Assembly: GCA_029256085.1 (NCBI GenBank)
Contig: JAQSYP010000001.1
Coordinates: 706,497-770,496 of the forward strand
From: Caryophanales bacterium
Lineage (GTDB): Bacteria; Bacillota; Bacilli; CAJFEE01
Reading direction: 5' to 3'
DNA: 64,000 bases
Made by a program: the position numbers and the translations under genes. Below, in pieces: positions 1 to 64,000 of this stretch; position 1 is the stretch's first letter; each line of letters starts with the position of its first letter. The notes under the pieces are model-generated. The model saw nothing but the letters and a program-made list of their open reading frames with translations, was not told the origin of the DNA and searched no databases.

Positions 1-1
1 A

Positions 2-304
2 CCGAGTGATAATTATGTAATTCCCAAAACGGGTGTATATATTGTTGAAATAGTTGTTGAATCAGTTATATATAAGGGAGTTTGCAATGTTGGATTACGA
101 CCTACATTTCATGTTGATCAATTAAAGCCAAATATAGAAGTACATATATTGGATTTTGATAAGGAGATTTATGGTGAAACAGTAGAAGTAATTTGGCATA
201 AAAAATTAAGAGATGAAAAAAAGTTTAACAATATTAGTGAATTGATATCTCAACTTGATATAGATTCTAGTAATGCTAAAAATTATTTTAAAGATAAATA
301 TTAG
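2..304 (+). CDS. ribF: Riboflavin kinase/FAD synthetase, C-terminal part (5' truncated)
   Basis: The window opens inside this gene; about 100 C-terminal residues are visible, read in the frame that starts at base 2 and ends at TAG 302-304. Visible motifs are GVYIVEIVV, NVGLRPTF, EVHILDFDKEIYGE, a short LRDE stretch and a final ELISQLDID, which together match the flavokinase domain of bifunctional RibF. That domain phosphorylates riboflavin to FMN; the FAD synthetase half lies upstream, outside the window. ribF immediately upstream of rpsO is the usual Bacillus order, which supports the call. A candidate rpsO promoter begins six bases after the stop codon. Confidence 0.9.
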   Translation, partial: PSDNYVIPKTGVYIVEIVVESVIYKGVCNVGLRPTFHVDQLKPNIEVHILDFDKEIYGETVEVIWHKKLRDEKKFNNISELISQLDIDSSNAKNYFKDKY

Positions 305-309
305 TAGAC

Positions 310-338
310 TTGATTTCTTATAACAAAAGTAGTATTCT
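310..338 (+). promoter_or_regulatory. Candidate sigma-A promoter of rpsO
   Basis: TTGATT (310-315), a 17-base spacer and TATTCT (333-338). A second, extended -10 element, TGCTATACT, lies at 347-355. Either would start transcription just before the leader hairpin of rpsO. Inferred from consensus match and position only. Confidence 0.5.
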
Positions 339-359
339 ATTATACGTGCTATACTGCCT

Positions 360-397
360 ATTCTTGGCTAATTGAGTCTCCGACGTTGGCTAGGAAT
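360..397 (+). promoter_or_regulatory. rpsO 5' leader stem-loop
   Basis: Bases 360-371 and 386-397 pair over 12 base pairs, including several G-U pairs, around a 14-base loop. It lies between the candidate promoters and the rpsO ribosome site (AGGAGG, 419-424). No U-tract follows, so it is not a terminator. S15 is known to regulate its own mRNA in several bacteria, so a role in autoregulation is possible but unproven here. Confidence 0.4.
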
Positions 398-433
398 ATG
401 GTCTATTAAAACATATTTAGGAGGAATTATAAA

Positions 434-703
434 ATGGCATTAACACAAGAACGTAAAAACGCATTAATCAGTGAGTACAAAACACATGAGAGTGATACTG
501 GTTCTCCAGAAGTACAGATTGCTGTATTAACAGAGCAAATCAATACTTTAAACGATCACTTACGTACACACAAGAAAGATCACCATTCTCGTCGTGGATT
601 ATTAAAAATGGTTGGTAAGCGTCGTAACTTATTAACTTACTTACGTAACAAAGATATCACTCGTTATCGTGAATTAATCACAAGATTAGGATTACGTCGT
701 TAA
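434..703 (+). CDS. rpsO: 30S ribosomal protein S15
   Basis: S15 binds 16S rRNA early in assembly of the central domain of the small subunit. The 89-residue product has the family's standard length and its hallmark stretches: [34 protein letters not shown] and the C-terminal [19 protein letters not shown] lies nine bases upstream of the ATG. Codon choice (CGT for arginine, TTA for leucine) is biased as expected for a highly expressed ribosomal gene. The gene sits between ribF and pnp, its canonical place, and is followed by two hairpins that limit read-through into pnp. Confidence 0.98.
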
Positions 704-704
704 T

Positions 705-733
705 AAAAGCTTTTTAAATAATTGAAGCTTTTT
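705..733 (+). terminator. First hairpin after rpsO
   Basis: AAAAGCTT (705-712) pairs perfectly with AAGCTTTT (725-732), starting two bases after the rpsO stop. The U-tract is short (TTTTT then G), so it may be a weak terminator or an mRNA 3' end stabiliser. Confidence 0.55.
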
Positions 734-800
734 GGACGTGGGTGATTTGCCTAGTTGCCCTATTGCGGTTAGGAAACTTTATAAGTTCCTATAAGCTAAC

Positions 801-830
801 AAAAAGCGGGATTATTCCCGCTTTTTTTTT
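801..830 (+). terminator. Strong intrinsic terminator between rpsO and pnp
   Basis: AAAAAGCGGG and CCCGCTTTTT pair around ATTATT, followed by nine to ten T. An imperfect hairpin (TAGGAAACTT/AAGTTCCTA, about 770-790) lies just before it, so the rpsO-pnp gap is highly structured. Confidence 0.85.
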
Positions 831-928
831 AAATAAACAAATATTTCGATTAGTTATTAGAATAAGTGTTAAAATACATAATAGTAATTAAAAATTCATT
901 TTATAATCCAGAGAGGGGTTAAAAATAA

Positions 929-3043
929 ATGGAGCAAATAAAAAAATCTTATACATATGAGCTAGCTGGTAAACAAATAATTGTCGAAACTGGACAATTA
1001 GCTAAACAAGCTAGTGGAGCAGTCTTAATCAGATATGGTGATTCAGTAGTTTTATCTACAGCAACCGCTTCTAAAGAACCTAAAAATCTAAGCTTTTTCC
1101 CGTTAACAGTAAACTATGAGGAAAGATTATACGCTGTAGGTAAGATCCCTGGTGGTTTTATTAAACGTGAAGGTAGACCAAGTGAAAAAGCGATTCTAGC
1201 AAGTAGGCTAATTGATAGACCAATTCGTCCATTATTTGCAGAGGGCTTTAGAAATGAAGTTCAAGTAACAAGTATTGTAATGAGCGTCGATCAAAATTAC
1301 TCAACTGAAATTGCCGCAATGATTGGATCATCACTTGCATTATCTATTTCTGACATCCCATTTGAAGGACCAATTGCTGGTGTAATAGTTGGTAGAGTAA
1401 ATGATCAGTTCATAATTAATCCTAATGTTGAACAAGCTGAACAAAGTGATATTAACTTAGTTGTTGCTGGTACAAAAGAAGCAATTAACATGGTTGAAGC
1501 TGGATCGCTAGAAGTACCAGAAGAAGTTATGTTAGAGGCTATAATGTTTGGACATGATGAGATTAAAAAGATTATTGAATTCCAAGAAAAGATAATCGCA
1601 GAAGTTGGTAAAGAAAAAAGAGAAGTTAAGTTATATGAAGTTGACCAAGACTTAGATACAAAAGTTAGAGGTATGGCTGAAAAAGATTTAACTGTTGCTG
1701 TACAAGTAGCTGAAAAACATGCACGTGAAGCGGCTATTGAAGAAGTTAAAGTAAGAGTTATTCAGGCCCTAGTTGAAGAAGGTATAGAAGAAGATTCTAC
1801 TGAAGTTAAACAAGCGAAAGAAGTTATGTATACAATCGTTAAAGAAGAAGTTAGACGTCTAATAACAGAAGATAAGATTCGTCCTGATGGAAGAAAAGTA
1901 GATGAAATCAGACCGTTATCTTCTGAAGTTAAATTACTTCCTCGCACACACGGTTCCGGATTATTTACACGTGGTCAAACACAAGCACTAAGTGTTTGTA
2001 CACTAGGAGCTTTAGGTGATGTTCAAATATTAGATGGCTTAGGTGTTGAAGAACATAAGCGATTTATGCATCATTATAACTTCCCACTGTTTAGTGTTGG
2101 CGAAACTGGCCCTATTCGTGGTCCAGGTCGTAGAGAAATCGGTCATGGTGCGTTAGGTGAAAGAGCATTAGAAGCAGTATTACCTGATGAGAAGGATTTC
2201 CCATACACAATCCGACTTGTGGCAGAAGTATTAGAATCAAATGGATCTACATCACAAGCAAGTATTTGTGCTAGTACACTTGCAATGATGGATGCTGGTG
2301 TTCCACTTAAAGCCCCAGTTGCAGGTATTGCAATGGGATTGATAATGAGCGGAAATAACTATTCAGTATTAACTGATATTCAAGGTATGGAAGATCATTT
2401 AGGTGATATGGATTTTAAGGTTGCTGGTACAGCTAAAGGTGTTACAGCATTACAAATGGATATAAAAATTAAGGGTATTAATAGAGAGATTCTTAAGGAA
2501 GCTCTAGAACAAGCAAAAGTTGGAAGAATGCAGATTCTTGAGTCTATGTTAGCTACGATTCCTGAACCAAGAAAAGAATTATCAGAGTATGCGCCTAAGA
2601 TTCTTACAATGACAATTAATCCTGACAAAATCAGAGATGTTATTGGCCCGGGCGGAAAACAAATTAATCAAATCATTGATGAGACTGGTGTTAAAATTGA
2701 CATTGAACAAGATGGAACAGTATTTATTTCTTCTGTAAATCAAGAAATGAATGATAAAGCTAAAAAGATCATTGAGGATCTTGTTCGAGAAGTTGAGGTT
2801 GGACAAGTTTATCTTGGTAAAGTAAAACGAATTGAGAAGTTTGGTTGCTTTGTTGAGTTATTCAGTGGTAAAGACGGCTTAGTTCATATTTCTGAATTAG
2901 CAAATGAACGAGTTAATAAAGTTGAAGATGTAGTTGCGATCGGCGATGAAGTTCTTGTAAAAGTTACTGAAATTGACAAACAAGGTCGTGTGAACCTATC
3001 ACGTAAAGCTTTATTAAAAACAGAAGAAAAAGAAGTAAAATAA
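929..3043 (+). CDS. pnp: Polyribonucleotide nucleotidyltransferase (PNPase)
   Basis: This is a phosphorolytic 3'-5' exoribonuclease that degrades mRNA and can add 3' tails; in Bacillus it works alongside RNase Y and RNase J, both also encoded in this window. The 704-residue product shows two RNase PH domains (about 10-140 and 310-530) separated by a helical linker, a KH domain with the GPGG loop near residue 572, and an S1 domain starting with VGQVYLGKV at about 622. [14 protein letters not shown] and [15 protein letters not shown] are the conserved catalytic-half motifs. The length is standard. The ATG is preceded by GAGAGGGG. The strong terminator upstream suggests pnp is read mainly from its own promoter or by limited read-through. 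Confidence 0.97.
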
Positions 3044-3065
3044 GATCTAACTTAAAGTAAATGGT

Positions 3066-3101
3066 AAATGTACACAGATATAATCCTGTGTACATTTTTT
3101 T
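3066..3101 (+). terminator. Terminator after pnp
   Basis: AAATGTACACAG (3066-3077) pairs with CTGTGTACATTT (3086-3097), followed by a T-run. It separates pnp from the sporulation gene ylxY. Confidence 0.85.
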
Positions 3102-3177
3102 AATTTACAAAGAATAATATTATGTTCTACCTTGTCCCATAAAAAAATAAGTATTTATTGAGAGGGGACGAAAATAT

Positions 3178-4137
3178 ATGAAAGAAAATAAAGATATAAA
3201 CCATTTACTATTAGTAGTATTTTTATTTACAATAATTTTTGTTGGAGATATGGTTTTTATAAAAATATTTGATAATAATAATTTAATGGCGGTATTTAAA
3301 AATGAGTCAGATTTAGTAGATGAAATTAAAGAAAAATCTAAAATCTATGAAGCCGAACCAAAAAATGCTATTATTGATAGTGTATGGAAAAAAATACCAT
3401 CATATAATGGTTGTCAAATAAATATTGACAAATCTTATGCCAAAATGGAAAAAGAAAATAAGTTTGATAGCAAGTTACTAGTCTGTGACCAAAAAAAACC
3501 AGAAATAAGTACTAGTCAGGCTGGGATATCACCAATATATAAGGGAAATCCAGAAAAGCCAATGGTTGCCTTTGCAATAAATGTTGCATGGGGAAATGAA
3601 TACTTACCTAATATGTTAAAGAAATTTAGGAAGAATAATATAAAAGTGACTTTTTTTCTAGAAGGAAGATGGGCAAACAATAATAAACAATTAGTTAAGG
3701 AACTAGAAGAAAATGGACATGAATTAGGTAATCATTCATATACTCATGCCGATTTCCAAAGAATAAGTCGTGAAAAAGCAGCTACAGAAATTGAACAGAC
3801 AAATAACGTAATTAGTAATATTACAGGAAAAAATCCAGTTTTATTTGCTCCGCCTAGTGGGAGCTTTAACAATGAAACTGTAAAAATTGCTTCTACAAAA
3901 GATATGGAAACAATTTTATGGTCTGTCGACACTATTGATTGGAGACGTCCACATCCGAGTAAGATTGTAAGCAGAATTTCTAACAAGGTACATCCTGGTG
4001 CAATTATATTAATGCACCCAACATCTTCAACAGTTGACGCTTTGGATGATATGATCCGTATTATTAAAAGTAAAAATCTTCAAATTAGTTCAGTTAGTGA
4101 TTTAATATCACCAGAATATATAATACCAGTTAAATAA
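3178..4137 (+). CDS. ylxY: Sporulation polysaccharide deacetylase-like protein YlxY
   Basis: 319 residues: a single N-terminal membrane segment (about 10-28), a variable linker to about residue 115, then a NodB-type deacetylase fold. The metal-binding HSYTH motif is present near 186-190, and the late motifs (FAPPSGSF, LWSVDTIDW, IILMHP) can be seen. The first catalytic motif, normally TFDDG, reads AFAINVAWG, so the catalytic aspartate pair is missing. To my knowledge this substitution characterises the YlxY subfamily, which makes hydrolase activity doubtful; a structural or carbohydrate-binding role at the forespore or cortex is possible. Placement after pnp and before mlpA matches B. subtilis. 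The start is ATG after GAGAGGGG. Confidence 0.88.
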   Translation: MKENKDINHLLLVVFLFTIIFVGDMVFIKIFDNNNLMAVFKNESDLVDEIKEKSKIYEAEPKNAIIDSVWKKIPSYNGCQINIDKSYAKMEKENKFDSKLLVCDQKKPEISTSQAGISPIYKGNPEKPMVAFAINVAWGNEYLPNMLKKFRKNNIKVTFFLEGRWANNNKQLVKELEENGHELGNHSYTHADFQRISREKAATEIEQTNNVISNITGKNPVLFAPPSGSFNNETVKIASTKDMETILWSVDTIDWRRPHPSKIVSRISNKVHPGAIILMHPTSSTVDALDDMIRIIKSKNLQISSVSDLISPEYIIPVK

Positions 4138-4168
4138 ACGATTCAACTTTGTATAGGAGGAAAATATT

Positions 4169-5401
4169 TTGATAAAGAAATATACTTGCAGTAATGGACT
4201 TAGAATTGTTTATGAGGCTATTCCAACAGTTAGGTCTGCTGCAATTGGAGTTTGGATACATACTGGTTCTCGCTATGAAACAGAGGAGAATAATGGGATA
4301 TCACATTTTCTAGAACATATGTTTTTTAAAGGAACAAAAACGAAATCTGCTAGAGAAATTGCAGAGACTTTCGATAAAATTGGAGGGCAAGTAAATGCAT
4401 TTACATCAAAAGAATATACTTGTTACTATGCCAAGGTACTTGATGAACACGCTACTGTTGCCTTAGACGGTCTCTCAGATATGTTTTTTAATTCGATATT
4501 TGATAAAGATGAACTAGAAAAGGAAAAAAATGTAGTTTTTGAAGAAATAAAGATGTATGAGGATACACCTGATGATATAGTACATGATTTATTAAGCCAA
4601 GCCTCATATGGTTCACACTCACTAGGGTTGCCGATACTTGGATCAGAACAGGTGTTAAGAGACATTTCATCCGAGCAACTTCACGATTTTGTTAGAGACT
4701 ATTACACACCTGAGAATGTAGTTGTATCGATTGCGGGTAACCTTGATGAAACTTTTATATCTGAAGTTGAAAAGCGTTTTGGTAGTTATAAAAATGAATC
4801 TAAAGTTAATAAACAAATTTCAACTCCATTTTTTTATAACAAATCTTTAACACGTAAAAAGGATACTGAACAGGCGCATTTATGTATTGGTTTTAATGGT
4901 TTAAGTATCGTAGATGAAGATATTTATAATCTAATCATACTTAATAACATTCTAGGTGGTAGTATGAGCAGTAGACTCTTCCAGGAAGTAAGGGAACAAA
5001 GAGGACTTGCCTATTCAATTTATTCATATCATACAAGTTACCAAGATAGTGGTTTAATTACTATTTATGGAGGAACAGGAAATCACCAACTAAACTTATT
5101 ATTTGATACGATTCAGGAAACTTTAAATCAATTAAAAAATGAAGGAATTACCCAAAAAGAGTTAAATAACAGTATTGAGCAATTAAAGGGTAATCTAATG
5201 TTAAGTTTAGAAAGCACTAATAGTAGAATGAGTAGAAATGGTAAAAATGAATTACTACTAGGTACTCATAGATCATTAGATGAAATGATAGAAAGTATAA
5301 ATAGCGTAAATGAGTCAAAAGTAAATAATTTAATAAAAAATTTATTTAATGATGAATATTCAGTTTCTCTAATCAGTAGTGATGGAAAGCTGCCATTTTA
5401 A
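4169..5401 (+). CDS. mlpA: M16 family zinc protease MlpA (YmxG)
   Basis: This is an insulinase/processing-peptidase-type metalloprotease of 410 residues. The inverted zinc motif is HFLEHM: zinc ligands H46 and H50 with catalytic E49. The downstream acidic ligand lies in the EKNVVFEEIKMYED stretch. The C-terminal half carries the GLAYSIYSYH segment typical of the substrate-binding lobe. The start is a TTG nine bases after GGAGG. It sits in the pnp-ylxY-mlpA-ymxH order of Bacillus. The substrate is unknown. It is one of three M16 proteins in this window; the others are YmfF and YmfH. Confidence 0.93.
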   Translation: MIKKYTCSNGLRIVYEAIPTVRSAAIGVWIHTGSRYETEENNGISHFLEHMFFKGTKTKSAREIAETFDKIGGQVNAFTSKEYTCYYAKVLDEHATVALDGLSDMFFNSIFDKDELEKEKNVVFEEIKMYEDTPDDIVHDLLSQASYGSHSLGLPILGSEQVLRDISSEQLHDFVRDYYTPENVVVSIAGNLDETFISEVEKRFGSYKNESKVNKQISTPFFYNKSLTRKKDTEQAHLCIGFNGLSIVDEDIYNLIILNNILGGSMSSRLFQEVREQRGLAYSIYSYHTSYQDSGLITIYGGTGNHQLNLLFDTIQETLNQLKNEGITQKELNNSIEQLKGNLMLSLESTNSRMSRNGKNELLLGTHRSLDEMIESINSVNESKVNNLIKNLFNDEYSVSLISSDGKLPF

Positions 5402-5432
5402 ACATGCACATAGTGCATGTTTTTTATTTTTC
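5402..5432 (+). terminator. Terminator after mlpA
   Basis: ACATGCAC (5402-5409) pairs perfectly with GTGCATGT (5413-5420) around a three-base loop and is followed by a T-rich tract. It begins directly behind the mlpA stop codon. Confidence 0.8.
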
Positions 5433-5473
5433 TGAAATATAGTTTATTAAATATAGAAATAGGGTGATTATAG

Positions 5474-5716
5474 ATGAGGCTAAGTGAATTAAGTGGGAAA
5501 GAAATTGTTGATCTTAAAAGAGCAGAACGTTTAGGTATACTTGGACATACAGATCTAGAAATAGATGAACAAAACGGATTTGTCCTAGCATTAATTATTC
5601 CAACTAGTAAACGGATACCATTCTTCTCTCAAAGTAAAGAAATTAAAGTACCGTGGAGTTCTATAAAAAAGATTGGTTCAGATATGTTAATTATTGATGT
5701 CGATGATTTTGAATAA
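5474..5716 (+). CDS. ymxH: PRC-barrel protein of the YlmC/YmxH family
   Basis: 80 residues (MRLSELSGKEIVDL, then GILGHTDLEID, then IKVPWSSIKKIGSDMLIID) forming a small PRC-barrel, the beta-barrel fold also found in RimM and photosynthetic reaction centres. YlmC/YmxH proteins are conserved in sporulating firmicutes and several are expressed in sporulation, but no biochemical role is established. AGGGTGATT precedes the ATG. It lies between the mlpA terminator and its own terminator, just before the dipicolinate operon, as in B. subtilis. Confidence 0.88.
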   Translation: MRLSELSGKEIVDLKRAERLGILGHTDLEIDEQNGFVLALIIPTSKRIPFFSQSKEIKVPWSSIKKIGSDMLIIDVDDFE

Positions 5717-5720
5717 TTTA

Positions 5721-5748
5721 AGGTGCCTAGATAGGCGCCTTTTTTTTA
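5721..5748 (+). terminator. Terminator after ymxH
   Basis: AGGTGCC (5721-5727) pairs with GGCGCCT (5734-5740) and is followed by eight T. Confidence 0.85.
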
Positions 5749-5753
5749 TATAA

Positions 5754-5900
5754 GGAAAGTATAAAATTCTAATAATTACACTCGCAGAAACTACTCGCTT
5801 TCCGCGAGCACGGCCTCAGGCTTTTTTTGCTAGTTTCACTAGCAAAAATGGATTTTCAGCTCGTTCTGTTCCCTCTGGGGAAATGTATACATTTCCAACA
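5754..5900. repeat. Mosaic intergenic repeat upstream of dpaA
   Basis: Much of the roughly 350-base gap 5717-6070 is a structured repeat-like unit. Its first bases (GGAAAGTATAAA at 5754) match the left end of the 110-bp repeat found four times elsewhere in the window. The rest differs: a CTCGC/GCGAG hairpin (near 5784-5800), GCACGGCCTCAGGC, a GCTAGT/ACTAGC hairpin (5829-5843), and CAGCTCGTTCTGTTCCC. From memory, CGCTTTCCGCGGGCACGGCC and CAGCTCGTGCTG-type stretches recur between genes in many Bacillaceae, so this looks like a decayed member of such a family. It ends in the perfect palindrome GGAAATGTATACATTTCC (5879-5896). Between 5900 and 6000 I see nothing recognisable. Confidence 0.5.
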
Positions 5901-6002
5901 GCTTTACAATATTGTGATAATCTAACTGTTTTTTGTAAAGCCAAGTTTATTTTATAAGTAAACTAGATTATTAAAGGATAGTCCAAAAACAATAAAGACA
6001 AA

Positions 6003-6031
6003 CACATTGTATGGGAACTTTTCATATCATG
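6003..6031 (+). promoter_or_regulatory. Candidate sigma-K promoter of the dipicolinate operon
   Basis: CACA (6003-6006), a 16-base gap and CATATCATG (6023-6031) match the sigma-K pattern mACm-N16/17-CATAnnnTA except at the last base. In B. subtilis the spoVF operon is transcribed by sigma-K in the mother cell, so position and match agree. Confidence 0.55.
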
Positions 6032-6070
6032 CTTTAGGAAATACCATGTGAAGTAAGAAGGTGAAGTTTA

Positions 6071-6949
6071 ATGTTGACAAATAAGCACATTGCGGTAATA
6101 GGCGGAGATGCTCGTCAACTTGAAGTAATAAAAAAATTAGTTGAACTAGATGCAAGGGTTTCGATGGTTGGATTTAATCAATTAGAGCACGGGGTTATTG
6201 GAGCTAATAAATGTTCACTAAGTGAGATAGTTCCACAAACGATAGATGCAGTAATATTCCCAGTTCATGGAATGAATATTGAAGGGGTAATTGATTCAGT
6301 ATTTTCAAATGAAAAGATAAAAATTACTAAAGAATTTGTTAATTCAACTAAGGAAACATGTTTGTTTTTTACTGGAATTAGTAATTCGTATATGGAAGAC
6401 TTATGTAATTCAAATAACAGAAAACTCATCAAGTTAATGGATAGAGATGATGTTGCAATTTATAATTCTATTCCTACTGCTGAAGGAACTATCTTAATGG
6501 TAATACAACATACAGATACAACAATACACGGTTCTAAAGTTGCTGTCTTAGGTCCTGGTAGAGTAGGTATTACTGTTGCAAGAAGTTTTGCTGCACTTGG
6601 GGCAAAAGTTAAGGTAGGAGCAAGAAAAAGTGAAGATATTGCAAGAATATTTGAAATGGGACTTGAACCGTTCTATATGAAGAATATTCAAAGTGAAATT
6701 CAGGATGTTGATATTTGTATAAATACAATTCCTGCAATGGTACTAGATGCGGATGTAATATCAAAAATGTTACCTCAATCTCTAATAATAGACCTAGCAT
6801 CAAAACCTGGTGGGACAAATTTTAGATATGCTGAAAAAAGGGGCGTTAAGGCTATGCTAGCACCAGGATTACCAGGGATAGTTGCTCCTAAAACTGCAGG
6901 TAAAATACTTGCAAAAGTAATTGTAGAAATTCTCACAAAAGATAAATAA
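6071..6949 (+). CDS. dpaA: Dipicolinate synthase subunit A (SpoVFA)
   Basis: DpaA and DpaB convert dihydrodipicolinate, the DapA product, to dipicolinic acid, which is loaded as the calcium salt into the spore core and gives heat resistance. The 292-residue product is a dehydrogenase-like protein: an N-terminal IAVIGGD stretch and a nucleotide-binding fold at about residue 155 on (VLGPGRVGITVARSFAALGA). Length is standard. AGAAGGTGA precedes the ATG. dpaB follows after 37 bases, then asd, dapG and dapA, so the operon supplies both the enzyme and its precursor pathway. A sigma-K-like promoter lies 40 bases upstream. Confidence 0.96.
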   Translation: MLTNKHIAVIGGDARQLEVIKKLVELDARVSMVGFNQLEHGVIGANKCSLSEIVPQTIDAVIFPVHGMNIEGVIDSVFSNEKIKITKEFVNSTKETCLFFTGISNSYMEDLCNSNNRKLIKLMDRDDVAIYNSIPTAEGTILMVIQHTDTTIHGSKVAVLGPGRVGITVARSFAALGAKVKVGARKSEDIARIFEMGLEPFYMKNIQSEIQDVDICINTIPAMVLDADVISKMLPQSLIIDLASKPGGTNFRYAEKRGVKAMLAPGLPGIVAPKTAGKILAKVIVEILTKDK

Positions 6950-6986
6950 TTTTAAAATATTTAGCTAAGGAAAGGAGTAAATTAGA

Positions 6987-7589
6987 ATGAAGCTACAAGG
7001 AAGAAGAATTGGATTCGGATTGACAGGATCTCACTGTACTTATGATGCTGTCATCCCTGAAATAGAAAAATTAGTTAAAGAAGGCGCTGACATTATTCCA
7101 ATTGTTACGCATACAGTTAAATCAACAAACACTCGATTCGGTGATGGAGAAGACTGGGTTAAAAAACTTGAAGAAATAACACAAAATAAGATTGTTGATA
7201 CAATCGTTAAAGCAGAGCCCCTAGGTCCCAAGTTACCGCTTGATTGTATGATAATTGCTCCACTTACAGGAAATTCAATGAGTAAACTTGCAAACGCCTT
7301 AACAGATTCTCCAGTCCTAATGGCAGCTAAAGCAACTATGAGAAACCATCGTCCAGTTGTATTAGGCATATCAACTAATGATGCTTTGGGATTAAATGGT
7401 GTAAATTTGATGAGATTAATGGCAGCAAAAAACATTTATTTTATTCCGTTTGGGCAAGACGCTCCTAATAATAAGCCAAATTCGATGGTTGCTCAGATGG
7501 ATCTGTTATTGGATACAGTTATTGAGGCGCTAGAAAGAAGACAAATTCAACCAGTATTAATAGAAAAATATAAATATGGTACTAACTAA
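6987..7589 (+). CDS. dpaB: Dipicolinate synthase subunit B (SpoVFB)
   Basis: 200-residue flavoprotein-family subunit, the partner of DpaA. Visible features: the N-terminal GRRIGFGLTGSHCTYDAV, typical of the flavin-dependent decarboxylase-like fold; IIAPLTGNSMSKLANALTDSPVLMAAKA in the middle; and RPVVLGISTNDALGLNG. AAAGGAG precedes the ATG. It follows dpaA directly with no terminator between them, so the two are probably co-transcribed. Both genes are standard length, so dipicolinate production should be intact. Confidence 0.96.
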   Translation: MKLQGRRIGFGLTGSHCTYDAVIPEIEKLVKEGADIIPIVTHTVKSTNTRFGDGEDWVKKLEEITQNKIVDTIVKAEPLGPKLPLDCMIIAPLTGNSMSKLANALTDSPVLMAAKATMRNHRPVVLGISTNDALGLNGVNLMRLMAAKNIYFIPFGQDAPNNKPNSMVAQMDLLLDTVIEALERRQIQPVLIEKYKYGTN

Positions 7590-7669
7590 TAATTATTTAT
7601 AGGTAATTTTTAATCATATTGTGATAGAATGGAAAAAAAGTTTATAATTTTTCGAAGGGAATGAACATT

Positions 7670-8728
7670 TTGGAGAATAATGGAGTAAATGTAGCAGTAG
7701 TCGGTGCAACAGGTGCAGTTGGTGAGAATATGTTAAAAACTCTAGAGAAACGAAATTTTCCATTGAAAGAATTAAAATTATTATCATCAGCTAGGTCTGC
7801 TGGTAAAGAAATAGTTTTTAAAGGTAAGAAGTATGTAATAGAAGAAGCTAGGCCAGAATCATTCGAAGGAATTGACATAGCTCTTTTTTCAGCTGGCGGT
7901 GATGTTTCCAAACAGTTAGCACCAGAAGCAGTTAGTCGTGGGGCGGTTGTAGTTGATAACACTAGTGCTTTTAGAATGGACGCAAATGTCCCGTTAGTTG
8001 TACCTGAGGTAAATGAACAAGATTTATTTAAACATAATGGAATAATTGCAAATCCTAATTGTTCAACAATTCAAATGGTTGTTGCATTAGAACCAATTCG
8101 AAAAAATTACGGGCTTAAAAAAGTAGTTGTTTCAACCTATCAAGCCGTTTCAGGTTCAGGCGCACAAGCTATTACAGAATTGAATACACAAAACCTTTCA
8201 ATTAGTAACAATGAAGAGGTAGAAGCAAACATTTTACCTTGCAAGTCAGATAAAAAACATTATCAAATCGCATATAATGCAATTCCGCAAATTGATAAGT
8301 TTACAGAAAACGGATTCACATATGAAGAGATGAAAATGATCAATGAAACTAGAAAAATAATGCATATGGAAGACCTGAAAGTGGCTGCTACTTGCGTTAG
8401 AATTCCAGTAGCAGTTGGCCACTCAGAGTCTATTTATATAGAAGTAGAAAAAGAGGGAGTTTCTACTAAGGATATCCAAGATTTATTGAGAAATTCTCCA
8501 GGTATTGTTCTTCAAGATGATATTAATGAGCAACTTTATCCAATGCCATTAACTTCAACGGGAAGTAATGATGTTTTTGTTGGTCGAATAAGAAAAGATT
8601 TAGATGAGCCAACTGGTTTTCATTTATGGGTTGTTTCTGATAACTTGTTAAAGGGAGCAGCTTGGAATTCAGTACAAATTGCCGAGAGACTTCTAGAACT
8701 TGGGATAGTAGGAAAGTCTGCTGAATAG
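7670..8728 (+). CDS. asd: Aspartate-semialdehyde dehydrogenase
   Basis: NADPH-dependent reduction of aspartyl phosphate to aspartate semialdehyde, the shared step to lysine, diaminopimelate, dipicolinate, threonine and methionine. Motifs: VAVVGATGAVGENML (nucleotide binding), NPNCSTIQMV with catalytic cysteine near residue 131, and ATCVRIPVAVGHSE. I chose the TTG at 7670, nine bases behind AAGGGA (7655-7660); the in-frame ATG at 7661 touches that site and cannot use it. The result is 352 residues. It lies between dpaB and dapG, within the dipicolinate/lysine cluster. Confidence 0.94.
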   Translation: MENNGVNVAVVGATGAVGENMLKTLEKRNFPLKELKLLSSARSAGKEIVFKGKKYVIEEARPESFEGIDIALFSAGGDVSKQLAPEAVSRGAVVVDNTSAFRMDANVPLVVPEVNEQDLFKHNGIIANPNCSTIQMVVALEPIRKNYGLKKVVVSTYQAVSGSGAQAITELNTQNLSISNNEEVEANILPCKSDKKHYQIAYNAIPQIDKFTENGFTYEEMKMINETRKIMHMEDLKVAATCVRIPVAVGHSESIYIEVEKEGVSTKDIQDLLRNSPGIVLQDDINEQLYPMPLTSTGSNDVFVGRIRKDLDEPTGFHLWVVSDNLLKGAAWNSVQIAERLLELGIVGKSAE

Positions 8729-8738
8729 AGGTGGAACT

Positions 8739-9971
8739 ATGAAAGTTATTGTGCAAAAATTTGGTGGTACTTCTGTTAGAGATCAACACGGACGCCAAAA
8801 TGCACTTAAACATATAAAAGAAGTTATTAATGATGGCTATAAATCTATTGTTGTAGTTTCAGCGATGGGTAGAAAAGGTGAACCATATGCCACTGATACA
8901 CTATTACAATTAATTGGAGTTCCAAATAGCCATGTTTCTAAAAGAGAAATAGACTTGTTGATGTCTTGTGGAGAAAATATATCAGCAGTAGTTTTCTCTA
9001 ATTTATTAAATCAACAAGGTATAAAAGCTACTGCTCTAACAGGCTTTCAAGCTGGTTTAGTTACAACTGACGACTTTATGAATGCTAAAGTCATTGAAGT
9101 TAATACAAACCGTATTTTTAAAGAATTTGAAGAATATGATGTTATAGTTGTTACTGGTTTTCAAGGTGCTACAAGAAATGGAGACACGACTACTCTAGGT
9201 AGAGGTGGTAGCGACACATCAGCGTCTGTTCTCGGTGCAGCAGTGAAAGCTGAAATTATAGATATTTTTACTGATGTTGAAGGAATTATGACTGCCGATC
9301 CAAGATTAGTAGAAAATGCTAAGATACTTGAAACTGTAACCTATGAAGAAATATGCAATATGGCACATCAAGGTGCAAAAGTTATACATCCTAGAGCTGT
9401 AGAGATTGCAGAAAATAGTAATATTCCAATTAGAGTAAGGTCAACTTATTCAGAATCAGAAGGTACATTAATTACCTCTAAAGAAAAAACAAAACAACTA
9501 ATGCCAATAAAAGATAGATTAGTTACTGGTATTGCTCATGTATCTAATGTGACTCAAATAAAAGTTTTTGCTAATAATGGACCTTTCGATCTTAACACTC
9601 AAGTATTTAAGGCAATGGCAAATGAAGAAATTAGTGTTGATTTTATTAATATTTACCCTAATGGTGTTGTGTACACTATATCTGATGATGTAAGTGATAA
9701 AGCTGTTAAAATATTAAATAATCTCAACTACGATCCTGTAGTAACAAAGGGTTGTGCCAAAGTTTCTATTGTTGGAGCAGGTATCACAGGGGTACCGGGT
9801 GTAACGTCTAAAATAGTAACAGCGTTATCTGAAAATGGGGTATCAATTTTACAATCAGCAGATAGCCATACTACAATTTGGGTGCTAGTAAATGGAGAAG
9901 ACTTAGTGAATGCAGTAAATGCTTTACATGATGTATTTAATCTATCTAAAATAATTTCGGTAAAGGAGTAG
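8739..9971 (+). CDS. dapG: Aspartokinase I (diaminopimelate-sensitive type)
   Basis: Phosphorylates aspartate, the first step of the aspartate pathway. 410 residues: N-terminal kinase fold (VQKFGGTSV; TTLGRGGSDTSA; DVEGIMTADPR) and two C-terminal ACT domains from about residue 270 for feedback control. By locus and length this matches DapG, the isoenzyme of B. subtilis inhibited by meso-diaminopimelate, rather than the lysine-sensitive LysC. GAGGTGG precedes the ATG. It is ten bases behind asd and four bases ahead of dapA, so the three are one unit. Confidence 0.94.
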   Translation: MKVIVQKFGGTSVRDQHGRQNALKHIKEVINDGYKSIVVVSAMGRKGEPYATDTLLQLIGVPNSHVSKREIDLLMSCGENISAVVFSNLLNQQGIKATALTGFQAGLVTTDDFMNAKVIEVNTNRIFKEFEEYDVIVVTGFQGATRNGDTTTLGRGGSDTSASVLGAAVKAEIIDIFTDVEGIMTADPRLVENAKILETVTYEEICNMAHQGAKVIHPRAVEIAENSNIPIRVRSTYSESEGTLITSKEKTKQLMPIKDRLVTGIAHVSNVTQIKVFANNGPFDLNTQVFKAMANEEISVDFINIYPNGVVYTISDDVSDKAVKILNNLNYDPVVTKGCAKVSIVGAGITGVPGVTSKIVTALSENGVSILQSADSHTTIWVLVNGEDLVNAVNALHDVFNLSKIISVKE

Positions 9972-9975
9972 GCTA

Positions 9976-10842
9976 ATGCTTGAATTTGGAAGAGTTTTAA
10001 CCGCTATGGTTACACCTTTTGATGTATCAGGTGAAATTGATTTTTCATTGACAGAAGTTTTAATTGAACATCTAATTGCAAACGGCACGGATACCTTAGT
10101 AGTAGCTGGTACAACTGGAGAATCACCTACATTGTCCTCTGATGAAAAACTTAAATTATTTAAATTTGTAGTAGAAAAGGTTAATAAAAGAATTCCAATT
10201 ATAGCAGGAACTGGCTCAAATAATACTAAAGCTTCCATTGAGTTAACAAAGAAAGCTGAAGAAATTGGCGTTGATGGAGTTATGCTAGTAGTCCCTTACT
10301 ATAATAAACCTAATCAACAAGGTATTTATGAGCATTTTAAAGCAATTGCAGAAGCAACAAAGCTCCCAGTAATGCTTTACAATATTCCTGGAAGATCTGT
10401 TGTTAATATGTCAGTCGAAACGGTTGTGAAGTTATCTCAGATTGATAATATTTTTGCAGTAAAAGAAGCAAGTGGTGACTTAAACGCTATGACTGAAATA
10501 ATCAGTAATGCAAAAGAAGGATTTGTACTATATAGTGGAGACGATGGTATAACAATACCAGTATTATCTATAGGTGGGCATGGTGTTGTATCAGTTGCAT
10601 CCCACGTCATTGGAAATGAAATGCAAACCCTCGTTAAACTGTTCCTTGAAGGGAAAAATGAAGATGCAGCTAAATTGCATCAAAAGCTTTTACCTATAAT
10701 GAAGGGGTTGTTTATAGCTCCAAATCCTGTTCCCGTTAAAGCTGCATTACAAAGTATTGGAGTAAACGCAGGTACAGTAAGATTACCATTAGTACCATTA
10801 GAAGATAATCAAGTGAAGTTTATTGAAAACTTACTAAAATAA
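9976..10842 (+). CDS. dapA: 4-hydroxy-tetrahydrodipicolinate synthase
   Basis: Condenses pyruvate with aspartate semialdehyde; the product feeds diaminopimelate/lysine and, through DpaA/DpaB, dipicolinate. 288 residues with the TIM-barrel motifs GTTGESPTL, VVPYYNKP, LYNIPGRS (catalytic tyrosine) and AVKEASGDL (Schiff-base lysine). AAAGGAG precedes the ATG. Last gene of the dpaA-dpaB-asd-dapG-dapA cluster, closed by a strong terminator. Confidence 0.96.
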   Translation: MLEFGRVLTAMVTPFDVSGEIDFSLTEVLIEHLIANGTDTLVVAGTTGESPTLSSDEKLKLFKFVVEKVNKRIPIIAGTGSNNTKASIELTKKAEEIGVDGVMLVVPYYNKPNQQGIYEHFKAIAEATKLPVMLYNIPGRSVVNMSVETVVKLSQIDNIFAVKEASGDLNAMTEIISNAKEGFVLYSGDDGITIPVLSIGGHGVVSVASHVIGNEMQTLVKLFLEGKNEDAAKLHQKLLPIMKGLFIAPNPVPVKAALQSIGVNAGTVRLPLVPLEDNQVKFIENLLK

Positions 10843-10851
10843 CTTAAAATT

Positions 10852-10900
10852 GACAAAAGATATTCTGGATTTTCATTTTCAGAATAACTTTTGTCTTTTA
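10852..10900 (+). terminator. Terminator after dapA
   Basis: GACAAAAG-A-TATTCTG pairs with CAGAATA-A-CTTTTGTC (interruptions on both arms), followed by TTTTATTT. It closes the dipicolinate/lysine operon and sits directly ahead of a copy of the 110-bp repeat. Confidence 0.8.
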
Positions 10901-10903
10901 TTT

Positions 10904-11013
10904 GCTAGTAGGAAAGTATAAACTTTGACTAGTTCATACTTTCCTAACGCATAAGTGCAACTACGGCTCTGCCGTCGCCTTAAAGGCTCGGCAATCGCCG
11001 AGTTTTCTTTATA
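10904..11013 (+). repeat. Dispersed ~110-bp intergenic repeat, copy 1
   Basis: Begins right behind the dapA terminator with GCTAGTA, then a hairpin: GGAAAGTATAAACT pairs with AGTTCATACTTTCC, one mismatch. Next come CTAACGCATAAGTGCAACTA and a GC-rich part ending in CTCGGC-AATC-GCCGAG followed by TTTTCTTTATA, itself shaped like a terminator. Near-identical copies lie at 41792 and 60156 and a diverged one at 42656, all in the same orientation. It carries no ORF. Confidence 0.85.
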
Positions 11014-11127
11014 CCAAAACCCTTAATGTTACTTGAGTTTATTTTATAAACTTGTCTTTATCTATAGTAGTCCGTTATAATTAATTTTAAGTGAATTGGT
11101 GCGGGCAATACATTAGGAGGACAAGTT

Positions 11128-12798
11128 GTGATAAAAAAAGAAATAAATGATATTAAAGTAATTCCGCTTGGTGGAGCTGGAGAAGTAGGTAAAAATTTAT
11201 ATGTAATTAATATTGACGAAGAGATATTTATTGTAGATGCTGGTCTGAAATTTCCGGAAAGTGAAATGTATGGAATTGATAAAGTAATACCAGATATTAC
11301 TTATTTAGTTGAAAATAAAGAAAAAATTAAAGCGGTTTTTATATCACATGGTCATGAGGACCATATAGGTGCTCTGGCATATATTCTTAAAAAAATAAAT
11401 GTACCGATTTATGCTACTAGGCTTACTATTGGGCTAATAAAAGATATATTATCTGATGAAGGGTTTAATCTTAAGTCTATAAACCTAAAAACTATTAATC
11501 CAGATGCAAAAATCAAGTTTGAAAACACAGCAGTTTCTTTCTTTAGAACGACACATAATATCCCAGATTCAATAGGGATAAGCTTTCAAACGAGCATGGG
11601 TTCAATAGTGTATACTGGTGATTTTAAATTTGATTACTCACCTGTAGATAGTATCGGTCCAGACATTAATAAAATGTCATATATCGGTAATCAAGGTGTA
11701 CTCTGTTTAATTTCTGATAGTACAAATGCTGAGAAACCTGGCTATACACCTTCTGAATCAATAGTAGGTGTAGCGTTAAATAATGAGTTCTTTAAAGCAA
11801 ATGGAAGGTTAATAGTTGCTACTTTTTCATCAAATATACATAGGATTCAACAAGTAATAAATGCTGCAGCTACAAATAACAGAAAAGTTGTATTTGTTGG
11901 TCACTGTATGCAAAGGGCAGTTTCAATTTCAAAAGAATTAGGTTACTTAAAAATACCAAAGAATACTTTAATTCAAATGAGCGAAGTTGATAAATATAAT
12001 GATAAACAACTTGTTTTCCTAACTACAGGAAATCAAGGAGAGCCTTTATCAGCTGTTTCAAAAATTGCAAAACAGGTACATAAAGGCATTGTTGCGAAAA
12101 GTGGTGATACATTAATTATTGCTTCAACGCCTGTACCAGGTGATGAAATAGTTGTTTATAAATCAATAAATTTACTTATGAGATTAGGAGTAAATGTAAT
12201 TTATAATGAAAAACAAATTCACGTCTCAGGTCACGGAAGCCAAGAAGAACTTAAATTAATGATTCAATTAATGAAGCCTAAGTATTTTATTCCAGTGCAC
12301 GGTGATCTTAAAATGCAAATAGCTCATGCTAAATTAGCAGAAAATATTGGCATTGAAAGAGATAGAGTATTTTTAGTTGATAATGGAGACGTTGTACACT
12401 TTACAAAAGAGTCTGTTAATAATGTAAAAAAGGTTCAAGCAGGAAATGTTCTAATTGATGGTCTTGGTATTGGTGATATAGGAAATATTGTTCTAAGAGA
12501 TAGAAGACTATTAGCCCATGACGGAATATTAGTAGTTGTTATAACTTTAAATAAAGTTACAAAAAAAGTTGTTTCTGGTCCAGAAATTATTTCTAGGGGC
12601 TTTATATATGTTAGAGAATCAGAAAAACTTATAGAACAATCGACTGAAATAATAAATAGATTAGTAAATAAGAGCACCTCAGAAGGAAACTTTGAATGGT
12701 CATTCCTAAAATCTAATATTCGTGATTCTTTAAATGAATTTTTATATGAAAAAACTAAAAGAAAACCAATGATTTTGCCGATAATAATGGAAGTATAA
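11128..12798 (+). CDS. rnjB: Ribonuclease J2
   Basis: Metallo-beta-lactamase/beta-CASP nuclease that pairs with RNase J1 in mRNA decay and RNA maturation. 556 residues. Zinc-binding residues look intact: HGHEDH at 74-79, a histidine near 143 (TTHNIPDS) and an aspartate near 165 (TGDFKFD); the beta-CASP part has HVSGHGSQEELK and PVHGD. Assigned to J2 rather than J1 by position: ymfA/rnjB follows dapA in B. subtilis. The GTG start is seven bases after GGAGG. Some J2 proteins have degenerate active sites; this one does not at the positions named. Confidence 0.92.
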   Translation: MIKKEINDIKVIPLGGAGEVGKNLYVINIDEEIFIVDAGLKFPESEMYGIDKVIPDITYLVENKEKIKAVFISHGHEDHIGALAYILKKINVPIYATRLTIGLIKDILSDEGFNLKSINLKTINPDAKIKFENTAVSFFRTTHNIPDSIGISFQTSMGSIVYTGDFKFDYSPVDSIGPDINKMSYIGNQGVLCLISDSTNAEKPGYTPSESIVGVALNNEFFKANGRLIVATFSSNIHRIQQVINAAATNNRKVVFVGHCMQRAVSISKELGYLKIPKNTLIQMSEVDKYNDKQLVFLTTGNQGEPLSAVSKIAKQVHKGIVAKSGDTLIIASTPVPGDEIVVYKSINLLMRLGVNVIYNEKQIHVSGHGSQEELKLMIQLMKPKYFIPVHGDLKMQIAHAKLAENIGIERDRVFLVDNGDVVHFTKESVNNVKKVQAGNVLIDGLGIGDIGNIVLRDRRLLAHDGILVVVITLNKVTKKVVSGPEIISRGFIYVRESEKLIEQSTEIINRLVNKSTSEGNFEWSFLKSNIRDSLNEFLYEKTKRKPMILPIIMEV

Positions 12799-12810
12799 TG
12801 CAATTAGTAT

Positions 12811-12840
12811 CCTATCTCTCTAAAGAGATAGGATTTTTTT
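12811..12840 (+). terminator. Terminator after rnjB
   Basis: CCTATCTCT (12811-12819) pairs with AGAGATAGG (12824-12832), followed by ATTTTTTT. Confidence 0.85.
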
Positions 12841-12898
12841 GATTTAAAGTTACATTAAATAGAAATACTAGTAGTAATAATTAGAAAGGGGAAAAAAT

Positions 12899-13642
12899 AT
12901 GCCTAAATTATTCGAGAATGATGATAAGGAAATTAACCCAAATGAAAGTACTGAACCGAAGTCTGAGTGTGCAATAGTAGAAAAAATTCAGCAGTTAGGA
13001 ACAACAAATGTTCCTCAAGCAACTGAAACTAAAATACATTGCTTAACAATTATTGGTCAAATTGAGGGGCATATGCAGTTGCCGCCGCAAAATAAAACGA
13101 CAAAATATGAACATTTGTTACCCCAGCTAGTAGCAATAGAACAAAATAACAGTATTGAAGGGTTATTAGTTATTTTAAATACTGTAGGTGGTGATGTTGA
13201 GGCGGGGTTAGCGATAGCAGAAATGGTATCCTCAATTTCTAAGCCAACAGTATCTCTTGTTTTAGGTGGAGGGCATTCAATTGGTGTCCCAATTGCAGTA
13301 TCTACTGACTATTCGTTTATAGCTGAAACGGCAACAATGACTATACATCCTATTAGATTAACAGGTCTAGTTATTGGAGTACCACAAACTTTTGAATATC
13401 TAGATAAAATGCAAGAAAGAGTAATAAACTTTGTAACTAAACATTCAAATATTTCTGAATCGGTTTTTAAAGAATTAATGTTTTCCAAAGGTAATTTAAC
13501 ACGAGATATTGGAACAAATGTTGTTGGTAAAGATGCAGTAGCAACTGGATTAATTGATGAAGTTGGTGGGTTATCACAAGCGATTAAAAAACTTAATGAA
13601 CTAATTGATAATAATAAGAAGAGGGATGAAAACAAGGAATGA
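12899..13642 (+). CDS. tepA: ClpP-like serine peptidase TepA (YmfB)
   Basis: 247 residues of the ClpP/crotonase fold. In B. subtilis TepA was linked to protein translocation and to degradation of spore small acid-soluble proteins at outgrowth. The nucleophile is probably the serine of GGGHSIG near residue 127, in place of the GxASM of ClpP, and the histidine lies in [23 protein letters not shown] forms the oxyanion/binding strand. The N-terminal ~55 residues are charged and variable. AAAGGGG precedes the ATG. The last four bases overlap ylzJ (ATGA), so the two are translationally coupled. Confidence 0.92.
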
Positions 13643-13854
13643 TAATACATACAATAGTTCCAGAGTATTTAATTTTTCAGGAGCAGCCAGAATTATTGAA
13701 TAATCTGAAAGTTTTAAATTTAAATGGTGTTGAAATGGAAGTAGATATTAGAAACGATGGAAGTTTACAATTAATTCGTCTTCTAAGTACAAATCCACAA
13801 GACTATTTAAAATATTCCCCAGGCCAAGTATTACCTCCTATCGGCTCACTCTAG
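13639..13854 (+). CDS. ylzJ: YlzJ-like small protein
   Basis: 71 residues beginning [14 protein letters not shown] and ending [12 protein letters not shown]; this matches the YlzJ-like family found only next to tepA in Bacillales. The function is unknown. The start codon overlaps the tepA stop (ATGA), with AAGGA as ribosome site inside tepA, so expression depends on tepA. No terminator with a U-tract follows; a non-terminator hairpin lies 45 bases downstream. Confidence 0.85.
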
Positions 13855-13898
13855 AATGAGGCTATAGTATATGTTATAATTAAAATATTACAAAATTT

Positions 13899-13918
13899 GG
13901 CAGCCGATATTGGCTGCT
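13899..13918 (+). other. Stem-loop in the spoIIIE leader
   Basis: GGCAGCC (13899-13905) pairs with GGCTGCT (13912-13918) around GATATT. There is no U-tract. A TATAAT at 13875-13880 could be the -10 of a spoIIIE promoter, which would place this hairpin early in its mRNA leader. Confidence 0.4.
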
Positions 13919-13974
13919 AAATTACTTTAATTATAAATATTAATTAGCTATACGTAAGGATTTGAGGGATTAAA

Positions 13975-16275
13975 TTGGCTAAAAAAGTCGTTGGTGTTAA
14001 AAGGAAAAAGAAACATAACCTTAAAACATTTTTATTCTTTGAAATAACAGGATTGGCAATGGTTTTATTTGCGATTTTAGGTATTGCCAAGCTAGGTATT
14101 GTCGGTAAAGTCTTTAACAATATGGCTTTATTTTTCTTTGGATCATGGGATTTTTTATTGCTATTAATAATTGGATCTATTGGTTTTTATTTAATAATTA
14201 AAAGGAAGCTACCACAATTCAATAATAAGAAAAGTCTTAGCCTATTTATGTTTTTTTCATTTGTTTTAATTTTAAGTCATATTAAACTTTTCTCGAATCT
14301 CTCTAAAAATGGAGAATTCATAAATCCTTCGGTAATAAGAAATACTTGGGAAATTTATTGGTTAGTTGTACAAGGTAAGTCAACAACAACAGATATAGGT
14401 GGAGGAATGGTAGGAGCAATTTTATTTTCTATATTTCATTTATTGTTCGATACTATAGGAACAAAGATTGCTGCCTTTTTTATGTTAATCGTGTCAGTTA
14501 TTCTCTTTTTTGATAAGTCATTAAGGGATACTATACAGAAGATTACAAAACCGACATTTAACTTTTTTGGTTCTACAATAAATGAGATAAAAGAAGATTT
14601 AAATAATCGAAAAATAATAAAGGAACAAAATATCTCGAATATTGAAATACTATCTGAAGATAGGAATATGGAGAGAGATATTAATGATATTCCAATAATT
14701 TTTGCAAATGAGCAAAATAACGAACAAACTGTCGAAAAAGTAATTCCGATTGAAAAGAAAAAAGATCCAAAAGAAAATTCAAAACTAAATAATTCAATTA
14801 AAGTTAAGTTAAATAATAGTGAAGAGAATCTAATAGAATTTAATATGGATCTTCCGAAACAAGAGTATCATCTACCAAAAATAGACTTACTTAACACTCC
14901 TACCTCAAAGGCTGAACAGGCAGATCAAAATATAATTTTTGAAAAAGCTAAGACACTTGAGAGAACATTTAATAGCTTTGGGGTTAAAGCAAAAGTAACA
15001 AAGGTTCACGTCGGACCAGCAGTAACAAAATTTGAAGTTCATCCTGACGTCGGTGTAAAGGTCAGTAAAATAGTTAGTTTAGTAGATGATTTAGCACTTG
15101 CCCTTGCAGCAAAGGACATTAGGATGGAGGCCCCAATCCCAGGAAAATCAGCTATAGGAATCGAAGTGCCAAATTCAGAAATATCGTTAGTAACACTACG
15201 AGAAGTCATAGAAACAATTCATAAACAAAAACTAGAATCGAAATTACTAATTGGTCTAGGTAGAGATATTTCAGGTGACGTAATTGGTGCCGAGCTAGAT
15301 AAGATGCCACATTTACTAGTTGCAGGTGCTACAGGTAGCGGTAAAAGTGTATGTATAAATGGTATAATTGTTAGCTTACTACTAAGATCAAAGCCTGACG
15401 AAGTAAAATTGATGATGATTGATCCTAAAATGGTTGAATTAAATGTATATAATGGAATACCTCATTTGTTATCACCAGTTGTCACTGATCCGAGAAAAGC
15501 TTCTATAGCACTTAAAAAAGTCGTTCAGGAAATGGAACGTAGATATGAGCTATTCTCCTTTGTAGGAGTAAGAAATATAGAAGGCTATAATGATTATCAA
15601 GTTAAATCAAGCAGTGGAGAACCTAGACTACCGTTTATAGTTGTAATCGTCGATGAATTAGCAGATTTAATGATGGTTGCTTCATCAGATGTTGAAGATA
15701 GTATAATTAGATTATCACAAATGGCAAGAGCAGCAGGGATCCACATGATTATTGCTACCCAAAGGCCATCAGTTGATGTTATAACAGGAGTCATAAAGGC
15801 AAACATTCCTTCAAGAATAGCATTTGCTGTTTCATCACAAGTTGATTCTAGAACTATCCTTGATACAGGGGGAGCTGAGAAACTTCTTGGAAGAGGAGAT
15901 ATGCTTTACCTTCCAGTAGGTGCAAGTAAACCTATTAGAGTTCAAGGAGCATATTTAACAGACAGTGAAGTTGAAAGAATTGTAAATTACGTTATATCAC
16001 AACAAAAAGCAGAGTATAGTGAAGAAATGGTCGTTAACGATGATGAAAAATCAAAGTATAATAATATAGAGGACGAGCTTTATAATGATGCTGTAAAATT
16101 AGTTATAGACATGAAAACCGCATCAGTATCTATGTTACAAAGAAGATTTAGAATAGGTTACACAAGAGCTGCAAGATTAATTGATGCTATGGAAGAAAAT
16201 GGTATAGTAGGACCATATGAAGGAAGTAAGCCTAGAGAAGTTTTAATAACAGATTTAAAATTATTAGAAGGTTAA
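13975..16275 (+). CDS. spoIIIE: DNA translocase SpoIIIE/FtsK
   Basis: Septal ATPase that pumps the chromosome through the closing septum, including into the forespore. 766 residues: N-terminal basic tail, about four membrane segments within residues 20-185, a charged linker to about 300, then alpha and beta motor domains with Walker A GATGSGKS at 451-458 and Walker B VVIVDELADLM. The C-terminal gamma winged helix (SVSMLQRRFRIGYTRAARLI) reads polar sequences. The TTG start follows GAGGG. Position after tepA-ylzJ matches spoIIIE; the paralogue SftA is elsewhere. Confidence 0.95.
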   Translation: MAKKVVGVKRKKKHNLKTFLFFEITGLAMVLFAILGIAKLGIVGKVFNNMALFFFGSWDFLLLLIIGSIGFYLIIKRKLPQFNNKKSLSLFMFFSFVLILSHIKLFSNLSKNGEFINPSVIRNTWEIYWLVVQGKSTTTDIGGGMVGAILFSIFHLLFDTIGTKIAAFFMLIVSVILFFDKSLRDTIQKITKPTFNFFGSTINEIKEDLNNRKIIKEQNISNIEILSEDRNMERDINDIPIIFANEQNNEQTVEKVIPIEKKKDPKENSKLNNSIKVKLNNSEENLIEFNMDLPKQEYHLPKIDLLNTPTSKAEQADQNIIFEKAKTLERTFNSFGVKAKVTKVHVGPAVTKFEVHPDVGVKVSKIVSLVDDLALALAAKDIRMEAPIPGKSAIGIEVPNSEISLVTLREVIETIHKQKLESKLLIGLGRDISGDVIGAELDKMPHLLVAGATGSGKSVCINGIIVSLLLRSKPDEVKLMMIDPKMVELNVYNGIPHLLSPVVTDPRKASIALKKVVQEMERRYELFSFVGVRNIEGYNDYQVKSSSGEPRLPFIVVIVDELADLMMVASSDVEDSIIRLSQMARAAGIHMIIATQRPSVDVITGVIKANIPSRIAFAVSSQVDSRTILDTGGAEKLLGRGDMLYLPVGASKPIRVQGAYLTDSEVERIVNYVISQQKAEYSEEMVVNDDEKSKYNNIEDELYNDAVKLVIDMKTASVSMLQRRFRIGYTRAARLIDAMEENGIVGPYEGSKPREVLITDLKLLEG

Positions 16276-16303
16276 AGGAGACATTTCGTGTCTTCTTTTT
16301 TAT
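16276..16303 (+). terminator. Terminator after spoIIIE
   Basis: GGAGACA pairs with TGTCTTC around TTTCG, followed by TTTTTT, directly behind the spoIIIE stop. Confidence 0.7.
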
Positions 16304-16711
16304 ATTTACCAAATATTTATAAATAAAAATGTAATTTTAGTAGTATTTGTTGTATAAATTAATTTTTTGGAAAATTTGATTAATTAAATAAATGTTTTCA
16401 TTTAATATTAAATATTATTAATTTAACTTTTAATAATTAAAATATAACAATATTGTAAATAAATAAAGATATAAAATAAATTATATTTATATAACTTATT
16501 TAAAAGTGATCAAATATCAAATTATTACATTTTTATACATTAGGAGATATATTTTGCAAAAATTTCCAACTACTAATATAATAAAAGAGCCTAAATATAA
16601 TAATATAAGTACATAACTAATTCTAAATGTATTCGCTTTCATTTCTTTGGTACTTCGAATCGTCTATATCTGATTCTGTACATAAATAATATTTATTAGG
16701 GGGTATTTGTC
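16304..16711. other. Long AT-rich leader region of the nucleoside importer
   Basis: 408 bases without a gene and with very low GC content. No riboswitch fold or tRNA could be recognised. The only site I can name is a CodY-like box at 16362-16376. The final bases (TTAGGGGG, about 16698) form the ribosome site of the lipoprotein gene. I could not settle on a promoter because many TATA-like hexamers occur. Confidence 0.5.
16362..16376 (+). promoter_or_regulatory. CodY-like operator
   Basis: ATTTTTTGGAAAATT differs at three positions from the CodY consensus AATTTTCWGAAAATT. In B. subtilis the homologous nupNOPQ operon is repressed by CodY, so such a site is expected. In DNA this AT-rich, a three-mismatch hit is weak on its own. 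Confidence 0.35.
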
Positions 16712-17782
16712 TTGAAAAAGACAGGATTATTTTTATCTCTAGTTCTTGCTACTAGCACGTTCCTAGGTGCATGTGGTACTACTAAAGAAACTGGTGAGAA
16801 AGACACTGCAGAAAAAAAAGAGAACAAATTTAAAGTAGGTATGGTAACTGATACTGGTGGTGTTGATGATAAATCCTTCAACCAGTCAGCTTGGGAAGGT
16901 ATGCAAAGATTAGGTAAGGAGGAAGGTTTAGAAGAAGGTAAGGGTTATAAGTATCTTCAGTCTAATTCTGATTCAGAATATGTTCCTAACTTAACAACTT
17001 TTGCTGAGGGCGGTTATAACCTAACTTACGGAATCGGCTTCTTATTAGCTGATCATGTTGGTACAGTTGCAAAGCAGTATCCAAACCAACAGTTTGCTAT
17101 CGTGGATAGTGTTGTTGAAGGAGATAATGTTACAAGTATTACTTTTAAAGAACACCAAGGCTCTTTCTTAGTTGGGGTACTTGCTGCTTTAAATACTAAA
17201 ACAAATAAAGTTGGATTTATCGGTGGAGTTAAATCAGATCTAATCTCTAAATTCGAAGTTGGTTTTAGAGCTGGTGTTAAATCGGTAAACCCTAAAGTTG
17301 AAATTATTTCACAATATGCAGATAGTTTTGTAGATACTGCAAAAGGTACTTCTATAGCTTCTGCTATGTACGGACAAAAAGTTGATATTATTTACCACGC
17401 TGCTGGTAACGTTGGAAATGGTGTATTTACAGAAGCGAAAAACCGTGCTAAAAAAGGTGAGAAAGTTTGGGTTATCGGAGTTGACCGTGACCAACATAAT
17501 GAAGGTATGCCTGAGAATGTAACTCTTACATCAATGGTTAAACGTGTAGATAACGCAGTTTTTGAGGTTTCTAAAAAGGCGTTAGATGGTACACTAAAAG
17601 GTGGAGAAATTGTTGAATTTGGTTTAGAGGAAAAAGGTGTTGGTATTGCCCCAACTACTTCAAACCTACAAGAAGGTCAAGTTGACAAAGTAAAAGAATA
17701 TGAAGAAAAGATTTTAAGCGGTGAAATTAAAGTCCCTTCAAGTGAAAAAGAGTATACAGAGTTTGAAAAAACACTAAAATAA
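16712..17782 (+). CDS. BMP/PnrA-family nucleoside-binding lipoprotein
   Basis: Substrate-binding protein of the ABC importer encoded by the next three genes. 356 residues. The signal peptide ends in a lipobox FLGAC with the lipidated cysteine at 21. Mature protein shows the Bmp/PnrA features: GMVTDTGGVDDKSFNQSAWEG near the N-terminus, YGIGFLLADH, KVGFIGGVKSDLISKFEVGF and WVIGVDRDQ. The family binds purine nucleosides; guanosine is the likely ligand by analogy with B. subtilis NupN. TTG start after TTAGGGGG. A strong hairpin separates it from the ATPase gene. Confidence 0.93.
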   Translation: MKKTGLFLSLVLATSTFLGACGTTKETGEKDTAEKKENKFKVGMVTDTGGVDDKSFNQSAWEGMQRLGKEEGLEEGKGYKYLQSNSDSEYVPNLTTFAEGGYNLTYGIGFLLADHVGTVAKQYPNQQFAIVDSVVEGDNVTSITFKEHQGSFLVGVLAALNTKTNKVGFIGGVKSDLISKFEVGFRAGVKSVNPKVEIISQYADSFVDTAKGTSIASAMYGQKVDIIYHAAGNVGNGVFTEAKNRAKKGEKVWVIGVDRDQHNEGMPENVTLTSMVKRVDNAVFEVSKKALDGTLKGGEIVEFGLEEKGVGIAPTTSNLQEGQVDKVKEYEEKILSGEIKVPSSEKEYTEFEKTLK

Positions 17783-17789
17783 TAAATGA

Positions 17790-17830
17790 AAAATAATAAG
17801 GCTAGTATTATATACTGGCCTTATTATTTT
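17790..17830 (+). terminator. Attenuator-like hairpin between lipoprotein and ATPase genes
   Basis: AAAATAATAAGGC pairs perfectly with GCCTTATTATTTT, and the stem continues through C/T-AGTA to TACT-G/G. It starts eight bases after the lipoprotein stop. Such hairpins often let the binding protein be made in excess over the membrane components by partial termination or by 3' end protection. Confidence 0.65.
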
Positions 17831-17869
17831 AAAGATGAGATATGGAGTTTTTTATTAGGAGTGGTATAT

Positions 17870-19402
17870 TTGGAATTTGTAATAGAAATGCTTAATATCC
17901 GCAAAGAATTCCCCGGTATTGTAGCAAATGATAACATTACATTGCAGGTAAAAAAAGGTGAAATTCATGCTCTGCTTGGAGAGAATGGTGCAGGTAAGTC
18001 AACTTTAATGAATGTTCTTTTCGGTTTATATCAACCTGAAAAAGGCGAAATAAAAGTAAGAGGTAACGCAGTAAAAATAACAAATCCAAACATTGCTAAC
18101 CGTCTCGGTATCGGAATGGTACACCAACACTTTATGTTAGTTCATAATTTTACAGTTACTGAAAATATTATTTTAGGTAGCGAGACAACAAAAAATGGCA
18201 CTATTAATATTAAGGATGCTGCTATAAAAATAAAAGAATTATCTGACAGATATGGCCTATCGGTAGATCCATACGCGAAGATAGAGGATATTACGGTTGG
18301 GATGCAACAAAGAGTAGAAATTCTGAAAGTTTTATATCGTGGTGCTAATATTCTAATTTTCGATGAACCTACTGCTGCCCTAACACCACAGGAAATTAAC
18401 GAATTAATTGATATTATGAAAAAATTAGTCTCCGAGGGTAAGTCAATAATTCTTATAACTCATAAACTTAAGGAAATTATGGCAGTTTGTGACAGTGTAA
18501 CAATAATTAGACGTGGGCGTGGTATTAAAACTCTAGATGTTTCTGCCACAAACCCTGATGAGTTAGCGGCATTAATGGTTGGTAGAGAAGTTAACTTTAA
18601 AGTTGAAAAGGGACCTGCAAATCCAAAAAGTACTGTCTTAGATATAAATGACTTAGTAGTTTATGATGCACGTAATTTACCTGCAGTTAATGGTTTAAAT
18701 TTAGAAGTTAAAGCTGGAGAGATTTTAGGTATTGCTGGTGTTGACGGAAATGGTCAATCCGAGTTAATTGAGGCAATAACCGGTTTAAGAAAAGTTGCAA
18801 GTGGGATTATTAAGTTGTCAAAAAATGATATAACAAACAAACCTACGCGTAAAATAACTGAGGCGGGGATTGGACACATTCCTCAAGACAGACATAAGCA
18901 TGGTTTAGTACTTGATTTTACAATGAGAGAAAATATGGTCCTACAAACATATTACAATAAGCCTTATTCTAAATCGGGTATTCTTCAGAATGATGTGATA
19001 GCAAAAAAAGCACAACAACTAATTGAGGAATTTGATGTTAGAACTCCAAGTGATCTTACTCTAGCTAGGTCACTTTCTGGTGGAAATCAACAAAAGGCAA
19101 TTATTGCTAGAGAAGTTGACCGGAGCCCAGATTTACTTATTGCGGCACAACCAACACGCGGCTTAGATGTAGGCGCTATTGAATTTATTCACAAGAAATT
19201 AATAGAGGAAAGAGATAAAGGTAAAGCAGTCTTGTTAATTTCTCTTGAACTAGATGAGGTTATGAATGTAAGCGATAGAATAGCTGTAATTTATGAAGGA
19301 AAAATTATTGAGATCGTAGATGCTAAACAAACAACTGAGCAGGAGCTAGGATTACTAATGGCTGGTGGAAATCGTAATAAGGAGGTTGAGAACAATGAGT
19401 AA
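17870..19402 (+). CDS. Nucleoside ABC importer, duplicated ATPase subunit
   Basis: Double ATP-binding protein, homologous to NupO and RbsA. N-terminal half: Walker A GENGAGKS (residues 37-44), VGMQQRVEILKVLYRG in place of the signature, Walker B LIFDEPTAAL. C-terminal half: GVDGNGQSE, signature LSGGNQQKAII and AAQPTRGLDVG, where glutamine replaces the catalytic glutamate as is usual in this class. I set the start at TTG 17870, eight bases after AGGAG (17857-17861); the open frame extends 28 residues further upstream, but that stretch crosses the hairpin and has no ribosome site. About 510 residues. Its end overlaps the permease start by eight bases. Confidence 0.93.
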   Translation: MEFVIEMLNIRKEFPGIVANDNITLQVKKGEIHALLGENGAGKSTLMNVLFGLYQPEKGEIKVRGNAVKITNPNIANRLGIGMVHQHFMLVHNFTVTENIILGSETTKNGTINIKDAAIKIKELSDRYGLSVDPYAKIEDITVGMQQRVEILKVLYRGANILIFDEPTAALTPQEINELIDIMKKLVSEGKSIILITHKLKEIMAVCDSVTIIRRGRGIKTLDVSATNPDELAALMVGREVNFKVEKGPANPKSTVLDINDLVVYDARNLPAVNGLNLEVKAGEILGIAGVDGNGQSELIEAITGLRKVASGIIKLSKNDITNKPTRKITEAGIGHIPQDRHKHGLVLDFTMRENMVLQTYYNKPYSKSGILQNDVIAKKAQQLIEEFDVRTPSDLTLARSLSGGNQQKAIIAREVDRSPDLLIAAQPTRGLDVGAIEFIHKKLIEERDKGKAVLLISLELDEVMNVSDRIAVIYEGKIIEIVDAKQTTEQELGLLMAGGNRNKEVENNE

Positions 19403-20447
19403 AATCTCAACCAATTTTACTAATATATTAATTCCTGTTTTTGCAGCATTAATGGGTCTGTTATTTGGAGCGCTAATTATGCTTTTCAGTGGTTATGATC
19501 CAGTTCTGGGTTATACAGCACTATTCGAAGGTATGTTTGGTACACCAAGAGCATTTGGAGAGACAATACGAGCAATGACACCTCTAATTCTAGCAGGTAT
19601 CGCTGTTGGGTTTGCATTTAGAACAGGACTTTTTAACATTGGAGTAGAAGGTCAAGCTCTTGTCGGCTGGCTGGCAGCAGTATGGGTTGGAGTCGCATTA
19701 GACTTACCGAAACCGCTACATGTTACTATAGCTATCGTAGTTGCAGCGATTGCAGGTGCATTATGGGGTTTTATCCCAGGTCTTCTTAAGGGGAGATTTG
19801 GTGTTAATGAAGTTATTGTTACAATTATGCTAAATTATACTGCACTTTATCTAACAAGTTATTTGATTAAAAGATATATATTTGCAGGGAATGAAAAATC
19901 AGAAAATATTAAAGAAAGTGCCTCTTTACAATCACCATGGTTATCTGAACAATTTGGATTCTCAAGGATTCACTATGGGATTTTTATTGCATTATTAATG
20001 GCTATCGTTATGTGGTATATATTAGAAAAAACTACATTAGGATATGAGTTGCGTTCTGTTGGTTTCAATAAACACGCTTCTCAATATGCAGGTATGAATG
20101 TTAATAATAACATAATGTACTCGATGATGATTTCAGGTGGATTTGCTGGAATAGCAGGCTCTATGGAAGGTTTAGGAACGTTTGGAAACATGACGGCATT
20201 AACCCATTTTACTGGTATTGGATTTGATGGAATAGCTGTTTCTTTACTAGGAGGAAATACAGCTATAGGAATTGTTGTCTCAGCATTATTATTTGGAGGA
20301 TTAAATAGTGCTGCGCCAAGTATGAACTTTAATGCAGATGTTCCTTCTGAACTAGTAAGAATAATCATTGCATTAATAATATTTTTTGTTGCCTCTAGCT
20401 ATGTAATAAAATACGTAATAAGTAAGTATAGCAAGGAGGATAAATAA
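19395..20447 (+). CDS. Nucleoside ABC importer, permease 1
   Basis: Integral membrane permease of the RbsC/YufP type, about 350 residues with eight or more hydrophobic segments. Conserved parts: FRTGLFNIGVEGQ near residue 75, FGVNEVIVTIMLNYTALYL, and GFDGIAVSLLGGNTAIGI in the cytoplasmic coupling region. ATG 19395 is nine bases after GGAGG (19381-19385); it lies inside the end of the ATPase gene, so translation is coupled. Pairs with the next permease to form the channel. Confidence 0.92.
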   Translation: MSKISTNFTNILIPVFAALMGLLFGALIMLFSGYDPVLGYTALFEGMFGTPRAFGETIRAMTPLILAGIAVGFAFRTGLFNIGVEGQALVGWLAAVWVGVALDLPKPLHVTIAIVVAAIAGALWGFIPGLLKGRFGVNEVIVTIMLNYTALYLTSYLIKRYIFAGNEKSENIKESASLQSPWLSEQFGFSRIHYGIFIALLMAIVMWYILEKTTLGYELRSVGFNKHASQYAGMNVNNNIMYSMMISGGFAGIAGSMEGLGTFGNMTALTHFTGIGFDGIAVSLLGGNTAIGIVVSALLFGGLNSAAPSMNFNADVPSELVRIIIALIIFFVASSYVIKYVISKYSKEDK

Positions 20448-20449
20448 TT

Positions 20450-21412
20450 ATGGACTTTCTAGATATTCTTGCTATTATTACTACAGCTACTTTATACACT
20501 TCTGCACCACTTGTTTTTACAGCGCTCGGAGGAGTCTTCTCTGAAAGATCAGGTGTTGTAAACATAGCTTTAGAAGGATTAATGTTATTTGGAGCCTTTA
20601 TTGGGATCGTCTCAACCCTTTTACTTGAAAATAAATTTGGGGAGATAACTCCTTGGCTTGCTCTTTTATTTGCAGCTGTTGGTTCAGGTATATTTGCAAG
20701 TCTCCATGCTTTAGCGAGTATAACTTTTAAGGCTGACCAAACCGTTAGTGGAGTAGCGATTAATTTCATGGCTCTTGGTATATCGGTCTTTGCAATTAAA
20801 AAGATATTCGATGGTAAGGGTCAAACTGATTTTATTCAAAATAGAATTGATAAAATAGACATTCCAGTATTGTCTGATATTCCTATTATTGGAGATCTAT
20901 TTTTTCAATCAGTACCACTTACATCGTACATTGCAATTGTTTTAGCGTTCATTGTATGGTTTATAATTTTTAAAACACCATTTGGCTTGAGGTTAAGAGC
21001 TGTTGGTGAACATCCAGCAGCAGCTGATACAATGGGTATAAACGTAATTAAAATGAGGTATACTGCAGTTATTATTTCGGGAATGTTAGCAGGTATTGGT
21101 GGGGCAGTTTATGCAATAAGTATTTCTGGTAACTTCTCTAGTGTAACAATAGCTGGACAAGGATTCTTAGCTTTAGCAGCTATGATTTTTGGAAAGTGGC
21201 ATCCACTAGGTACTTTAGCTGCGGCAATGTTTTTCGGCTTTGCTCAAGCACTAGGAATAACGGGTGCATATATTCCAATAGTTAAAGACCTACCATCAGC
21301 CTTTTTAACTATGCTACCGTATGTATTAACTATATTAGCTCTTACAGGCTTTGTAGGTAGAGCTGAGGCGCCAAAAGCATTAGGAATACCGTATGAAAAA
21401 GGTAAAAGATAA
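20450..21412 (+). CDS. Nucleoside ABC importer, permease 2
   Basis: Second permease, 320 residues, mostly hydrophobic, NupQ-like. Conserved FSERSGVVNIALEGLMLFGA (about 25-45), ADQTVSGVAINFMALG, RLRAVGEHPAAADTMGI and FLALAAMIFGKWHPLG. AAGGAGG precedes the ATG, which is two bases after the stop of permease 1. Ends the four-gene importer operon, which is closed by a terminator. Confidence 0.92.
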   Translation: MDFLDILAIITTATLYTSAPLVFTALGGVFSERSGVVNIALEGLMLFGAFIGIVSTLLLENKFGEITPWLALLFAAVGSGIFASLHALASITFKADQTVSGVAINFMALGISVFAIKKIFDGKGQTDFIQNRIDKIDIPVLSDIPIIGDLFFQSVPLTSYIAIVLAFIVWFIIFKTPFGLRLRAVGEHPAAADTMGINVIKMRYTAVIISGMLAGIGGAVYAISISGNFSSVTIAGQGFLALAAMIFGKWHPLGTLAAAMFFGFAQALGITGAYIPIVKDLPSAFLTMLPYVLTILALTGFVGRAEAPKALGIPYEKGKR

Positions 21413-21426
21413 CATCAAAGATAAAT

Positions 21427-21463
21427 ACACCTACTACTTTCAAGTGGTTAGGTGTTTTTTTTT
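21427..21463 (+). terminator. Terminator after the nucleoside importer
   Basis: ACACCTA-CTACTT pairs imperfectly with AAGTGG-TTAGGTGT, followed by nine T. Confidence 0.8.
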
Positions 21464-21511
21464 ATTTTTGTCATAAACTAATAAAGACATTTTTTAGAAA
21501 GAGTGGTTCAT

Positions 21512-22798
21512 ATGAAAAATATTAATGAAAGTATTTATGAATATAATAGGTTAAAACTTCATGTCATAAGCACAAAAAAGTTTAAGACTATAACTATCCT
21601 ATTACGCTGTAAGAACATATTAGATAAGGAAAGTATAACTGAGCGTGCACTACTTCCGTTTGTCTTGCAATCAGGTACGAAGGAATATGATAATCCAGTT
21701 AAGCTTCGTACATATTTAGATGATTTATATGGTGCTAGATTGTCTGTTGATGTCACTAAGAAGGGAAGCTTTCATATTCTTTCGATTCGAGTAGATGTAG
21801 TAAATGACAAGTTTTTACCAAATAAAGAAAAGTTATTATCACAAGCTTGCAAAATTTTAGCTGATGTCCTATTAAATCCTGTTATTGAAAATGAAGGTTT
21901 TAAAAGTGAATTCGTTGAAACTGAGAAAAGAATTTTATCTCAGAAATTAGATGCAATATACGATGATAAGATGCAGTATGCCTCTCAAAGAATAACTGAA
22001 GAAATGTTTGAAAATGATGATTACAAGTATAATTCCTTAGGAATAAGTGAGGACATTACGAAAATAAATTCTCAATCTTTATTTAAAATATATGAAGAAA
22101 TAATTAGTAATGATGAAATTGATATTTATATACTTGGAGATATAGATAAGGAAGAAGCAAAAAAGAACATTGAACATTCCTTTGGCACATTCTTAAGTAA
22201 GACACCAAATATTAAACCTTTAGAAAATAAAAACAAATCAAATCGTGATGAGGTTAAAGAGGTTAAAGAGGAACAAGATATTAGTCAAGGTAAATTAAAT
22301 ATTGGCTATTTTACCAATATAACTTACAAAGATGAAGATTACTTTGCATTACAAATGTTCAATGGTATCTTTGGTGGTTTTTCTCACTCGAAACTATTCA
22401 TTAATGTAAGAGAAAAGAATAGCTTAGCTTATTTTGCTAATTCAAGAATAGAAAGTCATAAAGGGATTATGCTAGTTATGACAGGAATTGAAGCGTCAAA
22501 ATATAAGCAAGCAAATGAAATTATTGATGAGCAACTTGAAGAAATGAAAAAAGGAAATATCACAGAAAAAGAAATTGAACAAACAAAGTTAGTATTAATT
22601 AATCAAATACTTGAAACACTTGACACACCAAGAGGTTTGTTAGAGCTTTTCTACCATAATGTAGTATCTAATAAGGAAAGAAAATTTGATGAATGGATAA
22701 ATAAGCTCAATTCTGTTACAAAGGAACAAATAGTAAAAGTCGCTAATAAAATCGAGAAAGATACTATTTATTTCTTATCTGGAAAGGAGGCTAACTAA
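21512..22798 (+). CDS. ymfF: M16-like protein YmfF, catalytically degenerate
   Basis: 428 residues of the M16 fold. No HxxEH zinc motif can be found where it should be (LLPFVLQSGTKEYDNP), although VETEKRIL remains; the C-terminal half keeps NVREKNSLAYFANSRIESHKG. It is therefore the non-catalytic half of a pair with YmfH, which overlaps it by one base and has the motif. ATG 21512 suits the AAAGAGTGG site better than the in-frame GTG at 21503. A charged insert near residue 250 (DEVKEVKEEQ) arises from a short tandem repeat. The substrate is unknown. Confidence 0.88.
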   Translation: MKNINESIYEYNRLKLHVISTKKFKTITILLRCKNILDKESITERALLPFVLQSGTKEYDNPVKLRTYLDDLYGARLSVDVTKKGSFHILSIRVDVVNDKFLPNKEKLLSQACKILADVLLNPVIENEGFKSEFVETEKRILSQKLDAIYDDKMQYASQRITEEMFENDDYKYNSLGISEDITKINSQSLFKIYEEIISNDEIDIYILGDIDKEEAKKNIEHSFGTFLSKTPNIKPLENKNKSNRDEVKEVKEEQDISQGKLNIGYFTNITYKDEDYFALQMFNGIFGGFSHSKLFINVREKNSLAYFANSRIESHKGIMLVMTGIEASKYKQANEIIDEQLEEMKKGNITEKEIEQTKLVLINQILETLDTPRGLLELFYHNVVSNKERKFDEWINKLNSVTKEQIVKVANKIEKDTIYFLSGKEAN

Positions 22799-24081
22799 TG
22801 GAAAAGTTAAGTTATGATACTCTGGATGAGAATTTATTTCATAAGAAGCTTAACAATGGTTTGGAAGTTTATCTACTTCCAAAGAATGAATTTAATAAAA
22901 CCTTTGCAACTTTTACAACTAAATATGGTTCAATTGATAATAATTTTGTACCTATTAACAAGAACCAATCAATACAAGTTCCAGACGGAATTGCACATTT
23001 TCTTGAGCACAAACTATTTGAAAAAGAAGATGAAGATGTTTTTCAAAAGTTTAGTCAACAAGGAGCTTCTGCAAATGCCTTTACATCATTTACGCGAACT
23101 TGCTATTTATTTTCAAGCACAAATAATATTTATAAAAATTTAGAAACTCTCATTAATTTTGTACAGGAGCCATATTTCTCAGAACAATCAGTTGAAAAAG
23201 AAAAAGGAATTATCGCACAAGAAATTAAAATGTACGACGATAATCCTGATTGGAAAGCATACTTTGGAACAATAGAATCTCTATATGAATCTTTACCTAT
23301 AAGAATAGATATAGCAGGTACAATAGAATCCATTGGCAAAATTGATAAAGAGTTATTATACGAATGCTATAATACATTTTATCATCCAAGTAATATGCTT
23401 TTATTCGTAACAGGTCCATTTGATGAAAATGAAATGATGAAGTTCATAGAAGAGAATCAAACAAGAAAAGATTTTAAAGAAGTGTCCCCTGTTAAAAGAA
23501 ACTTTGCTGATGAACCTATTGAAGTAAAAGAAAAAGATAAAATAGTTAGTTTCTTTGTACAAACTCCAAAGGTAATGATCGGTATTAAAAACAATTCAGT
23601 AAATAAGAAGGGAAAAGACTGGATAAAATCAGAGCAATCAAAAAATATTATCCTTGATTTAATATTTGGAAGTCATACATCAAACCATTATGAAATGTAC
23701 CAAAGCGGTTTAATTGATGATACTTTTTCATATGACTACACTGAAGAAGCAAGCTACGGCTTTGGGATTATAGGTGGAGATACTAAGTATCCAGATAAGT
23801 TACAAGAAAAAATAAAAACGCTTTTAATTGAAAGCAAAAATAAAGATTGGGATTATAAAGAACTAGAAACTTTAAAAAGACGGAAAATTGGAGTATTCTT
23901 AAATTCATTAAATTCACCTGAATATATTGCTAATCAATTTACAAGATATGCATTTATGGAAGCAAATCTTTTTGATACAATGGAAGTTTTAAATAATTTA
24001 ACATTGGAAGACATAAAACAGTCAATTAACGAGTTAATAAATGAACAATCGATGTCAACTTGTAAAATTTTACCAAAATAG
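22798..24081 (+). CDS. ymfH: M16 zinc protease YmfH
   Basis: 427 residues. The inverted zinc motif is HFLEHKLF with H67, E70 and H71; the third ligand lies in EKEKGIIAQEIKMYDDNPDW. The start ATG shares its A with the stop of ymfF (TAATG), with AAAGGAGG upstream, so the two are made together in a fixed ratio. M16B enzymes often work as active/inactive heterodimers, which fits this pair. The substrate is unknown; related pairs process peptides in bacteriocin and quinone-cofactor pathways. Confidence 0.9.
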   Translation: MEKLSYDTLDENLFHKKLNNGLEVYLLPKNEFNKTFATFTTKYGSIDNNFVPINKNQSIQVPDGIAHFLEHKLFEKEDEDVFQKFSQQGASANAFTSFTRTCYLFSSTNNIYKNLETLINFVQEPYFSEQSVEKEKGIIAQEIKMYDDNPDWKAYFGTIESLYESLPIRIDIAGTIESIGKIDKELLYECYNTFYHPSNMLLFVTGPFDENEMMKFIEENQTRKDFKEVSPVKRNFADEPIEVKEKDKIVSFFVQTPKVMIGIKNNSVNKKGKDWIKSEQSKNIILDLIFGSHTSNHYEMYQSGLIDDTFSYDYTEEASYGFGIIGGDTKYPDKLQEKIKTLLIESKNKDWDYKELETLKRRKIGVFLNSLNSPEYIANQFTRYAFMEANLFDTMEVLNNLTLEDIKQSINELINEQSMSTCKILPK

Positions 24082-24102
24082 TTAATCTGTATCTTTACAG
24101 TG

Positions 24103-24140
24103 AAGCATCCTTTTTGCTATGTTAAGAAGGATGCTTTGTA
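24103..24140 (+). terminator. Terminator after ymfH
   Basis: AAGCATCCTT (24103-24112) pairs with AAGGATGCTT (24127-24136), then TGTATTT. The U-tract is interrupted, so efficiency is uncertain. Confidence 0.65.
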
Positions 24141-24172
24141 TTTATAAATTTAATTTTTTAGTGGTGTTAATT

Positions 24173-24883
24173 TTGAAAAAAATATTTATAACTGGTGCAA
24201 GTAGTGAAATAGGATTAGAACTAATCGAATTACTTATTAATAAAGATTTCGTTATATACGCTCAATATAACTCTAGATCTAATTGTTTACTAACCAAATT
24301 TGAGAAATATTCTAATATTGTTTTTATTAAATGTGATTTTAGTAATGATGAAGATTTGAAAATAGTTTATGAATCTTTAAATAAAGATATAGACATCTTT
24401 ATTAATATTAGTGGCAAAGAATTAGAAGGGTTATTTACTGACTTTGATGATGCTGTTTATGAAGAACTTACAAAAGTTAATCTATTAACTCCCCTAGCTA
24501 TCTTAAAAAAATTCATACCTAATATGGTTAATAATAAGTTTGGTAAGATTGTATTTATTACATCAATATGGGGTGAAATTGGAGCTGCGAATGAAGTAAT
24601 GTACTCTACACTAAAGGGTGCACAAAATACTTTTGTAAAGGCGTTATCGAAAGAATTAGCCCCTTCTAATATTAATGTAAATGCTGTATCACCTGGGGCT
24701 GTCGATACCAAGATGTTAAACTCTTTAGAACCAACTGATATAGAGATTTTAAAATCAGACATACCTTTAAGTAGATTAGCTGAGCCAAAAGAAATTGCAA
24801 CATTAGTAGAATTTTTAATAAGTGACAAATCAAATTATATAACAGGTCAAGTAATTGGCATTAATGGCGGCTGGAAAATATAG
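24173..24883 (+). CDS. ymfI: Short-chain dehydrogenase YmfI (FabG-like)
   Basis: 236 residues of the classical SDR family. TGASSEIG at the N-terminus binds the cofactor; INISG replaces the usual NNAG; the catalytic serine lies in FITSIWG and the YxxxK pair is YSTLK; NAVSPGAVDTKM and the C-terminal NGG (TGQVIGINGGWKI) are typical of 3-oxoacyl-ACP-reductase-like members. The TTG start at 24173 follows GTGGTG; upstream in-frame sequence overlaps the terminator and is not coding. Locus between ymfH and ymfK is that of ymfI. The true substrate is not known. Confidence 0.88.
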   Translation: MKKIFITGASSEIGLELIELLINKDFVIYAQYNSRSNCLLTKFEKYSNIVFIKCDFSNDEDLKIVYESLNKDIDIFINISGKELEGLFTDFDDAVYEELTKVNLLTPLAILKKFIPNMVNNKFGKIVFITSIWGEIGAANEVMYSTLKGAQNTFVKALSKELAPSNINVNAVSPGAVDTKMLNSLEPTDIEILKSDIPLSRLAEPKEIATLVEFLISDKSNYITGQVIGINGGWKI

Positions 24884-24981
24884 TCGAAAATACAACATAT
24901 TTGGTTTATACTTTTCTAAAATTTGAAAAATGGTGTAGAATAATAATAAATATAATTATCCTTCAGGAGAGGGGGATACTA

Positions 24982-25773
24982 ATGAGTGATAATATTTGGT
25001 ATCTAGAATATGAAATTCAAAATAATAGGCTAGGACTACTAGGTGACATTTCTTCCTTATTAGGAATGTTAGGAATTAATATTATGACTATAAACGGTGT
25101 TGATAATCAATATCGTGGTTTGCTGTTAAGATGTGAAAATAATAATCAAATGAAACGTTTAGAGTCCATACTTCAAACTATGGATAACATAAAAATTACA
25201 AAGCTTAGACATGCAAATGTTCGAGACCGTCTGGCAGTTCGCCATGGGAGATATATACATAGGATTGGTGACGATAAGAAAACATTTAGATTTGTCAGAG
25301 ATGAGCTTGGAATATTGGTAGACTTCTTAGCAGAATTATTTAAAGAGGAAGGCACTAATTTAATCGGGATTCGCGGAATGCCTAGAGTTGGAAAAACTGA
25401 GTCAATTGTTGCCGCATCAGTTTGTGCTAATAAAAGGTGGTTGTTTGTTTCTTCAACACTTATAAAACAAACAATCAGGAGTCAACTAATTGCTGAAGAA
25501 TACAATAATGATAACATATACATAATTGATGGAATCGTTTCAACAAGACGTGCAAATGAGAAACACTGGCAACTTGTAAGAGAAATTATTTCGATGCCAG
25601 TTACTAAAGTAATCGAACATCCTGATCAATTTGTTAAGCATTCAGAGTATTCACTTGATCAATTTGATTGTATTATCGAGTTAAGAAATGATTCTAATGA
25701 AGAAATTATTGTAGAAGTTGCTGATTCAATTGATATTGGTAATGAATTTGGATTTAGTGGATTCGATTTCTAA
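24982..25773 (+). CDS. ymfK: DUF3388 protein YmfK
   Basis: 263 residues. N-terminus looks like an ACT-type regulatory fold (LEYEIQNNRLGLLGDISSLL). A P-loop-like GMPRVGKTES follows around residue 130, then WLFVSSTLIKQ and YIIDGIVSTRR. It belongs to the YmfK/DUF3388 family of Bacillales, whose function is unknown. ATG 24982 is preceded by AGGAGAGGGGG; the frame is open 27 residues upstream without a ribosome site. The small gene ymfJ, which separates ymfI and ymfK in B. subtilis, is absent here. Confidence 0.88.
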   Translation: MSDNIWYLEYEIQNNRLGLLGDISSLLGMLGINIMTINGVDNQYRGLLLRCENNNQMKRLESILQTMDNIKITKLRHANVRDRLAVRHGRYIHRIGDDKKTFRFVRDELGILVDFLAELFKEEGTNLIGIRGMPRVGKTESIVAASVCANKRWLFVSSTLIKQTIRSQLIAEEYNNDNIYIIDGIVSTRRANEKHWQLVREIISMPVTKVIEHPDQFVKHSEYSLDQFDCIIELRNDSNEEIIVEVADSIDIGNEFGFSGFDF

Positions 25774-25791
25774 AGAAAGAGGTGTTTAAAC

Positions 25792-26691
25792 TTGTCTGAA
25801 CTAGGGTTAAGGCTTAAAGAAGCTAGGGAACAAAAAAAATTGACACTAGAAGATATACAATCTATTACAAAAATACAGAGAAGATATTTACAAGGCATCG
25901 AGGATGGAAATTACAAAGTTTTACCTGGTAGCTTTTATGTTAGAGCATTCATCAGACAGTACGCCGAAGCTGTAGATTTAAATCCAGATGAAATTTTACA
26001 AGAATATAAGTCTGAGGTTCCGGGTGGAGTCGTTGTTGAGGAACAGACAGAACAACTATCAAGAGTTTCTAATAGAAGAAGTGAAATTAAATATCAAAAT
26101 AATAAAGTATATGATATACTTCCAAAGATAGTATTAGGTGTGTTAATTATAGCTGTGTTCATGGGTGTATGGATTTTATTCCAAAACAATTCAAACGACG
26201 AAGTGAAATCTACAAATTTAAATAAAACTGACGCAGAATATGAAGTAAGTAAAGATAATAAAAAAAATACGGTTGATAAACCTGAACCAAAAGAAACTGA
26301 TACTGAAGAAGAAGAAAAACCTGTAGATAATGCAAAAAATAATGCTGATCAAAATAAACTAAAACAAGTAATTAATACTATCGAGACTAATAGTAAAAGG
26401 TCAACATTAGAACTAAAAGAAACAGAAAAGTTTATTCTAGAGCTCTTACCAATTGGTACAAGTTATTTAGACGTAAAAAATGGCAAGGGGCAGATTTTTT
26501 TCTCTGGAATGACTAAAGAGGGAGAAACACTTACATATGATTTCTCAAGAGAAGAAGAGGTTGTATTAAACATAGGTAGAACACTTGATGTTAAAATGAA
26601 AATTAATGGCGAAGAGGTACTATTTCCACAAAAACCAGAAGATTTTGTACATCAAGTTATTACAATAAAGTTTGATCAACAGCCAATGTAA
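25792..26691 (+). CDS. rodZ: Cell-shape protein RodZ (YmfM)
   Basis: 299 residues: a cytoplasmic helix-turn-helix of the Xre type (about 3-65, LRLKEAREQKKLTLEDI, then FYVRAFIRQYAEAV) that binds MreB in the family, one membrane segment around 108-128, a charged low-complexity linker (rich in K, E, D and N), and a C-terminal beta domain (DUF4115-like, about 205-295). RodZ links the MreB cytoskeleton to the wall-elongation machine. TTG start after AGAGGTG. pgsA follows after 13 bases, the usual pairing in Bacillales. Confidence 0.93.
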   Translation: MSELGLRLKEAREQKKLTLEDIQSITKIQRRYLQGIEDGNYKVLPGSFYVRAFIRQYAEAVDLNPDEILQEYKSEVPGGVVVEEQTEQLSRVSNRRSEIKYQNNKVYDILPKIVLGVLIIAVFMGVWILFQNNSNDEVKSTNLNKTDAEYEVSKDNKKNTVDKPEPKETDTEEEEKPVDNAKNNADQNKLKQVINTIETNSKRSTLELKETEKFILELLPIGTSYLDVKNGKGQIFFSGMTKEGETLTYDFSREEEVVLNIGRTLDVKMKINGEEVLFPQKPEDFVHQVITIKFDQQPM

Positions 26692-26704
26692 CGGAGGATA
26701 GATT

Positions 26705-27283
26705 GTGAATTTACCGAACAAAATTTCTGTATCAAGAATATTATTGATACCTTTCTTTGTCTTGATTATGCTTTATGACTTTAATTTAGGTAATGTATCA
26801 ATTCTAGATAAAACTTTACCAATTAATCATTTAATCGGGGCGTTTATTTTTATTTTAGCTTCAGCAACTGACTGGGTTGATGGATATTATGCAAGAAAAT
26901 ATAATTTAGTTACAAACCTTGGAAAGTTTTTAGATCCACTTGCAGACAAGTTACTAGTTTCAGCAGCATTAATTGTACTTGTAGAATTAAATTTTGTTGC
27001 ATCTTGGATTGTTATATTAATAATTAGTAGAGAGTTCGCAATCACTGGTTTAAGACTTGTGTTAGCTGGTGAAGGTGAAGTTGTGGCAGCAGGAATGCTT
27101 GGGAAAATTAAAACATGGGCACAAATTGTAGCTATATCAGCGTATTTACTACACAATTTCCCAGTTAGCCTGATCAATTTTCCATTTGATGTTATTTCAA
27201 TGTACGTTGCACTATTCTTTACACTTTATTCAGGTTATGATTATTTTGTAAAAAACAAACATGCTTTCATAAATTCAAAATAA
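26705..27283 (+). CDS. pgsA: CDP-diacylglycerol-glycerol-3-phosphate 3-phosphatidyltransferase
   Basis: Makes phosphatidylglycerophosphate, the committed step to phosphatidylglycerol and cardiolipin. 192 residues, several membrane segments. The CDP-alcohol phosphotransferase motif is complete: DWVDGYYARKYN, eight residues later LGKFLDPLADKLL, giving the four metal/substrate aspartates. GTG start 7 bases after GGAGGATA. Membrane enzyme, essential in most Bacillus. Closed by a long palindromic terminator. Confidence 0.96.
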   Translation: MNLPNKISVSRILLIPFFVLIMLYDFNLGNVSILDKTLPINHLIGAFIFILASATDWVDGYYARKYNLVTNLGKFLDPLADKLLVSAALIVLVELNFVASWIVILIISREFAITGLRLVLAGEGEVVAAGMLGKIKTWAQIVAISAYLLHNFPVSLINFPFDVISMYVALFFTLYSGYDYFVKNKHAFINSK

Positions 27284-27293
27284 AGAGATTGTG

Positions 27294-27334
27294 CTTCTTA
27301 GATCATTATATAATGATTTAAGAAGTTTTTTTTT
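27294..27334 (+). terminator. Terminator after pgsA
   Basis: CTTCTTA-G-ATCATTA pairs with TAATGAT-T-TAAGAAG, a long palindrome with one mismatch, followed by nine T. The AGGAGG site of cinA follows directly. Confidence 0.85.
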
Positions 27335-27345
27335 AGGAGGTTAAT

Positions 27346-28575
27346 ATGAGAAGTGAAATAATATGTGTTGGTACTGAATTATTACTTGGACAAATTCTAA
27401 ATACAAACAGCAAATTTATAAGCGAAAAGTTAGCTGATAATGGCGTCGATTGTTTCTTTCAAACAACAGTTGGTGACAATGAATTAAGACTTATAGATGC
27501 AATTAAAGTTGCTGAGAGTAGAGCAGATATTATAATTCTAACAGGTGGTCTTGGGCCAACTGAAGATGACTTAACAAAGGGAGCTCTTGCAAAACACCTT
27601 GGAATTGGATTAGTACTTCATGAAACTAGTCAACAGAGAATAGTTGAGTTTTTTGAAAAAAGACAAATTGAGATGAGTCAAAATAATATTAAGCAAGCTG
27701 AGATACTTATTGACTCAACACCTTTTTTAAATGAAAATGGGTTAGCGGTCGGATTAGGATATAAAAAAAATAATACAAAATATATAATACTTCCTGGACC
27801 TCCAAAAGAATGCGAACGTATGTTTATTAATTATGCAATTCCATATATTTTAGATTATCAACCAGTAAAAGAGCAGATATACTCTAAAAGTCTAAGGTTT
27901 CTAGGAATATCAGAATCTAAGCTTGCAGAAGTTTGCTCGGATGTTATAAATAGTCAAACAGACCCAACAATTGGAACTCTAACAGGTAAATATGATGTTT
28001 TACTTAGACTTACTACTAAAGCAAAAAATGAATCTGAAGCTGAATCGAAGTTTTTAATTCCAATAGAGCAGATTAAAAATTTAGTTGGAGAATACCTTTA
28101 TTGTTATGATGACGAAGATATTTTTGAGAAACTAATTATATCATTAAAAGAAAAAAAGCTTACCATTGCAAGTGCTGAGAGTTTTACAGGTGGGGGGTTT
28201 TCTCAAAAGCTAACTAACATTTCTGGTGCATCTGCAGTTGTTAGAGGTTCAATATGTGCGTATCATAATAAAATTAAAGAAGAATTACTAGGGATTTCTC
28301 ATAATGTTATAAACGATTTTGGTGCTGTTAGTGAAGAGTGTGCAAGGGAAATGAGTATCAAAATTAGTAATCTTTTTAAATCAGATATTGGGATTAGCTT
28401 TACTGGCGTTGCGGGTCCGGATGAACAGGAAGGTAAAAGGGTTGGAACGATATATATTTCAATTACGATTAACAATATTACTCACGCATACAATTTAAAT
28501 TTACACGGTAATAGAGAAATTATTCGTGAAAAAGCTCTATTATACGCATGCATTAAACTATTAAAAATAATATAA
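27346..28575 (+). CDS. cinA: CinA-family protein (competence/damage-inducible)
   Basis: 409 residues. The N-terminal MoCF-like domain carries ELLLGQILNTNS and TGGLGPTEDDLTKG; the C-terminal CinA/PncC domain (from about 250) carries ASAESFTGGGFSQKL and FTGVAGPDEQEGKRVGT. The C-terminal domain is a nicotinamide-mononucleotide amidase in many bacteria; the N-terminal domain has ADP-ribose pyrophosphatase activity in some. GGAGG precedes the ATG. In many firmicutes cinA precedes recA and can be co-transcribed; here two hairpins and an own promoter separate them. Confidence 0.93.
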   Translation: MRSEIICVGTELLLGQILNTNSKFISEKLADNGVDCFFQTTVGDNELRLIDAIKVAESRADIIILTGGLGPTEDDLTKGALAKHLGIGLVLHETSQQRIVEFFEKRQIEMSQNNIKQAEILIDSTPFLNENGLAVGLGYKKNNTKYIILPGPPKECERMFINYAIPYILDYQPVKEQIYSKSLRFLGISESKLAEVCSDVINSQTDPTIGTLTGKYDVLLRLTTKAKNESEAESKFLIPIEQIKNLVGEYLYCYDDEDIFEKLIISLKEKKLTIASAESFTGGGFSQKLTNISGASAVVRGSICAYHNKIKEELLGISHNVINDFGAVSEECAREMSIKISNLFKSDIGISFTGVAGPDEQEGKRVGTIYISITINNITHAYNLNLHGNREIIREKALLYACIKLLKII

Positions 28576-28598
28576 AAATTTAATTTTCTTTTAGTTTG

Positions 28599-28620
28599 AC
28601 TTCTTAAAAAGAAGTTTTTT
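28599..28620 (+). terminator. Terminator after cinA
   Basis: ACTTCTT (28599-28605) pairs with AAGAAGT (28609-28615) around AAA, followed by six T. Confidence 0.75.
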
Positions 28621-28665
28621 CACTACTTTAAAACCAAAAACAGAATAGTTTCTAAAGCAAAAAAA

Positions 28666-28679
28666 CGAATAAATGTTCG
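28666..28679 (+). promoter_or_regulatory. LexA box of recA
   Basis: CGAATAAATGTTCG matches the Bacillus SOS operator CGAACnnnnGTTCG with one mismatch. It ends nine bases before the -35 of the recA promoter. It is the centre of a larger perfect inverted repeat (28657-28688: 13-bp arms of GCAAAAAAACGAA) that might also act as a weak terminator for cinA. Confidence 0.85.
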
Positions 28680-28688
28680 TTTTTTTGC

Positions 28689-28717
28689 TTGTTAAAAGTA
28701 AATAAAGCAGTTATAGT
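28689..28717 (+). promoter_or_regulatory. recA promoter
   Basis: TTGTTA (28689-28694), a 17-base spacer and TATAGT (28712-28717). The LexA box lies just upstream, so repression would act by occlusion of the polymerase. Confidence 0.7.
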
Positions 28718-28780
28718 ATTAATAAAGATATTAATATTTTTCGAGTTTAACGATAAAACATATATTGTAGGAGGAACACT

Positions 28781-29827
28781 ATGTCAGACCGTAAAGCTGC
28801 TTTAGAAATGGCTTTAAAACAAATTGAGAAACAATTTGGTAAAGGCTCAATTATGAAATTAGGTGAACAATCGGATCGTAAAGTTTCAACTATTCAATCT
28901 GGATCACTAGCACTTGATGTTGCTCTTGGTGTAGGAGGATACCCTAGAGGTAGAATTATAGAAATATATGGACCTGAAAGTTCTGGTAAGACAACAGTTG
29001 CATTACATGCAATTGCTGAAGTGCAGAAAGCTGGTGGACAAGCTGCGTTTGTTGATGCTGAGCACGCTTTAGATCCTGCATATGCTCAAGCATTAGGTGT
29101 AAATATAGATGAGTTACTTTTATCCCAACCAGATACTGGTGAACAAGGTTTAGAAATTACTGAAGCCCTTGTAAGATCTGGTGCAATTGATATCATAGTA
29201 ATTGATTCAGTTGCAGCACTTGTTCCAAAAGCTGAAATTGAAGGTGAAATGGGAGATACTCATGTTGGTCTTCAAGCTAGGTTAATGTCACAAGCACTTA
29301 GAAAATTATCAGGTGCTATAAATAAATCAAATACAATAACTATTTTTATTAACCAAATTCGTGAAAAAGTTGGAGTAATGTTCGGAAACCCTGAAACAAC
29401 TCCTGGTGGTAGAGCATTGAAATTCTACTCTACAATAAGACTTGAGGTTAGAAGAGCGGAGCAACTAAAATTAGGTACCGATTTAGTTGGTAATAAAACG
29501 AAAATTAAAGTCGTTAAGAATAAAGTGGCTCCACCATTTAAAACTGCTGAAGTAGATATTATGTACGGTGAAGGAATTTCTAAAGAAGGTGAAATTTTAG
29601 ACATTGGTTCAGAACTAGATATCGTTCAGAAAAGTGGATCATGGTATTCATATAATGGTGAAAGATTAGGACAAGGAAGAGAGAACGCTAAGGTTTTCTT
29701 AAAAGAGAACTTACCTATTTTATCTCAAATAGAAAAGGATATAAGGAACCATTTTAAATTAGATGATCCTAATAAAACTTATGAAGAGTCTACAGACGAT
29801 GAAGATTTTTCACTTTTAGACGAATAA
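28781..29827 (+). CDS. recA: Recombinase RecA
   Basis: ATP-dependent strand-exchange protein and co-protease for LexA, which is also encoded in this window. 348 residues. Walker A GPESSGKT at about 64-71; [21 protein letters not shown] contains the L2 region; [17 protein letters not shown] contains Walker B. The acidic C-terminal tail ([12 protein letters not shown]) is typical. GGAGG precedes the ATG. LexA box and promoter upstream, terminator downstream: a single-gene SOS unit. Confidence 0.98.
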
Positions 29828-29836
29828 TCATTTCTC

Positions 29837-29866
29837 AGATAGACATTTATTGTCTATCTTTTTTTC
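29837..29866 (+). terminator. Terminator after recA
   Basis: GATAGACA pairs with TGTCTATC around TTTAT, followed by seven T. Confidence 0.85.
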
Positions 29867-29948
29867 AAATAGCTAAATTCTTAGAAATTATCAATAAGAT
29901 ACTATATAATTTTAAATTTAAACATATTACTTATAAAAATCTCATTAC

Positions 29949-29977
29949 TTGACAATAAATATTGAGAAATATACAAT
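29949..29977 (+). promoter_or_regulatory. rny promoter
   Basis: TTGACA (29949-29954), a 17-base spacer and TACAAT (29972-29977): a near-perfect sigma-A promoter about 100 bases ahead of the rny start, leaving a leader of roughly 95 bases. Confidence 0.75.
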
Positions 29978-30081
29978 TAACATGTATATTTTTCCATTAT
30001 TGTGAATTAATTGCTGTAAAAAGCAAAATGAAACGTTTTAAATCCAACATAATAAATGCTAAAGCAATAGGAGGTGAAATT

Positions 30082-31644
30082 ATGACAATTACTACTGCTA
30101 TCATCTCCATTTTGATTGCATCTATCGTTGGTGCCGTTGTAGGATTTTTTGTTAGAAAGTCAGTTGCTGAAACACGTATTAACGGCGCGAAGAGCGCTGC
30201 TGAAGCTATTTTGGAAGACGCTAAAAAAGAATCAGAAGCTATTCGCCGTGAATCGTTATTAGAAGCGAAAGACGAGATACACCGACTTCGTACAGTTGCG
30301 GAACAAGAAATCCGTGATCGTAGAAGCGAAATTCAAAAACAAGAAAACCGTTTAATGCAAAAAGAAGAGAATCTTGATCGTAAAGATGAATCGTTAGACA
30401 AACGAGAATCATTACTCGAGAAAAAAGATGACGCTTTAAATCAAAGACAACAGCAAATCGAAGAGATGGAAAGCAAAGTGGAGTATTTTGTCCAACAGCA
30501 ACAAGTTGAGCTCCAAAGAATTTCCGGTCTTAGTAGAGATGATGCTAGACAGCTAATTATGGAACGTGTAGAGGGTGAAATTTCACATGAAATTGCACAC
30601 TTTATAAAAGAGTCAGAGCTACGTGCTAAAGAAGAAGCCGATAAAAAGGCTAAGGAAGTTCTTTCACTAGCTATGCAACGCTGTGCTGCTGATCATGTAG
30701 CTGAAACTACAGTATCTGTTGTTAACTTACCTAATGATGAAATGAAGGGTAGAATTATCGGTAGAGAGGGTAGAAATATTAGGACACTTGAAACCCTAAC
30801 GGGAATTGACCTAATTATTGATGATACTCCTGAGGCTGTAATCTTATCTGGATTTGACCCTATCCGACGAGAAACTGCTAGACTAGCTCTTGATAAATTA
30901 GTACAAGATGGTCGAATCCATCCTGCACGAATTGAAGAGATGGTAGAAAAATCACGTCGTGAAGTTGATGAATATATTCGTGAAGTTGGAGAACAAACTA
31001 CTTTTGAAGTTGGTGTTCACAGCATACACCCTGACTTAATTAAGATTTTAGGAAGACTTAAATTCAGAACAAGTTACGGTCAAAACGTATTAAAACATTC
31101 AATGGAAGTTGCTCATTTAGCAGGTCTAATGGCAGCTGAATTAGGTGAAGATATAGTTTTAGCAAAGAGAGCTGGTTTACTTCATGATATTGGTAAGGCA
31201 ATAGACCATGAAGTTGAAGGAAGTCACGTTGAAATTGGTGTTGAGCTTGCTACTAAGTACAAGGAACATCCTGTAGTAATAAATAGTATTGCTTCACATC
31301 ATGGTGATTCTGAACCAACTTCAATAATCGCTGTACTAGTTGCTGCTGCTGATGCATTGTCCGCTGCTAGACCAGGTGCAAGAAGTGAAACATTGGAAAA
31401 TTATATAAAACGCTTAGAAAAACTTGAGGAGATCTCAGAATCATACGATGGTGTTGAGAAATCCTTTGCAATACAAGCTGGACGTGAAGTTCGAATCTTA
31501 GTTAAACCTGATCAAGTTGATGATTTAAGCGCACATCGATTAGCTAGAGACATTAGAAAGCGAATCGAAAGTGAACTTGATTATCCTGGTCACATAAAGG
31601 TAACGGTAATAAGAGAAACTCGTGCAGTCGAGTACGCAAAATAA
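30082..31644 (+). CDS. rny: Ribonuclease Y
   Basis: Membrane-anchored endoribonuclease that starts mRNA decay in Bacillus. 520 residues, the standard length. Order: N-terminal membrane anchor (about 5-25), a long charged coiled coil (about 30-190), a KH domain with [12 protein letters not shown] (about 215-235), and an HD domain with the metal-binding pair H368-D369 ([10 protein letters not shown]). ATG 30082 follows AGGAGGTGA; the frame is open 40 codons further upstream, but that stretch covers the leader and lacks a ribosome site. The RicA partner, which helps RNase Y in mRNA processing, is encoded at 41337. Confidence 0.97.
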
Positions 31645-31674
31645 AGTGGCTATACTAGCCACTTTATTTTTTTT
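31643..31674 (+). terminator. Terminator after rny
   Basis: AAAGTGGCTA pairs with TAGCCACTTT around a three-base loop, followed by ATTTTTTTT; it overlaps the stop codon. Confidence 0.85.
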
Positions 31675-31728
31675 GTTTAATTAATTACAATTAAGTAAAT
31701 AAGTACTAATAATATTAAGGGGTTATAT

Positions 31729-32523
31729 ATGAAAATATTATTTATTGGAGATATAGTTGCATCACCAGGTCGAAGCATTCTAAAAGAATATTTACCTAAA
31801 TTAAAATCAAAATATTATCCTGATGTAATTATAGCAAATGCTGAAAATGCGTCGGGTGGTAAAGGTTTAAATCAGAAATCATATCGTGAATTACTTGATA
31901 TGGGAATTAACATTATAACCATGGGTAATCATACTTGGGATCAGAAGGAGATTTTCGATTACATAGACGAAGTAGATAACATTACTAGACCAGCGAATTT
32001 TCCACAAAGGACTCCGGGAACCGGAATTGTTTACAAAAAAATAGGTAGTAATATTTTAGCTGTCATTAATCTACAAGGTAGAACTTTTCTACCTGCAATA
32101 GACTGTCCATTTACTAAAGTAAGTGAAATATTAGAAGAAGCAAAAAAGAAGACAAAATTTATTTTTGTCGACTTTCATGCTGAAGCCACTAGTGAGAAAC
32201 TTGCACTTGGTTGGTATTTAGATGGTAAAGTTAGCGCAGTTGTTGGTACACATACACATGTACAAACTGCTGATGAAAGAATATTACCTGAAGGAACTGC
32301 TTATATATCCGATGTAGGAATGACTGGTCCACTGAATGGTATTTTAGGTGTTGAAAAAGAAGCAGTCATTAAAAAGTTTATAACAGGCCTGCCTGTGAGA
32401 TTCGAACCAGCTACTGGCTCAAGGCAACTATCTGGAGTCTTTATTGAATTAGACAAAAACAATGGATTAGCAAAAAATATTAAACGAATTCATATCAACG
32501 AAATGGATAACTTTTTTGAGTAA
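31729..32523 (+). CDS. ymdB: YmdB-family metallophosphoesterase
   Basis: 264 residues. In B. subtilis YmdB is a phosphodiesterase (active on 2',3'-cyclic nucleotides) that influences biofilm versus motility decisions. Metal-binding motifs: FIGDIVASPGR at the N-terminus, ANAENASGGKGL, MGNHTWDQKE, FVDFHAEATSEK, VGTHTHVQTAD and ISDVGMTGP. Start ATG after AAGGGG. The order rny-ymdB-spoVS is conserved in Bacillus. It is separated from spoVS by a sigma-H-type promoter. Confidence 0.94.
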   Translation: MKILFIGDIVASPGRSILKEYLPKLKSKYYPDVIIANAENASGGKGLNQKSYRELLDMGINIITMGNHTWDQKEIFDYIDEVDNITRPANFPQRTPGTGIVYKKIGSNILAVINLQGRTFLPAIDCPFTKVSEILEEAKKKTKFIFVDFHAEATSEKLALGWYLDGKVSAVVGTHTHVQTADERILPEGTAYISDVGMTGPLNGILGVEKEAVIKKFITGLPVRFEPATGSRQLSGVFIELDKNNGLAKNIKRIHINEMDNFFE

Positions 32524-32586
32524 GCATTTTTATGTATTTTTCTAGTTTATATCCCTAGATAACTATTTTCTAACTTATTTGAACAA

Positions 32587-32615
32587 GCAGGAATACTACC
32601 AGCTAAAATGAATAT
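32587..32615 (+). promoter_or_regulatory. Consensus sigma-H promoter of spoVS
   Basis: GCAGGAATA (32587-32595), an 11-base gap and AATGAATAT (32607-32615) match RnAGGAwWW-N11/12-RnnGAATww at every defined position. spoVS is a sigma-H-dependent early sporulation gene in B. subtilis, which agrees. Confidence 0.75.
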
Positions 32616-32667
32616 AGATAAATTGGAATAGTTAATTTCTTATTTTATTCTAGAGGAGGAACTAGGG

Positions 32668-32928
32668 ATGGAAATATTAAAAGTTTCAGCAAAATCTAAT
32701 CCAAATTCTGTAGCAGGGGCGTTGGCAGGTGTTCTAAGAGAACGAGGTAATGCAGAAATTCAGGCAATCGGAGCTGGTGCTTTAAATCAAGCAGTAAAAG
32801 CTGTAGCAATTGCAAGAGGTTTTGTTGCACCTAGTGGGGTGGACTTGATTTGTATTCCGGCTTTCACAGATATTCAAATAGATGGTGAGGAAAGAACTGC
32901 TATCAAGTTAATTGTAGAACCGAGATGA
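32668..32928 (+). CDS. spoVS: Stage V sporulation protein S
   Basis: 86-residue Alba-like small protein: MEILKVSAKSNPNSVAGALA, then IQAIGAGALNQAVKAVAIAR, then TAIKLIVEPR. Almost invariant among spore formers; loss blocks spore coat and core completion in B. subtilis. AGAGGAGG precedes the ATG. A consensus sigma-H promoter lies 55 bases upstream of the start, so it is probably induced at the start of sporulation independently of ymdB. Confidence 0.96.
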   Translation: MEILKVSAKSNPNSVAGALAGVLRERGNAEIQAIGAGALNQAVKAVAIARGFVAPSGVDLICIPAFTDIQIDGEERTAIKLIVEPR

Positions 32929-33012
32929 AAGGGTTCAAGATCAAGATATTTCTAAAGTATAGATTAATGTTTTAAATCTTATGCTTTTAGGTAAATTCCA
33001 TCTAGCAAAATT

Positions 33013-33046
33013 AAGGACCTGTTGCCTAACGTAAACAGGTCCTTTA
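33013..33046 (+). terminator. Terminator-like hairpin after spoVS
   Basis: AAGGACCTGTT pairs with AACAGGTCCTT, an 11-base-pair stem. The U-tract is poor (TTTAAC), so it may terminate weakly. It lies just before the dipeptidase ribosome site. Confidence 0.6.
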
Positions 33047-33071
33047 ACAATTTAAGTTGAGGGTGATAAAT

Positions 33072-33995
33072 TTGAAAATATTTGATGCCCATTGTGATGT
33101 TCTATATAAAATGCTTGAAAACGATAGTATTGAATTCAATAGTAATTTACTTAAAGTAAATTCAAACAGTTTAATTAACGGAAACAATAATGTACAATGC
33201 TTTGCTTTATATGTACCTGAAAGAATTAAACACTCTGATAAATTTGATGCAATATTAAAGATGATAAATATTTTTCATATTAAGATTATAAGAAAATATC
33301 GGGATGTAATTCATATTAAAAATACAAAACAACTCTTAGAACTTAAAAATAGTGAAGTCGGTGCAATTTTAACAGTAGAAGGCTGTGATTTTATTGAAGA
33401 TGATATCAATAGGCTTTTGTTGTTACATAATCTTGGCGTGAGAATATACGGCCTTACTTGGAACTATGGTAATTTATTTGCTGATGGAGTGTTAGAACCT
33501 AGAAATGGAGGGTTAAGTAAACTAGGAATAGCTTTTTGTAAGGAAATAAATAACTTAAAAAGCTGGGTAGATGTATCTCACTTAAATGAGAAAGGGTTTT
33601 GGGATGTAATAGGTAATTGTAATAACGTTTTAGCGTCGCACTCAAATACCAAAAGCATATGTAACAACCCTAGAAATCTTTCAGATAATCAAATACTAGC
33701 ACTCTTCGAAAAAGATAGTTGGATTGGTGTTACTTTTGTACCAATGTTTTTAAAAGAAAATTCGCCTAGAATTATTGATGTTTTAAAGCATATTGAAAAG
33801 CTTTGCGAACTAGGAGGAGTAAATAATATTGGTTTTGGTTCAGATTTCGATGGCTTTGAAAACGGTATAGAGAATTTAACTCAATATAGTCAATACTACA
33901 ACTTGATTAATCTGTTGTTAAAATATTATAGCTTAGATACTGTAAAAGGCTTTTTATTTTATAATTTTGTTAATAAGGTAAAACTACAAGAATAG
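33072..33995 (+). CDS. Membrane dipeptidase family (M19) protein
   Basis: 307 residues of the M19 renal-dipeptidase fold, a metal-dependent TIM-barrel. Metal-site motifs: FDAHCDVLYKM at the N-terminus, LTVEGCDF, WVDVSHLNEKGFWDV, LASHSNTKSI and GFGSDFDG. The family hydrolyses dipeptides, including D-amino-acid ones. TTG 33072 is six bases after AGGGTG; the in-frame TTG at 33057 precedes that site. No signal peptide is seen, so it is likely cytoplasmic. It lies between spoVS and korA, without a terminator to korA but with a candidate promoter between. Confidence 0.87.
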   Translation: MKIFDAHCDVLYKMLENDSIEFNSNLLKVNSNSLINGNNNVQCFALYVPERIKHSDKFDAILKMINIFHIKIIRKYRDVIHIKNTKQLLELKNSEVGAILTVEGCDFIEDDINRLLLLHNLGVRIYGLTWNYGNLFADGVLEPRNGGLSKLGIAFCKEINNLKSWVDVSHLNEKGFWDVIGNCNNVLASHSNTKSICNNPRNLSDNQILALFEKDSWIGVTFVPMFLKENSPRIIDVLKHIEKLCELGGVNNIGFGSDFDGFENGIENLTQYSQYYNLINLLLKYYSLDTVKGFLFYNFVNKVKLQE

Positions 33996-34018
33996 TGTAA
34001 TTAAATTAATCAAATATG

Positions 34019-34047
34019 TTGTAAAAATATTATTCAACGTATAGAAT
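34019..34047 (+). promoter_or_regulatory. Candidate korAB promoter
   Basis: TTGTAA (34019-34024), a 17-base spacer and TAGAAT (34042-34047), about 75 bases ahead of korA. Consensus match only. Confidence 0.5.
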
Positions 34048-34123
34048 TAAGGCAGCATTATTCATTTTCTAAATTTTTAATAATTTCAAAAAATGCTCTA
34101 ACATTACAAAGGGGTGTAAAACC

Positions 34124-35863
34124 ATGGTAAAGCAATTGTCCTGGAAGGTTGGAGGACAACAAGGAGAAGGTATTGAAAGTACAGGAGAGATATTCGCAAT
34201 CGCACTAAATAGATTGGGATATTATCTGTATGGATACAGACATTTCTCCTCAAGAATAAAGGGAGGCCATACAAATAATAAAATTAGAGTTAGTACTGAA
34301 AATATACAAGCAATTTCTGATGATTTAGATATTCTTGTAGCATTCGATCAAGAGACAATTGACTTTAATTTCCACGAATTAAGTGACTGTGGGTTTGTTT
34401 TGGCAGATACAAAATTTAATCCCTCTATTCCAACAGATAGTAGTGTTACGTTACTTGCTGTACCATTTACTGATTTGGCTACCGACGTAGGAGCTTTAGT
34501 AATGAAAAACATGGTGGCAGTTGGAGCATCTAGCGCATTATTAGGATTAGATAATAGTATTTTTAAAGAAGTTATTACTGAGATTTTTGGTAGAAAAGGT
34601 CAAAATATTATCGACAAAAATATGCAAGCAATTCAGGCTGGATATGATTTCGTTGAAGGAAAATTAAAGGATGTATCTAATATTAAACGATTAGATCCAG
34701 CTGATGGAAATAATAGAATGTTTATGATTGGTAATGATGCTATTGCACTTGGAGCAGTAGCGGCAGGATGTAAATTTATGGCCGCATACCCAATTACTCC
34801 AGCTTCAGAAATAATGGAATATTTAATAAAAAAATTACCACAATTTGGTGGTACTGTTATACAAACAGAAGATGAAATAGCTGCTTGTACAATGGCAATA
34901 GGTGCAAATTATGCTGGAGTAAGAACAATTACAGCATCTGCAGGTCCTGGTTTATCACTTATGATGGAAGCAATTGGTTTGGCTGGTATAACAGAAACTC
35001 CGGTTGTAATTGTAAATACCCAAAGAGGTGGACCTTCAACAGGTTTGCCAACTAAACAGGAACAATCTGATTTGATGGCTATGATTTATGGAACTCATGG
35101 AGAAATTCCAAAAGTAGTTATTGCACCAAGTAATTCAGAAGAAGCTTTCTATGATACAGTAGAAGCTTTCAATATATCTGAAATTTATCAGTGTCCTGTT
35201 ATATTATTAACGGATTTACAATTATCATTAGGTAAACAGACGGTTGAAAAATTAGATTATAATAAGATATCTATTAACAGAGGCAAAATTATTGATGAGG
35301 TTACTGAGGCAAATCTTTCTAAAGGTGGTTATTTTAAACGATATGAAGTAACACCGGATGGAGTTTCACCACGAGTATTCCCTGGAACTAAAGATGGATT
35401 ACATCACGTAACTGGTGTAGAACATGATGAGACAGGTAAACCATCGGAAAACCCAACTAATAGAGATGAGCAAATGGATAAACGGTTAAGAAAATTAGAT
35501 GGCTTAAGGATAACTAATGCTGTTATTAAAGACGAACCTTATCAAGATGCTGATGTTTTACTAGTAGGATTTAATTCTACATATGGAGTAATAAAAGAAG
35601 CTAGAGAAAGATTAGAGGCTGATGGCATTAAAGTTAATCAAGCACATATACGTCAAGTTCATCCTTTCCCTTCAGATGAAGTTGATACAATGATTAACAG
35701 TGCTAATAAAGTTTTAGTAATCGAAAATAATGCTACTGGTCAATTAGCTAACATTATTAAAATGAACACTGGACAAAACAGAAAGATAACTTCAGTTCTT
35801 AAATATGACGGTAATCCATTTATACCGAAGGAAATTTATAATAGATGTAAGGGGTTATTATAA
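34124..35863 (+). CDS. korA: 2-oxoacid:ferredoxin oxidoreductase, alpha subunit
   Basis: 579 residues with fused gamma and alpha domains. The N-terminal gamma domain carries GGQQGEGIESTGEIFA and HFSSRIKGGHTNNKI; the alpha domain (from about 195) has MIGNDAIALGAVAAGCKFMA, YPITPASEIMEYL and TASAGPGLSLMMEAIGLAG. With KorB it oxidises a 2-oxoacid (probably 2-oxoglutarate) with CoA and TPP, passing electrons to ferredoxin. AAAGGGGTG precedes the ATG. korA-korB before miaB is also seen in the B. cereus group. Confidence 0.92.
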   Translation: MVKQLSWKVGGQQGEGIESTGEIFAIALNRLGYYLYGYRHFSSRIKGGHTNNKIRVSTENIQAISDDLDILVAFDQETIDFNFHELSDCGFVLADTKFNPSIPTDSSVTLLAVPFTDLATDVGALVMKNMVAVGASSALLGLDNSIFKEVITEIFGRKGQNIIDKNMQAIQAGYDFVEGKLKDVSNIKRLDPADGNNRMFMIGNDAIALGAVAAGCKFMAAYPITPASEIMEYLIKKLPQFGGTVIQTEDEIAACTMAIGANYAGVRTITASAGPGLSLMMEAIGLAGITETPVVIVNTQRGGPSTGLPTKQEQSDLMAMIYGTHGEIPKVVIAPSNSEEAFYDTVEAFNISEIYQCPVILLTDLQLSLGKQTVEKLDYNKISINRGKIIDEVTEANLSKGGYFKRYEVTPDGVSPRVFPGTKDGLHHVTGVEHDETGKPSENPTNRDEQMDKRLRKLDGLRITNAVIKDEPYQDADVLLVGFNSTYGVIKEARERLEADGIKVNQAHIRQVHPFPSDEVDTMINSANKVLVIENNATGQLANIIKMNTGQNRKITSVLKYDGNPFIPKEIYNRCKGLL

Positions 35864-35864
35864 G

Positions 35865-36731
35865 ATGGCAACTGTTAAAGATTTTAAAAACGATGTTAAG
35901 CCAAATTGGTGCCCAGGTTGTGGTGATTTTTCTGTACAAAGTGCTATTCAAAGAGCAGCGGCAAATATCGGACTAGAACCAGAACAACTTGCTATAGTAT
36001 CTGGAATTGGCTGCTCTGGGAGAATATCTGGTTATATTAGAGCTTACGGTTTTCATGGAATACATGGTCGTTCATTACCGATTGCACAAGGGGTAAAGGT
36101 AGCGAATAAAGAATTAACTGTAATTGCAGCTGGTGGTGATGGCGATGGATTTGCTATTGGAATTGCTCACACAATACACGCTATCAGAAGAAATATTGAT
36201 ATGACATATATTGTTATGGATAACCAAATATATGGTTTAACAAAAGGACAAACTTCCCCTAGGAGTGACTTAGGATTTGTAACGAAATCTACACCGAAAG
36301 GGTCAGTTGAATCTCCATTAAGTATTATGGAAATGGCATTGTCAGCTGGTGCTACATTTGTTGCACAAGGATTTTCATCAGATATTAAAGAATTAACAGA
36401 AATAATTCAAGCTGGTATAAATCATAAAGGCTTTTCACTTATTAATGTTTTCAGCCCTTGTGTAACATATAATAAGATTAATACTTATGAATGGTTTAGG
36501 TCTGGATTAGTAAAAACAAGTAAGATTGATAATTACAACCCAACAGACAGAAACCAGGCAATGCAAGAGATTATGAAACATAAAGGTCTTTTAACAGGGG
36601 TCATTTACCATGACCAAGATCGAAAATGTTATCGTGAATTAATTCCACATTTAGATAAAAAATCTTTAAAAGAATTAGAATTGAAAATTTCAGAAGATGA
36701 ATTTAACGGTTTGATAAAAGAATTTATGTAA
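35865..36731 (+). CDS. korB: 2-oxoacid:ferredoxin oxidoreductase, beta subunit
   Basis: 288 residues; carries the TPP site and the cysteine motif near its N-terminus (WCPGCGDFSVQ, cysteines 16 and 19), SGIGCSGRISGY, and the TPP motif GGDGDGFAIGIAHTIHA with MDNQIYGLTKGQTSP. ATG 35865 starts one base after the korA stop, with AAGGGG upstream; the open frame reaches 20 codons further back into korA but without its own ribosome site. Partner of KorA. A good terminator follows. Confidence 0.93.
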   Translation: MATVKDFKNDVKPNWCPGCGDFSVQSAIQRAAANIGLEPEQLAIVSGIGCSGRISGYIRAYGFHGIHGRSLPIAQGVKVANKELTVIAAGGDGDGFAIGIAHTIHAIRRNIDMTYIVMDNQIYGLTKGQTSPRSDLGFVTKSTPKGSVESPLSIMEMALSAGATFVAQGFSSDIKELTEIIQAGINHKGFSLINVFSPCVTYNKINTYEWFRSGLVKTSKIDNYNPTDRNQAMQEIMKHKGLLTGVIYHDQDRKCYRELIPHLDKKSLKELELKISEDEFNGLIKEFM

Positions 36732-36757
36732 AGCTTAGGTTTTCCTAAGCTTTTTTT
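36731..36757 (+). terminator. Terminator after korB
   Basis: AAGCTTAGG pairs with CCTAAGCTT around TTTT, then seven T. Confidence 0.85.
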
Positions 36758-36830
36758 CTATGAAATTAAATTTTCTAAATTTTATTTATCATAAATAATA
36801 TTAGATAATCCCAACATAGGGGTGATTTTA

Positions 36831-37442
36831 ATGGTTATTTTAGGTTTTTTATTAGGTTGCATATCATATCAGTTAGGCAAAAGTATAGAAATTAGGATTA
36901 AGGAGATTTTTGGCATAAGGCAACTAATTCAAAATATTAAATTTGTATTACTAACTGGAATTTTATGTGCATATATTTTTTTTATCCTTCAAAATTACTA
37001 CATTCCACTTAAAACTTCTGCAAATTCATATATCTTTATTATTCTTTTACTAATAATTTCCATAAATGATTACTATTATTTAAACATAAGACTTGAATAT
37101 TTAATCGCGACATTTATCCTACAAATAATCATAAGTGATAAAGTTTATTTGAATTTTGTTTTCTCAAATATCATTAATACGTTAGCACTATTTGTAATTT
37201 TTATAATATTGAGTAAAATATTTCAAAATTCATTTGGAGATGGAGATATATACGTATTTTTAGTTATTTGTTTATTTTATGGAATGATTTTTACGCTCAA
37301 GGTAATCTATTTTTCTATTATATTCGGAGGTATTTTATCAATAATCCTACTATACCTAAATAAAGTTAATAAAAAAGATAGTCTACCTTTTGTGCCGTTT
37401 ATTTTCTTTTCGTTTTTAATTTGTTTATTAATTTATAACTAA
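36831..37442 (+). CDS. A24 prepilin-peptidase-like membrane protein
   Basis: 203 residues, almost wholly hydrophobic with about six membrane segments. The two aspartates of the A24 aspartic peptidases can be placed: one in SINDYYYLNI after the third segment, the other in the GxGD motif (FGDGDIYVF). A terminal LPFVPFIF resembles the conserved PFGPF. The N-terminal cysteine/methylase domain of ComC/PilD is absent, so it resembles the short TadV/CpaA or archaeal-type enzymes. The ATG at 36831 follows AGGGGTG. No pilin or secretion ATPase gene is nearby. Very AT-rich. Substrate unknown; an inactive paralogue is possible. Confidence 0.7.
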   Translation: MVILGFLLGCISYQLGKSIEIRIKEIFGIRQLIQNIKFVLLTGILCAYIFFILQNYYIPLKTSANSYIFIILLLIISINDYYYLNIRLEYLIATFILQIIISDKVYLNFVFSNIINTLALFVIFIILSKIFQNSFGDGDIYVFLVICLFYGMIFTLKVIYFSIIFGGILSIILLYLNKVNKKDSLPFVPFIFFSFLICLLIYN

Positions 37443-37460
37443 CTAAATGGGGTGTTTGTC

Positions 37461-38513
37461 TTGAACGGTAAAATGAGAGCATTAGTTAAACACCATAGCA
37501 AATACGGAGCTCAAATTCAAACAATAGACATACCGAAAATCGGTGTTAATGATGTATTGGTAAAGGTTAAGGCAGTTTCAATATGTGGAACGGACTTACA
37601 CATTTATAAATGGGATGATTGGGCTAAAAATAGGGTTAATCCACCGTATACGTTTGGACATGAATTTTGCGGTGTTGTTGTTGAAAAAGGAAGTGCTGTT
37701 TCATGCTTAAATATCGGTGACTATGTTTCAGGTGAAACACACTTTGTTTGCTATGAGTGTAATCAATGTTTAAATGAAAAATTCCATTTATGTAATAAAA
37801 CTAAAATATTAGGTGTTGATACTGATGGATGCTTTGCTGAGTATGTAAAAATTCCTTCACAAAATATTTGGAAGAATAACAATGACTTACCTTATAAGTT
37901 AGCTACTATTCAGGAACCGTTCGGAAATGCTGTTCATACTGTACTCACTTCAAATGTTCCAACTAAGACTGTTGCAATTATTGGGTGTGGTCCAATAGGA
38001 TTAATGGCAGTAGCGGTAGCAAAGGCATGTGGGGCAGGAAAGGTAATTGCTATTGACATAAATTCTTATAGATTAAGTTTAGCTAGTAAAATGAATGCAG
38101 ACTATATTTTTAATTCATTAGAAATCGATATTGTTTCAGAAGTAATGAAGATTACACAGGGGAATGGTGTAGATATTGTATGCGAAATGTCTGGAAATGA
38201 AAGAGCAATAAAGCAGGGGCTTCAGATTTTAACAAATGGAGGTGACTTTAATATTCTAAGTTTACCAACTAAGGAAGTTGCAATTGATTTTACTAATAGT
38301 GTTGTTTTTAAGGGTATTAAGATTCAAGGGATTACTGGACGAAGAATGTTTTCAACTTGGAATCAAATACGCGAGTTACTAGTTAATAAATTAGTCGATT
38401 TAAATCCACTAATAACACACGAGCTAAATTTTAGTAATTATGAAGAAGGATTTGCATTAATGGAAAAAGGTAATTGTGGGAAAGTTGTACTATATTTAGA
38501 GGAGGAAAATTAG
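37461..38513 (+). CDS. tdh: L-threonine 3-dehydrogenase
   Basis: Zinc-dependent oxidation of threonine to 2-amino-3-ketobutyrate. About 350 residues. Catalytic zinc residues in SICGTDLHIYKWD and GHEFCG; structural zinc cysteines in CYECNQCLNEKFHLC; NAD site VAIIGCGPIGLMAVAVAKA. I prefer the TTG at 37461 (spacing to GGGGTG fits) over the GTG at 37452 or the ATG at 37473. kbl overlaps its stop by one base (TAGTG), so the two enzymes of threonine-to-glycine conversion are coupled. Confidence 0.93.
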   Translation: MNGKMRALVKHHSKYGAQIQTIDIPKIGVNDVLVKVKAVSICGTDLHIYKWDDWAKNRVNPPYTFGHEFCGVVVEKGSAVSCLNIGDYVSGETHFVCYECNQCLNEKFHLCNKTKILGVDTDGCFAEYVKIPSQNIWKNNNDLPYKLATIQEPFGNAVHTVLTSNVPTKTVAIIGCGPIGLMAVAVAKACGAGKVIAIDINSYRLSLASKMNADYIFNSLEIDIVSEVMKITQGNGVDIVCEMSGNERAIKQGLQILTNGGDFNILSLPTKEVAIDFTNSVVFKGIKIQGITGRRMFSTWNQIRELLVNKLVDLNPLITHELNFSNYEEGFALMEKGNCGKVVLYLEEEN

Positions 38514-39688
38514 TGAATGTATTTAGTTTTTTAGAAGATGAAATGAACTTACTAAAAGATCTTGGAACGTATAGAGACTTAGTGCCATTAGAATCATGTC
38601 AAGGTCCAGTAGTTAAAATTAATGGTAAAGAATATGTACAGCTCTCATCAAATAATTATTTAGGTCTGACTAGTCATAAGAGACTAATAAATGCAACTAT
38701 AGAAGCAACTAAAATTTACGGTGCTGGAACAGGATCGGTTAGAACAATTGCTGGTACTTTAGAAATGCATAACGATCTAGAAAAGCAGTTGGCAAAGTTT
38801 AAAAAAACCGAGGATGCACTCGTATTTCAATCTGGATTCACAACAAATCAGGGAGTGTTATCAGCTATTCTAACAGATAAGGATGTAGTTATTTCAGATG
38901 AACTAAATCATGCTTCCATAATTGATGGCATAAGACTTACAAAGGCTACAAAGAAAGTGTATAAACACGTTGACATGAAAGATTTGGAGACACAACTTAA
39001 GCAATGTGATAATTATAGAGTTAGATTAATAGTAACAGATGGGGTATTCTCAATGGACGGTAATATCGCCCCTTTACCTGAAATAGTAAAGTTAGCTGAA
39101 AAGTATAACTCCATTGTGATGGTTGATGATGCTCATGCATCTGGAGTCTTAGGTGATTGCGGTAGAGGCTCAGTAAATCATTTTAAGTTAGAAGGAAAAG
39201 TTCACATACAAGTTGGGACTCTAAGTAAAGCAATTGGTGTTTTTGGAGGTTATATTGCGTCTGATAGTATATTGATAAATTTTTTAAAGCACAGGGGTAG
39301 ACCATTCCTTTTTAGCACATCACATCCACCAGGGGTTACGGCAGCGTGTTCAGAAGCAATAAATGTTTTATTAGAAGAACCAGAACATATGGAAAGACTT
39401 TGGAAAAATACTTATTATTTTAAAAATAGTCTTAAACAATTAGGATTTAATATAAGCAATAGTAAAACACCTATTACCCCGATCATGATTGGGGAAGATC
39501 ATTTAACCCATAAAATATCTGACGAATTATTCAGTAATGGAGTATTCGCACAGGGTATTACATACCCAACTGTTCGTAAAGGGACTGCTAGAATAAGAAC
39601 AATCGTAACTGCTCAACATACAAAAGAGCATTTAGAGAAAGCTTTATATGCATTTGAAAAGGTTGGATTATTATTTAAAATAATCTAA
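38513..39688 (+). CDS. kbl: Glycine C-acetyltransferase (2-amino-3-ketobutyrate CoA ligase)
   Basis: PLP enzyme that cleaves 2-amino-3-ketobutyrate with CoA to glycine and acetyl-CoA, completing the pathway begun by Tdh. 391 residues of the alpha-oxoamine synthase family: SSNNYLGLTSH, GAGTGSVRTIAGT, DDAHASGVLGDCGRG and the PLP lysine in GTLSKAIGVFGGY. GTG 38513 overlaps the tdh stop and follows GAGGAGG. It could in principle act as an 8-amino-7-oxononanoate synthase, but pairing with tdh decides the call. Confidence 0.94.
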   Translation: MNVFSFLEDEMNLLKDLGTYRDLVPLESCQGPVVKINGKEYVQLSSNNYLGLTSHKRLINATIEATKIYGAGTGSVRTIAGTLEMHNDLEKQLAKFKKTEDALVFQSGFTTNQGVLSAILTDKDVVISDELNHASIIDGIRLTKATKKVYKHVDMKDLETQLKQCDNYRVRLIVTDGVFSMDGNIAPLPEIVKLAEKYNSIVMVDDAHASGVLGDCGRGSVNHFKLEGKVHIQVGTLSKAIGVFGGYIASDSILINFLKHRGRPFLFSTSHPPGVTAACSEAINVLLEEPEHMERLWKNTYYFKNSLKQLGFNISNSKTPITPIMIGEDHLTHKISDELFSNGVFAQGITYPTVRKGTARIRTIVTAQHTKEHLEKALYAFEKVGLLFKII

Positions 39689-39830
39689 GTTTAGTTATTG
39701 ACGGTTGTTGTAATGTTTTACTGTTGAAAGGATATATAAATTCATATATCATTAGTAATATTGCGACATATGAATTTAAGTCATATCTTAATATAGCTTC
39801 AGTAAGACATTTTTTGGAGGTAGAACGCGT

Positions 39831-41333
39831 ATGAATGAGAAGCAACTTCATGAGTTAACAGCAAAAATAAAATCTAAGAGTTCAGATAAAATTGATATTC
39901 AACAACCTTCTTTAACTAATGCAAAACAAAGAGGTAAAGAATCTGTAAATTACAACCGTGAGTTTGTAATACCAAGAGAAATGAAAAATGTTGGTGTAGG
40001 AAAGAAATACCTTATAAGAACATTTGGTTGTCAAATGAACGAACATGATACTGAAGTCATGTCGGGCATCTTAACTTCGCTAGGCTATGAGGCAACTACT
40101 GAAACAACAGAGGCAGATATTATTCTATTTAATACTTGTGCTGTTAGAGAGAACGCAGAAAATCGAGTATTCGGCGAAATAGGACACCTTAAACCATTAA
40201 AATTACATAATCCAGATGTAATATTAGGTATATGTGGCTGCATGTCTCAGGAGGAAGCCGTTGTAAATAAGCTTTTAAAAACCTACCAACATGTTGATTT
40301 GATATTTGGAACACATAATATTCATCGTCTTCCTCAATTACTACAACAAGCACTAATGAGTAAGGAACATGTTGTAGAAGTTTGGTCTAAAGAAGGAGAT
40401 GTAATTGAAAACTTACCCAAAATTCGTCGTGGCGGAATAAAAGCATGGGTTAATATATCATATGGCTGTGATAAATTTTGCACATATTGTATTGTTCCAT
40501 ATACAAGAGGCAAAGAGCGTTCTCGTCAACCAATTGATATTATTGAAGAAGTAAAGGACTTAGCTAAACTTGGATATCAAGAAGTTACCCTACTTGGACA
40601 AAATGTTAATGCTTATGGTAAAGATTTTGAGGACAAGAATTATAGTTTTGCTAATTTATTAGATGAATTAAGGGATATTGACATACCAAGAATTAGATTC
40701 ACTACAAGTCATCCACGTGATTTTGATGATGCATTAGTAGATGTACTTGCAAAAGGTGGAAATCTGGTAGAACATATACACTTACCAGTGCAATCCGGGA
40801 ATAATGAAGTTTTAAAGTTGATGGCTAGAAAATATACAAGAGAGCAATACTTAGACCTAGTGAATAGAATTAAACTTAAAATCCCAAATGCCTCTTTTAC
40901 TACTGATATTATCGTTGGGTTTCCTGGTGAAACTGAAGAACAATTTGAAGATACACTTTCTATAATAAAAGAGGTAGGCTATGATAGTGCATATACTTTC
41001 ATTTACTCACCTAGAGAAGGTACTCCAGCCGTAAAAATGGAGGACAACGTTCCAATGGAAATAAAGAAAAGTAGACTTCAAAGACTTAATAATTTAGTAA
41101 ATGAAATTACCGCTACAAAATCTATAGAGTATCAAGACCAAATTGTAGAAGTGTTAGTAGAAGGGTTTAGTAAGAAGAATGATCAAATGTTATCTGGTTA
41201 TACTCGAAAAAGTAAATTAGTAAATTTCATGGGTCCAGAGGAATGTATTGGAAAAATTGTTAAGGTAAAAATAACAAAAGCAAAGACTTGGTCACTAGAC
41301 GGAGAAATTATTGAAAATGCTATTGAGGTGTAA
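39831..41333 (+). CDS. miaB: tRNA-2-methylthio-N6-dimethylallyladenosine synthase MiaB
   Basis: Radical-SAM methylthiotransferase that adds the 2-methylthio group to i6A37, the product of MiaA (also in this window). 500 residues: UPF0004 domain with [11 protein letters not shown] and CGCMSQEE, radical-SAM cysteines C213, C217 and C220 (GCDKFCTYC), the [16 protein letters not shown] segment, and a C-terminal TRAM domain. GGAGG precedes the ATG. ricA follows three bases later, the usual Bacillus pairing. The 142-base gap upstream holds an imperfect 20-bp palindrome (39731-39750) of unknown meaning. Confidence 0.96.
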
Positions 41334-41336
41334 AAA

Positions 41337-41753
41337 ATGAACCTATATTCAAAAGATGACATTTTAAATCAGGCAAAAGAATTAGCTGCAATGATTGCAA
41401 AAACAAATGAAGTAGAATTCTTTAAAAAAGCAGAAGCAAAGATTAATGAAAATGAAAATATACAACAAATTATTAAGCAAGTTAAGAATTTACAAAAGCA
41501 ATCAGTAAACCTTCAACACCTCGATAAAGAAAAAGCGCAGGCTGATACAGATAGTAAGATTGAACAATTATTAGCTGAACTCGATGAATTTCCAATTGTA
41601 AAGGAATTCCAACAGTCTCAAGTAGAAGTGAATGACATTTTGCAGCTAGTATCAGTAACAATTGCAAATGGAGTTACCGATGAAATAATTAAATCTACAG
41701 GTGGGGATGTTTTAAAAGGTCAAACTGGGTCTAAAGTTAAAAATAAAAAATGA
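41337..41753 (+). CDS. ricA: RicA (YmcA), RNase Y-complex subunit
   Basis: 138-residue helical protein (YlbF/YmcA family) starting three bases after miaB. RicA forms a complex with YlbF (RicF) and YaaT (RicT) that promotes RNase Y-dependent mRNA processing and, in B. subtilis, competence, sporulation and biofilm formation. Seen here: KDDILNQAKELAAMIAKT at the N-terminus, a central helical QVKNLQKQSVNLQHLDKEKAQ, and a GGDVLKGQTGS tail. GAGGTG in the end of miaB is its ribosome site. Closed by a terminator. Confidence 0.93.
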   Translation: MNLYSKDDILNQAKELAAMIAKTNEVEFFKKAEAKINENENIQQIIKQVKNLQKQSVNLQHLDKEKAQADTDSKIEQLLAELDEFPIVKEFQQSQVEVNDILQLVSVTIANGVTDEIIKSTGGDVLKGQTGSKVKNKK

Positions 41754-41764
41754 TAGAAAAAATT

Positions 41765-41791
41765 AGTGCCGTGGATCGGCACTTTTTTTTT
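41765..41791 (+). terminator. Terminator after ricA
   Basis: AGTGCCG pairs with CGGCACT around TGGAT, followed by eight to nine T; immediately followed by a copy of the 110-bp repeat. Confidence 0.88.
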
Positions 41792-41901
41792 GCTAATTGG
41801 AAAGTATAAACTTTTGACTAGTTCATACTTTCCTAACGCATAAGTGCAACTACGACTCTGCCGTCGCCTTAAAGCTCGGCAATCGCCTAGTTTCTTTATA
41901 A
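41792..41901 (+). repeat. Dispersed ~110-bp intergenic repeat, copy 2
   Basis: Starts with GCTAATT behind the U-tract, then the hairpin GGAAAGTATAAACT/AGTTCATACTTTCC, the conserved CTAACGCATAAGTGCAACTA, and the GC-rich tail ending in TTTCTTTATA. Differs from copy 1 by a few single changes, including GCCTAG for GCCGAG in the last stem. The rest of the 320-base gap to cotE (41902-42073) holds the cotE leader; I could not fix a sigma-E or sigma-K promoter in it. Confidence 0.85.
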
Positions 41902-42073
41902 ATAAACATGTTTACCATAACTATATTATGTTAACTAAATACTTGTTCTAACTTAATTTTTCATGCATAGGATAGAACAGAAATTAACGTTTTACGTGCC
42001 TAAAATAGTTAGCACAATAGACACTTGTCACGCATATAGTAAATTGAGGATTTATAGAGGAGGTTTTGCCAAC

Positions 42074-42610
42074 ATGTCAGAGTACAGAGAAATTATAACT
42101 AAAGCTGTCGTTGGTAAAGGTCGCAAATTTGCACAATGCACACATACTATTACACCAACACATAGACCAACTAGTATTCTTGGTTGCTGGGTCATCAATC
42201 ATATTTATGATGCTCAAATTTGTGGTGAAAAAGTAGAAGTACGCGGCCGATACGATATTAATATTTGGTATTCATACAACGACAACACAAAAACTGAAGT
42301 AGTTACGGAAACTGTATCTTATACAGATCTTGTAAAACTTAGATTCCGTGACGAAAATGTCTTAGGCGATGAGTATGAAGTTATTGCACGAGTCATTCAA
42401 CAACCAAATTGCTTAGAAGCTACAATATCACCATCTGGTAAAGTAGTTGTTCAAGTTGAAAGAGAATTTGTTGTAGAAGTAATTGGTGAGACAAAAATCT
42501 GTGTTCAAGTGTGTCATGATGGATGTAATGAAGAAATTGACTGCGACATTGATGATGATGAGTTTGACGATTTAGATCCAGACTTTTTCGAAGGTGGAGA
42601 AGAGGAATAA
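42074..42610 (+). CDS. cotE: Outer spore coat morphogenetic protein CotE
   Basis: 178 residues starting [19 protein letters not shown], closely matching CotE of B. subtilis (about 181). CotE forms the layer on which the outer coat is built in the mother cell. The body is beta-rich ([33 protein letters not shown]) and the C-terminus is very acidic (about 18 D/E within the last 30 residues), as in the family. ATG 42074 lies ten bases after GAGGAGG; the frame is open 37 codons upstream, but that is leader. It keeps its place between ricA and mutS. Confidence 0.96.
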
Positions 42611-42618
42611 AATAAAGA

Positions 42619-42650
42619 AGATTGGGCTAGAAAGTAGCCCAATCTTTTTA
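42619..42650 (+). terminator. Terminator after cotE
   Basis: AGATTGGGCTA pairs with TAGCCCAATCT around GAAAG, followed by TTTTATTTTT. A diverged copy of the 110-bp repeat starts a few bases further on. Confidence 0.88.
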
Positions 42651-42655
42651 TTTTT

Positions 42656-42765
42656 AGCTAATAATAAAGTAAAAATTTTACGTATTTCATACTTTATTAA
42701 CGACTAAATTAAAGTACGGCTTTGCAATCGCCATTAGGCTCGGCATCGCCAAGTTTCTTTATATT
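42656..42765 (+). repeat. Dispersed intergenic repeat, diverged copy 3
   Basis: Same layout as the other copies but about one third of positions changed. The first hairpin is kept: ATAAAGTA pairs with TACTTTAT, where the two outer G-C pairs of the other copies have become A-T and T-A. The second half still reads GTACGGCTTTGCAATCGCC, then GGCTCGGCATCGCC and TTTCTTTATA. It lies between two convergent genes, cotE and the DUF1540-like gene. Confidence 0.75.
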
Positions 42766-42792
42766 CAGTAATTCATAGTTGTAAAAGAAAAG

Positions 42793-43008
42793 TTAGTATT
42801 TAGGTCTAAATGTTTCACAGCAAGTCTCGCTCGACTTGTTTGCACTAGATTGTACCTCATTATTAGTTACTGAACTAGTAACTTGTTCCATCCCATTATC
42901 ATGTCCAGCACTATCTGAATGAACTACGATAGCATCTGCTTGACAGTAGTTACCTTCACCATAATAATTGCAGTTAGAAACACTACATCTGATAGTTTGT
43001 TGCATCAT
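42793..43008 (-). CDS. DUF1540-like cysteine-rich small protein
   Basis: 71 residues: MMQQTIRCSVSNCNYYGEGN, then YCQADAIVVHSD. The spacing C-x4-C-x8-C followed by QADAI is the DUF1540 signature, a probable small metal-binding fold. A C-terminal CCETF adds a cysteine pair. The function is unknown; related genes are common in spore formers. Reading on the minus strand, AAAGGAGG precedes two adjacent ATG codons (43008 and 43005); either could start. It is convergent with cotE and divergent from mutS. Confidence 0.8.
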   Translation of the reverse strand: MMQQTIRCSVSNCNYYGEGNYCQADAIVVHSDSAGHDNGMEQVTSSVTNNEVQSSANKSSETCCETFRPKY

Positions 43009-43130
43009 TACTCCTCCTTTCAAATGGCCAAATGAATTTATCCATATATTAATTAAATATTGGACAACTTTTATTATTAACATTATTAGTAAAGTTATGT
43101 ATTATTTCTAACAATAATTAAATTTAATTA

Positions 43131-43139
43131 TGTTATAAT
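43131..43139 (+). promoter_or_regulatory. Extended -10 promoter element of mutS
   Basis: TGTTATAAT: a perfect TATAAT with the TG extension, 34 bases ahead of the mutS ATG. No good -35 hexamer is seen, which is usual for extended -10 promoters. Confidence 0.55.
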
Positions 43140-43172
43140 TTATTAATGATTTTACATATTTGGGAGGACATT

Positions 43173-45761
43173 ATGGCGTATACTCCAATGATGCAACAGT
43201 ATTTAACTATAAAAGAGAATTACCAAGATGCTTTTGTATTTTTTAGGCTTGGTGATTTTTATGAGATGTTTTTTGACGATGCAATTAACGCATCTAGAAT
43301 ATTAGAGATTACTCTCACTTCCAGGGAAGCGGGTGGCGAATCAAGAGTTCCGATGTGTGGGATACCACATCATTCTGCTACTTCATATATACAAATCTTA
43401 ATTGAAAATGGTTTTAAGGTCGCAATATGTGAACAGGTTGAGGACGCTAGGTTTGCTAAAGGAGTAGTAAAAAGAGAAGTAGTACAAGTTATAACTCCAG
43501 GTACATTAATGGAGAATAAACAATTAACTGATAAGGAAAATCTTTTTATAGCAAGTTTAGCTGTAAAGGAAAATGGAACTTTTGGTTTAGCTTATAGTGA
43601 TCTCACAACTGGTGAATTTTACTGTACTGAAATAAAAGGAAATGAAAGTACATTATTATTAGAAATTGCAAATATATATCCAAAAGAAGTTATTATTGAC
43701 CCATCTTTTGACAAATCAATAATTGAAAAAATTACTCAACAACTTTCTATTGCAGTATCTACTGAAGAATCGACATTTTTGGATGCTGAATCTGCACTGT
43801 TGTTTCAAAATCTCCACGAGATACATTTAATTGAGGCGTCAGCAAGACTATATCAATACTTTCTTAAAACACAAATGAGATCTCTAACTCACTTAAGAAC
43901 GGTTGAACGAGTAAATTCTAATAGTTATCTGAATATGGATTTTCAGTCCAAAAAAAACTTAGAACTAACCGAGTTAGTAAGAACTAGTAAAAAAAAGGGA
44001 AGTCTTTTTTGGTTAATTGATAAGACGAATACTGCAATGGGTGGTAGAAGATTAAAGAAATGGATTGAAAGACCATTAATTGACACTTCGATGATTAGAC
44101 AACGACATAATAGCGTTGAAGAATTAATTAGCGAATATTTCACCATGGAACAAATAAGCGAACACCTTAAGAAAGTATATGACTTAGAAAGATTATGTGG
44201 AAAAGTATCGTTTGGCAATGCAAATGCTAAAGATCTAATACAATTAAGAAATTCTATAGAGGTATTTCCCTATATTTTAGAAGAACTTGAGAAAGTAAGT
44301 TCAGAAAATTTTCAAGGTATTATTGAAAAAATTGATAAGTGTGAAGATGTTTTTCAATTATTGGATAAGAGCATTAAGGAAAATCCACCATTATCAATAA
44401 AAGATGGTGATATTATAAAAGACGGATATGATTCACAGTTAGATGAATTTAGATTTATTAGCAGAAATGGAAAAAAGTGGATTGCCGATCTTGAACAGAA
44501 AGAAAAAGAAGCTACAGGAATTAAGTCTCTAAAAATAGGTTATAACAGAATTTTTGGTTACTTTATTGAAGTAACTAAAGCAAATATCCACTTAATTAAT
44601 GGGGATAGATATGAACGCAAACAGACATTAGCAAATGCTGAAAGGTATGTTACCCCAGAATTAAAAGAAAAAGAAAAGCTAATTTTAGAGGCAGAGGAAA
44701 AGATTGTAGGGCTAGAGTATGATCTGTTTTGCACAATAAGGACATCTGTAAAAGAAGTAATCGATAGAATACAAAAGACTGCGGAGGCAATAAGCGAACT
44801 GGATGTTTTAATATCATTTGCTAAAGTTTCAAGTGAATACAATTATGTTAAACCAGAGATTACCGATAGCCAAACAGTTAAAATCATTGATGGTAGGCAT
44901 CCTGTTGTTGAGGTGGTTCTTCAAAGCCAAAAGTATGTGCCAAACGATATATACTTAGACAGTGATAATAAACTTTTTCTTATAACCGGACCTAATATGG
45001 CTGGAAAAAGTACTTATATGAGACAAGTTGCATTGACAGCTATACTAAATCAGATAGGATGCTTTGTTCCTGCTAAATCGGCAGTCCTTCCGATATTCGA
45101 TCAGATTTTCACTAGAATCGGTGCAGCTGATGACTTAGTTTCTGGACAAAGTACTTTTATGGTTGAGATGGTTGAAGCAAATAATGCCTTACAAAATGCT
45201 ACGATGAATAGCTTAATAATATTTGATGAAATAGGTAGAGGAACTTCAACATATGATGGAATGTCTTTAGCTCAAGCAATGATTGAGTATATCCATGATA
45301 ATATTGGAGCATATACGTTGTTTTCAACTCACTATCATGAACTTACTAAACTTGAAGAGTCTTTAGCATTGTTGAAGAATGTGCATGTAAGTGCAATTGA
45401 AGAGGAAGGCAGACTTATTTTTCTTCATAAAATTAAGAATGGTGCAGCAGACAAGAGCTATGGAATTCACGTCGCTAAACTAGCTCAAATTCCAGATGGT
45501 GTTATTAATAGAGCTCAAGTATTGCTAGATGCACATGAAACAAATAGCTCAAATATTGCCAATTCATTGCCTGTTGCCCAGGATATTTTGCAGTTAAGTC
45601 TATTTGATGAGCCTATAAAGAATAAAAAAAATTCAAACGAAAATAAAATTATTGATGAGTTATTAGATTTAAAAATAATGGATATGACGCCACTTCAAAC
45701 AATGAACTATTTATATGAATTACAAAAAAAGGCAGAAAAGGTGTCTATAAAAACAAGGTGA
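43173..45761 (+). CDS. mutS: DNA mismatch repair protein MutS
   Basis: Recognises mismatches and recruits MutL. 862 residues. The N-terminal mismatch-reading motif is present (FFRLGDFYEMFFDDA), followed by connector, lever and clamp domains, and a C-terminal ATPase with Walker A GPNMAGKST at about 609 and Walker B FDEIGRGTSTYDG, then a helix-turn-helix dimer region. ATG 43173 lies six bases after GGGAGG; nine upstream in-frame codons lack a ribosome site. mutL follows directly, so the repair pair is one operon. Confidence 0.97.
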   Translation: MAYTPMMQQYLTIKENYQDAFVFFRLGDFYEMFFDDAINASRILEITLTSREAGGESRVPMCGIPHHSATSYIQILIENGFKVAICEQVEDARFAKGVVKREVVQVITPGTLMENKQLTDKENLFIASLAVKENGTFGLAYSDLTTGEFYCTEIKGNESTLLLEIANIYPKEVIIDPSFDKSIIEKITQQLSIAVSTEESTFLDAESALLFQNLHEIHLIEASARLYQYFLKTQMRSLTHLRTVERVNSNSYLNMDFQSKKNLELTELVRTSKKKGSLFWLIDKTNTAMGGRRLKKWIERPLIDTSMIRQRHNSVEELISEYFTMEQISEHLKKVYDLERLCGKVSFGNANAKDLIQLRNSIEVFPYILEELEKVSSENFQGIIEKIDKCEDVFQLLDKSIKENPPLSIKDGDIIKDGYDSQLDEFRFISRNGKKWIADLEQKEKEATGIKSLKIGYNRIFGYFIEVTKANIHLINGDRYERKQTLANAERYVTPELKEKEKLILEAEEKIVGLEYDLFCTIRTSVKEVIDRIQKTAEAISELDVLISFAKVSSEYNYVKPEITDSQTVKIIDGRHPVVEVVLQSQKYVPNDIYLDSDNKLFLITGPNMAGKSTYMRQVALTAILNQIGCFVPAKSAVLPIFDQIFTRIGAADDLVSGQSTFMVEMVEANNALQNATMNSLIIFDEIGRGTSTYDGMSLAQAMIEYIHDNIGAYTLFSTHYHELTKLEESLALLKNVHVSAIEEEGRLIFLHKIKNGAADKSYGIHVAKLAQIPDGVINRAQVLLDAHETNSSNIANSLPVAQDILQLSLFDEPIKNKKNSNENKIIDELLDLKIMDMTPLQTMNYLYELQKKAEKVSIKTR

Positions 45762-45766
45762 GAAGT

Positions 45767-47548
45767 TTGGGAAAAATAATTCAACTTTCGGATGATTTAG
45801 CAAACAAAATTGCTGCAGGAGAAGTAGTAGAAAGGCCAGCATCAGTAGTAAAAGAGTTAGTAGAAAATAGTATAGATGCCGGTAGTAAAAATATCGAAAT
45901 TTATCTAGAGGATGCCGGTTTAAGACTTATAAGAGTAGTAGATGATGGGGAAGGAATGTCCAAAGAAGATGCAATTTTGAGTATAGAAAGGCACGCAACG
46001 AGTAAAATTGCATCAGTGCATGATTTATTTAGAATTAATAGTTTAGGTTTTAGAGGCGAGGCTCTACCAAGTATAGCTTCAATAAGTGAATTTAAATTAA
46101 CGACTTGTGATGGAAACGATCACGGTTTTACTTTAGATATTGTTGGTGGAATTATAAAAAATAAATCTACCTCTCCTTCCAGGAAAGGTACAGAAATTAA
46201 AGTAAGTAATTTATTTTTTAATACTCCGGCTCGACTAAAATATGTTAAAACAATTCAAACTGAACTTGGAACAATAATTGATTATTTAAATAAAACGGCA
46301 TTAACCAATCCTAATATTTCTTTTAAGGTATATCACAACGATAAAAAAATATTTTTTACATTAGGTAATAATTCAGTTGAACAAGTGTTAGTTTCGTTAT
46401 ACGGTTTAGAAACAGCAAAAAATGCTATAAAAATATATAATTCAAATCATGATTTTTCAATTAATGGGTTTATAGTAAAACCTGAGATATCTAGAGCAAG
46501 TAGAAATTATATAACTATTTCAGTTAATAAAAGGATAATAAAGAATATTTCAATACAAAGAGCAATTATTGATGGTTATGATACCTTACTTACGACTGGA
46601 AGATATCCAATTGCCTTTTTGAATATTGATGTGGATCCTTATTTAGTTGATGTAAATGTTCATCCTACTAAAATGGAAGTTAGGTTAAGTAAAGAAGAAA
46701 GTTTAATTGAACTTATCAAGGCAAGCATTAAAGAACATCTGTTATCGACTAATTTAATCCCTGAAATTAATAATAGACCAAAAGTTGAATCAGTAAAAAT
46801 CCAAGAAAAGTTTGATTTTACAACAAGTACCATTCCAGAAAACAATAATAATAAAACAGGTTTAAATATTAATGAAAATGAAGAAAACACCGATACGCTA
46901 GACAATGAAGTATTAGAGATTAGAGAAAATATTGATGAACTTAAAACAATAAATGTCCATAGAAAATTGTTACCTGAACTATATATAGTTGGGCAAGTTC
47001 ACGGAACATATATTGTAGCTCAAAATGATGAAGGTATGTTTTTAATAGACCAACATGCTGCTCAAGAGCGAGTGTTGTATGAAAGTTTCTTAAGTAAAAT
47101 TAATGAAAATCAGTTTGACCTTCAACAACTATTAATTCCATATACATTTGATGTCAATCAATCAGAGAAAATTATCATAGATCAATATTACAACTTATTA
47201 GAGCAAATTGGTATTATCTTAGAACCATTTGGAGAAAAATCATATATTATACGTTCCCACCCAACATGGTTTCCAAATGGAACAGAACAAAAAGTTATTG
47301 AAGATATAATTTATCAATTAATAATTAATAAAACTGTAAATTTAAAAACAATTACAAAAGAAGCCATTATTATGATGAGTTGTAAAGCAGCCATAAAGGC
47401 TAACAGATTTTTAAATACTGATGAATTAAATTCTTTAATAAAAAGTTTGAGAGAAACACAAAGTCCATTTACATGTCCTCACGGTCGACCAATTATTATC
47501 AAATTTACTATAAACGAAATTGAAAAAATGTTTAAAAGAATAACATAA
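45767..47548 (+). CDS. mutL: DNA mismatch repair endonuclease MutL
   Basis: 593 residues. N-terminal GHKL ATPase: AAGEVVERPASVVKELVENS, DDGEGMSK and LGFRGEALPSIASI. A variable acidic linker (about 345-395) leads to the C-terminal dimer domain with the endonuclease motif DQHAAQERVLYE near residue 428 and CPHGRPIII at the end; both are expected where MutH is absent. I prefer TTG 45767, six bases after AAGGTGA, giving MGKIIQLSDDL as in B. subtilis MutL; the GTG at 45758 lies in the site itself. Confidence 0.96.
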   Translation: MGKIIQLSDDLANKIAAGEVVERPASVVKELVENSIDAGSKNIEIYLEDAGLRLIRVVDDGEGMSKEDAILSIERHATSKIASVHDLFRINSLGFRGEALPSIASISEFKLTTCDGNDHGFTLDIVGGIIKNKSTSPSRKGTEIKVSNLFFNTPARLKYVKTIQTELGTIIDYLNKTALTNPNISFKVYHNDKKIFFTLGNNSVEQVLVSLYGLETAKNAIKIYNSNHDFSINGFIVKPEISRASRNYITISVNKRIIKNISIQRAIIDGYDTLLTTGRYPIAFLNIDVDPYLVDVNVHPTKMEVRLSKEESLIELIKASIKEHLLSTNLIPEINNRPKVESVKIQEKFDFTTSTIPENNNNKTGLNINENEENTDTLDNEVLEIRENIDELKTINVHRKLLPELYIVGQVHGTYIVAQNDEGMFLIDQHAAQERVLYESFLSKINENQFDLQQLLIPYTFDVNQSEKIIIDQYYNLLEQIGIILEPFGEKSYIIRSHPTWFPNGTEQKVIEDIIYQLIINKTVNLKTITKEAIIMMSCKAAIKANRFLNTDELNSLIKSLRETQSPFTCPHGRPIIIKFTINEIEKMFKRIT

Positions 47549-47644
47549 AAAAATATTTTTAAATTTGACTTTAAATTAATACTAGTCTATTTTAGATTTA
47601 ACAAGATTTGGAAATAATTTAAAGTAAGGTTGGTAAATTTTGTC

Positions 47645-48613
47645 TTGAATAATCTAATAACTCTTATTGGTCCAACAGCTGTTGGAAAAACAAGCCTTAG
47701 TATAGAAATTGCTCAGAAATTCAATTGTGAGATAATTAGTGGGGATTCAATGCAAATTTATAAAAATTTAGACATTGGAACTGCGAAAGTAAGTAAAGAA
47801 GAAGCAAAGGGTATTCCTCACCATCTAATTGATATTAGGGACCCATCTGATAACTATTCAGTAGCAGAATTCAAGAATGCTGTTCAGAAGAGTATTTCTA
47901 CCATAACTTATTCAAAAAAGTTACCACTTTTAGTTGGTGGAACGGGTTTATATATTCAATCTGTTCTTTATGGTTATAATTTTACTCAAGATCATGGTTC
48001 TACAGAGCTTCGAGAAAAATTGGCTGCCTTTGCTGAGAAATATGGTAACTACTCACTCCATGAAAAACTAAATGCAGTGGATGCTTCAGCAGCACAAAAT
48101 ATTCATCCTAATAATGTTCAGCGGGTGATAAGAGCAATTGAAAGAGCTACTTTATCTAATATCGGATATAATGAATCATCAAACAGTAGATCTGAAGACA
48201 TGCTATATAACTGTTCATTAATTGGACTGACCATGGATAGGGAAATTCTATATTCTAGAATTAATCAACGTGTTGATATTATGGTAGAAAAAGGTTTATT
48301 TGAAGAAGCAAGATACCTTTTCGAAAATTACCCAGACTCACAAGCTGCAAAGGCAATAGGATATAAGGAATTTTTCCCGTATTTTAATAACGATATTGAT
48401 AGAACAACTGCAATCGAATTAGTTAAAAAGAACTCTAGAAATTATGCTAAAAGACAAATGACTTGGTTTAGAAATAAAATGCCAGTTGAGTGGTTTGATG
48501 TTTCTCAGGGTCTATCTAATGAAATAAAAGAACAAATTTTTAATTTTATAGAAGGAAAGATGAGTATTAAATCGAATTTAAACAATAGGGATATCGAGGA
48601 GGATAAACTATGA
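47645..48613 (+). CDS. miaA: tRNA dimethylallyltransferase MiaA
   Basis: Adds the dimethylallyl group to A37 of tRNAs reading U-initial codons; MiaB, encoded 6 kb upstream, then methylthiolates it. About 322 residues. P-loop GPTAVGKT at residues 9-16, [33 protein letters not shown] and FPYFNN-type IPP-transferase ending. The start is uncertain: TTG 47645 gives the expected N-terminus, TTG 47630 has no usable ribosome site. The stop overlaps the hfq start (ATGA). Confidence 0.95.
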
Positions 48614-48828
48614 AACAAATTAATATTCAAGATCAATTTTTAAACATTGCGAGAAAGGACAACATTTTCGTTACGATTTTCTTAGTGAATGGATTTCAAT
48701 TAAGAGGTCTTGTAAAAAGCTTTGATAATTTTACGATTTTACTTGAGAGTGAAGGAAAGCAACATTTAGTTTATAAACATGCTATTTCAACTTTTGTTCC
48801 ACAGAAGTCAATTGCATTAGAAAATTAA
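48610..48828 (+). CDS. hfq: RNA-binding protein Hfq
   Basis: 72-residue Sm-like protein, hexameric RNA chaperone. Conserved [34 protein letters not shown] (Sm1) and YKHAISTF (Sm2, with the usual YKHAIS). GAGGATA precedes the ATG, which overlaps the miaA stop, the order seen in most bacteria. A terminator follows. In Bacillus, Hfq has only modest effects on small-RNA regulation. Confidence 0.97.
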
Positions 48829-48833
48829 TATCT

Positions 48834-48868
48834 AAAAACATCCATTTTTTGGGTGTTTTTATTTTTTT
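48834..48868 (+). terminator. Terminator after hfq
   Basis: AAAACATCC pairs with GGGTGTTTT (one G-U) around TTTTTT, followed by ATTTTTTT. Confidence 0.75.
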
Positions 48869-48898
48869 CCCTCATATATATTAACATAGATAGGAAAT

Positions 48899-48926
48899 TA
48901 ATATTTCTTGGGAAAGCGCATAATGT
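48899..48926 (+). promoter_or_regulatory. Candidate sigma-E promoter of spoVK
   Basis: TAATATT (48899-48905), a 13-base gap and CATAATGT (48919-48926) resemble the sigma-E pattern kmATATT-N13/14-CATAcAnT. spoVK is a mother-cell gene in B. subtilis. The spacing is at the short end and AT-rich matches are common. Confidence 0.4.
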
Positions 48927-49001
48927 GACAAGCAATAAGTTGCATCGACTATTAATGTTAAAATAACAAAATATTCGACTTCTTTCGAAAGGGGGATGGT
49001 C

Positions 49002-49940
49002 GTGCAAAACGAAATCAAAGTTAATCAAAACGGAACAATTAATGTGGTATTAACCAAATCCAAAGTTCGAAAAAATGAAAAAGAAGAAAATTCTAATAAA
49101 ATAGTTGCAAATAAAGTTGAAGAACACTCAGCACTAGTAAAATTAGAAGACGAATTAAAATCACTAATTGGGCTTGAAGAAATTAAAAAAATACTTAAAG
49201 AAATATATGCGTGGATATATATTAATAGGAAAAGATCAGAGCATGGATTAAAAGATCAAAATCAAGTGTTGCATATGATGTTTAGAGGCAATCCAGGCAC
49301 AGGAAAGACTACAATTGCTCGAATAATTGCTAAAGTTTTTCAAGAGATGAAAGTATTATCTAAAGGACACTTAGTGGAAGTCGAAAGAGCTGATCTTGTA
49401 GGTGAATATATAGGTCACACAGCGATTAAAACAAGGGATTTAGTAAAAAAGGCTATTGGTGGAGTCTTATTTATTGACGAAGCTTATTCTCTAGGTAGAG
49501 GCGGAGAAAAGGATTTTGGTAAAGAGGCAATAGATACTTTAGTTTCACATATGGAGAATAAACAACATGATTTTATACTCATATTAGCAGGATATGATTC
49601 TGAAATGAATCGATTTTTAAGACTTAATACTGGCCTTGAGTCAAGGTTTCCTTTTATCATAGATTTTCCAGATTATGATGTTGGAGAGTTGTTATTAATT
49701 GCTAAGAAAATGTATGACGAACGTCAATATGTTTTATCTAATGATGCTTATGAGAAATTTAAGCAGCACCTTCAAACATTACTTGAAAATGATGACATCA
49801 AGCTTAAAAGTAATGGAAGGTATATAAGAAATATTGTTGAGCGTTCTATAAGACAGCAGGCAAATCGATTATTATATACTGATACCCATACTAAAACTGA
49901 TTTAATGCAAATACTAAGCAGCGATATAAACTTCAATTAA
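49002..49940 (+). CDS. spoVK: Stage V sporulation protein K, AAA+ ATPase
   Basis: 312 residues, CbbX-type AAA+ protein. Walker A GNPGTGKT at 96-103, Walker B GVLFIDEAYSLGRGGEKDFG, an arginine-finger region SRFPFIIDFPDYD, and a helical lid. Required for spore maturation in B. subtilis; molecular role unknown. The GTG at 49002 fits the AAAGGGGGA site better than the ATG at 48996, which lies inside it. It directly precedes hflX. The nrd genes found between hfq and spoVK in B. subtilis are absent here. Confidence 0.93.
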   Translation: MQNEIKVNQNGTINVVLTKSKVRKNEKEENSNKIVANKVEEHSALVKLEDELKSLIGLEEIKKILKEIYAWIYINRKRSEHGLKDQNQVLHMMFRGNPGTGKTTIARIIAKVFQEMKVLSKGHLVEVERADLVGEYIGHTAIKTRDLVKKAIGGVLFIDEAYSLGRGGEKDFGKEAIDTLVSHMENKQHDFILILAGYDSEMNRFLRLNTGLESRFPFIIDFPDYDVGELLLIAKKMYDERQYVLSNDAYEKFKQHLQTLLENDDIKLKSNGRYIRNIVERSIRQQANRLLYTDTHTKTDLMQILSSDINFN

Positions 49941-49967
49941 AATGAGGATGAAATTCCTCATTTTTTT
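49939..49967 (+). terminator. Terminator after spoVK
   Basis: AATGAGGA pairs with TCCTCATT around TGAAAT, followed by TTTTT. Confidence 0.82.
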
Positions 49968-50009
49968 AATACAGTGAAATCTGAGTTGATTAGCTAATTG
50001 TGCTAAATA

Positions 50010-50018
50010 TGGTATAAT
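50010..50018 (+). promoter_or_regulatory. Extended -10 promoter element of hflX
   Basis: TGGTATAAT, a perfect -10 with TG extension, 64 bases ahead of the hflX start; a poor -35 (TTAGCT) lies 17 bases upstream. Confidence 0.55.
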
Positions 50019-50081
50019 TTACCCGTAAAAGAGGAAATTGTACTTATATAATTAAGTAATAAATAGAAGGGTTTGTCTATT

Positions 50082-51317
50082 ATGAATGAAAAAAATGAAA
50101 AAGTAATTTTAGTTGGCTGCCAAACAACAGAAAAAGATGATCACTTTAAATTAAGTATGGAAGAACTAGCATCATTAACACGTACGGCAAACGGTGAAGT
50201 TGTTAGCCAATTAGTTCAAAAGAGACCTCGAATCCATAATGCTACATACATAGGTAAGGGTAAATTAGAGGAATTAAGAAATCTAATAGACCAAGTGGGA
50301 GCCGATATTGTCATATTTAATAATGAATTAACCCCCTCTCAATTAAGAAATATCTCAAACCATTTAAGTGTAAGGGTTTTGGATCGTACGCAATTAATTC
50401 TAGATATCTTTGCATTAAGAGCAAAAACAAAAGAAGGTAAACTTCAAGTTGAATTAGCTCAATTAAAATACTTATTACCAAGACTTATAGGTGAGGGAAC
50501 TGAACTTTCAAGACAAGCAGGTGGAATTGGTACTAGAGGACCAGGGGAAACTAAGCTTGAATCAGATAGAAGACATATAAGAAGTAGAATTAGAGATGTG
50601 GAATCTCAAATAAGTCATGTAAAGACACATCGTGAGAGATCAAGATCTAAAAGAAAACAAAATGAATGGATTCAAATAGCAATTGTTGGTTATACAAATG
50701 CAGGAAAATCAACTTTGTTTAATAGACTAACTACATCTGATACTTTCGAGGAAAATTTACTTTTTGCTACCCTAGATACAACAACGAGAAAGCTAAAAAC
50801 AAATAGCGGATATGAGTTTTTAGTTTCGGATACAGTTGGATTCATTCAAGATCTTCCGACAACACTTGTAGCTGCTTTTAGATCAACTCTAGAAGAGGTT
50901 TTAGAATCTGACTTTATAATTCATGTTGTTGATTGCTCCAATGAAGACTACGAGACACATGAAAAAACTGTAAATAAGTTGTTATTAGATTTAGGTGTTA
51001 AAGAGATTCCGATAATTAAAATCTATAACAAGATTGATATGATGCATCCAAATTTTATTCCAATAAATGATGGGAAATTTATAAAAATAAGTGCACTTAA
51101 TCCAAATGATATAGATGGAGTAAAAAATGAATTAATAAACTTTATTAAGGATTTTTCGGATAGTTTCAATATTTCAATATCAGCCGACAACGGATCGAAA
51201 ATTGCAAAAATTAGAAAGCAGGCAATTGTTGAAAGTATAATTTTCAATGAGGAAAAACAGAACTATTCTATAAGTGGATTTGTACCAAATTGGCTTACTC
51301 ATATAATAAAAGATTAG
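50082..51317 (+). CDS. hflX: GTPase HflX (YnbA)
   Basis: 411 residues. N-terminal HflX domain with YIGKGKLEEL and GPGETKLESDRRHIR, a basic helical linker, and a GTPase domain: G1 GYTNAGKS at 203-210, switch FATLDTTTRKL, G3 DTVGFIQDLP, G4 NKID. HflX binds 50S ribosomes and can split stalled or heat-damaged ribosomes. ATG 50082 is ten bases after AGAAGGG; the in-frame TTG at 50073 is too close to that site. ynbB follows 23 bases later, a conserved pair. Confidence 0.95.
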   Translation: MNEKNEKVILVGCQTTEKDDHFKLSMEELASLTRTANGEVVSQLVQKRPRIHNATYIGKGKLEELRNLIDQVGADIVIFNNELTPSQLRNISNHLSVRVLDRTQLILDIFALRAKTKEGKLQVELAQLKYLLPRLIGEGTELSRQAGGIGTRGPGETKLESDRRHIRSRIRDVESQISHVKTHRERSRSKRKQNEWIQIAIVGYTNAGKSTLFNRLTTSDTFEENLLFATLDTTTRKLKTNSGYEFLVSDTVGFIQDLPTTLVAAFRSTLEEVLESDFIIHVVDCSNEDYETHEKTVNKLLLDLGVKEIPIIKIYNKIDMMHPNFIPINDGKFIKISALNPNDIDGVKNELINFIKDFSDSFNISISADNGSKIAKIRKQAIVESIIFNEEKQNYSISGFVPNWLTHIIKD

Positions 51318-51340
51318 AGACATCGAAAGGGAGAACAAGA

Positions 51341-52609
51341 ATGTTTTCAATGCTAAAAAATAGTTTAGTTGTTAAGAAGTTAGCAACAGAAACTGAGGAG
51401 TTAATAGCACCGTTTTTAAAGAGAATAGATAAAAATATTGATTATAATCAGGCAAAAGTTTTAGCTGCATTTAGAGAATACAAGGTGAGTGATAATCACT
51501 TTGTTCCTTCAACCGGATATGGATATAATGATGATGGACGAGATACATTAGAAAAAGTCTATGCAAAATGTTTTGGAGCCGAAGCTGGGTTAGTCAGACC
51601 ACAAATAATTTCAGGAACTCATGCAATTGGAACAACATTATTTGGTATTCTTAGACCTGGGGACGAGTTACTATATATTACTGGAAAACCATATGATACG
51701 CTTATGGAAATAGTCGGCGAGAGCGGCAAAGGAATTGGTTCTTTAAAGGAATATAATATTACATATAATTGTGTTGATTTAACACATGCTGGCGAGATAA
51801 ATTATGATGAAATAAAAAAACAAATAAAAGAAAATACAAAAATTATTGGTATTCAACGGTCTAAAGGCTATGCTAATAGACCGTCTTTCACAATAAAAGA
51901 AATAAAAGAGATGGTTGATTTCGTTAAATCTATAAATAATAATATAATTGTTTTTGTTGACAATTGTTATGGAGAATTTGTTGAAGAGCTTGAACCAACT
52001 GATGTTGGAGCTGATATAATGGCAGGCTCACTAATAAAAAATCCAGGTGGAGGTATTGCAAAAACGGGAGGATATATTGTTGGGAAAAAGAATCTAGTTG
52101 AAATGTGTTCTTATAGACTCACAACTCCTGGAATTGGAGCCGAGGCAGGCGCATCATTATATTCCTTATTAGAAATGTATCAAGGTTTCTTTCTTGCTCC
52201 TCATGTGGTAGGACAAGCGTTAAAAGGAGCTATTTTTACTTCGGCAATTCTTGAAAAAATTGGTATGAAAACATCACCATCATATAATACGTACCGTACT
52301 GATCTAATTCAGTCTGTCCAGTTTGATAATCCTGAGATGATGATTACATTTTGTCAGGCAATCCAATATGCATCTCCAGTTAACTCACAGTTTAAACCAA
52401 TTCCTGGTTATATGCCTGGGTACGAGGATGATGTAATTATGGCAGCAGGAACTTTTATTCAAGGAGCAAGTATTGAACTAACAGCTGATGGACCTCTAAG
52501 ACCCCCGTATATAGCTTTTGTTCAGGGGGGACTAACATATTCACACGTAAAAATCGCAATTTGTTTATCTATAGATAAATTATTGACTGAAAAGTTACTT
52601 AATTTTTAA
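51341..52609 (+). CDS. ynbB: PLP-dependent methionine-gamma-lyase-like protein YnbB
   Basis: 422 residues of the aluminium-resistance/Met-gamma-lyase-like PLP family. Seen: STGYGYNDDGRDTLEKVYA, QIISGTHAIGTTLFG, VFVDNCYGEFVEELEP, and the likely PLP lysine in GSLIKNPGGGIAKTGGY near residue 233. The family is conserved in Bacillales next to hflX and glnRA, but its substrate is not established. ATG 51341 follows AAAGGGAG; earlier in-frame codons overlap hflX. The gap to glnR holds the GlnR operators. Confidence 0.9.
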   Translation: MFSMLKNSLVVKKLATETEELIAPFLKRIDKNIDYNQAKVLAAFREYKVSDNHFVPSTGYGYNDDGRDTLEKVYAKCFGAEAGLVRPQIISGTHAIGTTLFGILRPGDELLYITGKPYDTLMEIVGESGKGIGSLKEYNITYNCVDLTHAGEINYDEIKKQIKENTKIIGIQRSKGYANRPSFTIKEIKEMVDFVKSINNNIIVFVDNCYGEFVEELEPTDVGADIMAGSLIKNPGGGIAKTGGYIVGKKNLVEMCSYRLTTPGIGAEAGASLYSLLEMYQGFFLAPHVVGQALKGAIFTSAILEKIGMKTSPSYNTYRTDLIQSVQFDNPEMMITFCQAIQYASPVNSQFKPIPGYMPGYEDDVIMAAGTFIQGASIELTADGPLRPPYIAFVQGGLTYSHVKIAICLSIDKLLTEKLLNF

Positions 52610-52625
52610 TAATAAAAATTTTTTA

Positions 52626-52675
52626 TGTAATAAAAGCTAACATGTATTGACAGAATTAGTAACACAGAATAAAAT
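52626..52675 (+). promoter_or_regulatory. glnRA promoter with two GlnR operators
   Basis: TTGACA (52647-52652), 17 bases and TAAAAT (52670-52675) form the promoter. Operator 1 at 52626-52642, TGTAATAAAAGCTAACA, matches TGTnA-N7-TnACA exactly. Operator 2 at 52648-52664, TGACAGAATTAGTAACA, has one mismatch and covers the -35. Centres are 22 bp apart, two helical turns, so bound dimers would lie on the same face. Confidence 0.82.
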
Positions 52676-52701
52676 AAAAATATAGTAGCGAGGTGAATAA
52701 A

Positions 52702-53115
52702 ATGAATGATCAAGTACGTCGTTCTTCACCATTATTTCCTATAAGTATCGTTATGAATCTTACGCAGCTTACAGCTAGACAGATACGTTACTATGAGGAA
52801 CATAGCTTAATTACACCAGCGAGAACCGATGGGAATAGAAGAATGTTCTCATTTAATGATATTGACTGTTTACTGGAAATTAAAGAATTAATTGACCAAG
52901 GCGTTAATATGGCCGGAATAAAGCAAGTATTTGGTTTAAAAAACCAGAGTGATGAAATAATCTTAAAAGACAACAAACCTATTGAAATTTCGAATAAGAA
53001 AGATTTATCTGAGGAAGAATTAAGAAAGCTACTAAAGCAAGAAGTTATACAAAAAAGGCAACATAACCAGGTGAATTTACGCCAAGGTGATATGTGGAGA
53101 TTTTTTAAAAATTAA
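52702..53115 (+). CDS. glnR: Glutamine synthetase repressor GlnR
   Basis: MerR-family repressor, 137 residues. DNA-binding helix-turn-helix with wing: [21 protein letters not shown], then [19 protein letters not shown]. The C-terminal tail ([12 protein letters not shown]) is the region through which feedback-inhibited glutamine synthetase activates GlnR in Bacillus. Represses glnRA under nitrogen excess. ATG 52702 follows GCGAGGTGA; the GTG at 52693 lies within that site. glnA follows 38 bases later in one operon. Confidence 0.96.
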
Positions 53116-53153
53116 TAATATAGACTTCAAACAAAATTAGGAGGAATTTGGCA

Positions 53154-54488
53154 ATGGCAAAATTTACAAAAGAAGATATTTTTCGTTTAGCAAAAGAAGA
53201 AAATGTTAAATACATTCGTCTTCAATTTACAGATCTTATGGGTGTAATCAAGAATGTTGAAATTCCTGTAAGTCAATTAGAAAAAGCAGTAGACAACAAA
53301 ATGATGTTTGATGGATCTTCAATCGAAGGATTTGTTCGTATAGAAGAATCAGATATGTACTTATTCCCTGATTTAGATACTTGGGTAGTATTCCCTTGGA
53401 CTGCTGAAAAAGGTAAAGTTGCAAGATTAATATGTGACATTTACAATCCAGATGGAACTCCATTCATTGGTGATCCTCGTAATAACTTAAAGCGTGTATT
53501 AAAAGAAATGGAAGAGTTAGGATTCACTGATTTCAACCTAGGTCCTGAGCCAGAATTTTTCTTATTCAAGTTAGATGAAAAAGGCGAACCTACTTTAGAA
53601 TTAAATGACAATGGTGGTTATTTCGACCTAGCACCAACTGATTTAGGAGAAAACTGTCGTCGTGATATCGTGCTTGAGCTTGAAGAAATGGGCTTTGAAG
53701 TTGAAGCTTCTCACCATGAAGTAGCTCCAGGACAACATGAAATTGATTTCAAATATGCTAATGCGATTAAAGCATGTGATGATATTCAAACTTTCAAACT
53801 AGTAGTAAAAACAATTGCTCGTAAACACGGCTTGCACGCTACGTTTATGGCTAAGCCATTATTTGGTGTAAACGGTTCTGGTATGCATATGAACCTTTCA
53901 TTATTCAAGAATGGAGTAAATTCATTCTTTGATGATAGTAAAGAATTAGGATTAAGTGATGATGCTCGTCATTTCATAGCTGGTATTTTAACACACGTTC
54001 GTGATTTCACAGCAATCACTAACCCAACTGTAAACTCTTACAAGCGTCTTGTACCTGGTTACGAAGCACCTTGCTACGTTGCATGGTCTGCAAGAAACCG
54101 TAGTCCACTAATCCGTATCCCTGCATCTCGTGGTTTATCTACGCGTGTAGAAGTGCGTTCAGTTGACCCAACTGCTAACCCTTACCTAGCTATGGCAGTA
54201 TTATTAAAAGCTGGTTTAGATGGTATCAAGAATAAACTTGCTGCACCTGCTCCAGTTGACAAGAATATCTATGTTATGTCTAAAGAAGAGCGTTTAGAAG
54301 CTGGTATCCATGATTTACCTGCTACTTTAGCAGATGCTTTAGATAGAGTTAAGAAGAGCGACGTTGTTAAAGAAGCATTAGGTGATCACTTATTCTACCG
54401 CTTTATTGAAGCTAAAGAATTTGAGTGGGATATGTTCCGTACAGCAGTTCATCCGTGGGAAAGAGACCAATACATGTCTCAATACTAA
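53154..54488 (+). CDS. glnA: Glutamine synthetase type I-alpha
   Basis: Forms glutamine from glutamate, ammonia and ATP; also the nitrogen sensor that controls GlnR and TnrA. 444 residues, standard for the GSI-alpha class. [10 protein letters not shown] carries R62, the residue known in B. subtilis for feedback inhibition by glutamine; [26 protein letters not shown] and [12 protein letters not shown] are active-site stretches; no adenylylation tyrosine motif is expected in this class. ATG 53154 is nine bases after GGAGG. Codon bias indicates high expression. Its last 49 bases recur about 1 kb downstream. Confidence 0.98.
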
Positions 54489-54495
54489 AATAACA

Positions 54496-54530
54496 AACCC
54501 CTCGACACATATAGTGTTGAGGGGTTTTCT
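54496..54530 (+). terminator. Terminator after glnA
   Basis: AACCCCTC-G-ACAC pairs with GTGT-T-GAGGGGTT, followed by TTCTTTG. Read on the other strand it has TTTGTTATTTT behind the stem, so it may also stop the minus-strand gene at 54583. Confidence 0.82.
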
Positions 54531-54582
54531 TTGTTTTGGTCAGAGTTATAATTTCCAACGCTGCATGAATTGTAGAGTATAT

Positions 54583-55110
54583 TTATCTTTTCTTAGTGTC
54601 AGGATAGTATTTTTCATTTTTATGTGCTAATTTGAATCTATTCGAAAATTCAGGTATTTTTGAATCAATTTCTATTTCAACTTTTCCGTGTATAGGAACT
54701 ACAAGTATATCTTTTTTTATTTCATCATATCTCCCTGCAAAAAGGTATATTTTTCCTTCCTCTATCAACTTATCACCCTTCATAACGAACAACTGTTTTC
54801 TTATATATCCACCTTCTTGACTTACAATGACAGTAGTATCCAAACTACCTTTAATTTCTTCTATTACTTTAACCTTAAACTGTGTTTCAGGTCCATTATT
54901 TACCTTTTTAGTCCCTAATTTAGAATTTACTTTTCCAATAAAAACTGTATCTGAAAACCCTACTAATTCTTTGTCATCAGAAAAATCAGATATAAAGATT
55001 GGACTCATTTCAACAGGCTCTTTTTCTAAATTATTATATAAATAAAATAGAATAGCACTAACAACTAGTGTTACAAGTATATATAATTTATTTTTAAAGA
55101 TTAATTTCAT
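54583..55110 (-). CDS. Hypothetical membrane-anchored extracellular protein
   Basis: 175 residues, not recognised. One N-terminal membrane anchor (KNKLYILVTLVVSAILFYLY) without a lipobox cysteine, then a mostly beta-strand extracellular domain: DTVFIGKVNSKLG, TQFKVKVIEEIKGSL, TTVIVSQEGGYI and KIYLFAGRYDE. This layout (a 'source of influence' strand, T-x-F/Y-x-V-x-V, then KGS and a glycine pair) recalls OB-fold/NTR-like secreted domains, but the similarity is weak. Start ATG at 55110, with GGAGGATATGT upstream on the minus strand; 26 further in-frame codons lack a site. It is the only gene between glnA and the duplicated glnA tail with a clear ribosome site. Confidence 0.7.
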   Translation of the reverse strand: MKLIFKNKLYILVTLVVSAILFYLYNNLEKEPVEMSPIFISDFSDDKELVGFSDTVFIGKVNSKLGTKKVNNGPETQFKVKVIEEIKGSLDTTVIVSQEGGYIRKQLFVMKGDKLIEEGKIYLFAGRYDEIKKDILVVPIHGKVEIEIDSKIPEFSNRFKLAHKNEKYYPDTKKR

Positions 55111-55291
55111 ACATATCCTCCAAAATGTTAATGTATTAAAATGAGTTGCGAGAATTACATAACCGTTTCTCCAGATATATCCTATCATTGTTTTAAATAT
55201 CGCATGATTTATTTGTATAGTATATTAATATTATTCGACATATGGGGTTAACGAGATAGGTTGTTTTAGTATCCTCACTTAATAATATCTG

Positions 55292-55501
55292 GTGAAAAAG
55301 CCTGAACAACTTGAAACATATCTTTGTGATTTTGAAAAAAGTGAGTTTCATTTATTCAGAAATATAAAACACGTTAAGAAGTATGCTAGAACAATTCATG
55401 AACTAATGACATTGCTTAGTAAAATAAGTGAAGAAATGAAGAGTAGAGGAGACAGTTCACCCGTGGGAAAGAGACCAATACATGTCTCTATACTAAAATA
55501 A
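55292..55501 (+). pseudogene. Short ORF running into the duplicated glnA tail
   Basis: A 69-codon frame with a GTG at 55292 and no ribosome site. The first ~51 residues (KPEQLETYLCDFEKSEF, later NIKHVKKYARTIHELMTLL) are helical and unrecognised. From about 55453 on, it reads the glnA duplicate in the wrong frame, so its C-terminus ([12 protein letters not shown]) is an artefact of that DNA. Most likely a gene remnant cut by the rearrangement that created the duplicate. The rest of the stretch 55111-55291 holds only the leader of the minus-strand gene. Confidence 0.3.
55453..55501 (+). repeat. Duplicated 3' end of glnA with decayed terminator
   Basis: Bases 55453-55501 repeat 54445-54493 with only two differences in 49. 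In the glnA frame it reads [13 protein letters not shown] and a stop, against [13 protein letters not shown] in glnA. Similarity continues into a shortened terminator: CCT-TGACA-GAGG-TTTTTTCTT (55507-55527) against the native stem. No upstream part of glnA is present, so this is a 3' fragment in direct orientation. Confidence 0.9.
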
Positions 55502-55612
55502 AAATACCTTGACAGAGGTTTTTTCTTAATTTCTTATACGATTGTTATTTATGATAAACTATATTATATATAGTAAGAAGTAATATAGATTTTTAGTTGA
55601 GGTGTTTTAATA

Positions 55613-56488
55613 ATGTCAAAAACAGTTATTATAACTGGTGCTAACAGTGGCATTGGTTTTGAGACCGCGAAGTATTTTGTAGATAAGGGATACAAAGTAG
55701 TTATGGCAGTTCGTAATTTAGTAAAAGGTGAGAAGGCAAAAGAAGAATTGAGATCCTTGTATCCTAAAGCAAACATTGAAATTTATTATCTAAATTTAGC
55801 TAAATTAACGTCTGTCCATGAATTTGTTAACAGCTATTCTGATAAATATAATACATTAGACTTGCTAATTAACAATGCTGGAGTAATGATCCCACCATAT
55901 TCAAAAACAGAAGATGGTTTTGAACTTCAATTCGGATGTAATCATTTGGGACATTTTGCTTTAACAGCGTTACTTTTACCTTTGTTAGAAAAAGGAGATA
56001 ATCCACGAGTTGTTACATTGAGCTCAATTGCTCATCGTAATGGTAAAATTAATTTTGAGAATCTAGATGGAAATAAAGGTTATAAGGCTATGAAGTTTTA
56101 TTGTCAAAGTAAACTTGCAAACCTTCTGTTTGCAAAAGAATTAGATAATCGTTTGAAAGGAGCAGGTTTTAGAACAAAAAGCATTGTTGCACACCCTGGT
56201 ATTTCTTCTACAAACTTATTTAATTTAGGTAGTGAAAAAACTCCTTGGTTTATAAAAGGTTTTATGAAACTTATTGCTCAACCTGCACATAAAGGTGCAC
56301 TTCCTATAATAATGGCTGCTACAGACGTAACTTTAAATGGAGGGGAGTTAATTGGTCCGGATGGCATAGGAAACAGAAATGGAAATCCAACTATAGAAAC
56401 TCCTAAGAGTGATGTTTATAACAATGAGATTATGATTCAATTATGGGAAACTTCTGAACAATTAACAGGTGTTAGATTCAATATTTAA
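55613..56488 (+). CDS. Short-chain dehydrogenase (retinol-dehydrogenase-like)
   Basis: 291 residues. Cofactor motif TGANSGIG at residues 8-15, LDLLINNAGVM, a serine in VVTLSSIAHRNG, and the catalytic YCQSK (YxxxK). The extended type with FGCNHLGHFALT and a long C-terminus resembles the retinol dehydrogenase/protochlorophyllide-reductase-like branch. Substrate unknown. GAGGTG precedes the ATG. It lies between the glnA tail duplicate and lexA, outside the conserved gene order, so it belongs to the variable interval. Shares a bidirectional terminator with lexA. Confidence 0.85.
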   Translation: MSKTVIITGANSGIGFETAKYFVDKGYKVVMAVRNLVKGEKAKEELRSLYPKANIEIYYLNLAKLTSVHEFVNSYSDKYNTLDLLINNAGVMIPPYSKTEDGFELQFGCNHLGHFALTALLLPLLEKGDNPRVVTLSSIAHRNGKINFENLDGNKGYKAMKFYCQSKLANLLFAKELDNRLKGAGFRTKSIVAHPGISSTNLFNLGSEKTPWFIKGFMKLIAQPAHKGALPIIMAATDVTLNGGELIGPDGIGNRNGNPTIETPKSDVYNNEIMIQLWETSEQLTGVRFNI

Positions 56489-56503
56489 CTATAAAAATAT
56501 TAA

Positions 56504-56543
56504 AAAAGGTATCGATAAAATGCGCTCGATACCTTTTGTTTCT
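56504..56543. terminator. Bidirectional terminator between the dehydrogenase and lexA
   Basis: AAAAGGTATCG pairs with CGATACCTTTT. T-rich tracts follow on both strands, so it can end both convergent genes. Confidence 0.8.
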
Positions 56544-56562
56544 TTTGTCATTTAATTACTTC

Positions 56563-57186
56563 TTAATCTAAATGTCTGAAGACACCAATAACTTTTCCAA
56601 GTATTGTGACAGTTGTAACTAATATAGGCTCCATTGATGAATTCTCTGGTTGTAGTCTGATATGAGTTTTTTCCTTGAAGAATCTCTTTACTGTCGCTTC
56701 ATCATCTTCTGTCATTGCAACAACGATCTCTCCGTTATTAGCAGTATTTTGTTTTTTAACTACAAGATAGTCACCGTCAAGTATTCCAGCATCAATCATG
56801 CTGTCGCCCATAACTTCTAAAATAAATAGATTGCCCTCGTAAATTGAATATTGACTAGGTAATGGGAAATAACCGTCTATATTTTCTAAAGCAGTAATTG
56901 GAATTCCTGCAGTAACTTTTCCTATAATAGGTGCGAAGTATGCATCAGATTGTCTAACACCATCAACTTCTCTATTTTCTAGTATTTCGATTGCCCTAGG
57001 TTTAGTAGGGTCTCTTCTAATAAGTCCTTTTTTTTCTAAGCGCTCTAAGTGCCCATGAACAGTCGAGCTGGATGCTAGGCCAACAGATTCTCCAATATCT
57101 CTTACTGAAGGTGGATAACCCTTTTCTCTAACGTGTTCTTTTAAAAACGCGTAAATTTGAGCTTGGCGTTTTGATAATTTTTCCAC
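56563..57186 (-). CDS. lexA: SOS repressor LexA (DinR)
   Basis: 207 residues. N-terminal winged helix-turn-helix ([19 protein letters not shown], then [17 protein letters not shown]) and C-terminal self-cleaving peptidase: cleavage site A93-G94 (VTAGIP), nucleophile S129 (MGDSMID) and lysine K167 (TVKRF). RecA filaments trigger cleavage and release SOS genes. The start is GTG, with GGGGGA six bases upstream on the minus strand. Divergent from yneA with three LexA-type boxes between them, so it is autoregulated. Confidence 0.97.
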
Positions 57187-57241
57187 CGCATGTCCCCCTT
57201 TGGTAACTTAAATAAATAATATCATAACGTATCACCAAATA

Positions 57242-57312
57242 CAAACAATTGTTCGATTTTTTTGTTGACGCGAATATTTGTTCGTGTTATTCTAAATACG
57301 AACAAATATTCT
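57242..57312. promoter_or_regulatory. lexA-yneA control region with three LexA boxes
   Basis: Box A 57242-57255 CAAACAATTGTTCG (one mismatch); box B 57271-57284 CGAATATTTGTTCG (one mismatch); box C 57299-57312 CGAACAAATATTCT (two mismatches). Box B fills the spacer of a yneA promoter made of TTGACG (57265-57270), exactly 17 bases and TATTCT (57288-57293). The arrangement would shut both divergent genes. Confidence 0.85.
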
Positions 57313-57330
57313 ATTTTAGAGGTGTTACTA

Positions 57331-57651
57331 ATGACGGACAAAACTATAAGATATTCATTAATATTTATTTTATTATTACTTGTATCGATATCATTTTACT
57401 TAGTAGTAAACAATACATATAAGACGTCTTCTGATTTCGTTAAAATAGAGGTGAAAAAAGGTGATAGCCTATGGAGTTACTATAGCGAGTATGGGGAATA
57501 TCATAACTATTCTTTTTATAACTTTATGGCTTGGGTTAATGAGTATAATAAAATTAACTCAGATAAATTGAATGCTGGTGATGTTATATTTATACCTATT
57601 AAAACTTCATCGATTGAATCTGATGTTAAATTTATTGCGTCTGCTAACTAA
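57331..57651 (+). CDS. yneA: SOS cell-division inhibitor YneA
   Basis: 106 residues: short cytoplasmic N-terminus, one membrane segment (about 8-28), then an extracytoplasmic LysM domain (FVKIEVKKGDSLWSYYSEYG, ending NAGDVIFIPIK). YneA delays septation while DNA is damaged in B. subtilis. ATG 57331 follows GAGGTG; 23 upstream in-frame codons fall in the operator region. The resolvase-like yneB, which follows yneA in B. subtilis, is absent; ynzC comes next. Confidence 0.93.
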   Translation: MTDKTIRYSLIFILLLLVSISFYLVVNNTYKTSSDFVKIEVKKGDSLWSYYSEYGEYHNYSFYNFMAWVNEYNKINSDKLNAGDVIFIPIKTSSIESDVKFIASAN

Positions 57652-57714
57652 AACTTGAAAAAACTTTTATTATAGAGTATTATTACTCAACAAGAATTAC
57701 AAAGGAGTTAAAAA

Positions 57715-57954
57715 ATGTTAACAGATGATTTAATTAAAAGAATAAATGAACTAGCAAGAAAATCAAAGGCAGAAGGTTTAACTAGTGAAGAACTTGAAGA
57801 ACAAAAAGTTCTTAGACAAGAATATATTCAAAAGTTTAAGCAAGGTGTAATTAATACTATTAGTACAATAAAAATTGTCGATAAAGATGGTGAAGATGTT
57901 ACACCGATTAAACTTAAAAAACTCAAAGAAGAACAAAATCCTAAATTTAATTAA
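57715..57954 (+). CDS. ynzC: YnzC-family (DUF896, UPF0291) protein
   Basis: 79 residues, helical hairpin: LIKRINELARKSKAEGLTSE, then EEQKVLRQEYIQKFKQGV. The family is common in firmicutes; in B. subtilis YnzC lies in the SOS-controlled yneA operon, but its role is unknown. AAGGAG precedes the ATG. 63 bases behind yneA with no clear terminator between, so read-through from the SOS promoter is likely. Confidence 0.92.
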   Translation: MLTDDLIKRINELARKSKAEGLTSEELEEQKVLRQEYIQKFKQGVINTISTIKIVDKDGEDVTPIKLKKLKEEQNPKFN

Positions 57955-57976
57955 AGAGCAATTTGTGCTCTTTTTT
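57953..57976 (+). terminator. Terminator after ynzC
   Basis: AAAGAGCA pairs with TGCTCTTT around ATTTG, followed by a T-run; it overlaps the stop codon. Confidence 0.82.
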
Positions 57977-58037
57977 ATTTTTGTATAAAAAAACTAGATT
58001 TTCACAAATTAAATAAGACAATTTTTTCCTTAATAAC

Positions 58038-58066
58038 TTGTAAAATTATGTAAATATATATATGAT
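58038..58066 (+). promoter_or_regulatory. Candidate tkt promoter
   Basis: TTGTAA (58038-58043), 17 bases and TATGAT (58061-58066), about 38 bases ahead of the tkt start. Confidence 0.55.
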
Positions 58067-58103
58067 TTTAAACGGATAGAAAAATATCGAAAGGATGTAT
58101 ATT

Positions 58104-60104
58104 ATGTCGAATATTCTTGATCAGTTATCGGTTAATACAATAAGAACATTATCAATTGATGCAATTAATAAAGCAAATTCAGGTCATCCTGGAATGCCAA
58201 TGGGTGCAGCTCCAATGGCTTTTACTTTATGGGCAAATCATATGAGTCACAATCCTAAAAACCCTAATTGGGTTAATAGAGATCGATTTGTACTGTCTGC
58301 TGGACATGGTTCAATGCTTTTATACAGTTTATTACATCTAAGTGGTTACGGATTAACAATTGAAGATTTAAAAGAATTTAGACAATGGGGTAGTAAGACT
58401 CCAGGGCACCCTGAATACAAACATACAGTAGGGGTAGAGGCGACTACTGGACCACTAGGACAAGGTATTTCAATGGCTGTAGGAATGGCAATGGCCGAAA
58501 GACATTTAGCTTCTGTTTATAATAAAGAGAATTTTAATGTAATGGATCATTATACATATACAATCTGTGGCGACGGGGATCTTATGGAAGGAGTTTCAGC
58601 TGAAGCTTGTTCACTTGCTGGTCATCTTAAATTAGATAGATTAGTTGTACTGTATGATTCAAATGATATTTCATTAGATGGTGATTTAAATCGTTCAATG
58701 TCAGAGAGTGTAAAAAATAGATTTGAAGCCTATGGTTGGCAATACCTCAGAGTTGAAGATGGAAATAACTTAGAAGAAATTTCTAGTGCAATCAATAAAG
58801 CTAAGGAAAATAATGAACAGCCAACATTAATTGAAGTAAGAACAACTATTGGTTTTGGTTCACCTAATTTTGCTGGTACATCTGATGTACACGGTGCACC
58901 ACTCGGATTAGAAGAAACAAAATTAACTAAAACTGCATATGCTTGGGATCATGACAATGATTTCCATGTTCCATCTGAAGTATATGATCATTTCGAAAAG
59001 GTAATGGTAAAAGCAGGCCAGTCTAAAGAAGAAGAATGGAACATTATGTTTACTAATTATTCTAATCAATACCCTGAATTGGCTAAACAGTTCTTAGACG
59101 CATTTGCTGGGAAACTCCCTGAAAAATTCGGAGACTTGCTTCCAAAGTATGATGTAGGTAAATCTGTTGCAACTAGAAACTCATCAGGTGAATTAATAAA
59201 TGCAGTATCGAAAGTTGTTCCACAATTTATTGGTGGATCTGCAGATTTAGCTGGATCAAATAAAACTACGATAAAAAATTCAGGTGATTTCACTCCTGAA
59301 TCATATGATGGTAAAAATATATGGTTTGGGGTAAGAGAATTTGCTATGGGTACAGCTTTAAATGGGATGGCATTACACGGAGGATTAAAAGTATTCGGTG
59401 GAACCTTCTTTGTTTTCTCAGATTATATTAGACCAGCTGTACGTTTATCTGCATTAATGCAAGTTCCAGTAACATATGTATTCACTCATGATAGTATTGC
59501 TGTTGGAGAAGATGGACCAACACACGAGCCAATCGAACATTTAGCTTCATTTAGAGCAATGCCAGGACTATGTGTTATTAGACCAGCGGACGCAAATGAA
59601 AGTGCTGCAGCTTGGCAAATTGCCGTAGAATCAAATGATACTCCGACTGTTCTTGTATTTACAAGACAAAATTTAAAAGTAATGGAAGGTTCTTCAACTG
59701 ACACTTACTCAAAGGTTAAGAGGGGAGCATACGTTATTTCTAAAGCAAAAAAGGAAACTCCTGATGCTCTTTTATTAGCAACAGGTTCTGAAGTAAACTT
59801 AGCAGTTTCAGCACAAGAGAAACTAGAAAGCGAAGGGATCTTTGTATCTGTAGTAAGTATGCCTAGTTGGGACTTATTTGATAGACAACCACAAGAATAT
59901 AAAAATGAAGTATTACCTAAAAATGTTAGAAAGCGTCTTGCGATAGAAATGGGATCTTCATTAGGATGGCATAAATATGCTGGTGATGAGGGTCATGTAT
60001 TAGCAATAGATACTTTTGGAGCATCAGCACCAGGGGAAATAGTAATGGAGAAGTATGGTTTCTCCGTAGATAACGTTGTATTAAAAGTTAAAGAAATGCT
60101 ATAA
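58104..60104 (+). CDS. tkt: Transketolase
   Basis: TPP enzyme of the pentose phosphate pathway moving two-carbon units between sugar phosphates. 666 residues. N-terminal TPP domain with [34 protein letters not shown] and [14 protein letters not shown]; pyrimidine domain with [38 protein letters not shown]-terminal domain ends with [16 protein letters not shown] prefer the ATG at 58104, nine bases after AAAGGA; the ATG at 58095 lies inside that site. Position between ynzC and sirA matches Bacillus. Confidence 0.97.
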
Positions 60105-60115
60105 AAAATAGTTGT

Positions 60116-60153
60116 AAAAGCAAATTCATTTTTACAGTGAGTTTGCTTTTTTC
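60116..60153 (+). terminator. Terminator after tkt
   Basis: AAAAGCAAATTC pairs with GAGTTTGCTTTT over 12 base pairs, followed by TTTTTCTT; a repeat copy starts three bases later. Confidence 0.85.
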
Positions 60154-60155
60154 TT

Positions 60156-60270
60156 AGCTCATACATCGAAAAGTATAAACTTTTGAATAGTTCATACTTT
60201 GCTAACGCATAAGTGCAACTACGGCTCTGCCTTCGCCTTAAAGGCTCGGCAATCGCCGAGTTTTCTTTAA
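60156..60270 (+). repeat. Dispersed ~110-bp intergenic repeat, copy 4
   Basis: Begins with GCTCATACATC behind the tkt U-tract. First hairpin GAAAAGTATAAAC/GTTCATACTTTGC lost one pair relative to copies 1 and 2. CTAACGCATAAGTGCAACTA and CTCGGC-AATC-GCCGAG-TTTTCTTTA are identical to copy 1. It occupies much of the 305-base gap between tkt and sirA; the rest holds the sirA promoter region. Confidence 0.85.
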
Positions 60271-60302
60271 ATGAAAAGTATAAGTTTTACTAAAATATGC
60301 AA

Positions 60303-60309
60303 TTCGACA
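60303..60309 (-). promoter_or_regulatory. Spo0A box upstream of sirA
   Basis: TTCGACA on the plus strand is the reverse complement of TGTCGAA, the core 0A box. It lies 101 bases ahead of the sirA start. sirA is activated by phosphorylated Spo0A in B. subtilis, so the site is in the right place. Confidence 0.55.
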
Positions 60310-60409
60310 AAAATAGAACTTGTCCTATTACACGAAGTGACAAAACTTTTATGATCCAGTATATATAATCTAAGTAATTAAATCAGATTATTTCGGGGTG
60401 TAGCATAAG

Positions 60410-60850
60410 ATGAGGACATATTTTGTGTATTGGATGAAGGAAGATGTTTTACTACAATACTTTGGTAAAGAAGCGCTAATTTATAATTTATTAACTGAAC
60501 TAGATAACTCGGATCCATACCAAAAGATGTTATTAGAAAAACAAATTAGCTTTATTACTAAATGTATGCCAGTTTCCACCTTACAAAAGTTTTTACTTGA
60601 TGCGATGGATTCAGGTCTAGCATTTAATTTTGATAAAGATAATTTTTCTATATCATTAACTAATTGTGATGGTAGTGCATCATTATCATTTCATAGCAAT
60701 TACTTAACTATAAAAGCTAATGGGTCAAAGGAAGCAGAGATTATTTGGTTTGAAAAGCTAAGAAAATTTGCGCCATCTTTTTTTGCAATACAATCAGGAC
60801 ATAATTTATGTGGATGGCTTAGCCCACTTAAGCAGAGAAAGTATGTTTAA
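60410..60850 (+). CDS. sirA: Sporulation inhibitor of replication SirA
   Basis: 146 residues beginning MRTYFVYWMKEDVLLQYFGK, matching SirA (YneE). SirA binds domain I of DnaA and blocks new rounds of replication once sporulation begins. Seen here: the N-terminal strand that contacts DnaA, a helical middle (LEKQISFITKCMPVSTLQKF) and a C-terminal WFEKLRKFAPSFF. CGGGGTG precedes the ATG. A 0A box lies upstream. The tkt-sirA-yneF order is that of B. subtilis. Confidence 0.92.
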   Translation: MRTYFVYWMKEDVLLQYFGKEALIYNLLTELDNSDPYQKMLLEKQISFITKCMPVSTLQKFLLDAMDSGLAFNFDKDNFSISLTNCDGSASLSFHSNYLTIKANGSKEAEIIWFEKLRKFAPSFFAIQSGHNLCGWLSPLKQRKYV

Positions 60851-60927
60851 AAATAACGGGATAGTTGTAATTATTTGAATTTTTTTGTAAACTTATTGTT
60901 AGACAACATTAAGGAGGAAAACTATAT

Positions 60928-61140
60928 ATGTTATATTACATTCTAGTTGGTGTTCTTTGCTTAATTGCAGGTACAGCACTAGGTTTTTATTTAGCTAGAA
61001 GATATATGTTCGACTATTTAAAGAAAAACCCACCAGTTAACGAACAAATGCTAAAGGTAATGATGGCGCAAATGGGCCAGAAACCGTCTCAGAAGAAAAT
61101 TAACCAAATGATGAAATCAATGAATAACCAAACAAAATAA
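60928..61140 (+). CDS. yneF: UPF0154 membrane protein YneF
   Basis: 70 residues: one N-terminal membrane segment ([21 protein letters not shown]) and a short basic cytoplasmic tail ([20 protein letters not shown], then [17 protein letters not shown]). UPF0154 proteins are conserved in Bacilli; function unknown. AAGGAGG precedes the ATG. Followed by a strong terminator. Confidence 0.93.
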
Positions 61141-61142
61141 CT

Positions 61143-61175
61143 AATAAAGCACTCTTAAAAAGAGTGCTTTATTTT
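61143..61175 (+). terminator. Terminator after yneF
   Basis: AATAAAGCACTCTT pairs with AAGAGTGCTTTATT, followed by TTAG; the U-tract is short but the stem is strong. Confidence 0.75.
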
Positions 61176-61212
61176 AGCTTAAATAAAAAATAATTTAATT
61201 AGGTGAAATACT

Positions 61213-62268
61213 ATGAAGGTTGAGATTCCAACTAGAGATATTGATTATATATTAGATAATAATTGTATAGTAGTTGATGTCCGTTCTGAGTCAGAATATA
61301 AAGAATTTAATATTCCAAATTCCATTAACATACCTATATTCAATGATCATGAAAGAGAATATATAGGTACTCTATATAAGCAAGAAAGCATTGATAGGGC
61401 AATGGAAGAGGGTTTGAAAATTTCAGCGCTCAAACTACATAATTTTTATATGCGTATAAATCAGCTTTTAAACAACAATGAAGAAATAATAATTACATGT
61501 CATAGAGGTGGAATGAGAAGTAGAACGATTGTATTAACCATGCTACTTATGAATCTACCAGTTAAACAACTCGATGGCGGAATTAAATCATTCCGTACAA
61601 AAATTTCAAATACTTTTGATTTCCTAAAAAAAAGCGACTATAAGTTTCTTGTAATAGAAGGTATGACAGGTACAAGTAAAACAAAACTAATAGTTGATTT
61701 AGAAAAGAAAGGCTATCCAACTATAAACTTAGAAAAATATGCTAAAAATAGGGGCTCAATTTTTGGCCACGTGGGATTAACTCCAACTTCTCAAAAGCAA
61801 TTTGAAGTAGAGTTATATATGAGATATAGAGAAATATCTGAAGCTAGTTTTTTTATTATAGAGGCTGAGAGTAAAAGAATAGGTAATGTTATTGTTCCAG
61901 ATTGGATATTATTAGGTAAAGAAAGTGGAGAACGTCTAAAAATTAGTACTACAATTCATAAAAGAGCGTTAAATATAATTGAGGATTATAATTATGAAGA
62001 AAATAAATTAAGCTTAAATGAAGCATATAATAAACTGAAAAAAAGACTCCCTAGTGAAATTATAAAATTAGCAGATCATGCTTTAAATTGCGGAGAAATA
62101 GTAGATTTCGTTAAATTATTATTAAGCGAATATTATGATCCAAGATATGAATTCACCTCTAATAAGTATGAAACAAGTACATTGAATATTGATTATATAA
62201 ACTATGAGGAGTTAGTAAAGAAAACAGAACAACTCATATTGAATAAATTTTACTCAAAAACGTACTAG
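61213..62268 (+). CDS. mnmH: tRNA 2-selenouridine synthase MnmH (SelU, YbbB)
   Basis: 351 residues, usual for the family. N-terminal rhodanese domain with catalytic C96 in ITCHRGGMRSRT, then a P-loop domain with EGMTGTSKTKL near 149-159. MnmH replaces the sulfur of 2-thiouridine at tRNA position 34 with selenium, through a geranylated intermediate. The P-loop reads G-x4-SK-T, with serine where the final glycine of the Walker A normally stands. AGGTGA precedes the ATG. Not part of the B. subtilis order here. The selenium-donor gene selD is not in the window. Confidence 0.9.
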   Translation: MKVEIPTRDIDYILDNNCIVVDVRSESEYKEFNIPNSINIPIFNDHEREYIGTLYKQESIDRAMEEGLKISALKLHNFYMRINQLLNNNEEIIITCHRGGMRSRTIVLTMLLMNLPVKQLDGGIKSFRTKISNTFDFLKKSDYKFLVIEGMTGTSKTKLIVDLEKKGYPTINLEKYAKNRGSIFGHVGLTPTSQKQFEVELYMRYREISEASFFIIEAESKRIGNVIVPDWILLGKESGERLKISTTIHKRALNIIEDYNYEENKLSLNEAYNKLKKRLPSEIIKLADHALNCGEIVDFVKLLLSEYYDPRYEFTSNKYETSTLNIDYINYEELVKKTEQLILNKFYSKTY

Positions 62269-62292
62269 ATTGTTATGGTACGTTTTTTCTTT
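62256..62292 (+). terminator. Terminator after mnmH
   Basis: AAAACGTAC pairs with GTACGTTTT around a 12-base loop that includes the stop codon, followed by TTCTTT. Confidence 0.75.
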
Positions 62293-62309
62293 AGTGTAGG
62301 GGGGATATT

Positions 62310-64000
62310 ATGAAGATCTTTAAACATCTGGAATGGTTTCTTAAAAAAGAGAAGAAAGCATATATAACTGGAATTATATTACTGATATTTGTTGCAATAC
62401 TCGATTTAATACCGCCAAAAGTAATAGGAATTACAGTTGATTTAATTGAGCAAGGTGAACTTTCTCGTAATGTGCTCAGTAAATGGATTGTAATATTATT
62501 CATGATTGCTATTGTGTTGTATATAAGTCGTTTTTTTTGGAGAAGTTTAATCTTCGGTGCTTCATTGAGGTTGGCAAGACATTTTAGAAATGAATTATAC
62601 AAGCATTATACAGTTATGTCTCCATCTTTTTATCAGAAATATCGAACTGGCGATTTAATGGCTCATGCAACAAATGACATCCAAGCAGTACAGCAAACAG
62701 TTGGTGTAGGAATATTAACACTAGTTGATTCTCTTGCGTTGGGTGGATTTGTTCTATTGACAATGGCTATAACAATAAATTGGAAACTTACTCTTATCTG
62801 CTTAGTGCCGATGCCTTTCTTGGCTTATGCTACTAATTTTTATTCTTCTTTGATACATAAAAGGTTTGCAATAGCACAAGAAGCATTTTCAACATTAAAT
62901 GATAAAGTTCTCGAATCTATTAATGGAATAAAAGTTATTAAATCAATTGGGCAAGAAGAGGAAGACTGTATACACTTTAATGAAAAGTCTGAGGGCGTAG
63001 TTCAGAAAAATCTTTCGGTTGCAAGGATTGACGCATTATATGATCCAACTATTTATCTGGTTGTTTCTATTTCTCTATTACTAGCAATAGGTTTCGGATC
63101 TGCTTACGTTAATGAAGGAGAAATGACTATCGGACAACTAATTTCTTTTACAACATATTTAGGGTATTTAATATGGCCAATGTTAGCATTTGGATGGCTA
63201 TTTAATATTGTTGAACGTGGAAGGGCCTCCTACGATAGGATACAAAGTATTTTAGCTGAGGTCTCAGAGGTTAACTTAAATGAACATGAAACCACAACAA
63301 TAGAATTTGGTGAAATAGATATTAACATAGATAATTTCAGTTACTCAAATTCAAACAGTTTTTGTCTAAATAATATTAATTTACATATTAAAAGTGGAAA
63401 TACACTTGGTATTGCAGGACGTACTGGTTCAGGAAAAACAACATTAATAAAGTTACTTCTCAGACAGTTCAAGTTAAAAGATGGCAATATTTTAATAAAT
63501 GGAAATGATTTTAATAAATTTAATTTAAATAGTTTAAGAGAGTCATTATCCTATGTACCACAAGATAACTTCTTATTTTCTGCATCTATTTATGAAAATA
63601 TTGCTTTTGCAAAGCCAGATGCAAGTAAAGATGAAATAGAACGAGTAGCCAAAATTGCAAATATTCATGACGATATTCTAGAACTGGAGAACGGTTATAA
63701 CACAATAGTTGGTGAGAGAGGAGTATCTCTTTCAGGTGGACAAAAGCAGAGAATTTCAATAGCCAGAGCATTGTTACTTGATGCAAATTTATTATTATTA
63801 GACGACTGCTTATCAGCTGTTGATGCAAGAACAGAAGAAAAAATATTAAATTCATTAAAGAAAGAAAGAAGTGGAAAAACTACTATCATAGTGTCTCATA
63901 GAATGAGTGCAATACAACATTCTGATGAAATAGTTGTTTTAGAGGATGGTAAAATAATCGAAAAGGGTAACCATAGCACATTGATTTCGAACAATTCATG
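62310..64000 (+). CDS. ABC exporter half-transporter, BmrC/YheI-like (3' truncated by window)
   Basis: 563 codons are visible; the gene runs past the end. MKIFKHLEWFLKKEKKAY starts a six-helix membrane domain (about 15-320), followed by the ATPase domain: Walker A GRTGSGKT at 370-377, Q-loop YVPQDNFLF, signature LSGGQKQRISIARAL, Walker B LLLLDDCLSAVDA and H-loop IIVSHRMSA. After the Walker B aspartate (498) stands a second aspartate (499) instead of the catalytic glutamate, as in BmrC of the heterodimeric multidrug exporter BmrCD. A partner gene is therefore expected just downstream. AGGGGGGA precedes the ATG. Confidence 0.9.
   Translation, partial: MKIFKHLEWFLKKEKKAYITGIILLIFVAILDLIPPKVIGITVDLIEQGELSRNVLSKWIVILFMIAIVLYISRFFWRSLIFGASLRLARHFRNELYKHYTVMSPSFYQKYRTGDLMAHATNDIQAVQQTVGVGILTLVDSLALGGFVLLTMAITINWKLTLICLVPMPFLAYATNFYSSLIHKRFAIAQEAFSTLNDKVLESINGIKVIKSIGQEEEDCIHFNEKSEGVVQKNLSVARIDALYDPTIYLVVSISLLLAIGFGSAYVNEGEMTIGQLISFTTYLGYLIWPMLAFGWLFNIVERGRASYDRIQSILAEVSEVNLNEHETTTIEFGEIDINIDNFSYSNSNSFCLNNINLHIKSGNTLGIAGRTGSGKTTLIKLLLRQFKLKDGNILINGNDFNKFNLNSLRESLSYVPQDNFLFSASIYENIAFAKPDASKDEIERVAKIANIHDDILELENGYNTIVGERGVSLSGGQKQRISIARALLLDANLLLLDDCLSAVDARTEEKILNSLKKERSGKTTIIVSHRMSAIQHSDEIVVLEDGKIIEKGNHSTLISNNS

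Follow-up and report, generated by a model that had tools for sequence, protein, structure and literature searches.

What places a short non-coding repeat behind one terminator after another, always in the same orientation? This question is raised by a 64,000-nt stretch of the genome of a Caryophanales bacterium (GCA_029256085.1, contig JAQSYP010000001.1, positions 706,497–770,496 of the forward strand), hereafter called the window. A preliminary description had named four copies of a structured repeat of ~110 bp in the window, each behind an intrinsic terminator and co-oriented with transcription. All four were found again (Table 1), the fourth starting at 60157 and not at 60156. Each copy begins directly after the T-tract of a terminator hairpin and lies on the strand of the upstream gene.

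The upstream genes had been called dapA, ricA, cotE and tkt. The names dapA and tkt are supported by NCBIfam, and the gene upstream of copy 3 is probably cotE, judging from its homologues and from mutS downstream. The name ricA was not borne out, as NCBIfam gave only one weak match below the cut-off for this gene.

Table 1. Terminators, element copies and a related repeat in the 64,000-nt window (CM, covariance model).
Positions	Strand	Feature	Details
5720..5747	+	Terminator behind ylmC/ymxH-type gene (5474-5716)	
5748..5954	+	Sister family member	Left end AGGAAAGTATAAAATTCTAATAATTACACTCG, right end GCCAAGTTTATTTTA
10852..10903	+	Terminator (hairpin and T-tract) of dapA, proposed insertion target	Hairpin -18.7 kcal/mol; dapA TIGR00674
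10904..11011	+	Element copy 1, full length	CM 138 bits
41765..41791	+	Terminator of gene 41337-41753 (ricA in the preliminary description)	Hairpin -11.1 kcal/mol
41792..41898	+	Element copy 2	CM 117 bits
42619..42655	+	Terminator of cotE (name inferred)	Hairpin -20.9 kcal/mol
42656..42761	+	Element copy 3, diverged	CM 90 bits; about 76% identical
60119..60156	+	Terminator of tkt	Hairpin -14.7 kcal/mol; transketolase TIGR00232
60157..60269	+	Element copy 4	CM 120 bits

Architecture and Structure of the Element

The element is non-coding, contains no ORF and measures about 90–135 bp (typically ~110 bp). Read 5' to 3', (A/G/T)GCTAATA comes first after the host terminator hairpin and its T-tract. 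The left hairpin (GGAAAGTATAAACTT..AGTTCATACTTTCC) is then joined by the linker TAACGCATAAGTGCAACTA to a small GGC..GCC hairpin, after which the right hairpin (GGCTCGGC-AATC-GCCGAG) leads into the terminal TTTTCTTTA. Copy 1 has this layout, with AACGCATAAGTGCAACTA between its left hairpin and its small hairpin, and the core words of the element are ATAAGTGCAACTA...AGTTTTCTTTA. Terminal inverted repeats are lacking: GCTAATAGG... at one end is not repeated in inverted form by ...TTTTCTTTA at the other. The right end, a conserved G+C-rich hairpin followed by TTTTCTTTA, resembles a terminator, which is consistent with the structural part of the earlier proposal that the element adds a second terminator. 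Nothing was found in support of an RNA processing unit, another option put forward in the preliminary description.

The stems covary. In an alignment of 78 distinct copies, which was fitted to the covariance model and is hence biased towards it, 95.9% of the pair cells hold standard pairs, and nine pairs are changed on both sides (23 cells; shuffles gave 2.7 and slid controls 3–13); all five covariation measures lie above those of all 500 shuffles and of each slid control. When the right hairpin was counted independently and without gaps in 108 distinct modules from other genomes, 84% was paired (slid controls 20–43%), with clear C-G/T-A and G-C/C-G swaps. In the diverged copy 3 of the window the left hairpin is largely preserved by paired changes.

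The 5' module is variable: besides a short hairpin there is a longer form that contains TTCGACGTAG, and there is a third type as well. In some genomes (G018 and G154) the stretch from AAGTGCAACTA to AAGTTTTCTTTA is a single unrelated, nearly perfect hairpin; what is preserved is the pairing of the stem and the sequence of the words on either side. In some copies (e.g., L023 and L027) the loop of the left hairpin, CTTATGCGT, is the exact reverse complement of ACGCATAAG in the linker, and a pseudoknot or an alternative fold is possible in this subfamily. An RNA triplex of a purine arm with a U-rich tail can be drawn on paper; it showed no covariation and was dropped.

Target and Orientation Across the Source Genome

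The source genome (2,626,368 bases; 2.63 Mb) was searched with a covariance model, as the preliminary description had suggested. This gave 84 sense copies with E ≤ 1.4e-5, along with some ten fragments. The right-end pattern alone occurs in 79 places, while a reversed control pattern has no match.

The flanking DNA was examined for nearly all of these copies. A hairpin of ≤ -10 kcal/mol that stops just short of the element's left boundary is present at 66 of the 72 best copies, compared with 6% of the T-rich tracts in the window (53 of 827) and 5% of random positions (copies vs. T-rich tracts: Fisher OR 161, p 2e-59). The foot of the hairpin lies 2–10 nt from the boundary, and the few copies without a clear hairpin still come after a T-rich stretch. 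The median distance from the stop codon to the element is 46 bp, and one copy is found behind the terminator of a tmRNA gene. Relative to the nearest upstream ORF of ≥100 aa, the element is co-oriented in 55 of 58 cases and opposite in 3. Placement is therefore non-random, as had been argued from the four copies in the window; a lack of enrichment behind terminators, or equal numbers in both orientations, which would have spoken against the early reading, is not what the genome as a whole displays. On contig C4, two of the three minority-strand copies follow genes of that strand, so that in these small numbers the orientation of the element goes with the terminator more than with the replication fork.

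Among 59 copies, 38 have the junction CTTTA|T. The base to the left of GCTA varies (A 39, G 13, T 7) and the CTTTA of the right end is constant, so that no target duplication is present; the flanks differ between copies.

Empty and Occupied Sites

Empty sites in relatives had been proposed as a further check. We compared the orthologous terminator ATCCAGCTGT..ACAGCTGGATTTTTT across Cytobacillus species, i.e., between species with 71–74% flank identity and not between sister strains. Cytobacillus depressus has the terminator without the element, in C. citreus a single copy adjoins it (..TTTA|CACGTTAAGAAAG), and arrays of 2 and 3 tandem units are found there in two genomes of C. gottheilii. A closer pair (89%) differs only in the number of tandem units, and recombination could be the source of this change. 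The site accordingly documents presence and absence of the element behind an ancestral terminator, rather than a witnessed insertion. Orthologues of cotE in related genomes likewise have terminators and lack the element.

Distribution and Targets in Other Genomes

The pattern AAGTGCAACTA-N(25-50)-AGTTTTCTTTA matches at least 115 stretches in public genomes. The matches listed include the genera Neobacillus, Cytobacillus, Natribacillus, Gracilibacillus, Virgibacillus, Pseudalkalibacillus, Ectobacillus, Caldibacillus, Aneurinibacillus and Shimazuella and, outside the Bacilli, Desulfosporosinus, Alkaliphilus and a Clostridiales bin. With Bacillaceae, Paenibacillaceae, Desulfosporosinus and others among its carriers, the family is widespread. 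When the class Bacilli was sampled evenly (399 genomes, 145 genera), exact matches were found in 18 genomes from 15 genera and control matches in none; this prevalence is a lower bound, since the pattern recovers just 35 of the copies in the source genome. One genome, G018, has 44 exact copies.

With left ends placed by means of an anchor on the left hairpin, T is found in 46–56 of 61 non-tandem copies from other genera at positions -7, -6, -5, -3 and -2 and in 41 of 61 at -4, and the base at -1 is A or G in 49 of 61. A hairpin of ≤ -10 kcal/mol precedes 59% of these non-tandem copies compared with 15% of T-tracts (p 1e-14), while about 40% follow a T-tract without a strong hairpin. The upstream gene points the same way in 40 cases and the other way in 16. 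Together these figures suggest that the hairpin may be a preference and not a need. Ten of 71 copies in other genera adjoin the right end of another copy (TTTTCTTTA|next copy).

Viral contigs gave two chance matches only and phage records none. Among plasmids, credible matches were limited to Radiobacillus, 'Arthrobacter citreus' NEB 577 and Sporomusa. The plasmid of the second of these (CP053689, locus L142) carries a full long-form copy that is 86.5% identical to the Bacillaceae query, and the strain is probably a mislabelled member of the Bacillaceae. Long-form tandem arrays with a 134-bp period are found in Ectobacillus funiculus (L206, L219 and L257), with five exact units in L206.

Sister and Neighbouring Modules

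A sister family member, overlooked in the preliminary description, lies at 5748-5954 of the window and follows the same rule of position and orientation directly behind a terminator (Table 1). The sister family opens with words that it shares with the element, AGGAAAGTATAAA, and its left end may also be given as AGGAAAGTATAAAATTCTAATAATTACACTCGCAGAAACTA. At least three further copies are present in the source genome. The sister adjoins the right end of the element in some places, and the element adjoins the right end of the sister in others. At locus L081 the order is host terminator, sister, element and a third module, all in the same orientation. The third module starts with CTGTGAAAATAAAAAATGTTGGG, shares about 82 bp between sites and was seen only behind the right end of the element (L010, L025, L027, L030, L081, L091 and L108).

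How the Element May Move

Occupied and empty orthologous sites, tandem and nested copies, a conserved T-tract target and covarying hairpins argue for an element that is mobile, non-autonomous and directed to terminators. Mobility, target and orientation are strongly supported, and we consider it likely that this is a non-autonomous structured mobile element that targets the 3' end of the terminator T-tract in a strand-specific manner and without target duplication. A mobile, terminator-targeting element in need of outside help had been one of the options in the preliminary description; copy number, target, orientation, empty sites, nested and tandem copies, patchy occurrence and the lack of an ORF all speak for it.

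The insertion site would consist of a hairpin, a T-rich tract and usually an A or G, after which the element is inserted. Because the right end of the element (hairpin and TTTTCTTTA) looks like the target, one machine may recognise hairpin and T-tract both as element end and as target, probably in single-stranded form. Such recognition would explain the fixed orientation, the short distance to the hairpin and tandem growth behind the element's own right end, and it seems to us the likeliest principle, one found in IS200/IS605 and group IIC introns, of neither of which the element need be a member. The element, itself protein-free, would be moved in trans by an outside factor, which the source genome may have lost. 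More tentatively, it could belong to a hitherto unrecognised, Bacillota-wide superfamily of protein-free, structured terminator-landing elements whose mobiliser is neither Y1/HUH, reverse transcriptase nor IS110, and whose own end mimics the target and so builds arrays and mixed chains.

A profile search of the source genome for Y1_Tnp, RVT_1 and the IS110 DEDD domain gave no matches, an absence compatible with an enzyme that has diverged or was recently lost. No recurrent ORF was found beside copies in other genera, and no long element with a gene between the two ends in the loci examined.

Structured ends, strand-specific insertion, a short target to the left, the lack of target duplication and the form of the tandem junctions are all shared with IS200/IS605 and their palindrome-associated derivatives. 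The element might thus be a palindrome-ended derivative of this type, moved single-stranded by a Y1 (HUH) transposase in trans to the 3' side of a T-rich target; pairing with the T-tract is conceivable for AAGAAA, the purine arm at the base of the left hairpin, and Y1 genes are present in 15 of the 20 element-bearing genomes searched. We nevertheless hold this to be unlikely. Y1 matches are missing from the source genome, for all its 84 copies, and from G018 with its 44 (as from four others of the 20), and element ends were found at none of 30 Y1 loci from element-bearing genomes. Nor is the constant CTTTA mirrored in the stretch that precedes the right hairpin on its 5' side: as judged by eye, the guide pairing TAAAG/CTTTA fits only some copies of the source genome, and the stretch varies freely in other genera. 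The palindrome that flanks RAYT-type Y1 genes (L269, L270 and L282) is a different one, GGGACGGTTCT..AGAACCGTCCC, and seems to be the REP of these genes themselves.

Insertions behind a terminator are the least harmful ones, so an ordinary small transposon with loose T-rich targeting could show the same placement if selection removed its insertions elsewhere, as has been proposed for the SPRITE repeats of pneumococcus (PMC3049150). This is quite improbable here: the reverse orientation behind terminators would be tolerated as well, yet it is not seen, and selection would not fix the junction at the end of the T-tract when only 6% of T-tracts have such hairpins.

More doubtful still is a SINE-like element that a reverse transcriptase would mobilise in trans through RNA, choosing its targets as group IIC introns do; these insert beside a DNA stem-loop and exploit lagging strands (PMC10190682). 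The lack of target duplication and the covarying structure would agree with it, but RVT_1 is absent from the source genome, Rfam gives no intron domains and a ribozyme would need far more than 110 bp. Finally, a second terminator or 3'-end stabiliser that is maintained by the host, spread by vertical descent and recombination and not itself mobile would fit the conserved, covarying right hairpin with its T-tract and the position of copies behind housekeeping genes, but is very unlikely given the occupied and empty orthologous sites, the tandem arrays, the truncated copies, the patchy spread (18 of 399 Bacilli genomes by exact pattern) and the insertions behind other repeats.

Relation to Known Systems

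Group IIC introns target terminators. Like these introns, the element described here sits behind a stem-loop (66 of 72 copies) in a fixed orientation and without target duplication; unlike them, with their ribozyme of several hundred nt and their reverse transcriptase, it measures ~110 bp and has no Rfam intron domain, and the source genome has no RVT_1. The two share their choice of target and are unrelated. A search of Rfam 15 (4227 families) gave no match above the gathering score, nor at permissive thresholds.

The nearest published kind is bcr1 of the Bacillus cereus group, a small, structured, non-coding repeat with up to 130 copies per genome, features of mobility and TTTAT at its site (PMC6542083). 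The element resembles bcr1 (and bcr2/bcr3) in being small, structured and non-coding, and its junction CTTTA|T resembles TTTAT. The comparison is by description: bcr1 is said to be restricted to the B. cereus group, with no mention of terminator targeting in the publications consulted. Blastn of four forms of the element family against B. cereus-group plasmids gave no match; a relation to bcr1 is possible. If bcr1 were homologous, the family would be known in one corner, with terminator targeting and breadth as the new part.

SPRITE of Streptococcus pneumoniae is likewise a small repeat that resembles an intrinsic terminator and is enriched near gene 3' ends (PMC3049150). It differs in having one 18-bp stem with a long T-rich tract and in being found mainly in pneumococcus and its relatives, and a position behind pre-existing terminators is not reported for it. 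Classical MITEs (e.g., RUP), which are moved in trans, are also short, non-coding and of high copy number; unlike them, the element has no terminal inverted repeats and no target duplication. It is set apart from IS110/IS1111 by the absence of the DEDD transposase from the source genome. In the open literature we found no description of the core sequence or of a terminator-targeting repeat.

Terminators are safe harbours: they lie behind nearly all operons, and an interruption downstream of them does no harm. A non-coding element that located them by structure would have solved, a second time and independently, the task solved by group IIC introns, and would be a natural model for safe-site insertion. 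It also raises the question of which machine moves it.

Effects on Neighbouring Genes

Inserted copies would spare the host gene and its terminator while supplying a further terminator-like hairpin, and in many Bacillota the element would give rise to double terminators and altered 3' ends. Where two genes converge, the site of insertion often coincides with the stop codon of the opposing gene. In the source genome this opposing gene ends inside the last four bases of the element in 12 of 22 cases, because CTTTA read backwards gives TAA, and a few opposing genes extend slightly into it. Five such convergent stop-codon cases were also seen in other genera. At C4:14719 (L083), C10:43175 (L078), C6:44098 and other sites the element provides the convergent gene with its stop codon or with a short C-terminal tail.
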